This document shows positions 1 to 35,092 of a DNA stretch of 35,092 nt, in pieces; position 1 is the first letter of the stretch, and every line of letters begins with the position of its first letter. The stretch comes from an uncultured Acetatifactor sp. (GTDB lineage Bacteria > Bacillota > Clostridia > Lachnospirales > Lachnospiraceae): positions 1 through 35,092 of the forward strand of contig CANPYG010000021.1 of NCBI GenBank assembly GCA_947588205.1, given 5' to 3'. The translations under genes were made by a program, and so were the position numbers. The notes below the pieces were generated by a model. It was not told the origin of the DNA and made no database searches. It saw only the letters and a list, made by a program, of their open reading frames with translations.

Positions 1-94
1 CAAAAAAATAAGCCATAACTGGCTTGGATGAAGGATTTTTGCGATATGGCAATTAAAAGAAGTGTCAAACACCCGAGCTGGAACACAGTTTCCC

Positions 95-123
95 TTGAAA
101 TATGATCCGGAGGATGATATATT
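95..123 (+). promoter_or_regulatory. SigA-type promoter for the GTPase-NYN gene
   Basis: TTGAAA at 95-100 and TATATT at 118-123 are separated by exactly 17 bp. The expected start of transcription lies near 130, giving a leader of about 108 nt before the ATG at 239. Upstream, 10-25 holds a small inverted repeat (AAGCCA/TGGCTT) without a T-run. Nothing else was recognised in 1-238; its second half is purine-rich and contains repeated TCCGG/GTCGG words. Confidence 0.55.
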
Positions 124-238
124 CATTTTAAGAGCAGAAAGGCTTCGATGGAATCCGGGAAGTCGGTGGAGAAGGAAACCGACGGAGAGGGAAGTCGGCG
201 GAATGAAATCCGGAGAAGAAGGTCAGCAGAGAGGATAA

Positions 239-3106
239 ATGGCGGAAAATAGGAAAAAGGCAGTCGTTGGGATTCTGGCCCATGTGGACGCAGGGAAAAC
301 GACCCTTGCAGAGGGAATTTTATATTTGAGCGGTGCGCTGCGTAAGCTGGGCAGGGTGGACCATAGGGACGCTTTCCTGGACAACTATGAGCTTGAAAGG
401 GCCAGAGGGATTACGATTTTTTCCAAGCAGGCTCTTGTGACGTTGGGAGACTGGGAGCTGACGCTGCTGGATACCCCCGGACATGTGGATTTTTCCGCGG
501 AGATGGAACGCACGCTGCAGGTGCTGGATGCGGCGATCTTGTTGGTGAGCGGCGCCGACGGCGTGCAGGGGCATGTGGAGACTCTGTGGAGGCTGCTCGC
601 CCGGTATCGGGTTCCTGTTTTCCTTTTTATCAATAAGATGGATCAGGAAGGAACGGACCGGGCGGCGCTTTTAAAAGAAGTGCAGCAGCGCCTGGACGAG
701 CGGTGCGTTGGTTTCAGCGTCGATCGCATGGAGCCGGAGGAGGCCAAAAATCGCCGTAAAAAGGGGGAGCCTGTCAACACCAGGGAAGTATGGCTGGAAA
801 ATACAGCCATGTGTGAAGAGTCGCTTATGGAGGAGTATCTGGAAAGCGGAACCTTGTCCGAAGACGGGATCAGATGCGCCATCGCAGACAGAAAGGTCTT
901 TCCTTGTTTTTTTGGTTCTGCCCTGAAGCTCACCGGCGTGGAAGAGTTTTTGGAAGGGCTACAGCAGTACTTGTCCGTAAGAAGCGGTCCGGAAGGATCA
1001 GAATTTGGAGCTAGGGTTTTCAAGATTTCCAGGGATCCCCAGGGCAACAGGCTGACCCATATGAAAATAACAGGCGGCAGCCTTAAGGTGAAATCCGTGA
1101 TCGACGGGGAAAAGGTTGATCAGATCCGTATTTATAACGGTGCGGGATATAAGCTGGCGGAGGAGGTCTGTCAGGGAACCGTCTGCGCCGTGACGGGACT
1201 GTTCCATACCCGAAGCGGGCAGGGGCTTGGTTCGGAACAGGAGGGAGAGGTGCCTCTGCTGGAGCCGGTGCTCACCTATCAGATCAGGATTCCGGAAGGC
1301 AGCGACGCGGCGACGGTTCTGGGAAAGCTGCGTCGGCTTGAAGAAGAGATTCCGGAGCTTCACATTGTCTGGAAGGAGGCGGTGGGAGAGATCCACGCCC
1401 AGGTTATGGGAGAGGTGCAGATAGAGATTTTAAAGAGTCTGATCCGGGAACGGTTTGGACTGTATGTGGAGTTTGATGAAGGGAGCATTGTTTATAAGGA
1501 AACCATCGCGGCTCCCGTGGAGGGTATCGGGCATTTTGAACCCTTAAGGCATTATGCGGAGGTGCACCTTTTGATGGAACCCCTGGAGCCGGGGAGCGGT
1601 CTGCAGTTTGCCGCCGCCTGCAGCGAGGATGTCTTGGACCGCAATTGGCAGCGGCTGGTCCTGACCCATCTGGAAGAGCGCAAGCATGTGGGAGTGCTGA
1701 CCGGATCGGAAATTACGGATATGAAGATTACATTGGTGGCAGGGCGCGCGCACCTGAAGCATACGGAAGGGGGAGACTTCCGTCAGGCGACCTATAGGGC
1801 TGTGCGCCAAGGACTCAGGAAGGCAGAGAGCATTCTGTTGGAGCCTGTTTATGAGTTTTCTCTGGAAGTGCCGTCGGAAGCGACCGGACGCGCCATGACC
1901 GATCTCCAGAAGATGCAGGGCAGCTTTCAGCCCCCTGAAATAAATGGGGAGTTCACGGTGCTCAGAGGGAAGGCTCCTGTGGTGAATATGCGGGGTTACC
2001 AGTCGGAGGTGATTTCCTATACCAGGGGGCGTGGGCGTCTGATCTGTATTTTAAGCGGTTATGAGCCCTGTCACAATGCCCTGGAAGTGATAGAACGGAT
2101 CGGTTATGATCCGGAGGCGGATCTGGAGAACCCTGCCGGAAGCGTTTTCTGTGCCCATGGGGCGGGATTTGTGGTGAGCTGGGATCAGGTGGAGCGCTAT
2201 GCCCATGTGGAAAGCGGAATCGACATGAAAAGCATAGAGAGCGCAACGTACCGACATGATGCCGGATGGAGTGCCCTGAGCGTCGCTATGCCGGATGAAG
2301 CAGGGCAGGCTGGACGGAGAAAGGATTCTGACGCCGGGAGAAGTTCATCAGAAAGCAGGGCATATAGTTCGTCAGGAAGCGGGGCATATGCCAGTGATGA
2401 GGAGCTGGAAGAGATTTTTGTCAGAACCTATGGACCCATTAAAAGAGACCGCAACAGGTTTAACCGCAACAGGGGGCAGGAGATTCTGGAATCCCGGGTC
2501 GGGAATCCAGTCAGGGAGAGTCAGAATCCGGTCGGAGGAAAACAGAATCCGGTCGGAAGAAAGCAGAATCCAACTAGGGAGAAGCAGGAGGAATATCTTC
2601 TTGTGGATGGCTATAATATTATTTTTGCCTGGGAGGATCTGCGGGAGCTGTCTGAGGTGAGCATTGACGCCGCCAGAAGCAAATTGATGGATATTTTATG
2701 CAATTACCAGGGCTTTTGCCAGAATACCGTGATTTTGGTCTATGACGCATATAAGGTAAAGGGTAATCCCGGAAGTGTGGAGAGGTATCATAATATTTAT
2801 GTGGTCTATACGAAGGAAGCGGAGACTGCCGATCAGTATATTGAAAAGACGGTTCACCAGATCGGAAAAAAGTATCAGGTGACGGTGGCAACTTCCGACG
2901 CCCTGGAACAGATGATCATATGGGGAGAAGGGGCGGTCAGGATGTCCGCGGCGGGACTGCGTGAGGAGATACGGAATGTGAATGCCCAGATCAGGGAGGC
3001 TTCGGAGCAGTCAGCTCCCGGCCAGAAGCATTATCCTTTCCGGAACATGACGGAAAAGCTGGTTATGGGGCAGGAAAATTCGGACAGCGGGGCGGCGCGA
3101 GAATAA
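239..3106 (+). CDS. TetM/EF-G-like ribosomal GTPase fused to a Rae1/YacP-like NYN endoribonuclease domain
   Basis: This 955-residue protein joins two ribosome-acting modules. Residues 1 to about 690 follow the EF-G/TetM plan: G1 AHVDAGKT (14-21), G2 RGIT (56-59), G3 DTPGH (78-82) and G4 NKMD (132-135), then domains II to V. Spacing and sequence are closer to tetracycline ribosomal protection proteins (TetM/TetO) than to housekeeping EF-G. Residues from about 690 to 784 are a low-complexity linker with three 7-residue QNP repeats. Residues from about 785 to 930 match the YacP/DUF901 NYN domain: LLVDGYNII, VYDAYKVKG, ETADQYIE and ATSDALEQ, including the conserved acidic positions. In Bacillus subtilis the stand-alone YacP (Rae1) cleaves mRNA in the ribosomal A site. 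The ATG at 239 follows GAGAGG. The downstream TPR gene at 3273 is probably co-transcribed. Domain calls are strong. Actual tetracycline protection, or a role in clearing stalled ribosomes, is inference. Confidence 0.9.
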   Translation: MAENRKKAVVGILAHVDAGKTTLAEGILYLSGALRKLGRVDHRDAFLDNYELERARGITIFSKQALVTLGDWELTLLDTPGHVDFSAEMERTLQVLDAAILLVSGADGVQGHVETLWRLLARYRVPVFLFINKMDQEGTDRAALLKEVQQRLDERCVGFSVDRMEPEEAKNRRKKGEPVNTREVWLENTAMCEESLMEEYLESGTLSEDGIRCAIADRKVFPCFFGSALKLTGVEEFLEGLQQYLSVRSGPEGSEFGARVFKISRDPQGNRLTHMKITGGSLKVKSVIDGEKVDQIRIYNGAGYKLAEEVCQGTVCAVTGLFHTRSGQGLGSEQEGEVPLLEPVLTYQIRIPEGSDAATVLGKLRRLEEEIPELHIVWKEAVGEIHAQVMGEVQIEILKSLIRERFGLYVEFDEGSIVYKETIAAPVEGIGHFEPLRHYAEVHLLMEPLEPGSGLQFAAACSEDVLDRNWQRLVLTHLEERKHVGVLTGSEITDMKITLVAGRAHLKHTEGGDFRQATYRAVRQGLRKAESILLEPVYEFSLEVPSEATGRAMTDLQKMQGSFQPPEINGEFTVLRGKAPVVNMRGYQSEVISYTRGRGRLICILSGYEPCHNALEVIERIGYDPEADLENPAGSVFCAHGAGFVVSWDQVERYAHVESGIDMKSIESATYRHDAGWSALSVAMPDEAGQAGRRKDSDAGRSSSESRAYSSSGSGAYASDEELEEIFVRTYGPIKRDRNRFNRNRGQEILESRVGNPVRESQNPVGGKQNPVGRKQNPTREKQEEYLLVDGYNIIFAWEDLRELSEVSIDAARSKLMDILCNYQGFCQNTVILVYDAYKVKGNPGSVERYHNIYVVYTKEAETADQYIEKTVHQIGKKYQVTVATSDALEQMIIWGEGAVRMSAAGLREEIRNVNAQIREASEQSAPGQKHYPFRNMTEKLVMGQENSDSGAARE
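2522..2584 (+). repeat. three in-frame 21-bp tandem repeats in the GTPase-NYN linker
   Basis: Three adjacent 21-bp units start at 2522, 2543 and 2564, each beginning CAGAATCC. They encode QNPVGGK, QNPVGRK and QNPTREK. Units 1 and 2 are nearly identical and unit 3 has diverged. Just upstream (about 2347-2396) a looser two-copy repeat encodes similar S/G/AY-rich stretches. Confidence 0.85.
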
Positions 3107-3272
3107 AAGTTCTTGGCAAGAGAGGTTAGAGGAATATTTTTTAGGGGAAATGACGGCGGGATCAGAAATGGCAGTAAAATCCGAAAAGGTTGCAGGATCC
3201 GAAAAGGCGGCAGGATTAGAAACGGCTGCGGGTCAAAAACGACGGCGGAATTAGAAAGGCGGTTTTATAGAA
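3107..3272 (+). repeat. purine-rich degenerate repeat spacer
   Basis: The 166-bp spacer between the fusion gene and the TPR gene is mostly degenerate purine-rich repeats (AAATCCGAAAAGG, GGATCCGAAAAGG, GGATTAGAAACGG and similar, about 3170-3260). A TTG-initiated reading frame from 3113 crosses it. Its product is low-complexity (repeated RIRKG/RIRNG) and overlaps the next gene, so it is not called. No terminator is visible, which fits co-transcription. Confidence 0.5.
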
Positions 3273-5909
3273 ATGTTGGATTTATCGGCGATTACGAAAC
3301 AGGTAGACAGTCTGCTGGATGAAAATAAGGGGCAGGAAGCGGAAAATCTCATGAAAGAAAGCATTGTCCAGGCAGTGTGGGAGGAGGATGACAGCGCGCT
3401 GCTTTCCCTTTTGAATGAGCTGATCGGGTATTATCGGGAAACCAGCCAAAGGGAGGCTTCTTATCAGCTGGCGGATCAGGCGAAGCTATTGATGGACAGA
3501 ATGGGATTGGAGGGAACGATCCCTTATGCCACGACGTTGCTCAATATAGCCAATGCTTATCGCGCGGGAGGAAGGCTTTCGGATTCCATGAGCCACTATC
3601 ATAGGGTGATGGAGATCTACAGGAAGCTGCTTGCGCCGGATGATATGCTGGTGGCGAGCCTGGATAATAACATCAGTCTCCTGTATCAGGAGATGGGGGA
3701 TTTTGAACGGGCGAAGGAGCACCTTCTGAGCGCCCTGTCGGTCGTGGAGCGTAAACCTGAGGCTTACTTTGAACTGGCGGTGACCTATTCCAACCTGGCG
3801 GCAACCTGCCTTCGCTTAAATCAGGATGAAGAAGCTGCCGGGTATTTTCGGAAAGCGATCGCGATTTTTGAAGAGCACGGGGTGGAGGAGGCCCACTACA
3901 GCGCGGCGGTTTCTGCCCTGGGAACCTATTATTATAAAAAAAGGGAATATGCAAAGGCGGCGGAAAGCTTCCGTAAGGCCATGGACTGTGTGCGCAGGTC
4001 TCTGGGGGAAAACGAACATTACCATCGCCTGAAGGAGAATCTGGAAATCTGCCTGAAACAGATGAAAAATTGGGAGGAGGTCTCTCAGGAAGAAGAGGAT
4101 CCTGAAAAAGAAGGCGAACCGGAGGAGAACTTTCAGTCCGGGCTGTCTCTCTGCAGGGCATATTATGAGGAATACGGAAGCCCCATGATCCGGGAACGCT
4201 TCCCGGAATATGCGGACAGGATTGCCGCAGGGCTTGTGGGAGAAGGCTCTGATTGTTTTGGCTATGACGATGAGCTTTCCAGGGATCACGACTGGGGACC
4301 GGGTTTTTGCCTGTGGGTGACACAGGAAACCTGGGAGCAAATCGGAGAAGCGCTGCAGGAGGCTTATGAACAGCTTCCAAAGGAATACAGGGGATATGTC
4401 AGGACGGTGAGTCTCCAGGGAAAGGACAGGCGGGGGGTGCAGACAATCAACGGCTTCTATAGCCGCCTGCTTGGAGAGAAGGATTGGGAAACCCTGGGAA
4501 GGCCGCTGGCGGAAGGGAAGAAATCTGGGAATGATTCCGAGAAGGGTTCCGGAGAAAATTCTGGAGAAAAAATGGGGAAGAAAAGCGAAGCAGTCTCCGG
4601 GAAGATGCTGGAGGACGGAGACTGGAAACAGATGTCCGATTCCGCCCTGGCTGCCTGCGTCAACGGGGAAGTATTCTGCGACGGGGAAGGGATCTTCAGC
4701 GCCGTGAGGGAAGAGCTTCGCAGGGGATATCCGGAACACATCCTGTTTTTAAAGCTGGCGGAAAGCGCCGCGAGATTTTCCCAGACAGGACAGTATAATT
4801 ACGGCCGCATGGGAAAGCGGGGCGATGCTGTGACCGCCCAGATGATGCTGGGGGATTGTCTCAGGGAGGCGATGAAGCTGTGCCTTTACATGGAAAACAG
4901 CTATCCGCCACATGACAAGTGGCTATATAAGGCGGCCAGCGGACTCGCGGGCTATGAAAGGGCGCAGGCTTTGCTCCTGGAGATCGCAGCCGTCGGGAAA
5001 GAAAGACAGGAGGACGCAGGGAAGAGAGAAAGCGGACAAATGGGAACCCAGGTAGAAGCGGCCGGGCAGAAAAAAAGCCCGCAGAAGAGGGTTGGACAAA
5101 TGGGAACCGGGGAAGAAACTGCCGGACAAAAAGAGATCAGACAAAAGCAGGGAATCCCGGAGCTTGTGGAGCAGCTGGCCGGATTTCTTGCGGCAAAGCT
5201 TTATGAAAAGGGCTATATCAGCGACACGGAACCCTATTTGGACGCCCATACGGAGGAACTTCTTATGAAAGCCCAGTTCGCCCGTAAAAGCGACAAGGAA
5301 CTGGTGGAGGATATCGTAAAGCTGGAGTTTGAAGCCTTTGACAAGGTGCGCAACGTGGGAGGCCGGGCGGACTGCCAGAATGACTGGTATACCTTTAATA
5401 TCATGCGGCAGAGTCAGTACCTGACCTGGAACCGGACCATGCTGCTGCAGTATCTGTATGATTTCCACAGGGAGCTTGCCAGGGGGCATAACCTGATCAC
5501 CGAAAAATATGGCCGCATGATGGAGAGCACGGCGCCGGAGGAGTATGAGGCGTTAAAGGAGCATTTCCCGGAACTTGGAGAGGAAAAGAAGGCTATTATC
5601 GAGGCGATTGTCAGCCTGCAGGTGGGTTGGATGGAGGAGTTTGAAGCGCACTATTCAACCCTCGCGGGCAACGCCAGAAGTGTGCACACCTCTGACGATA
5701 ATCTGTATAACACCTCCTATGAAACCTATCTTAGGGGAGAGCTGGGCACCTATTCCGATAAGATGCTGGAGCTTTACGGAAGGTATGTGGTGGATCATGC
5801 CCGGGAAGGTAAGAATCTGACCTATGAGATCATGACCAACAGCGTGAAAATGTATGGTTATCCGGATCTGCAGAAAGCGGAAGAGGAGATGAGCAGGTTC
5901 CAAACCTAA
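3273..5909 (+). CDS. TPR - DUF4037 (nucleotidyltransferase-like) - DUF4125 protein
   Basis: An 878-residue cytoplasmic protein with three parts. Residues from about 10 to 270 are tetratricopeptide-type helical repeats (for example ALSVVERKPEAYFELAVTYSNLA). Residues from about 290 to 500 match DUF4037, a nucleotidyltransferase-fold family; the active-site-like stretch near 323-342 has GEGSD followed by a D-H-D triad (SRDHDWGPG). Residues from about 672 to 870 match DUF4125, with NDWYTFNIMRQSQ, TWNRTMLLQYLYDF and TSYETYLRGELGTYS. Linkers between the parts are Lys/Glu/Ser-rich and one carries a 20-codon duplication. The ATG at 3273 has AGAAAGGCGG upstream. It follows the GTPase-NYN gene on the same strand and probably shares its transcript. 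DUF4037 and DUF4125 lack a well-established function, so a role is not assigned; nucleotidyl transfer to a protein or RNA is only a possibility. Confidence 0.8.
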   Translation: MLDLSAITKQVDSLLDENKGQEAENLMKESIVQAVWEEDDSALLSLLNELIGYYRETSQREASYQLADQAKLLMDRMGLEGTIPYATTLLNIANAYRAGGRLSDSMSHYHRVMEIYRKLLAPDDMLVASLDNNISLLYQEMGDFERAKEHLLSALSVVERKPEAYFELAVTYSNLAATCLRLNQDEEAAGYFRKAIAIFEEHGVEEAHYSAAVSALGTYYYKKREYAKAAESFRKAMDCVRRSLGENEHYHRLKENLEICLKQMKNWEEVSQEEEDPEKEGEPEENFQSGLSLCRAYYEEYGSPMIRERFPEYADRIAAGLVGEGSDCFGYDDELSRDHDWGPGFCLWVTQETWEQIGEALQEAYEQLPKEYRGYVRTVSLQGKDRRGVQTINGFYSRLLGEKDWETLGRPLAEGKKSGNDSEKGSGENSGEKMGKKSEAVSGKMLEDGDWKQMSDSALAACVNGEVFCDGEGIFSAVREELRRGYPEHILFLKLAESAARFSQTGQYNYGRMGKRGDAVTAQMMLGDCLREAMKLCLYMENSYPPHDKWLYKAASGLAGYERAQALLLEIAAVGKERQEDAGKRESGQMGTQVEAAGQKKSPQKRVGQMGTGEETAGQKEIRQKQGIPELVEQLAGFLAAKLYEKGYISDTEPYLDAHTEELLMKAQFARKSDKELVEDIVKLEFEAFDKVRNVGGRADCQNDWYTFNIMRQSQYLTWNRTMLLQYLYDFHRELARGHNLITEKYGRMMESTAPEEYEALKEHFPELGEEKKAIIEAIVSLQVGWMEEFEAHYSTLAGNARSVHTSDDNLYNTSYETYLRGELGTYSDKMLELYGRYVVDHAREGKNLTYEIMTNSVKMYGYPDLQKAEEEMSRFQT
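5034..5153 (+). repeat. 60-bp in-frame direct duplication in the DUF4037-DUF4125 linker
   Basis: Two copies with a 60-bp period, 5034-5093 and 5094-5153, each opening GGACAAATGGGAACC. They encode GQMGTQVEAAGQK and GQMGTGEETAGQK followed by diverged tails. The 20-codon duplication keeps the frame and lies in a charged linker. Confidence 0.75.
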
Positions 5910-5989
5910 AAGTAAATTGCAGGCAAGGGTGGGGATGGAAGGATTGGATTCCCAGACCACATCCCACATCTTATTGGAACTTTCTGCAT

Positions 5990-6025
5990 ACGAGGCGGGA
6001 ACAGAATTTCAGGTTCTTGCCTCGT
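5990..6025 (+). terminator. probable terminator after the TPR-DUF4037-DUF4125 gene
   Basis: ACGAGGCGGGAAC (5990-6002) pairs with GTTCTTGCCTCGT (6013-6025) as a 13-bp stem with two G-U pairs and a 10-nt loop. The following T-content is modest (TTCGCATTTTGC), so this is a moderate call. The 464-bp gene-free stretch 5910-6373 otherwise holds the promoter at 6152 and a long leader. Confidence 0.5.
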
Positions 6026-6151
6026 TTCGCATTTTGCTGGGATTTCCTGTGTACGGGGGGAAGGAAAACATTATGATTATAATGATTATACGGTCTGTAT
6101 GGTAAAAAAGTAATCTGTATCTGGAATAACCATCGATAAGAGCATCCCTTA

Positions 6152-6180
6152 TTGACGGACCGTATTGGATATGCTACACT
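6152..6180 (+). promoter_or_regulatory. extended -10 promoter for the Rpn-type gene
   Basis: TTGACG at 6152-6157, a 17-bp spacer, then TACACT at 6175-6180 with an extended -10 TGC directly before it. This places the 5' end near 6187 and gives a leader of about 185 nt before the ATG at 6374. The leader contains a small hairpin (AAGTGC 6220-6225 / GCACTT 6234-6239). Confidence 0.65.
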
Positions 6181-6279
6181 AATCTTACTATAAAATTCGT
6201 TATTTTCTGAGCAGTTCTTAAGTGCGTTTTCCTGCACTTTCCGGCAATTTCAGCCACAGATACTCAGAAGGACACAACA

Positions 6280-6333
6280 ATGGAATTTCGGGGAATCTGT
6301 GACAGAACCGGAGAGGGCGCCGGATCTCCCTGA
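6280..6333 (+). CDS. possible 17-residue leader peptide upstream of the Rpn gene
   Basis: Within the long leader, ATG at 6280 is preceded by AGAAGG at a spacing of about 9 nt and opens a 17-codon frame ending TGA at 6331-6333, product MEFRGICDRTGEGAGSP. It is out of frame with the main gene and ends 40 nt before it. Short frames like this can arise by chance, so the call rests only on the ribosome binding site and its place in an unusually long leader. Confidence 0.25.
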   Translation: MEFRGICDRTGEGAGSP

Positions 6334-6373
6334 AACCTGAAAGGAACTTTAAAAATTGTTTTAGGGAGGTATT

Positions 6374-7435
6374 ATGGGAAGGATCAATGATGTGATGCTG
6401 GACTATCTGAAGGATAATGCCAGGTTTGCAGATTTATTCAACGGCTGTTGTTTTCAGGGACAGAAGGTGGTAAAGGTTCCAGATCTTGCGGAAGGATCTG
6501 AAATATATGTGGAGTACGGGCAGAAGCTGCCAAAAAGGAAAAAGCAAGGGTCTGTGTTGTGGAAAAAAGATGATATGTCTGATCATTCTGCGTCCGCAGA
6601 CGCCCCAAGGAAATCTGTAAAGAGGGAACGGGATATTAAGAAAATTCTGAAATCTGGAATGACTTTAAGGATTCTGGGAGTGGAAAACCAGGAGCATGTA
6701 GATTATACCATGCCCTGGAGGGTGATGGGATACGATTATCATGAGTATGGGGAGCAGGTCAGGGAAAGGCGGAGAAAGAATAAAAGTGCCGGAGTCCTGT
6801 CCACGGATGACCAGTACCTGTGCGGCCTGCAAAAGGAAGACCGCCTTGCGCCCTGTTATACCATCTGCCTGTACCATGGGGAAGAACCTTGGAACGGTCC
6901 CAGGAACCTGAAGGATATGATGCAGTTTGAAGAAGGGAACAGCCATTGGAAAGAGTTGTTTTCCGATTATAGGATGAATTTGGTGTGCTTGAATGAAATG
7001 GAGGATTTTTCTTGTTTCCATTCTCCACTCAGAGAGTTGCTTGAACTAATTCCATACCGCAGGGATAAGAAAGCATTGATAGGATTTCTGGAAAGCCATC
7101 CGGCCTACCAGACCTTGGATGAAGAGACAGCAGAGGCAGCAGGGGAATTGGTAGGACTAAAAAATTTTATAGAGGGAAAGGAAAAATATGAAGAAGGGGG
7201 TACTTATAATATGTGCACGGCGGTAAAGGAACTGATAGAAGACAGTAAATCTGAGGGAAGAAAAGAGGGAAGAAAAGAGGGAAGAAAAGAGGGAAGAAAA
7301 GAAGGAGAAGCCAGCTTTTCCTCCCTGACGTTAAAGCTGATCAGTGCTGGTCGGATAGCGGATTTAGAAAGAGCCGCAAAGGATGGGAGCTTCCGGGAAC
7401 GGTTGTATAGAGAATTAGAAATTCATAGAGAATAA
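6374..7435 (+). CDS. Rpn/YhgA-family PD-(D/E)XK nuclease (transposase_31-like)
   Basis: A 353-residue protein of the Rpn (recombination-promoting nuclease, PF04754-like) group. The core reads RDIKKILKSG, then LRILGVENQEHVDYTMPWRVMGYD, the usual strand-ENQ-helix signature of this PD-(D/E)XK family, followed by a helical half. An insertion rich in charged residues (about 55-80) separates the N-terminal helix from the core. Near the C-terminus a tract of GRKE repeats, coded by four identical 12-bp units, leads into a final helix. The ATG at 6374 has GGGAGG six bases upstream. Rpn proteins of Escherichia coli are DNA endonucleases linked to recombination and anti-phage activity. The gene stands alone, with its own promoter and a strong downstream hairpin. 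No transposon ends were seen, so the transposase label some databases give is not supported here. Confidence 0.85.
   Translation: MGRINDVMLDYLKDNARFADLFNGCCFQGQKVVKVPDLAEGSEIYVEYGQKLPKRKKQGSVLWKKDDMSDHSASADAPRKSVKRERDIKKILKSGMTLRILGVENQEHVDYTMPWRVMGYDYHEYGEQVRERRRKNKSAGVLSTDDQYLCGLQKEDRLAPCYTICLYHGEEPWNGPRNLKDMMQFEEGNSHWKELFSDYRMNLVCLNEMEDFSCFHSPLRELLELIPYRRDKKALIGFLESHPAYQTLDEETAEAAGELVGLKNFIEGKEKYEEGGTYNMCTAVKELIEDSKSEGRKEGRKEGRKEGRKEGEASFSSLTLKLISAGRIADLERAAKDGSFRERLYRELEIHRE
7211..7435 (+). CDS. possible internal start giving a 74-residue C-terminal Rpn fragment
   Basis: Inside the Rpn gene, ATG at 7211 (codon 280, same frame) is preceded by GAAGGGGG ending at 7200, a spacing of 10 nt. 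The product would begin MCTAVKELIEDSKSEG, carry the GRKE repeats and end with the normal stop. A TATAAT lies directly before the ATG (7205-7210) but has no fitting -35 box. For E. coli rpn genes an intragenic small protein from the C-terminal part is reported to restrain the full-length toxin; this frame has the same layout. Translation from it is inference. Confidence 0.4.
   Translation: MCTAVKELIEDSKSEGRKEGRKEGRKEGRKEGEASFSSLTLKLISAGRIADLERAAKDGSFRERLYRELEIHRE
7253..7300 (+). repeat. four perfect 12-bp tandem repeats in the Rpn gene
   Basis: Four identical copies of GAGGGAAGAAAA start at 7253, 7265, 7277 and 7289, encoding EGRK units. Each unit is four codons, so gain or loss of copies keeps the frame and changes the length of the charged segment before the last helix. 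Confidence 0.95.
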
Positions 7436-7439
7436 GAAA

Positions 7440-7479
7440 TTCCCACAGATTTGCCGGAAAACCGGTAAATCTGTGGGAA
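7440..7479 (+). terminator. strong 18-bp hairpin after the Rpn gene
   Basis: TTCCCACAGATTTGCCGG (7440-7457) pairs with 7462-7479 over 18 bp with one G-U pair and an AAAA loop. It begins 5 nt after the stop. There is no T-run directly after it, but a second hairpin at 7491-7510 ends in six Ts. Confidence 0.65.
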
Positions 7480-7490
7480 CATTCGAAATG

Positions 7491-7510
7491 AAAAAGGTGA
7501 AGCCTTTTTT
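7491..7510. terminator. bidirectional terminator between the Rpn gene and kdgK
   Basis: AAAAAGG at 7491-7497 faces CCTTTTTT at 7503-7510, giving a short hairpin with A and T tracts usable on both strands. A further stem, AGGATGG 7511-7517 / CCATCCT 7529-7535, lies just past the kdgK stop. The convergent genes therefore share this terminator zone. Confidence 0.55.
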
Positions 7511-7536
7511 AGGATGGTGTCTTTACCGCCATCCTG

Positions 7537-8625
7537 TTATCTTTTAATATCATAATTCATATTCATCAAATTCCGGATGGTATCCACATCGTCGGTGATA
7601 TTGGCGTCGCCGCGGATGGTGTGTTTGATCACGCTGCTTGCCACTGCAAAATTCACCATATCCATGGGCTTGAAGTCGTGGAGCATGGCATAAATCAGAC
7701 CGCTGGCAAAGGCGTCGCCTCCACCCACCCGATCCAGGATATTGAAGGTGAACATCTTGCTTTCAAAGGTGTGGTTTTGATACCACATAAACGCTTTCAG
7801 GCTGTTCTCGCTTCCGCTGTGGGCGTAACGGACATGGCGGGCAATACATTTGAGGTTGGGATAACGCTCCACAAAAGCCTGGAAGACCTCATCCTGCTCC
7901 TCATAGCTGGGGCGGAAGGGAATATCATCCTTTATGTCGCCCTTGCTGTGGTCGTTTTCGTCCTTCCACAGATGGTAGGGCTCAATGCCCAGAAGCACAT
8001 CTACATAAGGCAGGCATTCTGTACAGAAATCCCTTGCTTCCTCCCAGGTCCAGAGGGTGCTCCTGAAATTGCCGTCAAAGCTTACAGTCAGTCCGTGCTC
8101 CTTGGCGATACGCAGGCAATCCATAATGAGCTTCCGGCAGTTAGGCGCAAGCGCCGGGGTGATGCCGCTCAAATGCAGCCAGGTAAAATCCTTTAACAGG
8201 GCGTCCAGATCTACCGTATCAAAATCAAATTCCGTGATCGCGCTGTTTTTCCGGTCGTAGGTTACTTTGCTGGAACGGATTCCGAAGCCGGTCTCCAGGT
8301 AGTAGCTGCCCAGGCGGTGCGTGGGCGTCTGTTCCGGGGTGCTTAAGATCACCGGGGTGCAGTGTACGTCGTTGCTCCGAAGCATGCGGACTGCGCTTTT
8401 CCCCAAACTGTTATTGGGAACAACTGTGAAAAAGGTGCTGTCCACGCCAAGGTTGGCAAGCGCCAGGGCAATGTTGGCCTCGCTGCCGCCATAGCTTGCT
8501 TCGAAGCTGGTTGCCATACGGATTTTTTCATAGTTCGGCGGAGTCAGGCGGAGCATGATCTCTCCAATGGTGATGAATCTGGCGTTCCCGTCATTGCTTT
8601 TGGTCAATGGATTAAAATGCTGCAT
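7537..8625 (-). CDS. kdgK: 2-keto-3-deoxygluconate kinase (PfkB/ribokinase family)
   Basis: A 362-residue PfkB-family sugar kinase that phosphorylates 2-keto-3-deoxygluconate to the 6-phosphate, the last step before aldol cleavage in hexuronate breakdown. The N-terminal signature is GGSEANIALALANLGV. The C-terminal PfkB signature is DRVGGGDAFASG, with the catalytic Asp near residue 304. The N-terminal ITIGEIMLRLTPP is typical of KdgK. Length is usual for clostridial KdgK. The start is fixed by AGAGGAGG seven bases upstream of the ATG, and a consensus promoter lies at 8739-8767. The gene is separated from uxuA and uxuB by about 7 kb of unrelated genes, so any co-regulation must act at more than one site. 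A related kinase substrate such as fructose cannot be fully excluded, but the uxu genes support the call. Confidence 0.88.
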   Translation of the reverse strand: MQHFNPLTKSNDGNARFITIGEIMLRLTPPNYEKIRMATSFEASYGGSEANIALALANLGVDSTFFTVVPNNSLGKSAVRMLRSNDVHCTPVILSTPEQTPTHRLGSYYLETGFGIRSSKVTYDRKNSAITEFDFDTVDLDALLKDFTWLHLSGITPALAPNCRKLIMDCLRIAKEHGLTVSFDGNFRSTLWTWEEARDFCTECLPYVDVLLGIEPYHLWKDENDHSKGDIKDDIPFRPSYEEQDEVFQAFVERYPNLKCIARHVRYAHSGSENSLKAFMWYQNHTFESKMFTFNILDRVGGGDAFASGLIYAMLHDFKPMDMVNFAVASSVIKHTIRGDANITDDVDTIRNLMNMNYDIKR

Positions 8626-8738
8626 AGATACCTCCTCTTCCCTGCGTAGATTTACAGATGAAAACCGAAATTGGGAAACCTGACGAAAATTGCCCCGGAT
8701 TTCCTTTAAAAATGTTGAATCTCACAAATCTTATCCTC

Positions 8739-8767
8739 ATTATACAATCCGCATGGGGAAAAATCAA
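8739..8767 (-). promoter_or_regulatory. consensus promoter for kdgK
   Basis: On the minus strand TTGATT (8767-8762), a 17-bp spacer and a perfect TATAAT (8744-8739). The leader to the ATG at 8625 is about 105 nt. No clear operator palindrome was seen within it. Confidence 0.75.
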
Positions 8768-8797
8768 CTGTATAAATTCAAATGGTATCTTTGTAAC

Positions 8798-8978
8798 TAA
8801 ATTTAGTTACAGTTCACTCCGCGCCATTCGCAAAGTCGCGCTGCGCGCTCTCCGCTGCTTTGCAGCTACCTTTGCTCATAAAATGGCGCTCCCTTCGTCC
8901 GTTCAGCCAAGAGCAGATATTCGTGCAAGCACGAATCTGCTCATTGGCTGGCGGACGAGTGAACTGTAACTGAATTTA
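8798..8978 (+). mobile_element. 181-bp structured element with 22-bp terminal inverted repeats (copy 1)
   Basis: The ends 8798-8819 and 8957-8978 are inverted repeats matching at 21 of 22 positions; the core is AGTTACAGTTCACTC. The interior is highly folded: GCGCCATT (8821-8828) faces AATGGCGC (8882-8889), and a long imperfect hairpin runs from about 8896 to 8956 around CGTGC/GCACG. No gene is encoded; a short reading frame across it is an artefact. Positions 8875-8911 (37 bp) recur without a mismatch on the opposite strand at 25973-26009, so this is a repeat family, most like a MITE or a REP/REPIN-type extragenic element. Its right end forms the stop codon of the ABC gene at 8976. The 350-bp gene-free stretch 8626-8975 is otherwise the kdgK promoter. 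Confidence 0.75.
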
Positions 8979-9725
8979 AACGGTTTTCCTGTCAGATCCT
9001 TCATATTTTAAAAATAAAGCTTCCAGACCGCCGCTTTGCTGTTCCCGGCAGCCCTGATATACGAGACGTCCATCCCTCATGAACAGAACGGAGTCCGCGA
9101 GGTATTCCGCTTCTGCGATGGTGTGGAGGGAGAGCAGGACGATAGTATCCTTTCCAATCTCCCGGATCAGGTCGAAGAAATGTATCTGCTCCACCGGGTC
9201 CAGGCCGGCGGTAGGCTCATCCAGGATCAGGAGCCTGGGATTGTTCAGGAGCGTCTGTGCTACGCCGAGTCTTTTTTGCATACCGGTGGAATACTTCCGC
9301 ATTTTTTTATCCGCCACATCTTCCAGTGAGATCAGTTTTAAAAGCTCCTTTGTACGAAGAACGGCCTGCTTTTTGGTAAGTCCCTTCAGGGAAGCCAGGT
9401 ATTCGAGAAAATCTCTGCCTGTAAATTCGGGATAGAAACCGATCTCCTGCGGAAGATAGCCTAAAAGACTGCGGTATTCTTCCTCTGGGGCATACAATTC
9501 CCTTGCGAAGGGGCCTCCCCTGTCGGAGAAGCGGTTCCAGCTTTTGAGTCTGACGGATCCGCTGTCAGGTCTTAGCACTCCGCCGACAATGCGCAGAAGG
9601 GTGCTTTTTCCGGCGCCGTTTTCTCCCATCAGGACATGGATTCCCTCATGAAGGCGAAAGGAAACGTTGTTCACGGCATGTTTCTCCTGAAAATGCATAT
9701 TGACCTGGTTTACAATAAGTTCCAT
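8976..9725 (-). CDS. ABC transporter ATP-binding protein
   Basis: A 249-residue ABC ATPase. Walker A is GENGAGKST, the Q-loop lies in LGYLPQEIGFYPEF, the signature is YSTGMQKR, Walker B is LLILDEPTAGLD, and the H-loop is LSLHT. It resembles the ATPases of small ABC-2 type exporters. The frame stays open upstream, but that part is only the wrong-frame reading of the neighbouring gene. The ATG at 9725 has GGAGG eight bases upstream. It overlaps the end of the six-TM gene by 16 bp, so the two are translationally coupled and likely form one transporter. The stop codon lies inside the terminal repeat of the structured element at 8798-8978. The substrate is unknown. Confidence 0.88.
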   Translation of the reverse strand: MELIVNQVNMHFQEKHAVNNVSFRLHEGIHVLMGENGAGKSTLLRIVGGVLRPDSGSVRLKSWNRFSDRGGPFARELYAPEEEYRSLLGYLPQEIGFYPEFTGRDFLEYLASLKGLTKKQAVLRTKELLKLISLEDVADKKMRKYSTGMQKRLGVAQTLLNNPRLLILDEPTAGLDPVEQIHFFDLIREIGKDTIVLLSLHTIAEAEYLADSVLFMRDGRLVYQGCREQQSGGLEALFLKYEGSDRKTV

Positions 9726-10465
9726 CTGGCTTCCTCCATTTGTTTCACTGTTTTTCTGACTTCCAGCACTGATAAGAGAAGGAGCAGGAGAAGGGTTACG
9801 AACCACCCGTTCCAATAGCCGGTAGTCCAGAGGGAAGAAAAACGATATTTTAACAACATGCTCAAGGAGCTGACGCCCGCCGTGATGAAGGCACAAGCCA
9901 TCAAGGATTCCCTGCCGGGAATCTTTCTGGTGACCCACAGTCCCAGCACAACGGTAAGCAGATAAGGAACCAGCAAATACACTCCTACCTGCAGGATCGT
10001 GAAGTCGCTGCAGATGTAAGCAAGCGGGGTCAGCAGGCATAATAACAGAAAATGCGAGAGCGCCAGACAGCCCATGCGTGCCAGAAGGATGCTTTTGCGG
10101 AAAAAACGGCAGCTCATTTCCAGATCGGCCATGCCGTAGGCCTTTGAACGCGCATTTTCCGACAGAAGGGTCATGGCGATAAAGGGCGCCAGTGCGGAAA
10201 GCTCCCACAGGGTATCCGGATCCAGCAGATGCGCCTTATAGAGACCCAGACCGAACACGCACAGGGAGAATATCCAGATGCCTTTTCGGATAAATCCTGC
10301 CTGGGTGACGATCAGGGAGAAGGTGCTTACCTGCTGCATGGGATAACTGCGGAGGAATTCTTCCCTGTGGAGGGGGGTGGGGGCGTCGAACGCCTCCTGC
10401 AGCTGTCGTTTCATATCACTACGTTCTGTGGAACGTAGCATACACCCCTTTTTTCTTAGATTCAT
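9710..10465 (-). CDS. six-TM membrane protein, probable ABC-2 permease partner
   Basis: A 251-residue protein with a soluble N-terminal region of about 60 residues and six predicted membrane segments, starting near GIWIFSLCVFGLGLY and ending near WFVTLLLLLLLSVLEV. The ATG at 10465 is preferred because AAAGGAAGCGG lies just upstream; an ATG 12 codons earlier has no ribosome binding site. It is 77 bp downstream of the ECF sigma gene and overlaps the ATPase gene. The position suggests a sigma-controlled exporter. The N-terminal stretch MKRQLQEAFDAPTPLHREEFLRSYP could contact the sigma factor, since no separate anti-sigma gene is visible, but that is inference. Confidence 0.75.
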   Translation of the reverse strand: MNLRKKGCMLRSTERSDMKRQLQEAFDAPTPLHREEFLRSYPMQQVSTFSLIVTQAGFIRKGIWIFSLCVFGLGLYKAHLLDPDTLWELSALAPFIAMTLLSENARSKAYGMADLEMSCRFFRKSILLARMGCLALSHFLLLCLLTPLAYICSDFTILQVGVYLLVPYLLTVVLGLWVTRKIPGRESLMACAFITAGVSSLSMLLKYRFSSLWTTGYWNGWFVTLLLLLLLSVLEVRKTVKQMEEARWNLL

Positions 10466-10542
10466 AAAGCCGCTTCCTTTCTTGAATGCTTCTGAGTTCA
10501 TACATCGGATTTGGGCATTGAGCCTGAAAAGTACGTTTATAC

Positions 10543-11058
10543 CTATTCCTTCAATATTTCCCTCAATTGCTTTATCGCCCTGTTGATTCTGCGGTAAACG
10601 GCGAATCGGGAGATTCCCAAAAGACTGCCGATGATATGGATTGGCATATCATTTACAAATCTAAGGAGCAAAATCTCACGGTCCGCTTCTTCTAAGGTGT
10701 CCAGAGCCTCCCGGAGCGTCAGAGCGGTGACGACCTTTTCCTGGAAAGAAGAATCGGAAGCCTGATCCCCTGCCTTTTCGGGGTTCTCTTTCATAAGGGC
10801 GTCGCATTGAAGGACGTCGCATCGAAGAGCGTCGTATCGAAGAACGTCGTATCGGCTTCTGCGGTAGGCGTCTATGCACAAATTGCGCGCAATAGTATAA
10901 AGATACTGCATGGCGTGGTCAGTATCTCTGTAATGTCCGCTCTCCCATAAGCGCAAAAAGGATTCCTGAGTGATATCCTCCGCCTTTTCCCTGTTGTGCA
11001 GCTTTAAGTAGCAGTAACGGTACAGTTTATCGTATTGCTCCTTTAAGTCCATAGACAT
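10543..11058 (-). CDS. ECF-type RNA polymerase sigma factor
   Basis: A 171-residue sigma-70 family protein of the extracytoplasmic-function type. Region 2 reads EDITQESFLRLWESG and MQYLYTIARNLCIDAYRR. Region 4 reads LEEADREILLLRFVNDMPI and LLGISRFAVYRRINRAIKQL, a helix-turn-helix. The linker between them holds four 15-bp tandem repeats. The frame is open upstream to 11232, but that stretch overlaps a permease remnant, so the start is placed at the ATG at 11058 (or 11052), which has GAGG upstream. It lies in a minus-strand cluster of two ABC ATPases and a membrane protein, which are likely targets. No ECF-type target promoter was identified. Confidence 0.85.
   Translation of the reverse strand: MSMDLKEQYDKLYRYCYLKLHNREKAEDITQESFLRLWESGHYRDTDHAMQYLYTIARNLCIDAYRRSRYDVLRYDALRCDVLQCDALMKENPEKAGDQASDSSFQEKVVTALTLREALDTLEEADREILLLRFVNDMPIHIIGSLLGISRFAVYRRINRAIKQLREILKE
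10795..10854 (-). repeat. four 15-bp tandem repeats in the sigma factor linker
   Basis: Units start at 10795, 10810, 10825 and 10840, each AAG-G/A-G/A-CGTCG-C/T-AT-T/C-G on the plus strand. They encode alternating RYDVL, RYDAL, RCDVL and QCDAL in the region between sigma domains 2 and 4. The copies differ at three to four positions, so the expansion is recent but not brand new. Confidence 0.9.
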
Positions 11059-11078
11059 CAGACCCGTATCCTCGCTTT

Positions 11079-11159
11079 TTAATAGATATCCGTCCGTGTA
11101 AATGATCGATAGCCGACCGCGCCGGTGATGGCGATAAACCCCGCCGCATAGAACCCGTT
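11079..11159 (-). pseudogene. C-terminal remnant of an ABC permease gene
   Basis: Between the ABC ATPase stop (11204) and the sigma factor start, a 26-codon frame reads NGFYAAGFIAITGAVGY then RSFTRTDIY and a stop. This looks like the last membrane helix and cytoplasmic tail of an ABC-2 permease. In that frame there is a stop four codons upstream and no start. A separate ATG at 11178 with a good ribosome binding site lies in another frame. The best reading is that the permease partner of the ATPase at 11204-11950 was deleted internally. The fragment is short, so confidence is moderate. Confidence 0.45.
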
Positions 11160-11203
11160 CCCAGGAAGGCAAAATCATAGACCGGCCTTCCCTATGATAA
11201 ATC

Positions 11204-11950
11204 CTATCGGTTCTGCAGAAGCAGCTCCACAAAATACGACTCCAGCTTCATGTTCTTTTCCTCGCAGATTTTCTTCACTTCTTGCGCGGTGACCACCTCC
11301 AGCAGCTTCCCCTTATGTAAAAATCCGTATTTGGTCGCAATCTGCGCCATCTCTGCCAGATTATGGCTGCTGAAAAGGATGGTGATGTTCCGCTTGCTGT
11401 TGAGCCTCAGCACCAGCTCCCGCAGCTCCATTACGCCGATGGGGTCCAGCCCGATGGTGGGCTCGTCCAAAATTAAGAACTCCGGGTTCCCTACCAGGGC
11501 AATGGCGATTCCAAGACGCTGCCGCATCCCCAGGGAAAACTTCCCTGCCTTTTTGTTCATCGCGTCCTGAAGCCCCACCAGATCCAGCAATTCTTCCAGG
11601 GCTTTCCCCGGCTCTTTGCCGAAATCCATCTCCAGATATCTTCTCTGAACTTCCAGGTTCTGCAGGGCTGTCATGTTGGGATAGACCGCAGGATGCTCGA
11701 TGAGTGCGCCCATCCTCCTGCGCATCTTGGGCAGCTCCTTTTCGGCGCTGACTCCGAACAGCTCCAGACTTCCGCCTGTAGGATAGATCAATCCGCAGAC
11801 CATTCTCATAAAGGTCGTTTTACCAGCTCCGTTCTCCCCGATAAATCCGAAAATATCCCCCCGCTCGATGGTCAGGGAAACCTGGTCTACCGCCTTTACC
11901 TTTCCATATTGTTTTGTAAGCCCGTTTGTTTTTAAAACAGCCTCGCTCAT
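11204..11950 (-). CDS. ABC transporter ATP-binding protein (bacitracin/lantibiotic-export type)
   Basis: A 248-residue ATPase of the BcrA/LanF-like group that usually pairs with an ABC-2 permease. Walker A is GENGAGKTT, the signature is FSLGMRQRLGIA, Walker B is FLILDEPTIGLDP and the H-loop is SSHNLAEM. The opening VLKTNGLTKQYGKVKAVDQVSL is typical. The ATG at 11950 has AAGGAGGG ten bases upstream and is preferred to an ATG nine codons earlier. The expected permease gene is not present next door; only a short remnant remains at 11079-11159. The protein may be a stranded component, or it may serve the membrane protein at 9710-10465. Confidence 0.85.
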   Translation of the reverse strand: MSEAVLKTNGLTKQYGKVKAVDQVSLTIERGDIFGFIGENGAGKTTFMRMVCGLIYPTGGSLELFGVSAEKELPKMRRRMGALIEHPAVYPNMTALQNLEVQRRYLEMDFGKEPGKALEELLDLVGLQDAMNKKAGKFSLGMRQRLGIAIALVGNPEFLILDEPTIGLDPIGVMELRELVLRLNSKRNITILFSSHNLAEMAQIATKYGFLHKGKLLEVVTAQEVKKICEEKNMKLESYFVELLLQNR

Positions 11951-12207
11951 GAAAACACCCTCCTTTTTAGCGTACATTTTTTCCCGTTTGCATGTTCCTA
12001 TGCTTTCATTTCCGATATGTATGACTTTAATTGGATTCTTAATAGGGCTTTCATATGGTTATTATGTTTAACGTTTGGGGAGGGTGAAATGTGCGGGCAA
12101 AGAAAAAATTTTTTGAAAGGCTTTCTTTGGCTCAAATAGATACCGCTTCGCAGCTGCCCGCGTTATTGTCCATCAAAGAGGCAAGAGATTGGGCAGGAAT
12201 GTGTCCG
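11951..12207. other. gene-free spacer upstream of the ABC ATPase
   Basis: The gene-free stretch here is 303 bp (11951-12253). The part 12208-12241 is the rubrerythrin terminator. In the rest a minus-strand TTTCAC-N17-CATAAT pair around 12055-12085 could be a weak promoter for the ATPase operon. A plus-strand reading frame across 12091-12489 lies mostly opposite rubrerythrin and is not a gene. Confidence 0.3.
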
Positions 12208-12241
12208 AAAAAAAAGCGAAGAGAGCGGACGCCCTCTTCGC
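12208..12241 (-). terminator. rho-independent terminator of the perR-rbr operon
   Basis: On the minus strand GCGAAGAG (12241-12234) pairs with CTCTTCGC (12223-12216) around a 10-nt loop, followed by eight Ts (12215-12208). It begins 13 nt after the rubrerythrin stop. Confidence 0.9.
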
Positions 12242-12253
12242 CTGTCCTGGCGC

Positions 12254-12796
12254 TTAGTAATTTTCAGCGCATACCTCAAAGTAAGCCTGTGGATGACTGC
12301 AGACCGGACAAATCTCAGGTGCGCTGGTTCCCACCACAATGTGTCCGCAATTGCGGCATTCCCAAACCTTTACTTCACTTTTTTCAAATACCTGTGCCGT
12401 CTCCAGATTATGTAGCAGCGCACGGTAGCGCTCTTCGTGATGCTTCTCGATGGCGGCGACCATACGGAACTTGGAAGCAAGCTCCGTAAAGCCTTCCTCC
12501 TCGGCGGTTTTGGCAAAGCCCTCGTACATATCGGTCCATTCGTAGTTTTCGCCGTCGGCGGCAGCTTTCAGGTTCTCGGCGGTGCTGCCGATTCCTTTTA
12601 ATTCCTTGAGCCACATCTTGGCGTGCTCCTTTTCGTTGTCAGCAGTCTTCAAAAACAGGGCCGCCATCTGCTCGTAGCCTTCCTTCTTCGCTGTGGACGC
12701 AAAATAGGTGTACTTGTTCCTTGCCTGGGATTCGCCTGCAAAAGCGGCCTCCAGATTTTTCTCGGTCTTTGTTCCTGCGTACTTGTTTGTGCTCAT
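12254..12796 (-). CDS. rbr: rubrerythrin
   Basis: A 180-residue rubrerythrin, a cytoplasmic non-haem iron peroxidase that reduces hydrogen peroxide in anaerobes. The N-terminal four-helix domain carries the diiron ligand motifs, seen as [25 protein letters not shown] and EKHHEERY. The C-terminal rubredoxin-like domain has two Cys pairs, ECRNCGH and ICPVCSH, for the FeS4 centre. Length and order are those of classical rubrerythrin. It lies 50 bp downstream of perR on the same strand, with GGAGAAGG before its ATG and a strong terminator after it. Control by PerR through the shared promoter is the natural expectation. Confidence 0.96.
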
Positions 12797-12846
12797 GATT
12801 TCCTTCTCCTTTTATGTTTATAGTGTTGTCCCGTCATGCGGGCGTC

Positions 12847-13272
12847 CTAAAGAGCTTCTTCCGGCGTGTGGGCGACCTCTGCGCTTCGCCCCGCTTTGGC
12901 AAGACATCCCGGGCAGAATCCTTCAAAAATGGTACGGTGGCGCTGAATCCGAAAACCGGTTTCGGCTTCCACCCTTTTGTCATAATCATCCTGGTAAGGA
13001 AGCGGCGCGTCGAATACCGCCCCACAGGAGATGCAGAAGAGGTGGTAATGCCGGTCCAGCCTCAGATCATAGCGGTCTGCGGAAGGCACCTTTACATGCG
13101 TGACCTCATTGCCTTCCGCAAGAACATTTAGATTGCGGTACACGGTGCCGCGGCTGATCTTATTGTCTTTTTCCCGTACATCCAGATAAATTTCGTCCGC
13201 GCTGGGATGGTCTGTTCTCAATCTCACTGCATCGAGAACCAGACGTCGCTGCCTGGTATCTCTCTTTGTCAA
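12847..13272 (-). CDS. perR: PerR-type peroxide-sensing repressor (Fur family)
   Basis: A 141-residue Fur-family repressor. Residues aligning with the Bacillus subtilis PerR regulatory metal site are all present: H22, D69 (in RYD), H75 and H77 (DRHYH) and D88 (AVFD). The Asp at the last position is the mark that separates PerR from Fur. The structural zinc Cys pairs are C80/C83 and C120/C123. The N-terminal winged helix holds HPSADEIY and SRGTVYRNLNVL. The protein is slightly short at the N-terminus compared with B. subtilis PerR. It is the first gene of a two-gene operon with rubrerythrin. A 13-bp palindrome sits at its own transcription start, fitting autoregulation and peroxide derepression of rbr. 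Confidence 0.9.
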   Translation of the reverse strand: MTKRDTRQRRLVLDAVRLRTDHPSADEIYLDVREKDNKISRGTVYRNLNVLAEGNEVTHVKVPSADRYDLRLDRHYHLFCISCGAVFDAPLPYQDDYDKRVEAETGFRIQRHRTIFEGFCPGCLAKAGRSAEVAHTPEEAL

Positions 13273-13295
13273 TTTCCATATCTCCTTTTATTGAT

Positions 13296-13308
13296 ATTAA
13301 GACTTAAT
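13296..13308. promoter_or_regulatory. probable PerR operator
   Basis: ATTAAG-A-CTTAAT is a perfect 6-1-6 inverted repeat, the geometry of Fur/PerR boxes. It sits directly downstream of the perR -10 box, over the expected transcription start, and 24 bp before the perR ATG. Binding there would block the perR-rbr promoter. The sequence differs from the B. subtilis Per box, so the assignment rests on geometry and position. Confidence 0.55.
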
Positions 13309-13311
13309 CCT

Positions 13312-13340
13312 ATTATTGCACAATATGGCTGAGTTGTCAA
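13312..13340 (-). promoter_or_regulatory. promoter of the perR-rbr operon
   Basis: Minus strand: perfect TTGACA (13340-13335), 17-bp spacer, AATAAT (13317-13312). The PerR-like palindrome starts four bases downstream of the -10 box. Confidence 0.75.
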
Positions 13341-13348
13341 CATACAAT

Positions 13349-13379
13349 GTAACAGTTCAGCCAGCCGCTGAACTGTTAC
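13349..13379. repeat. 31-bp palindrome resembling the ends of the structured element
   Basis: GTAACAGTTCAGC (13349-13361) and its exact inverse (13367-13379) flank a 5-nt centre. The outer part, GTAACAGTTCA, resembles the terminal core AGTTACAGTTCA of the elements at 8798 and 25973, with a shifted register. It lies between the perR promoter and the promoter of the LRR gene. It could be an internally deleted relative, an operator, or a hairpin separating two divergent promoters. Confidence 0.5.
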
Positions 13380-13441
13380 TATATAATGGTATGGTATTTC
13401 TTTTTATTGGTTTTTGTGGTACAATAATTATGCGCTTGTGG

Positions 13442-13447
13442 TATAAT
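13442..13447 (+). promoter_or_regulatory. -10 box(es) of the LRR gene
   Basis: A perfect TATAAT at 13442-13447 lies inside a direct repeat: TTGTGGTACAATAA (13414-13427) and TTGTGGTATAATAA (13436-13449), 22 bp apart. Each copy holds a -10-like hexamer, so two start sites are possible. No convincing -35 box was found for either. Confidence 0.4.
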
Positions 13448-13489
13448 AAATGAAGCGGGGTCTGGTTTTGGATGAAAGGAGTGGGAGAT

Positions 13490-15466
13490 ATGGGTATGAA
13501 AAGGCAGAAGTGCCCGGTCTGCAGTACGAGGTTGAAGATGGTAAACGGGATCATGACTTGTCCCGAATGCGGTTATTATTTGAGAGATTCCACCAGTGAC
13601 AGCAGCCCCTATAATGGCTGGGATGTCAGCAATGAGGAGCAGGATTCAGGCTATGGGGTCCAGGGCGGATATGGGCAGCAGACCTATGAAGCGGGGCAGA
13701 ACGTAGAATATGGAAATCAGGACGGATATGGGCAGAGTGCTTCCGGAACGGGAAGGCAGAAGTCTGCAGGATATAAAACCGCTTCCCCGAGAAAAGAACG
13801 GAAGGTTATAAACGGGAAAAGGCGCAAGATGGTACTCGTAGTGGTTATAATCATCGCGGTAAACTGCATCACCTATTTCTTATCTGCCATTCATTCTTAT
13901 ATGGATTATCATGACAGCATTCCTGCGTACTCTGTATCAGAGGAACAGAACCATCTGGATACCGATCTGGAAGACGGTGGCTGGTCTTCCTGGTTTTCCG
14001 GGGAGGCTTCTTCCGGCCCTGACGCTTCAGGAGAAAACCAGCAGGACATCAGGTATCCGGAGGAGGAATTGTTTCAGGAGCTGCTTTCTTATATTTTCCA
14101 GAAGCCGTATACACTTGTGACTGAAGAGGAAATTGCCGGTATTACAGGGCTGGGCATTGATTCTATAGAAAATGAGATCACTTATCAGGTAGACGGAGAG
14201 GAAGCGGTCACGTTAACCTATTCCGGCAATACATGGATAGATTTAGAGGATCTGCAATGCTTTCCGGGACTGGAACATATTTATCTGTCTGGAAAGCAGC
14301 TGTGGGAGGGGGATCTGGACGGGCTTGACCGTCTTTGCAGCGTTTATTCGGAGAACTCTATTGAAGAACTGGCCAGGATTATCCCTCATCCTGAGCTGAT
14401 CACGGAATTGGGAACGTCGAGCTCTTACTCCGAGGAAGGGCTGGAAGGGATTGAGAGCTTTCCTAATCTGCAGTATCTCTCTGTTGACTATTATTACCTG
14501 CAGGATATCTCGGCATTGGAACAGTTCCCGAATCTGCAGGGGCTTGTGTTGGAGGAATGTGATTCCCTGACGGATTATAGTCTCCTCTATAATCTGACGA
14601 ATTTAAGAGAGCTGAGTATTGAGTCCATAGGATTGAAGGATATTGATTTTGTCAGACAGATGCCGGACCTGACTTACTTTTCCGTTGAAAGAAGCGGAGT
14701 GGGCGATATCGCGGCGATTACGGCGTGTCCTAATTTGACGGAGCTGTATTTCATAGACAATTATTCTGTTTTGGATTATACTCCTGTGGGTGAACTGGAG
14801 CACCTGGTCAATCTGGACATACATGTAGGAGGATATGAGGAATATAAGCTGCCTTCGTTTAAGAAGTTGACGGAATTGGAGTATCTGTCGCTGGGAGATT
14901 TGGAGGATTTGTCCTTATTGTCTGAAGTCTCGGGCATAACGAGGCTTTATCTGGAGGATTGTTATGTTGAGGATCTGCCTGGACTGCTCGACCTTCCGCT
15001 TGAGGAGCTTTCCCTGGAAGGAACTTATGTGTACGGCGATATGAATATGGAAGAGATTTTTGGAATACCGACCCTGCAGGCGTTGAATCTGGATTATTTC
15101 TCAGGAAAGTTTGATTTCGATAAGCTGCCGGATAACGAGGCCCTTTGGTGGTTGTCCATGAATTACACGGCGTTCCGTTCAGAAGATACATGGGAAGCGG
15201 ATCAGGTATTGTCCGACCATTACGACCTGTTCCCCCATTTCCCAGGCCTGGAATCTCTTTCGGTCAAATCCATGGATATAGATAGTATTGATTTTGTGCA
15301 GGCGCTTCCAAGGCTCAGGTATCTGGATATTACCGATAATCATGTAACAAGCTTAAAGCCGTTGGAGCAGCTGGAAGATTTTCAGTCCGTCCTCTGTGGA
15401 ATGAATGATATCACGGAGTCCGTATCTGAAGAGAGCGGTATCTATGTGGACACCACATCCTGGTAG
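13490..15466 (+). CDS. zinc-ribbon / single-TM / leucine-rich-repeat protein
   Basis: A protein of about 658 residues. At the N-terminus a zinc ribbon has Cys pairs CPVC (8-11) and CPEC (24-27). A Gly/Tyr/Gln-rich, disordered segment follows to about residue 100, then a basic stretch and one membrane helix (about 114-134). The rest, from about residue 240 to 640, is built of leucine-rich repeats of the 22-residue internalin-like kind (for example LQYLSVDYYYLQDISALEQFPN). With a basic cytosolic flank the LRR part should lie outside the cell. The ATG at 13490 is preferred to the one at 13472, because the ribosome binding site AAGGAG (13475-13480) lies between them. Function is unknown; binding a partner at the cell surface is the usual role of such repeats. 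A bidirectional terminator follows. Confidence 0.8.
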   Translation: MGMKRQKCPVCSTRLKMVNGIMTCPECGYYLRDSTSDSSPYNGWDVSNEEQDSGYGVQGGYGQQTYEAGQNVEYGNQDGYGQSASGTGRQKSAGYKTASPRKERKVINGKRRKMVLVVVIIIAVNCITYFLSAIHSYMDYHDSIPAYSVSEEQNHLDTDLEDGGWSSWFSGEASSGPDASGENQQDIRYPEEELFQELLSYIFQKPYTLVTEEEIAGITGLGIDSIENEITYQVDGEEAVTLTYSGNTWIDLEDLQCFPGLEHIYLSGKQLWEGDLDGLDRLCSVYSENSIEELARIIPHPELITELGTSSSYSEEGLEGIESFPNLQYLSVDYYYLQDISALEQFPNLQGLVLEECDSLTDYSLLYNLTNLRELSIESIGLKDIDFVRQMPDLTYFSVERSGVGDIAAITACPNLTELYFIDNYSVLDYTPVGELEHLVNLDIHVGGYEEYKLPSFKKLTELEYLSLGDLEDLSLLSEVSGITRLYLEDCYVEDLPGLLDLPLEELSLEGTYVYGDMNMEEIFGIPTLQALNLDYFSGKFDFDKLPDNEALWWLSMNYTAFRSEDTWEADQVLSDHYDLFPHFPGLESLSVKSMDIDSIDFVQALPRLRYLDITDNHVTSLKPLEQLEDFQSVLCGMNDITESVSEESGIYVDTTSW

Positions 15467-15495
15467 GGTGTTGGAAAGATATTGATTTCCCAATG

Positions 15496-15548
15496 AAAAA
15501 GCCTGTGACAGATCCGCCGGTATTTTGGCGGTCTGCCACAGGCCTTTT
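15496..15548. terminator. bidirectional terminator between the LRR gene and uxuB
   Basis: GCCTGTG (15501-15507) pairs with CACAGGC (15537-15543), and the stem continues inward through CAGA/TCTG and CCGCC/GGCGG. An A-tract precedes it and TTTT follows, so it works for both convergent genes. Confidence 0.88.
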
Positions 15549-15563
15549 ATCTTAGGCAAACGG

Positions 15564-17180
15564 TTATTTCACATACTTCTCCAGGGTCTTGGCTACGGCG
15601 CCGATCCCGCTGGAAAGTTCTGCAAAATATCCCTTTACGGCGTCGGCCATGCCGATTTCGTTCAGGTCTACGCCGAAGATCTTGGCGTTGCCAAGAAGCG
15701 GATCCAGGCCGGACAGATCCTTGGGGGCGTCGGAGAGCTCGTAACCTGCCACATAAGGAGTTACGGAGTCCAGCAAAGGATCAGGGCTTAAGGTGAACGG
15801 ATTGCCGTTGTCGTCAACAGCCATCAGATAACGCAGCCAGCCGGCAAATACCAGGGGAATGAGCTTTAAGTCAGAGACGTTCAGATCCTCTCTCTTCTGA
15901 TAGGCCTTGATGGTCTCGCCGAAGCGGATTGCCAGCTTCTGGGAGGTATCGGTTGCGATACGCTGCGGGGTATCCGGCATGAAAGGATTCGGCACGCGTA
16001 CATTCACTACAGTATCGATGAACTCTTTAGGATCCAGAATGCCGGGATTCACTACTACCGGAAGTCCTTCCACATAGCCTACGGTCTCCACGAAGGATTT
16101 CAACAGGGGATTCTTCATCTCGTCGGAGATCAGGCTATATCCCAGCAGACATCCATAGATAGCCAAAGTCGTGTGCAGGGGATTCAGGCAGGTACAGACC
16201 TTCATCTTCTCCACCTTATCTACGGTTTCCTTGTCCGTGAAGATGACGCCGCCCTTTTCAAGAGGAGGCCTGCCGTTGGGGAATTTATCCTCAATCACCA
16301 GATATTCGCATTCTTCCGCATTGACGAAGGGAGCGATATAGGTGTTCTTGGAGGTGACCACGGCATCCAGACCCTGAATGCCGTCCGGGGCGAGCATGGC
16401 TTCCACCTTGGGGTCGGGTCTCGGAGTGATCTTGTCGATCATGCTCCAGGGATAGGAGATCGCCTTAGGATCGCGCACATATGCGGAAAAGCCTGCTTCC
16501 GCCAGACCTCTTTCGCACCATGCGTCGGCAAAAGCCTTTACGGCTGCCGCAACCTTGTCGCCGTTGTGGGAGCAGTTGTCCATGCTCACCAGGGCGATGG
16601 GAAGCTTGCCGTTTAAATAACGGTGATAAAGTAAGGACACCACCTTGCCCAGATAGCTTCCGGGCTTCCCGGGACCTGCCTCAAAATCGGCGGCGATGGC
16701 AGGGAAGACGTTGCCCTTGGGATCGGTCAGGGCATAGCCCTTCTCGGTAATGGTAAAGCTCGCCATCTGCAGGGAAGGATTGGCAAAAATTTCCTTCAGT
16801 CTGTTGTACTGCGCCTCATTTTCGCTGTCCAGGATCAGGGATTCCATGATGCTTCCCACGATGGTCTTTTCCACGGTATTGTCCGCCTTAAAGGTGGCAA
16901 GGATGGAAAGGTTGTCATGCGGCCAATTCATCTTTTCGATGATCTCATAGTCAAAACCCTCTACGGCGATAATGCCCTTGTCCAGAATGCCTGCATTCAA
17001 CAGGTTCTGAGCCACGTTGCACTGGAAGGCGCGGAAAATATTGCCCGCGCCGAAATGAATCCATGCGGGCGCTTCTATGGTGTTCTTATGAACCTTCTCG
17101 TAATCAAAGGTGGGGAGAGAGTAACCGGCTGCTTCAAAGGCCGCTCTCTCGGTTTGAATTCCTTTTAATGTCAGTTCCAT
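15564..17180 (-). CDS. uxuB: fructuronate reductase / D-mannonate oxidoreductase
   Basis: A 538-residue member of the long-chain mannitol dehydrogenase family that interconverts fructuronate and D-mannonate with NAD(H). The Rossmann-type start IHFGAGNIFRAFQ is clear, as is the family region DNCSHNGDKV, and the central CTCLNPLHTTLAIYGCLLGY holds the conserved Lys/Asn/His-type active-site area. The length fits UxuB. It lies 15 bp downstream of uxuA on the same strand, with AAAGGAG before the ATG. This neighbour is the main reason to choose UxuB over a tagaturonate or mannitol enzyme. It ends at the bidirectional terminator it shares with the LRR gene. Confidence 0.85.
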   Translation of the reverse strand: MELTLKGIQTERAAFEAAGYSLPTFDYEKVHKNTIEAPAWIHFGAGNIFRAFQCNVAQNLLNAGILDKGIIAVEGFDYEIIEKMNWPHDNLSILATFKADNTVEKTIVGSIMESLILDSENEAQYNRLKEIFANPSLQMASFTITEKGYALTDPKGNVFPAIAADFEAGPGKPGSYLGKVVSLLYHRYLNGKLPIALVSMDNCSHNGDKVAAAVKAFADAWCERGLAEAGFSAYVRDPKAISYPWSMIDKITPRPDPKVEAMLAPDGIQGLDAVVTSKNTYIAPFVNAEECEYLVIEDKFPNGRPPLEKGGVIFTDKETVDKVEKMKVCTCLNPLHTTLAIYGCLLGYSLISDEMKNPLLKSFVETVGYVEGLPVVVNPGILDPKEFIDTVVNVRVPNPFMPDTPQRIATDTSQKLAIRFGETIKAYQKREDLNVSDLKLIPLVFAGWLRYLMAVDDNGNPFTLSPDPLLDSVTPYVAGYELSDAPKDLSGLDPLLGNAKIFGVDLNEIGMADAVKGYFAELSSGIGAVAKTLEKYVK

Positions 17181-17195
17181 TGTAAAACTCCTTTC

Positions 17196-18269
17196 TTATT
17201 GACCGTTGTGCTGCTTCTCGATGGCTTCCCAAAGACCGTTTAAGTACGTTGCGCCGAGGGCCCTGTCGTACAGGCCATAGCCGGGCATAGCCACTTCGTC
17301 CCAAATCATACGTCCGTGGTCGGGACGGATGGGACCGTTGAAGCCGATCTCATAAAGGGCCTTCATGATTTCGTACATATCGAAGGTACCGTCGCTGGAC
17401 AGATGGGCGGCTTCTTCAAAATTGGTAGGAGAATGGAACTTCAGGTTGCGGACATGCGCGAAATGAATCCTTCCCTTCAAGGAGCGGATCATATCGGGCA
17501 GGTCGTTCTCCAGGTTGGTGCCGTAGGAGCCGGAGCAGAAGGTAACGCCGTTGTGCGGGTTGTCAACCATCTTCATCATACGCAGGATGTTGGTCTTGTT
17601 GATGATGATGCGGGGAAGTCCGAACACGCTCCATGCGGGATCGTCGGGATGGATCGCCATGTTGATGTCGTATTTGTCGCATACGGGCATGATGCGCTCC
17701 AGGAAATACTTCAGGTTCGCGAACAGCTTCTCGTCGTCCACATCCTTGTACATCTCGAACAGTTCCTTCACATGGGCCATACGCTCAGGCTCCCAGCCGG
17801 GCATTACGGTGCCGTTCATATCGCCTGCGATGGACTCGAACATCTTGTCAGGATCCAGGGCGTCGACCGCTTCCTGGGTGTAAGCCAGCACTGTTGAGCC
17901 GTCGGGACGCACGCGGGCGAGCTCAGTTCTGGTCCAGTCGAATACCGGCATGAAATTATAGCACACCATATGAATATCAGCCTGTCCCAGACGCTCTAAG
18001 GTTGTGATATAATTGTCGATGTATTTGTCTCTGTCGGGAGTGCCGACCTTGATGGCGTCGTGAATATTCACGCTCTCAATGCCTGCCAGCTGCAGCCCGG
18101 CGTCCTCGATTTCCTTCTTCAGGGTCAGGATGTCCTCCATCTCCCATACCTCGCCGGGAGCGGTTCCATACAGTGTGGAGATTACGCCGGTCACGCCGGG
18201 AATCTGCCGGATCTGCTTCAGGGTAACAGTGTCATATTTGCTCCCGTACCATCTCAGTGTCATTTGCAT
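17196..18269 (-). CDS. uxuA: mannonate dehydratase
   Basis: A 357-residue mannonate dehydratase that converts D-mannonate to 2-keto-3-deoxygluconate, the substrate of KdgK. The opening MTLRWYG, then QIRQIPGVTGVISTLYG, are typical of UxuA. Conserved stretches with likely metal-binding residues are NMAIHPDDPAW, VTFCSGSYGTN, HFAHVRN and GPIRPDHGRMIWDE. The start is at 18269, with AAGGTGGG upstream; an ATG two codons later is also possible. It is the first gene of the uxuA-uxuB pair and divergent from an AraC regulator. A consensus promoter lies at 18423-18451 and a 13-bp palindrome in the leader. Confidence 0.95.
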   Translation of the reverse strand: MQMTLRWYGSKYDTVTLKQIRQIPGVTGVISTLYGTAPGEVWEMEDILTLKKEIEDAGLQLAGIESVNIHDAIKVGTPDRDKYIDNYITTLERLGQADIHMVCYNFMPVFDWTRTELARVRPDGSTVLAYTQEAVDALDPDKMFESIAGDMNGTVMPGWEPERMAHVKELFEMYKDVDDEKLFANLKYFLERIMPVCDKYDINMAIHPDDPAWSVFGLPRIIINKTNILRMMKMVDNPHNGVTFCSGSYGTNLENDLPDMIRSLKGRIHFAHVRNLKFHSPTNFEEAAHLSSDGTFDMYEIMKALYEIGFNGPIRPDHGRMIWDEVAMPGYGLYDRALGATYLNGLWEAIEKQHNGQ

Positions 18270-18386
18270 AAGTAACCCACCTTTCTGCTTCTCAAGGAAG
18301 CGGCATGCGCCGTCCGGTGCAAATACTGCAGGAGTTGAATCCGTCAGCCGCTAGGACAGTGCTGCCCAATTTTTTAATAGGCATCT

Positions 18387-18399
18387 GGAAATGCTTTCC
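18387..18399. promoter_or_regulatory. palindrome in the uxuA leader, cre-like or operator
   Basis: GGAAA-TGC-TTTCC is a perfect 5-3-5 inverted repeat about 24 bp downstream of the uxuA -10 box. It partly resembles a catabolite-responsive element but lacks the central CG, so it could equally be the site of a dedicated regulator. Confidence 0.35.
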
Positions 18400-18422
18400 G
18401 CAATTCCATATCCGTTAAAAGC

Positions 18423-18451
18423 AGTATACCATGTTATAAAATGCCTTGTAA
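18423..18451 (-). promoter_or_regulatory. uxuAB promoter
   Basis: Minus strand: TTACAA (18451-18446), 17-bp spacer, TATACT (18428-18423) with TGG directly before it (extended -10). Its -35 box lies only 13 bp from the -35 box of the divergent AraC promoter. Confidence 0.7.
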
Positions 18452-18464
18452 GTGGAATAATTGC

Positions 18465-18493
18465 TTGCAATCATGCAAAAATTGCTGTAGTAT
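18465..18493 (+). promoter_or_regulatory. promoter of the AraC-GH29 transcription unit
   Basis: TTGCAA (18465-18470), 17-bp spacer, TAGTAT (18488-18493). The region also holds TTGC (18465-18468) and GCAA (18475-18478) as an inverted repeat, a possible operator half-site pair for the adjacent AraC protein. Confidence 0.6.
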
Positions 18494-18560
18494 GAGAATA
18501 GAGAAGCTGAAAACGCAGAAAAGCATAAGTTTTTTATGGTCGAAGCAGAGGGGTACAGGA

Positions 18561-19445
18561 ATGAAGGAGCAGACAAAAAGAAACAGGCTGCGCCGGATGG
18601 ATGCGGCGGACGAACGGCAGTTTATGATCGACGAAGGCTATGAGATTTATGAAAAAGAGGGGCCTCCCCTTGGGGCACTTTCCCTCCATTATCATAATTT
18701 TTATGAGATCGTTTATGTGTTGGAGGGAGAGTATTCAGCCCTGATAGAGGATCAGACCTATCATTTGAAAAAGGGCGATTTCCTGCTCATAGACTGCAAC
18801 ATCATGCACAGGTATCACTATGTGGAAGGGAAGCCTGAGAATTCCAAGCGTATCCTTCTGTGGATCACAAAACAGATGCTGGAGGGCCTGTCGGACGGCG
18901 GCGTGGATCTGTCCGCCTGCTTTCGCAAGAACGCCTATCATTTTCCTATTTATTATGAAGAAATGCTCCGCGGATTCCTGTTTAAGCTGGCCATGTCGGA
19001 GATCATCGACATGGAGCTCCCAGGGGCGAGGAAAGCGCTGGATAAGGGCTATTTGACGCTCTTTTTTGTATATCTGAACGCCCTGTGCGGCAGAAGGGAA
19101 TATTTCTTTGCGGCTGAGAATATGGTGGACCATCCCATGGTGGAGACAGTCTCCGCTTATGTGGAGGAGCACATGGGCGAGACGATCCGGGTGGAGACCC
19201 TGGCGGAGCAGGTGCATATGAGCAAGTACCATTTCCTGCGGAAATTTAAGGAGCTGACGGGGATGACAGCGCATTCCTTTGTCATCAATAAACGTCTGAT
19301 TAAAGCTTGCGAGGCGTTGAAGGAAGGGGAAAAAAGCGTAACGGAGGTTTATCAGGAAACCGGTTTTTCCGATTACAGCGCTTTCCTTCGGGCTTTTCAC
19401 CGGGTTTATGGGGTCGCACCGAGTAAATACAGGGACTATTTCTGA
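18561..19445 (+). CDS. AraC-family transcriptional regulator (cupin + HTH)
   Basis: A 294-residue AraC-type activator. The N-terminal cupin-like domain carries HYHNFYEIVYVLEGEYSALI and LKKGDFLLIDCNIMHRY. The C-terminal double helix-turn-helix reads IRVETLAEQVHMSKYHFLRKFK and then VTEVYQETGFSDYSAFLRAFHRVYGVAPSKYR. The ATG at 18561 has AGAGGGG upstream; the frame is open further upstream, but that part contains the promoter. It is transcribed divergently from uxuAB and lies 114 bp before the GH29 gene on the same strand. Control of either or both units is likely, with a hexuronate or a fucosylated glycan as the signal. Confidence 0.88.
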   Translation: MKEQTKRNRLRRMDAADERQFMIDEGYEIYEKEGPPLGALSLHYHNFYEIVYVLEGEYSALIEDQTYHLKKGDFLLIDCNIMHRYHYVEGKPENSKRILLWITKQMLEGLSDGGVDLSACFRKNAYHFPIYYEEMLRGFLFKLAMSEIIDMELPGARKALDKGYLTLFFVYLNALCGRREYFFAAENMVDHPMVETVSAYVEEHMGETIRVETLAEQVHMSKYHFLRKFKELTGMTAHSFVINKRLIKACEALKEGEKSVTEVYQETGFSDYSAFLRAFHRVYGVAPSKYRDYF

Positions 19446-19559
19446 TTCTCTGGGGAAGGGCGTTTGCCTCAGAATGAATATGCAGGGAAGCGGCTTTCGA
19501 CGCGAAGGGCGGCGGTGGAAGCTAAGGTCCCTGTCAAAAAGGAAAAGGAGAGTGTGGAA

Positions 19560-21032
19560 ATGTATGATATGAAACCGTATCTGGAAACGATTGAAGAAGT
19601 GATCGCAAGAGGGCCGTATCAGGATACCTGGAAATCCTTATCGGCTTATGAGGTGCCTGCGTGGTACCGTAACGCCAAATTCGGCATATTCATTCACTGG
19701 GGCATATACAGTGTGCCGGCCTTTGGCAGTGAATGGTATTCCAGAAATATGTATGTAAAGGATTCTGCCGAATACCGCCATCATCTGGAAACTTATGGGA
19801 AGCATAAGGACTTTGGTTACAAGGATTTTATCCCAATGTTTACCGCAGAGCATTTTAACGCCGACGAATGGGCGGAGCTGCTTCAGAAGGCAGGCGCGAA
19901 ATATGTGGTTCCGGTGGCGGAGCATCATGACGGCTTCCAGATGTACCGAAGCGGGATATCCCATTGGAACGCATATGAAATGGGGCCTAAGAAGGATGTG
20001 TTGGGAGAGCTGTCTGTAAGCTGCAGGAACAGGGGGCTGGAACTTGGGGCGTCCTCCCACCGTGTGGAGCATTGGTTCTTCATGGGGCACGGGAAAGAAT
20101 TTGAAAGCGATATTCATGAGCCGCTGGTACGGGGGGATTTTTACTGGCCGGCCATGCCGGAGCGCGATCATCAGGACTTGTACAGCGAACCTGCGCCTTC
20201 GGAGGAATATCTGCAGGACTGGCTGGTGCGTACCTGCGAGATCGTGGACAGATACCGCCCGAGGCTCATTTATTTTGACTGGTGGATCCAGCACAGCGCG
20301 GTCAGGCCATATCTGAAAAAATTTGCCGCGTACTATTATAACAGGGCAGCGGAATGGGGAAGCGACGCGGTCATAAATTATAAGCACGACGCCTTCCTGT
20401 TCGGAACGGCGGTGCCTGATGTGGAGCGTGGGCAGTTTTCCGACATGAAGCCCTATTTCTGGCAGACAGATACATCGGTGGCGTTAAATTCATGGGGATA
20501 TACGAGCCATAACATCTACCGTCCCGCTGCGGATCTGATCCGCGACCTGGTAGATATTGTGAGCAAAAACGGCTGTCTGCTGTTAAATATCGGTCCGAAG
20601 CCGGATGGAACCATTGCGGATGGGGACCAAGAAGTGCTTCTTGAAATCGGACAGTGGCTAAAGATAAACGGGGAGGCCATCTATCATACCCATGTCTGGA
20701 GAAAATTTGGAGAGGGTCCCACTCAGATTGTGGAAGGGCAGTTTTCCGACGGAATCAAGAAAAACTTCACCTCACAGGATATTCGCTTTACCACAGGCGG
20801 AGGCTGTCTCTATGCGATTGCCCTAAAGGGCAGCGAAGACGGAAAATACTGTATCCAATCCCTGGGGATACAGGATGCCTCCAGACAGGCGAATTTCCAC
20901 GGGATCATTCAGGATGTTGAAGTTCTGGGATATGAGGAAAAACCCGTCTGGACGAGGACGAAAGAGGGGCTCTTACTTGAGATTTCCATGAGGAGCGAAA
21001 AGCCGATCGTATTTAAGCTGCGGATAGAATGA
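19560..21032 (+). CDS. alpha-L-fucosidase, GH29
   Basis: A 490-residue glycoside hydrolase family 29 enzyme releasing alpha-linked L-fucose from glycans by a retaining mechanism. Family marks are GIFIHWGIYSVPAFGSEWY near the N-terminus, PVAEHHDGFQMY, SHRVEHW, and RPRLIYFDWWIQ, whose Asp (residue 240) is in the nucleophile position. The catalytic barrel ends around NGCLLLNIGPKPDG and a beta domain follows. No signal peptide is visible, so it acts inside the cell on imported oligosaccharides. The start is placed at the ATG at 19560, with AAGGAG upstream; an in-frame TTG at 19464 would add 32 residues without family similarity. It shares a strand with the AraC gene and is followed by a terminator. 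Confidence 0.92.
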   Translation: MYDMKPYLETIEEVIARGPYQDTWKSLSAYEVPAWYRNAKFGIFIHWGIYSVPAFGSEWYSRNMYVKDSAEYRHHLETYGKHKDFGYKDFIPMFTAEHFNADEWAELLQKAGAKYVVPVAEHHDGFQMYRSGISHWNAYEMGPKKDVLGELSVSCRNRGLELGASSHRVEHWFFMGHGKEFESDIHEPLVRGDFYWPAMPERDHQDLYSEPAPSEEYLQDWLVRTCEIVDRYRPRLIYFDWWIQHSAVRPYLKKFAAYYYNRAAEWGSDAVINYKHDAFLFGTAVPDVERGQFSDMKPYFWQTDTSVALNSWGYTSHNIYRPAADLIRDLVDIVSKNGCLLLNIGPKPDGTIADGDQEVLLEIGQWLKINGEAIYHTHVWRKFGEGPTQIVEGQFSDGIKKNFTSQDIRFTTGGGCLYAIALKGSEDGKYCIQSLGIQDASRQANFHGIIQDVEVLGYEEKPVWTRTKEGLLLEISMRSEKPIVFKLRIE

Positions 21033-21105
21033 TTCCCGGAAAGGACAGCATGAAGAATTTATGAAGCGGCCATGGGCGATCTGTTCGTGAGTGAATAAGA
21101 AAGTA

Positions 21106-21144
21106 AGCCAATACCAGGAGATATACGGTATTGGCTCACTTTTT
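21106..21144 (+). terminator. terminator after the GH29 gene
   Basis: AGCCAATACC (21106-21115) pairs with GGTATTGGCT (21127-21136) around an 11-nt loop, followed by CAC and five Ts. Confidence 0.85.
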
Positions 21145-21185
21145 CGGTTGAATGCTTTTCGGTTGGATGTTTTTCCGTTGAAGGT
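21141..21185. repeat. three 15-bp tandem repeats
   Basis: Three units, 21141-21155, 21156-21170 and 21171-21185, of the form TTTTCGGTTGAATGC with one to four changes. They are non-coding, between the GH29 terminator and the convergent SpoIID-like gene. The first unit overlaps the T-run of the terminator. Confidence 0.8.
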
Positions 21186-21216
21186 TCTTATCGTTGTGGA
21201 GCCGCCGTTATATTGC

Positions 21217-22647
21217 TCACCCCGGCTCCGCGATCCTTGACACCCCTACGTAGATCCGCGAGATTTCATACCAGGTAGGATAATCCACCACCCCGGTCTG
21301 CGGGAGATTAAAGATTCTCTGGAACGTCCGCACCGCGTCCGCCGTTCCAGACCCGTAGATCCCGTCCGCCACAATGGTGGGAACCGCCGGATAGTTGCGG
21401 GCGATGCGGTTTAACTGGGTCTGTATCTGCCGTACCTTTTCCCCGGTGGAGCCCCGGCTTAAGTCGTATCCGGGCCAGGAGGAAGGTACGCCGGAGATGG
21501 CTTCCGCGGTGTTGATATACATATCGTTGCCATAGTAGTAGCGGATAATGTCAATGGCGGAATACCCTTCGTCCGCCAGATACATGGATCCCCACTGGCT
21601 TAAGCCGGAGCAGGTCACCCTTTTTCCGTCGCAATAGGAGGTCAGGATGGGCTGGCGCACCCCGGGGCGGGAGAGGTAATTGGCAAAAACGGTATCCACC
21701 AGGTAATCGATGTTTTCAAAAATGTTCCGTCCGTAGATCCATTTCTGGTCATAGGCGGTGGAGGAGGTGATGGTAAAATTATAACCCTGACTCCTGTACC
21801 ATTCTGTATACACACGGTTTAAGGTAAAGGACATGATCGCCAGGATATTGGCGTAGATCGCCGACTCCGGCCAGGTGGAGTAGATTTCACAGGAGGTCAC
21901 ATTTTTAATATAGTCTGTGTATCTCACCCAGTAATTCTGGGCGGTGGAATCGGAAGGCACTCCGTCATGGACGATGATATATTCCGGGATGACCACCCTC
22001 GACAAGACGATTTCCCCGGTCTCGGCGAGGGGCTTGATCTCGTCCTCCGGAATCTTGGGCGGGTATTCAGCGAACAGGGTATGGGGCTGAATTACCACGG
22101 TTTTTTCATCCTCCTCCGTCATCTGCAGGGGATTCATCCGAACGGTCTGGAGAGAAAGCTCATCTGCCAGAATCTCTGAGCCGGATACCAGCACAGGCTC
22201 GTATCCGTCGGCAGTCACAGAGATATTGTATTCCGAATAGGGCTGGTTATCGGACTCCGGATCCAGGGACCACTTTAAGGGCGGCGCGGGGAGATTGATT
22301 GTATCCGTCTGTCCCGAGCTGTCGGTGGTCAGCCTTTCCAGGACAGAATCGGGGTCTCCTGTAAAAGAAATGATCACTGTGGCGTTTTCCACCGGGATCA
22401 GACCGATGGAGGAGACCACGCTGATCTTCAGGGCTCCGGCGTAAGGAGAATCGATGGTATCGGGAACCTGCTCATTCTCCGTGGGGGAGTTCATGGATGG
22501 GGCGTTATTCGGGTCGGGATTGATCTGCTGAAAGTTGTTCGGATAGGAGGGCATTTGTAAACCGCCGTTTTGTACGGGATCTTCCTGTACCAGCTTGAGC
22601 TCTGAGGGTGAAGGAATATGGGCAGCGTGTAACATATATTCAGGCAT
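21217..22647 (-). CDS. SpoIID-like / peptidoglycan-binding domain protein
   Basis: A 476-residue protein. After a Pro/Asn-rich N-terminus, residues about 70-170 form a beta-sandwich resembling a carboxypeptidase-regulatory-like fold (SIGLIPVENATVIISF ... TADGYEPV). The middle, about 215-390, resembles the SpoIID/LytB family: NYWVRYTDYIKNVTSCEIYSTWP early, and CSGLSQWGSMYLADEGYSAIDIIRYYYG at the end, the counterpart of the SQWGA motif. The C-terminus, about 400-470, is a PG_binding_1 domain (GSTGEKVRQIQTQL, GIYGSGTADAVRTFQ). No signal peptide or membrane helix is evident, which is odd for a wall enzyme and could fit a forespore or spore-coat role. The ATG at 22647 has AAAGGA upstream. It follows the AraC gene on the same strand, 131 bp apart. 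The spore role is inference. Confidence 0.78.
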   Translation of the reverse strand: MPEYMLHAAHIPSPSELKLVQEDPVQNGGLQMPSYPNNFQQINPDPNNAPSMNSPTENEQVPDTIDSPYAGALKISVVSSIGLIPVENATVIISFTGDPDSVLERLTTDSSGQTDTINLPAPPLKWSLDPESDNQPYSEYNISVTADGYEPVLVSGSEILADELSLQTVRMNPLQMTEEDEKTVVIQPHTLFAEYPPKIPEDEIKPLAETGEIVLSRVVIPEYIIVHDGVPSDSTAQNYWVRYTDYIKNVTSCEIYSTWPESAIYANILAIMSFTLNRVYTEWYRSQGYNFTITSSTAYDQKWIYGRNIFENIDYLVDTVFANYLSRPGVRQPILTSYCDGKRVTCSGLSQWGSMYLADEGYSAIDIIRYYYGNDMYINTAEAISGVPSSWPGYDLSRGSTGEKVRQIQTQLNRIARNYPAVPTIVADGIYGSGTADAVRTFQRIFNLPQTGVVDYPTWYEISRIYVGVSRIAEPG

Positions 22648-22778
22648 AGTGTTTCCTTTTTGCATTTCGGTTATGGTAAATATATGCTTTCCGCAGAAAA
22701 AGTATGCGATCGGAACCCATAAGCGGAGTGTGAAGAAAGAAGGGAGAAGAAGGAGGCATGGAGCGGCGAAAGAGCCTC

Positions 22779-23768
22779 TCACCCGTTCGCCCTCCTGTAC
22801 TGCTTCGGCGTCATGCCCATATATTTTTTAAAAGCCTTTACAAAATAGCTGCTGTCGTTGAATCCGCATTCCATGCCGACGACTGTGATAGGAAAGTCCG
22901 CGGAGCAAAGAAGGCTCGCGGCCCGTTCAATCCTGTAATAGTTTACATAATCCATGGGCGTCTGATGGGTGACGGAGCGGAAAAACCGACAGAAGTATTT
23001 GGGGCTCATTCCCGCGACAGAAGCCAGGTCATCTAAAATGATTTTCTCCGCAAAGTGGTTCTCAATATATTCCAGTACGGTCTTTAACTGGGATACTTTT
23101 CGGGAGCTGCTGGGGGAATTGCCCTCTTCCTGCAAAAGATACCCTTTTTCCAGAATCAGCGCGAACAGCCGGCTTAGGTTTCCAAGGGCGGTCAGCTCGC
23201 AGGGATGTCGAAGGGATCCGTCCAGGGGATCGCCTGGGAGCCGGTCTGTGAAGCTCCCTGTGGGATCACCTGTTCCCTTCTTTTTCCCGGCAGAAAATCC
23301 CCGCATCAGTTCATCCACGATTTCGTAAAGATCTGTTTCCCCACAGGTGCTTTTGTCCGGTTTCTTTTCCTCCCCTTCCGTTTCTTGGCGGCCCGCCTGC
23401 CCGCAGGGGAAGTAAACCCAGGGAAGCACTTGGTTGCGGTAGATCGGGCGAAGATACTTTTTTACCGAATTTACATCTCGGAACAGCCCGTGGAGGTCAA
23501 AAACAAAGCATTCGTACACACAGTCCTTCGGGGTTCCCCCGTGCAGCATGCCGTCCCGCAGAAGGAAAACATCCCCGGCATGGGCGAGGTATTCCTCTTC
23601 GTCCGCGTGAAGAGTGAATTCGCCCTGCAGGATCCGGATGATTTCCCACTCCTTATGCCAGTGGAAGGCCATATGGTATTGCGGGTGGTCCTTGTCCACA
23701 TAATAGTATTCCGCCGGGAAATCTACGGTTCCATGCTGTTTCTTCTCGTGAAAGCTTAAGTTGTACAT
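22779..23768 (-). CDS. AraC-family transcriptional regulator, probable fucose-operon regulator
   Basis: A 329-residue AraC-type protein. The N-terminal cupin region reads HMAFHWHKEWEIIRILQGEFTLH and HAGDVFLLRDGMLHGG. The C-terminal HTH pair reads IILDDLASVAGMSPKYFCRFFRSVTHQTPMDYV and ITVVGMECGFNDSSYFVKAFKKYMGMTPKQYR. Between them a Lys/Gly/Asp-rich, probably disordered insert (about 125-200) is longer than usual. The ATG at 23768 follows ATGGGGAT. It is divergent from fucI with overlapping promoters, so control of fucI and autoregulation are likely. Confidence 0.88.
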   Translation of the reverse strand: MYNLSFHEKKQHGTVDFPAEYYYVDKDHPQYHMAFHWHKEWEIIRILQGEFTLHADEEEYLAHAGDVFLLRDGMLHGGTPKDCVYECFVFDLHGLFRDVNSVKKYLRPIYRNQVLPWVYFPCGQAGRQETEGEEKKPDKSTCGETDLYEIVDELMRGFSAGKKKGTGDPTGSFTDRLPGDPLDGSLRHPCELTALGNLSRLFALILEKGYLLQEEGNSPSSSRKVSQLKTVLEYIENHFAEKIILDDLASVAGMSPKYFCRFFRSVTHQTPMDYVNYYRIERAASLLCSADFPITVVGMECGFNDSSYFVKAFKKYMGMTPKQYRRANG

Positions 23769-23851
23769 TTTTTATCCCCATCCATATGAAATCAGAAAAA
23801 CACCTGCTGCTCCTTTGAGCAAGGAAAGTTACTTTTTTACCATTTTTAGAG

Positions 23852-23881
23852 ATTATAACACAAGACAGGCCAGAAAAGCAA
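23852..23881 (-). promoter_or_regulatory. promoter of the AraC gene divergent from fucI
   Basis: Minus strand: TTGCTT (23881-23876), 18-bp spacer, perfect TATAAT (23857-23852). It overlaps the fucI promoter almost completely, so RNA polymerase cannot occupy both at once. Confidence 0.55.
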
Positions 23882-23890
23882 TGTTATAAT
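23862..23890 (+). promoter_or_regulatory. fucI promoter with a weak -35 box
   Basis: AAGACA (23862-23867), 17-bp spacer, perfect TATAAT (23885-23890). The poor -35 fits an activator-dependent promoter. The leader to the ATG at 23979 holds a hairpin, GTCCGC (23915-23920) / GCGGAC (23933-23938). Confidence 0.55.
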
Positions 23891-23978
23891 TATGCCATAA
23901 AGTATCTCGTTACGGTCCGCCCTTTTAACGGAGCGGACACAGCCTTATCAACAATCCAAAAAGGGAGGTATTACAGCT

Positions 23979-25778
23979 ATGGCAGAAAGCAGATTGATCG
24001 GAAGATATCCGGTCATCGGAATCCGTCCCACCATCGACGGAAGAAGGGGTTACTTAAACGTTAGGGGTTCTCTGGAGGAGCAGACCATGAATATGGCTCT
24101 TTCCGCCAAGAAGCTTTTTGAGGAGAATCTCCGCTACACCAACGGAGAGCCTGTAAAGGTCGTGATTTCGCCCACTACCATCGGACGTGTGGCGGAAGCT
24201 GCCGTTTGTGCGGATTATTTTGCAAAAGAGGGTGTGGAGATCACGCTGACCGTGACACCCTGCTGGTGCTACGGCGCGGAGACCATGGATATGGACCGCA
24301 AGACCATCAAGGGCGTGTGGGGCTTCAACGGCACAGAGCGTCCCGGCGCGGTTTATCTGGCAAGCGTTCTGGCAACCCATGCGCAGAAGGGTCTTCCCGC
24401 GTTCGGTATTTACGGACATGACGTCCAGGATGCGGATGCAACGGAGATTCCCGAGGACGTAAAGGAGAAGCTGCTGCGCTTCGGCCGGGCGGCTGTGGCA
24501 GTGGCTACCATGAGGGGCAAGTCCTATCTGCAGATCGGTTCTATCTGCATGGGTATCGGCGGTTCCATCATCGATCCCGCATTTATTGAAGAATATCTCG
24601 GTATGCGTGTGGAGTCCGTGGACGAGGTGGAGATCATCCGCCGCATGAGCGAAGGCATCTACGACGAAGCCGAGTTTGAAAAGGCGTATGCATGGACCAA
24701 GGAGAAATGTATCCGGGGCTTTGACAAGAATCCTCCCGAGGTACAGAAGACTCCTGAACAGACGGAAGAGGACTGGAAGTTCGTGGTGAAGATGATGTGT
24801 ATCATCAAGGATCTCATGAACGGCAACAAGAACCTGCCTAAGGGCTGCGAGGAAGAGATGGTGGGGCATAACGCCCTGGCAGCAGGCTTCCAGGGACAGC
24901 GTCAGTGGACCGACTTCTATCCCAACTGCGATTTCGCGGAAGCCCTGTTAAATACCTCCTTCGACTGGAACGGGGCCAGGGAGCCTTACGTGCTGGCCAC
25001 CGAGAATGATGTATTAAACGGTCTTGGCATGATGTTCATGAAGTTACTGACCAACCGCGCACAGATCTTCGCGGATGTGCGTACCTATTGGAGCCCGGAG
25101 GCTGTGAAGAAGGCCACCGGCGGCTATGAGCTCACCGGCGTCGCCAAGGAAGCCGGCGGCTTTATCCATCTGATCAATTCCGGCGCTGCCTGCCTGGACG
25201 CCAACGGCCAGGCCGTGGACGAGAGCGGCAACCATGTGATGAAGCCTTGGTACGATGTGACGGATGCGGATATCGACGCCATCATGGGAGCCACCACCTG
25301 GAATGCGGCGGACTTCGGTTATTTCCGGGGCGGCGGATTCTCCTCCAGGTTTGTGACCGAGGCCGAGATGCCTGCCACCATGATCCGTCTGAACCTTGTG
25401 AAGGGCTTAGGACCCATGCTGCAGATTGCAGAAGGCTGGACCGTGAAGCTGCCCGCCGAGGTGACGGAGGGTCTTTGGAAGCGCACCGATGATACCTGGC
25501 CCTGCACCTGGTTCGCACCCAGATGCGACGGCAAGGAAGGCCCCTTCAAGAGCGCTTATGATGTGATGAACAACTGGGGAGCCAACCATGGCGCCATCAG
25601 CTATGGGCATATCGGGGCAGACCTTATTACCATGTGCTCCATGCTCCGTATCCCCGTGAGCATGCACAACGTGCCTGCGGACAAGATTTTCCGTCCCGCT
25701 GCATGGAATGCTTTCGGCATGGATAAGGAGGGTCAGGACTTCAGGGCCTGCGCGGCTTACGGACCTCTGTACAAGTAA
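23979..25778 (+). CDS. fucI: L-fucose isomerase
   Basis: A 599-residue L-fucose isomerase that converts L-fucose to L-fuculose, Mn-dependent and cytoplasmic. The whole length aligns in character with E. coli FucI (591 residues). Diagnostic stretches are [112 protein letters not shown], and the C-terminal SYGHIGADL and RIPVSMHNV. The ATG at 23979 has GGGAGG upstream. It is followed by a strong terminator, so fucU downstream is a separate unit. Fuculose kinase and aldolase are not in the window. Confidence 0.97.
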
Positions 25779-25780
25779 GT

Positions 25781-25810
25781 TTTGCATAAGTAAATTTAGC
25801 ATAAGTAAAC
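25781..25810. repeat. two 15-bp direct repeats after fucI
   Basis: TTTGCATAAGTAAAT (25781-25795) and TTAGCATAAGTAAAC (25796-25810) stand in tandem right after the fucI stop. A third partial copy (TTTGCATAAAGA) starts near 25819. Confidence 0.7.
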
Positions 25811-25834
25811 CATGTAACTTTGCATAAAGATTTT

Positions 25835-25887
25835 AGCCATGCCCCCTGCTGCGGTTCTTTGCAGCAGGGGGGCATGGCTGTTTTTTC
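25835..25887 (+). terminator. fucI terminator
   Basis: AGCCATGCCCCCTGCTGC (25835-25852) pairs with 25861-25879 as an 18-bp stem with one bulged base, followed by a run of six Ts (25881-25886). Confidence 0.95.
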
Positions 25888-25972
25888 TAAGCGCAAGATT
25901 TGCATCTTTGTGGGCAAATATCTGCATAAGGCTGAAAAAAGTGTTCCGTGTAAAATCTCGGGGAAACTGCCC

Positions 25973-26102
25973 CTTGGCTGAACGGACGAAGGGAGCGCCA
26001 TTTTATGAGAAAAGGTAGTATATCCTTTCCCTTGGAGCGGACTTAGAATCGACGAAAAGAACGTAAGTGCGGCTTCGCGAATGGCGCAGAGTAAACAGTA
26101 AC
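25973..26102 (-). mobile_element. second copy of the structured element, inverted relative to copy 1
   Basis: Positions 25973-26009 are the exact reverse complement of 8875-8911 (37 of 37). Positions about 26080-26102 match the reverse complement of the left end of copy 1 (GTTAC-GTTCACTC-GCGCCATTCGC) with several changes. The middle (26010-26075) differs from copy 1, and the arm beyond 25973 is short or lost, so the copy is diverged and partly truncated. No protein is encoded; a minus-strand frame across it reads the same meaningless MALPSSVQPR as copy 1. It sits between the fucI terminator and the fucU promoter in the 494-bp gene-free stretch 25779-26272. Confidence 0.7.
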
Positions 26103-26141
26103 ACCTCGTAAATTTGCCTTGCTCCATCTCCCCATAGAATA

Positions 26142-26170
26142 TTGCATTATGGCCGCAGTGATGGTAAAAT
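26142..26170 (+). promoter_or_regulatory. fucU promoter
   Basis: TTGCAT (26142-26147), 17-bp spacer, TAAAAT (26165-26170) with TGG directly upstream. It lies just past the structured element and explains how fucU is transcribed beyond the fucI terminator. Confidence 0.6.
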
Positions 26171-26272
26171 AAAAATGCAGGGCATGCTATTTTTGTACGC
26201 CACAGGGCGGGCGATGTGCCTGCAGGGCAAAAGGAAGGTCGCAAGTTAAAAAGAAAGAAGGAGAATAATATT

Positions 26273-26710
26273 ATGCTGAAAGGGATTCCGAAGATTTTAT
26301 CCCCCGAACTGTTAAAGGTATTGTGCGAAATGGGTCACGGAGACCGTATTGTGATCGGAGACGGTAATTTCCCTGCGGAGACCATGGGAAAGAACGCCAT
26401 CGTAATCCGGATGGACGGGCATGGGACCTGCGACGTGCTGGAAGCAATCTTAAAGGTGTTTCCTCTGGATACCTATGTGGAAAAGCCGGTAAGTCTCATG
26501 GAGGTAGTGCCCGGCGACAATGTGGAGACCCCCATCTGGGATGAATATGAAAAGCTGGTGGCGGCTGAGGATGCGCGCGGCAAAAAAGCCATCGGGTATA
26601 TCGAGAGATTTGCCTTTTATGAGGAGGCAAAGAAAGCCTATGCCGTTATCGCAACCGGCGAGGGCGCGCTTTATGCGAACGTGATGCTGCAGAAGGGCGT
26701 AGTGGTATAG
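26273..26710 (+). CDS. fucU: L-fucose mutarotase (RbsD/FucU family)
   Basis: A 145-residue protein of the RbsD/FucU family that interconverts the alpha and beta anomers of L-fucose, feeding fucI. The opening MLKGIPKILSPELLKVLCEMGHGD carries the conserved catalytic His (residue 22), followed by IVIGDGNFPAE. The C-terminal RFAFYEEAKKAYAVIATGE is typical of FucU rather than RbsD. The ATG at 26273 has AAGGAG nine bases upstream; the frame opens 19 codons earlier, but that stretch lacks family similarity. Its position after fucI supports fucose rather than ribose. It has its own promoter at 26142-26170. Confidence 0.93.
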   Translation: MLKGIPKILSPELLKVLCEMGHGDRIVIGDGNFPAETMGKNAIVIRMDGHGTCDVLEAILKVFPLDTYVEKPVSLMEVVPGDNVETPIWDEYEKLVAAEDARGKKAIGYIERFAFYEEAKKAYAVIATGEGALYANVMLQKGVVV

Positions 26711-26761
26711 TGCAGGGCGTTGGAGGTGTTTCCGAATCCGGAATGAACCCCGGCGGAAAGG

Positions 26762-26790
26762 TTGACTTTTTTTGTCATTTTTAGTATGAT
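26762..26790 (+). promoter_or_regulatory. promoter of the DUF5717-DUF5716 operon
   Basis: TTGACT (26762-26767), 17-bp spacer, TATGAT (26785-26790), about 40 bp before the start codon. The three following genes lie close together without a terminator, so this probably serves the whole operon. Confidence 0.7.
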
Positions 26791-26829
26791 AAAAAAAGGA
26801 AAAAGGTATAGATTGGCAGGTGAGTGCGG

Positions 26830-29800
26830 ATGAATCATGTGTTGGAACGGATCCTGGAGGGAAGATTTGAGGGCGGTTTGGGTTCCCTTGAGTTTTCCTG
26901 TGCAGATATCGCACTCATTCTGGCACCAGGTGCTCTCTATGAGGGCACCTTTGCTGTATATGGGAACGGTGATGGCGAGACCTATGGGTATGTGACTTCT
27001 ACCGATCAGAGGATGGAATGTGTTACCACCGAGTTCCGGGGTATGGAGGATATGATCGGTTATCGTTTCCATGGGGAGCATCTTAAGAACGGTGAAGTGG
27101 TGAAGGGTGAATTCCACATTGTCAGCAACCGCGGGGAATACCGTCTTCCTTATGAGATTCTGATGGACCGGGATCCCCTCGCTTCTTCGGCTGGGGAGAT
27201 CAATAATCTGTTTCAGTTTGCAAATCTGGCGAAGGAGAGCTGGGATGAGGCGCTCAGGATGTTTTATTCGCAGCCCTTTGCCGGGCTGATAGAAGAGCTG
27301 GACGAAAAGGAGAGACTTGCCGGACGGCCCTGCCTGAGAGAGCTTTACCGCGGCTTCAGCGCCAACGCGGGCAATCCTCAAAACATGGAGGAATTTCTGA
27401 TCGCAGCCGGTCAGAAGACGAGGATAGAGTATCTGGTCCAGGAGAATGAGCTGGTGGTGGAGAATCCTGTGGGCGTGGCGGAGGAAGCCGTCAGCATCGT
27501 GAAGAATGGCTGGGGCTTTACCAGGCTTGAGATTGCTGTGGAAGGAGACTTCCTTTATTCGGAGAAGGAAGTGCTGAGCGATGATGACTTCCTTGGGAAC
27601 CGCTGCAGGCTCCCCATTTACATAGACAGCTCCAGGCTTCACGCGGGCAGAAATTTTGGCAGGATCACCCTTTCCGGTTCTTTCCAGACGCTGACGGTAG
27701 CCATTACCGTGAGGATCGGGTCTAAGGGCAGTGCCGCCGTCAGCGCAAGGCGGGAGTGGAAGCAGTCATTGTTGCGGTTAATGGAGCTGTACCAGTCTTA
27801 TCGGCTGGGGAGCCTATCCCCACATACCTGGATGAAGGAATCGGGAAGCCTGATAGAACGTCTCGCAGTGATGAACGAGCGGGATGTCATGGTGCGTCTG
27901 CTGCAGGCACAGCTTCTGATCGCCAGGGAGCGTTTCCATGAGGGCAACTGGATGCTGGAGCACTCTCTTGAACTGATCGAGGAATCCGAAGGGGACAATA
28001 GCGCCCTTTACGCATATTATTTGTACCTGACCACACTGTTGAAGCCGGAAGGCTGGTATCTGAAGCAGGTTTCGGAGGAGCTGGAGGATTTATACCGCCG
28101 CAACCAGGATTCCTGGCAGGTGGCGTGGGTGCTTCTTTTCCTGTCTCCCGAATACAATCGGAAAAGTTCCGCCAGATGGGGCTTTCTGGAAAAACAGTTT
28201 GAGAACGGATGCACCAGTCCGCTCATTTATCTCGAGGCCCTGATCCTTTTAAACCGGAATCCGGCCGTCCTGCGTACTTTAAAATCGTTTGAAATCCAGG
28301 TTTTATCCTATGGCTGCAGACAGGATATGCTTTCTTCCCAGCTGGTGGATCAAATGCTGTATCTCGCGGGAAGGAAGAAGGATTATTCTCCCGTTCTGCT
28401 CAGGGTGCTTGTTTCCTGTTATGAAAAACGCAGTTCCTCCGCAGTTTTGCAGGAAATCTGCTCTCAGCTGATCAAAGGAGGGCTCACGGGGCCGAAGGCC
28501 TTTCAATGGTATGAGCTCGGGGTTGAGCAGGAGCTGCGCCTTACCAAGCTGTATGAATATTATATGATGTCCATGGATCCGGAAGGTGACAGGGAGATTT
28601 CCAGAAAAGCGCTCCTTTATTTCTCATACCAGGTCAATCTGGATTATGAGCGCACGGCCTATTTATATCGTTATGTGGTGAGCCGCAGACAGCAGGATCC
28701 GGATCTGTTTGAAAGCTATAGGGAGCGTATAGAATTTTTTGTGCTGGACCAGATCAAAAAGGAACATATCAATCGGAATCTGGCTTACCTGTATCAGAAG
28801 ATCCTTGTACCGGAGCTTTTCGGGGAGCTGATGGCGGAAGGGCTTGTAAAGCTTTTGTTCGCCTGGGAGATCAGGATAGAGGATCAGGGAATTCCTTCGG
28901 TATGTCAGACGATCTGCCGCGCCGTCTGCAGCCGCCCCGGTGTGGAGCAGATGATGACGTATCCTGTGGTGAACGGTTCCGCCTGGGTGCCGTTGTACCG
29001 CCCGGATGATGTGGTACTGCTGGAGGACACCAAGGGGAACCGGTATCTTGTAAGCGAAGGATACCGGAGTAAGGCAGCTGATGTGGAGGAGGTTCCCCTG
29101 GGGAACCGGTATCTTGCAAGCGGTGTATTCCGCTTGCAAAAGCTGATGGATGAGGCACAGTTTTTGGAGCTCACCTGCTTCTATGCGCTGACAGGGGGCG
29201 TGGACAGCAGGCTGAGGCTTGGAGCGCTGACCCGGGAGAGAGAGGCTTATGGACTGTCTGCGCCGGATCTGTCTCTGATCCTGTTCGCCAGGTATGTCTG
29301 GGAACAGGGAAGCGGAGGATCCCTGACGGAGGATCAGTTATACTGCGGAAGGCTGCTGGCAGATGCCGCGCAGCTTGACCCCTCTTATCGGGAGGAGGTT
29401 CAGCTGAGAATGCTTCGGGAATATGCTGCCAGGGATGATGTGCGCAGCCTGAATTTCATTTTGGATCAGGTGCATCCCCAGGATCTGGATGATGCCGGCC
29501 GCAGTGAGGTGCTTGGATATTTGGTCGGGCAGAACAGACTGGAGACAGCATATCAGTGGGTGGCGGATTTCGGAACCGGTTCTGCAGACGGCAAAACGCT
29601 GCTGCAGATCCTTTCCTATGAGGTGGAGCATGTAGATTATACGGAAGACGATGTGCTGCTGCTAAGGACTGCACATGCTTTCCGTCAGGGGAAATACGAC
29701 GGAAATATTCTTCATTATCTGGCAAAGCATTTTCGCGGGCTGACCAGCGAAATGACGGCGGTATGGAAGGCAGCCAGATCCTTTGGCGTGGATACCTTCG

Positions 29801-30636
29801 AGTTGTGCGAGAATCTGCTGTTACAGATTTTGTTTACCGGTTCGGAAGTGGAGGAAAAACAGGAGATCTTCCGGTACTATATTTCCCAGGGCGCCAAGGC
29901 GGCCGTGGAGGAGGCATATTTAAGACAGAGCGCTTATGCCTATCTGATAAAGGGCACTGTGCCGGATGAGACCGCGGTCAGGGAAATGCTTCAGATGTTC
30001 TTACGCGGGGATGAACTGCACCTGACGGAAAAACTGGCGGTGTTAAGTCTTTTCGGAAGCCCCCGGGACGAGAAGCTGTCTGAACGTAAGGACGCCTCTG
30101 AAGAAGGGGTTGGCAGAGTGGGCAGGGAAACGCTGACCGGCATCCTGGGCGCCATGCTTTGTGAAATGCTTGACCAGGGTATTTATCTGAATGCTTTCCG
30201 TAATCTTCCGGTGGACGGGAAACTGTTGGAACCCATGCAGGATAAAACAGTGGTGGAGTACCGTACACAGCAGGATGGAAGAGTGATACTGAATTACCGC
30301 ATCAGGCAGCCGGAAGGGGAGCGGGAGCCGGATATCTTTAAATGGGAAGAGATTGCCCCGGTCTGTAAGGGGCTGTATTGTAAGAGCTTTATCCTGTTTT
30401 TCGGGGAAAGCCTGGAATATTATGTGGAGCAGGAAAGAAACGGCGTGATGGAGAGGACTGCGGAAGGCGTCATTGATAAGGAAGATACCCCTTCCAAAGA
30501 GGCCTCCGACCGTTATGACAGGATCAACGACATTCTGCTTGCTTATGCTGTGGAAGATTATGACTCCCTGGACAGGCTTCTGGAGGATTATTATCACAGA
30601 GAATACCTCGGCGGACGATTATTTGTCCGCAGATAG
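26830..30636 (+). CDS. DUF5717 family protein, large beta + helical-repeat protein
   Basis: A 1268-residue cytoplasmic protein without membrane segments, recognised as DUF5717, a family found mainly in Lachnospiraceae. Residues 1-110 are beta-rich (GALYEGTFAVYGNGDGETYG ... VTTEFRGME), and a second beta segment lies near 200-300 (LEIAVEGDFLYSEKE ... FGRITLSGSFQTLTVAITV). From about 320 to 1110 the chain is a long run of helical repeats of the TPR/solenoid type. A last beta domain follows near 1140-1215. The ATG at 26830 has AGGTGAG five bases upstream and is preferred to GTG 26824. It is followed after 40 bp by DUF5716 and then a helical-repeat protein, an arrangement I recall as a recurring DUF5717-DUF5716 pair. 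Function is unknown; a scaffold is a reasonable guess. Confidence 0.8.
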   Translation: MNHVLERILEGRFEGGLGSLEFSCADIALILAPGALYEGTFAVYGNGDGETYGYVTSTDQRMECVTTEFRGMEDMIGYRFHGEHLKNGEVVKGEFHIVSNRGEYRLPYEILMDRDPLASSAGEINNLFQFANLAKESWDEALRMFYSQPFAGLIEELDEKERLAGRPCLRELYRGFSANAGNPQNMEEFLIAAGQKTRIEYLVQENELVVENPVGVAEEAVSIVKNGWGFTRLEIAVEGDFLYSEKEVLSDDDFLGNRCRLPIYIDSSRLHAGRNFGRITLSGSFQTLTVAITVRIGSKGSAAVSARREWKQSLLRLMELYQSYRLGSLSPHTWMKESGSLIERLAVMNERDVMVRLLQAQLLIARERFHEGNWMLEHSLELIEESEGDNSALYAYYLYLTTLLKPEGWYLKQVSEELEDLYRRNQDSWQVAWVLLFLSPEYNRKSSARWGFLEKQFENGCTSPLIYLEALILLNRNPAVLRTLKSFEIQVLSYGCRQDMLSSQLVDQMLYLAGRKKDYSPVLLRVLVSCYEKRSSSAVLQEICSQLIKGGLTGPKAFQWYELGVEQELRLTKLYEYYMMSMDPEGDREISRKALLYFSYQVNLDYERTAYLYRYVVSRRQQDPDLFESYRERIEFFVLDQIKKEHINRNLAYLYQKILVPELFGELMAEGLVKLLFAWEIRIEDQGIPSVCQTICRAVCSRPGVEQMMTYPVVNGSAWVPLYRPDDVVLLEDTKGNRYLVSEGYRSKAADVEEVPLGNRYLASGVFRLQKLMDEAQFLELTCFYALTGGVDSRLRLGALTREREAYGLSAPDLSLILFARYVWEQGSGGSLTEDQLYCGRLLADAAQLDPSYREEVQLRMLREYAARDDVRSLNFILDQVHPQDLDDAGRSEVLGYLVGQNRLETAYQWVADFGTGSADGKTLLQILSYEVEHVDYTEDDVLLLRTAHAFRQGKYDGNILHYLAKHFRGLTSEMTAVWKAARSFGVDTFELCENLLLQILFTGSEVEEKQEIFRYYISQGAKAAVEEAYLRQSAYAYLIKGTVPDETAVREMLQMFLRGDELHLTEKLAVLSLFGSPRDEKLSERKDASEEGVGRVGRETLTGILGAMLCEMLDQGIYLNAFRNLPVDGKLLEPMQDKTVVEYRTQQDGRVILNYRIRQPEGEREPDIFKWEEIAPVCKGLYCKSFILFFGESLEYYVEQERNGVMERTAEGVIDKEDTPSKEASDRYDRINDILLAYAVEDYDSLDRLLEDYYHREYLGGRLFVRR
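29034..29122 (+). repeat. 66-bp-period duplication inside the DUF5717 gene
   Basis: GGGGAACCGGTATCTTG followed by AAGCG occurs at 29034 and again at 29100, 66 bp apart and in frame. The protein reads GNRYLVSEGYR and, 22 residues later, GNRYLASGVFR. The matching 22-23 bp differ at one base, so the duplication or gene conversion is recent. Confidence 0.7.
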
Positions 30637-30676
30637 ACCGCAGGTCGTCCGTAATTTTATGAAAGGAGAGGGTGGA

Positions 30677-31978
30677 ATGCTGGCGAGACCGGGAAACAGT
30701 AAGATCATAGTGGGTTATGATTTGGGAAATGCTTTTTCCCAGATCAGCTTTTATTCGGCGGAGACCAGTGAAGTGGAGACAGTTTCCAGCGTGGCCGGCG
30801 ACGAAGTTTACAGCATTCCCACAGTCCTTTGTAAGCGCTTTGATACAAACCAGTGGCTGTATGGCAAAGAAGCCCTGAAGGCGGCTGCTGACGGAGAGGG
30901 CGTTCTGGTGGAAAATCTGCTGGATCTGGCGCTGGACGGGGAGCCGATCCATGTGGAGGGAACGGTTTATGAGCCGGTGGCGCTTTTGTCTCTTTTTATA
31001 AAAAGAAGCCTCGGCCTTTTCTCCACAGTAGGAAGTATAGACCGGATCGGCGCGTTGATGGTGACCTGTGAACGGATGGACCATCGGCTGGTGGAAGTGC
31101 TGGGGCTGGCGCTGGGAAGGGTGAAGCTCCGTGCCAGGCATATCTGTTTTCAGAGCTATGAGGACAGCTTCTATCATTTTATGCTGCACCAGCCCTCTGA
31201 GCTTTTCCTCTATCAGGCTGTGCTTTGCTGGTATGCCGCTGACAGGATCAAGGTTTACCGGATGCAGTGCAACCGCAGGGCGACTCCGGTAGCAGTTTAT
31301 ACCGGACAGGAGGAATTTCCTTTCCTTTCCACGGATGGAATGCCTGAAACGGAACAACTGCAAAAGGAACGCATGGAGCGCATGGACCGGGAATTGTTGG
31401 GAAGGATGAAGGAAATCTGCGATAATAAGATGATTTCTTCGGTATATATGATAGGAGACGGCTTCCAGGAGGAATGGATGGGCGAGACACTGAAATATTT
31501 GTGCCGGGGAAGGAGAGTCTTCCTGGGAAGCAATCTTTTCAGCAAAGGAGCCTGCCTGGGTATGATGGAGCGCTTAAGCCCCAGCAATGCGGGCAAAACC
31601 CACGTCCTTCTGGGTCATGATAAGCTGAAGACCAACATAGGGATGCGCCTTAACCGGAAGGGAGAGGCCTCCTACTATGCGCTTCTGGATGCAGGCATTA
31701 ACTGGTATGACGCCCAGTCCGGTCATGAGTTTTATATGAAAAATACAGATTTCTTTGATCTGGTGCTGACTCCCCTGGATGGAAAGAGGGGGCATGTCGC
31801 AAGGATCACCCTGGATGGTCTGGAATTTCCCATATCCAGAATGCTCTTAAAGATCCATATGCCGGCGCAGGATCTGGTAGAAGTGACTGTGGAGGATCTG
31901 GGTTTCGGGGAATTCAGGGAGGCCAGCCATCAAATCTGGCGGGAAGAATTGCCGCTTCATTATGACGGAAAGGAGTGA
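30677..31978 (+). CDS. DUF5716 family protein, Hsp70/actin-like ATPase fold
   Basis: A 433-residue protein recognised as DUF5716. Read against the actin/Hsp70 ATPase plan, residues 10-25 (KIIVGYDLGNAFSQISFY) occupy the phosphate-1 position. Next come VYSIPTVLCKR and WLYGKEALKAA, as in the Hsp70 N-lobe; MVTCERMDHRLVEVLGLALG at the connect-1 position; and VYMIGDGFQEEWMGETLKYL with FSKGACLGMM at the adenosine motif and final helix. The phosphate-2 strand (LCWYAADRIKVYRM) lacks the usual DxGGG, so ATPase activity may be weak or lost. The C-terminal 100 residues are beta-rich. The ATG at 30677 has AAAGGAGAGGG upstream. It sits 40 bp after DUF5717 and 5 bp before the next gene, in one operon. The family call is good; the fold is my inference from motif order. 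Confidence 0.75.
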   Translation: MLARPGNSKIIVGYDLGNAFSQISFYSAETSEVETVSSVAGDEVYSIPTVLCKRFDTNQWLYGKEALKAAADGEGVLVENLLDLALDGEPIHVEGTVYEPVALLSLFIKRSLGLFSTVGSIDRIGALMVTCERMDHRLVEVLGLALGRVKLRARHICFQSYEDSFYHFMLHQPSELFLYQAVLCWYAADRIKVYRMQCNRRATPVAVYTGQEEFPFLSTDGMPETEQLQKERMERMDRELLGRMKEICDNKMISSVYMIGDGFQEEWMGETLKYLCRGRRVFLGSNLFSKGACLGMMERLSPSNAGKTHVLLGHDKLKTNIGMRLNRKGEASYYALLDAGINWYDAQSGHEFYMKNTDFFDLVLTPLDGKRGHVARITLDGLEFPISRMLLKIHMPAQDLVEVTVEDLGFGEFREASHQIWREELPLHYDGKE

Positions 31979-31983
31979 ATGCA

Positions 31984-32832
31984 GTGGGTGTCAGTCTGAG
32001 TGTTGGAAATTATGCGGCACATCCTTTTTGTCTGGAGGGTCTCGGCCTTCATGTCTACTGCGCGGAGGAGCTTTGCTATTGTCTGAAGGAAAATGCATTT
32101 CTGTTAGATATGGATCTGCTTTCGGACAAGCTTGTGAACTGGATCCGTCAGGAGTGCGGCCTGGAAGACCTTGCGAAGGAGCTCTACACCATGGTTCACA
32201 GAAAAGGCTCCCTGAGCGCCTTTGTAACCAGGATTCTGGAGTATGTGGGGTTTTATGATCTGCAGGAAATACAGGAGGTGGAGCGCATCCTGAAACGGGG
32301 AGCGGGCTTAAGCATCCTGGAAAAACGTGCCCTTCGCATAGACCAGCTTCTGGATCTTCATAAATATGTGGCGGCCATTTCGGAATATGATGCGCTTCTG
32401 TCCTCCTGGGATGAAGCCTCAGCCGGCAGCAGCATGGCGAGACCGGATCTGAAATCGAAGCTTTTTCATAACCGGGGGATTGCCCTTGCCGGACTCATGC
32501 GCTACCGGCATGCGGCAGAAAGCTTTTATTCCGCATATGAAACCGATGGAAATGAGGAGAGCCTGCGCTGCTTTTTTGTGGCAAAACGTATGGAACTGAA
32601 GGCCAAGGATTATGTTGCCTTTGCCGCAGGGATGCCGGAATACACCGACGTGACCCTGAAGCTGGAAAAAGAGGTGGAGCGGATGAACAAGGTCTGGGAG
32701 TCCTGCGCCGATTATCACCGCCTCAATACCAGACCTCTCTTCCGGGAAGAAGACGAGCCTGGTTATCAGGAGGAAAGCGGGCACATCCTCGCCGCCCTCA
32801 AAGAAGCCTACCGCAGCCAGGCAACCTTCTGA
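31984..32832 (+). CDS. helical-repeat protein of the DUF5717-DUF5716 operon
   Basis: A 282-residue protein without membrane segments. The first 110 residues (VGNYAAHPFCLEGLGLHVYCAEELCYCL ... FVTRILEYVGFYD) form a compact domain. The rest looks TPR-like: SKLFHNRGIALAGLMRYRHAAESFYSAYE is a good TPR unit, and ERILKRGAGLSILEKRALRIDQLLDL precedes it. A GTG at 31975 overlaps the previous stop, but the ribosome binding site AAAGGAG (31968-31974) touches it, so the GTG at 31984, eight bases away, is preferred. It is the last gene of the operon; a terminator lies 90 bp downstream. Function is unknown. The tight coupling suggests it binds the DUF5716 protein. Confidence 0.7.
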   Translation: MGVSLSVGNYAAHPFCLEGLGLHVYCAEELCYCLKENAFLLDMDLLSDKLVNWIRQECGLEDLAKELYTMVHRKGSLSAFVTRILEYVGFYDLQEIQEVERILKRGAGLSILEKRALRIDQLLDLHKYVAAISEYDALLSSWDEASAGSSMARPDLKSKLFHNRGIALAGLMRYRHAAESFYSAYETDGNEESLRCFFVAKRMELKAKDYVAFAAGMPEYTDVTLKLEKEVERMNKVWESCADYHRLNTRPLFREEDEPGYQEESGHILAALKEAYRSQATF

Positions 32833-32921
32833 TCCTTTGCAAATGGCGCGTCTGGGCTGTTCCCTTTTCAGACCGTTCCTGAGAGATTTGATGGAAAAAA
32901 TCACTTTGTGACAAATATTTT

Positions 32922-32957
32922 GGGCACAATGTAGAAAATTACATTGTGCCCGTTTTG
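32922..32957 (+). terminator. terminator of the DUF5717 operon
   Basis: GGGCACAATGTA (32922-32933) pairs perfectly with TACATTGTGCCC (32940-32951) around GAAAAT, followed by GTTTTG. Confidence 0.8.
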
Positions 32958-32962
32958 CCGTA

Positions 32963-32991
32963 TTGATTTCTCCCATCCCCTGGGATATAAT
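32963..32991 (+). promoter_or_regulatory. purC promoter
   Basis: TTGATT (32963-32968), 17-bp spacer, perfect TATAAT (32986-32991). Transcription should begin close to 32998, so the transcript would open with the structured leader at 33002-33063. Confidence 0.8.
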
Positions 32992-33001
32992 TTACTTATC
33001 A

Positions 33002-33063
33002 GCTCAGAGCGCCGAAGGCGCGACCTTGCCAGCCGGACAAGTCCGGCTTGGGTGCAACTGAGC
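33002..33063 (+). ncRNA. three-stem structured leader upstream of purC
   Basis: GCTCAG (33002-33007) pairs with CTGAGC (33058-33063) to close a junction with two inner hairpins. One is GCGCC-GAA-GGCGC (33009-33021); the other is AGCCGGAC-AA-GTCCGGCT (33031-33048). The layout is a compact three-way junction at the very start of the purC transcript, 46 nt before the ATG. It does not fit the purine riboswitch (hairpin loops far too small) or, as far as I can judge, other known purine-related riboswitches. It could be a regulatory RNA or an extragenic repeat element inserted at the promoter. Confidence 0.5.
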
Positions 33064-33109
33064 GTTGAAGTCTGATCCATAATTTACAAATTCAAAATCG
33101 GAGGAAACC

Positions 33110-33817
<708 letters not shown>

Positions 33818-33840
33818 GACCGATACCAAAAAATATGACC

Positions 33841-33878
33841 GGCAAGGGCGCCGCTCTTCGGGAGAAGTGCGCCCTGCC
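33841..33878 (+). other. intercistronic hairpin between purC and purF
   Basis: GGCAAGGGCGC (33841-33851) pairs with GCGCCCTGCC (33869-33878) with one bulge, and the inner TCTT/AGAA can extend it. There is no T-run, so it is not a classical terminator; it may be an RNA processing or stability element. Confidence 0.4.
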
Positions 33879-33922
33879 GCAAGTTCTGTCATCCCGGAGA
33901 AGGAAGGGATGGACCAATCTGA

Positions 33923-35092
33923 TGGAAGACGGTATTTTTACAATAGAAGAAGCCAACGAGAAGCTTAAGGAAGAGTGCGGTGTGTTCGGAGCCTATGATT
34001 TTGATGGGGGAGATGTTTCCTCTACCATTTATTATGGGCTTTTGGCATTACAGCACAGGGGTCAGGAAAGCTGCGGCATCGCGGTGAGCGATACTTCAGG
34101 TCCTAAGGGCAAGGTGCTTACCAGCAAGGATATGGGGCTTGTGAACGAGGCCTTTACCCCGGAGACCCTGGAAAAGCTGAAGGGGGATATCGGCGTAGGC
34201 CATGTGCGCTATTCCACCGCAGGAAGCTCCACCAGGGAGAACGCCCAGCCTTTGGTGCTTAACTATGTAAAGGGCACCCTGGGGATTGCCCATAACGGCA
34301 ACCTGGTGAACGCCCCACAGCTGCACCGGGAGCTGGAATATACCGGCGCCATTTTCCAGACCACAATTGATACGGAGGTCATCGCCTACCATATCGCCAG
34401 GGAGCGGCTGAATTCCAAAACCGTGGAAGAGGCTGTGGGCAGGGCGATGGATAAGCTGAAAGGCTCCTATTCCCTGGTGATCATGTCCCCAAGGAAGCTC
34501 ATCGGCGTAAGGGATCCTTACGGTTTCCGGCCTCTCTGCATCGGGAAAAGGGACAATATGTGGCTGCTTGCCAGCGAGAGCTGCGCCCTGGATACCATCG
34601 GGGCCGAATTTGTGCGGGATGTGCTGCCGGGAGAGATTGTGACTATCTCCCCGGAAAACGGTCTGGTGTCCGATATGAGCCATGCCCTCCCTAAGGCAAA
34701 AGAGGCAAGATGTGTGTTTGAATATATTTATTTCGCGAGACCGGACAGCTTCTTAGACGGTATGAGCGTCTATGATTCCAGGATCCTTGCGGGAAAATTC
34801 CTCGCCATGGATTCCCCGGTGGACGCAGATCTGGTGGTGAGCGTGCCGGAGTCCGGCAACTGCGCCGCTTTAGGATATTCCCTGCAGTCCGGCATTCCCT
34901 ACGGGCTTGCCCTGGTGAAAAACGCCTATGTGGGGAGAACCTTCATCAAGCCCAGGCAGAAGAACCGGGAGAGCAGCGTGCAGGTAAAGCTCAACGCCAT
35001 CAGAGAGGCGGTGGAGGGCAAACGGATCATTATGATCGATGATTCCATTGTCCGGGGCACCACCTCCGACCGGATCATCCGGATGCTGCGGG
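33923..35092 (+). CDS. purF: amidophosphoribosyltransferase, N-terminal 390 codons (runs off the window)
   Basis: The first enzyme of purine synthesis, making phosphoribosylamine from PRPP and glutamine. A propeptide of 18 residues precedes the catalytic Cys in EECGVFGAYD, to be exposed by self-cleavage as in B. subtilis PurF. The class II glutamine amidotransferase domain has LLALQHRGQES, GHVRYSTAG, AHNGNLVN, and RDPYGFRPL. The phosphoribosyltransferase domain has VFEYIYFARPDS, whose preceding Cys fits the 4Fe-4S type, and the PRPP loop IIMIDDSIVRGTTS. The ATG at 33923 is the only start in frame; AAGGAAGGG lies 13 bases upstream, a slightly long spacing. The gene is open at 35092 and the C-terminal cluster cysteines lie beyond the window. 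Confidence 0.97.

Follow-up and report, generated by a model that had tools for sequence, protein, structure and literature searches.

Does a gene that joins a translational GTPase to a YacP/Rae1-type nuclease protect its host from tetracycline, or does it serve the handling of messages on ribosomes? Such a gene lies near the start of the DNA stretch analyzed here (the window; 35,092 nucleotides from an uncultured Acetatifactor sp.). The initial annotation described it as a TetM-like GTPase fused to a Rae1-like nuclease and considered a housekeeping role as likely as resistance. Our analysis suggests that the protein is probably the cell's only Rae1-type mRNA endonuclease, mounted on an EF-G-type GTPase that is not of the TetM type, and that it acts in message turnover or the clearance of stalled ribosomes rather than in tetracycline resistance.

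A GTPase and a nuclease in one reading frame

The gene is a single unbroken open reading frame (ORF) (Table 1). Pfam matches to GTP_EFTU and to EF-G domains IV and V identify its N-terminal part as an EF-G-type GTPase, and EF-G was also the structural match when residues 1 to 624 were compared with the PDB. The NYN_YacP model (PF05991) matched residues 787 to 940 with 169.2 bits against a curated cutoff of 24.6, which places the C terminus in the YacP/Rae1 family. The initial description, in which one 955-residue chain combines a GTPase of the EF-G type with a full YacP/Rae1 NYN domain, thus holds for both the ORF and its Pfam matches; the motifs quoted at the time are present, and the linker said to be repeat-rich does contain two in-frame repeats (24 bp in 2 copies and 21 bp in 2.4 copies). 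Among 56 fused proteins the linker spans 63 to 125 residues, that of the window protein being the longest. Because both parts occur together in 56 complete long ORFs, the window's own included, the fusion is no one-off assembly error. A separate scan recovered both parts in 75 of its best 80 loci, a share that is biased upward because the query was built from fused proteins.

Table 1. Positions of the fusion gene, its domains, and an upstream element in the window
Feature	Residues	Positions	Strand	Remarks
Promoter-like match, TTGAAA-17-TATATT, TG ahead of second hexamer		95..123	+	consensus match only
Fusion ORF, 955 aa		239..3106	+	ATG start
G domain	9-245	263..973	+	Pfam GTP_EFTU 161 bits; P-loop AHVDAGKT, RGIT, DTPGH, NKMD
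EF-G domain III	342-412	1262..1474	+	Pfam EFG_III 26.0 bits, slightly below cutoff of 27
EF-G domain IV	416-530	1484..1828	+	Pfam EFG_IV 64.6 bits
Domain IV, first tip loop (GIGHFEPLRHYAEVHL)	429-444	1523..1570	+	family-specific
Domain IV, third tip loop (GRAHLKHTEGGDFR)	502-515	1742..1783	+	K507 aligned with TetM Pro509
EF-G domain V	533-614	1835..2080	+	Pfam EFG_C 72.7 bits
C-terminal module (...SVFCAHGAGFVVSWDQVERYAH)	615-656	2081..2206	+	common to unfused sibling GTPases
Linker	661-784	2219..2590	+	mostly predicted disordered
In-frame 24-bp repeat x2, in linker		2342..2389	+
In-frame 21-bp repeat x2.4, in linker		2522..2571	+
Short, partly conserved linker motif (EELEEIFVRTYG)	721-732	2399..2434	+	predicted helix
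YacP/Rae1 NYN nuclease domain	785-940	2591..3058	+	acidic D790, D836, D865, E869, D887

All five acidic residues of the NYN domain (D790, D836, D865, E869, and D887) are kept in 63 of 63 aligned proteins, and the G-domain motif positions tested are kept in 60 to 63 of them. The His of DTPGH, which has a catalytic role, is present in 62 of the 63. Assignment of the C terminus to a nonribosomal NYN family can be set aside, since its only PDB relatives at E ≤ 1 were two Bacillus subtilis YacP/Rae1 entries, 5MQ8 and 5MQ9 (E of about 1e-26). D790 and D865 of the fusion align with D7 and D81 of that protein, which we take to be active-site residues. As judged from the alignments, both halves are complete and their active sites are conserved.

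The GTPase half and the question of resistance

If the fusion were a ribosomal protection protein of the Tet type to which an RNase has been added, it would represent a new form of drug resistance, as was suggested in 2015, when such proteins were classed as Tet and RNase-aided resistance was proposed (Atkinson 2015, PMC4342817). The best NCBIfam model for the GTPase is indeed tet_protect, but its 418.7 bits fall short of the equivalog cutoff of 775, which is passed by two controls, a Tet(M) and a TetM/W/O/S-family protein (L113, 874.1 bits; L115, 819.2 bits). Identity to most of the Tet(M), Tet(O), and Tet(S) matches listed is about 28 to 30%. One domain IV loop of TetM contains Pro509, a residue described as lying in the drug site (PMC8161019). 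This loop reads SPVS, with its Pro at position 509 in L112, L114, L115, and L116 and at 514 in L113, whose N terminus is longer by five residues; the window protein instead carries Lys507 in its loop, and a Lys stands at the aligned position in 63 of 63 proteins. In the alignment with TetM-type proteins, the TetM tail is absent from the GTPase of the fusion, and the C-terminal module of the fusion was not found in the TetM-type proteins compared.

Phylogenetic analysis agrees with these differences. The fused GTPases and one tail-less member form a clade with support of 100/100, and a grouping of the fused with the Tet-like rows that excludes the unfused siblings was rejected (p 0.011) in a tree with five Tet-like rows, of which L112, L113, and L115 are TetM-type with the SPVS loop and the other two, L109 and L111, themselves score below the tet_protect cutoff. 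Judging by its sequence, the GTPase is not TetM-type but forms a separate clade, and its family also exists unfused. On the strength of the score, identity, loop, tail, and tree, we have not kept the earlier TetM-like designation.

Genomic context bears on resistance as well. Chromosomal location alone does not exclude it: in the B. cereus group, an old TetM homologue encoded on the chromosome does confer tetracycline resistance (PMC5209696). In one genome, G143, the fusion is accompanied by a second match whose frame and score are those of a TetM-type protein, which argues against a resistance role for the fusion itself, as does the region ahead of the ORF, where the scan listed no plus-strand terminator-like hairpin in the stretch from the promoter-like match to the start codon. 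An RNA leader was also sought with Rfam, and no match at the gathering score was found in the window. Mobility was considered and rejected: matches turned up in 1377 plasmid records, but only two of these cover at least 80% of the fusion, both of them large Clostridia replicons in the range of 250 to 520 kb (518 kb in Monoglobus and 252 kb in Agathobacter rectalis), and the next plasmid matches, from Ligilactobacillus salivarius, cover residues 6 to 658 alone, that is, the GTPase. This distribution, too, speaks against resistance, which we consider improbable; the balance has moved toward housekeeping from the even one first proposed. Neither the fusion nor its sibling genes should therefore be read as tetracycline-resistance genes, and yet the fusion on the A. 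rectalis replicon and the unfused plasmid siblings are annotated as "TetM/TetW/TetO/TetS family."

Nucleases acting on translation occur in phage-defense and toxin systems. That the fusion is a shut-off protein of this kind is very doubtful, however: it is found across whole families and nearly always in one copy, PADLOC gave no match for it (the fusion alone was submitted), and the Pfam names assigned to the 20 ORFs scanned in the window include none that points to a defense gene. A phage-borne gene was likewise rejected. The fusion does occur in two "Bacteriophage sp." records, but these have bacterial flanking genes (ProRS, DAP epimerase, FeoB, and an E/Q-type tRNA synthetase) and so look like bacterial scaffolds.

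Distribution of the fusion and of stand-alone yacP

Searched for across Clostridia, the two-domain architecture proved widespread. Among 327 genomes whose NYN_YacP match could be classed, a fused-length frame was found in 172 and a stand-alone one in 149, with 6 unclear, and the names of fused records include Faecalibacterium, Intestinimonas, Butyrivibrio, and Ruminococcus flavefaciens. The fusion and a stand-alone YacP were seen together in full in none of these 327 genomes, and a check of the window's own genome (92.9% complete) found no second YacP. In three fused genomes (G343, G390, and G417), a second frame of 163 to 165 residues has a sub-cutoff NYN match of 21 bits, so a distant NYN relative is possible there. 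The distribution of YacP is patchy, and the lack of a YacP match in 79 of 243 class genomes indicates that its function is dispensable in part.

Gene order points in the same direction. Whereas yacP lies between rlmB and sigH in four of the six stand-alone genomes examined (in the other two it is not directly beside rlmB), the cysS-RNase III-rlmB-sigH cluster of the window's genome lacks it, and none was found between rlmB and sigH in four of the six other fused genomes examined. The remaining two of the seven fused genomes have no clean rlmB-sigH junction, one having an extra ORF between the genes and one being rearranged. Gene content and order thus indicate that the fusion takes the place of a separate yacP gene. 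A clade of fused NYN domains was not rejected in the tree test (p 0.51); the trees fit one event, and the fusion appears to be old and to have arisen essentially once. For a same-genus pair, G143 (fused) and G147 (stand-alone), the tree hints at a possible horizontal replacement, the fusion being of foreign origin (test p 0.125).

Stand-alone yacP is often found beside rlmB, which encodes an rRNA methylase, and close to a gene with an RNase III domain, and the function originally suggested for NYN domains was rRNA and tRNA maturation (Anantharaman and Aravind, cited in PMC4342817). Both points would suit a maturation factor whose GTPase docks on ribosomes or their precursors, with the NYN domain as the enzyme that trims rRNA or tRNA. 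Gene neighborhood alone is weak evidence, however, and the characterized homologue, B. subtilis Rae1, is described as cutting mRNA on ribosomes (PMC12320835, PMC10100781), which makes this role rather unlikely. As for the fused loci, a conserved operon partner was looked for at 131 of them, with flanks of about 3 to 4 kb (less at contig ends), and rejected, the largest neighbor family occurring in 14.

Of 46 chosen genomes with a stand-alone YacP, 13 yielded the unfused sibling GTPase (in one it is split over two frames), versus 0 of 12 without YacP (counted by eye; p 0.05). In the class sample it was found in 12 of 65 stand-alone genomes versus 5 of 79 without YacP (post hoc p 0.036), where 14 YacP-matched genomes were not classed and L111 of G351, a Tet-like outgroup row, was excluded from the 12 of 65. 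Whether the unfused GTPase depends on YacP was considered, but the association is weak and was not used; siblings in five genomes without a YacP match imply that the GTPase does not need the nuclease. Since in most of the stand-alone YacP genomes examined the sibling GTPase was not found, and the tether is long and mostly predicted to be disordered, the GTPase could be a mere anchor that holds the nuclease near ribosomes, with its GTPase cycle taking no part in cleavage. The conservation of the tested GTPase motif positions, the DTPGH His among them, and of the domain IV tip argues against such an anchor, which we regard as unlikely.

Proposed mechanism and relation to known systems

Because a ribosomal GTPase is joined to a Rae1-type nuclease and both active sites are conserved, a ribosome-tied mRNA cutter would be the natural reading. 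This part of the initial proposal stands; the drug-dislodging, TetM-like GTPase that went with it is not supported. A review describes mRNA in the A site as the target of Rae1 (PMC12320835), and S1025 is named as a Rae1 substrate in PMC11780869. The GTPase of the fusion would bind the A-site region like EF-G, carry the nuclease there on a flexible tether of 63 to 125 residues, and leave on GTP hydrolysis. Domain IV and Rae1 should claim one site, so by our reasoning on the order of action the two parts would act in turn, by hand-over, or the nuclease would act on a neighboring ribosome. Cutting of the A-site codon would leave a truncated message for a rescue system, and the role would be general message turnover or the clearance of stalled ribosomes.

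More tentatively, the protein may be a GTP-driven machine for clearing ribosomes. Its EF-G-like factor would sense a blocked or empty A site through the His/Lys-rich domain IV tip, clear it, and, on GTP hydrolysis, pass its own A site or that of a collided neighbor to the tethered nuclease. If this is true, the freely diffusing Rae1 has been replaced in many Clostridia, and ribosomal mRNA cutting has become a GTP-gated reaction within one chain. A natural fusion that replaces the free enzyme in many Clostridia families would point to an EF-G-like GTPase as the partner of Rae1, and it provides a single chain on which to study how nucleases that act on ribosomes find their target and are set off.

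The two-part architecture is already in print: YacP-like NYN domains are described on "Tet" proteins of ten Clostridiales species (Atkinson 2015, PMC4342817), and the window protein shares this combination of a Tet-like GTPase and a YacP-like NYN domain. Those fusions were filed as Tet and linked to resistance; our tree instead puts the GTPase outside the TetM clade, and the fusion appears to stand in for the separate Rae1 gene. To the 2015 study we add the wide spread of the fusion in Clostridia, its apparent replacement of stand-alone yacP, the fit of the trees to one event, and the distinction of the GTPase from TetM; the replacement may already be reported in the Rae1 papers of 2017, 2018, and 2023. 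B. subtilis Rae1/YacP (5MQ8, 5MQ9) resembles the fusion in its NYN domain and in its acidic residues, D7 and D81 among them, but it is a single-domain chain of 181 residues, whereas the Rae1 part here forms the C-terminal end of a GTPase chain encoded at an unrelated locus. TetM, TetO, and TetW share superfamily and domain order with the GTPase, at the identity given above for most matches listed; the fusion differs by lacking the SPVS/Pro509 loop and the TetM tail, by scores below the NCBIfam cutoffs, and by its separate clade. From EF-G and EF-G-like factors it differs by its domain IV tip loops, C-terminal module, and nuclease tail. The unfused "translation factor GTPase family protein" (e.g., L097 and L098), a name taken from related plasmid genes, belongs to the GTPase family of the fusion and has the same tip loops and C-terminal module; it stops at that module, whereas the fusion continues into the linker and the nuclease.

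Architecture and distribution of the fusion

The initial annotation placed a GTPase and a YacP-type NYN domain in a single 955-aa chain, and both the ORF and the Pfam matches bear this out (see table). EF-G domains IV and V were also detected by Pfam, with domain III slightly below the cut-off, and the PDB sequence neighbors of the N-terminal part are EF-G followed by lower-ranked TetO/TetM. The sole PDB matches to the tail at E≤1 are two B. subtilis YacP/Rae1 entries, which assigns the C terminus to YacP/Rae1 rather than to a non-ribosomal NYN family. In the AlphaFold model (mean pLDDT 82, pTM 0.65), the GTPase and NYN parts are mostly confident, and residues 672-722 and 731-780 have pLDDT <50.

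Positions of the fusion, its parts, and other features (window nucleotides unless residues are stated)
Feature	Position	Strand	Remark
Fusion ORF, 955 aa	239-3106	+
Elongation-factor G domain	fusion residues 9-245		Pfam
C-terminal module of the GTPase part	2081-2206		No Pfam match in domain scan of fusion
YacP-type NYN domain	fusion residues 787-940		Pfam, 169 bits
Degenerate 18-bp repeat, 6.2 copies	3154-3262		Between fusion gene and next ORF
TPR protein with DUF4037 and DUF4125, 878 aa	3273-5909		Next gene downstream of fusion
Consecutive DUF5717 and DUF5716 genes	26824-32829		Ahead of SAICAR synthetase gene

Both active sites are retained across the family: among 63 aligned proteins, the tested positions of the P-loop, RGIT, and DTPGH are kept in 61 to 63 (one row is gapped), the Asn of NKMD in 60, and five acidic NYN residues in all. 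The linker (residues 660 to 785) spans 63-125 aa in fused proteins, with a median of 74, and is longest in the window's fusion. It contains a short motif, approximately ELxxIFxxTYG, that is strongest at E722 (61/63) and I726 (62/63) and weaker at T730 (53/63), Y731 (44/63), and G732 (51/63); a relaxed pattern covering the first half of the motif matches 38 of 56 fused proteins. The motif is absent from unfused GTPases, which stop upstream of its position, and from the stand-alone YacP proteins with >12 residues before the domain (2 of the 24 compared). In Clostridia bacterium UC5.1-1E11 (L186), the fusion is broken within the linker into 672-aa and 197-aa frames, either naturally or through sequencing error.

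The fusion is real and widespread. The NYN_YacP profile was sought in genomes of relatives (61), the order (197), the class (243), and the phylum (149). Open-frame length separates 327 distinct genomes, drawn from the matches listed for relatives, order, and class, into 172 with a fused-length frame (≥600 aa), 149 with a stand-alone frame (≤226 aa), and 6 unclear cases (235-376 aa); 35 of 185 matching genomes in the order, 14 of 164 in the class, and G008 lie outside this set. All 56 complete ORFs read among the long frames carry both parts. The phylum sample contains 86 matching genomes, of which 11 carry fused-length frames above the cut-off; one 714-aa frame (G496, 21 bits) falls under it, a 308-aa frame (G503) is unclear, and the only double match in a genome of this sample consists of two stand-alone copies. 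Named carriers include Anaerovorax odorimutans, Fusibacter sp., Intestinimonas butyriciproducens, Faecalibacterium sp., Butyrivibrio sp., Ruminococcus flavefaciens, and Parablautia muri. With a query built on fused proteins, the best 80 loci comprise 75 fused (73 complete), 2 running off the contig, and 3 not fused in one frame (L147, L186, and L191). Two 'Bacteriophage sp.' records, MT835563.1 and MT835514.1, carry the fusion amid bacterial housekeeping genes and are probably bacterial scaffolds.

The fused loci share no common neighbor, the largest neighbor family occurring in 14 of 131. No upstream gene is visible in the 238 bases before the window's ORF, where the contig starts, and PADLOC gave no match for the fusion.

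Relationship of the GTPase to TetM

The initial annotation described the GTPase as TetM-like, a description that the tet_protect cut-off, domain IV, the tail, and the tree all contradict. With NCBIfam tet_protect, the fusion scores 418.7 bits against a cut-off of 775, whereas a Tet(M) and a TetM/W/O/S-family protein reach 874 and 819 bits. Unfused siblings of 646-675 aa score 726-889 bits with the family's own profile and also fall under the tet_protect cut-off (408-430 bits, five scored); matches of TetM-type length reach just 366-410 bits with the family profile (five read). The TetM-type domain IV sequence is GLYYSPVSTPADFR, containing Pro509, which is said to sit in the drug site (PMC8161019); the fusion has GRAHLKHTEGGDFR, with Lys at the aligned position. 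That Lys and H505, H508, T509, E510, and D513 are invariant in 63/63 aligned proteins. The first loop of domain IV differs too (HIEVPPNPFWAS in the fusion against GHFEPLRHYAEV). Since unfused siblings share this tip chemistry, it is older than the fusion. Where TetM has the tail QPRRPNSR..., the fusion has a module ending SVFCAHGAGF.V.WD.V...H; the unfused siblings terminate at this module. Finally, a tree constrained to hold fused rows with five Tet-like rows (three TetM-type and two others) was rejected (p 0.011). By these sequence comparisons, the GTPase is a member of a non-TetM family.

Within the C-terminal module, Cys638 is invariant and His640 near-invariant. Five genomes (G260, G263, G286, G300, and G393) have an unfused sibling GTPase and no YacP match. 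One fusion genome, G143, has a second GTPase match (644 aa, 374.8 bits) in the TetM-type length and score range.

Replacement of stand-alone yacP and origin of the fusion

A separate yacP was sought in the window's genome (2.80 Mb, 92.9% complete, with the window as one entire contig), and the fused copy was the sole YacP found. Among the matches listed for relatives, order, and class, no genome was seen with full fused and full stand-alone copies together. Six have double matches. The second match is fragmentary in G080 and G056 (63 and 26 profile positions); in the fused genomes G343, G390, and G417 it is weak (47 positions, 21 bits, under the cut-off) and falls within frames of 163-165 aa. 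G008 has two long frames, each on its own contig.

The rlmB gene was located in 15 genomes. In four of six stand-alone genomes (G147, G085, G331, and G128) yacP directly adjoins it, in the order cysS-RNase III gene-rlmB-yacP-sigH, with one additional ORF ahead of rlmB in G331; the two genes are on separate contigs in G111 and ~3 kb apart in G323. Presumably B. subtilis has the matching order. In five of seven fused genomes fetched, including the window's own, sigH is the next ORF of ≥80 aa after rlmB, without yacP; of the others, L243 has an 865-aa ORF in between and L240 is rearranged. One genus holds both states, stand-alone in G147 and fused in G143, with the rlmB cluster otherwise alike. 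Identities rest on NCBIfam for cysS, rlmB, and SigH in the window's genome and SigH in L238, on profiles for the RNase III domain (L235, the window's genome, and L238), YacP (L238 and L239), and sigma-70 domains (L236, L237, L241, L242, and L245), and otherwise on BLAST clusters. Gene content indicates that the fusion stands in for stand-alone Rae1.

This substitution probably followed one fusion event. An NYN tree of 90 rows accounts for the fused/stand-alone label with 2 changes (bootstrap 2-3; shuffled mean 21), and constraining all fused rows to group together carries no penalty (p-AU 0.508). The GTPase tree places 40 fused rows and tail-less L191 on one side of a branch (100/100), with all other unfused siblings outside, a pattern that fits one fusion with later tail loss in at least one line. 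L191 itself, a 701-aa GTPase without nuclease from a MAG labelled Bifidobacterium sp., is nested among fused proteins and reflects either tail loss or a mis-binned contig.

Proposed role and comparison with known systems

TetM-type proteins and EF-G occupy overlapping sites at the A site (PMC8161019), where Rae1 cleaves mRNA (PMC12320835). The single chain would therefore bear two ligands of one site, which should not both be in place together. The GTPase may depart first, with the nuclease then entering the vacated site, or the nuclease may reach a neighboring ribosome. A stretched chain extends ~3.5 angstroms per residue, so a tether of 63 or more residues could span >200 angstroms. The kept GTPase motifs argue against a passive-anchor role.

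Housekeeping and resistance had been considered equally likely. A distribution that is family-wide and mostly single-copy, together with a yacP slot left empty, favors the former, and we argue that the fusion would take over Rae1's housekeeping job. Matches covering ≥80% of the fusion occur in 2 of 1377 matching plasmid records, both large Clostridia replicons. One, NZ_CP143948.1 (Agathobacter rectalis, 252 kb), has a near full-length match annotated 'TetM/TetW/TetO/TetS family tetracycline resistance', a name that is likely misleading.

Chromosomal place alone cannot exclude resistance, because deletion and expression showed that in the B. cereus group an old, chromosomally encoded 'TetM' confers it (PMC5209696); the case against resistance rests instead on loop, tail, cut-off, and tree. 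No experimental study of the architecture appeared among the titles and abstracts searched, which say little for the subscription literature. The two-part architecture itself was already known: Atkinson 2015 (PMC4342817) reports that Tet proteins of ten Clostridiales species gained a YacP-like NYN RNase domain and suggests that they may be a new resistance mechanism. What is new here is that the fusion substitutes for stand-alone Rae1, and that its GTPase belongs to a family other than TetM.
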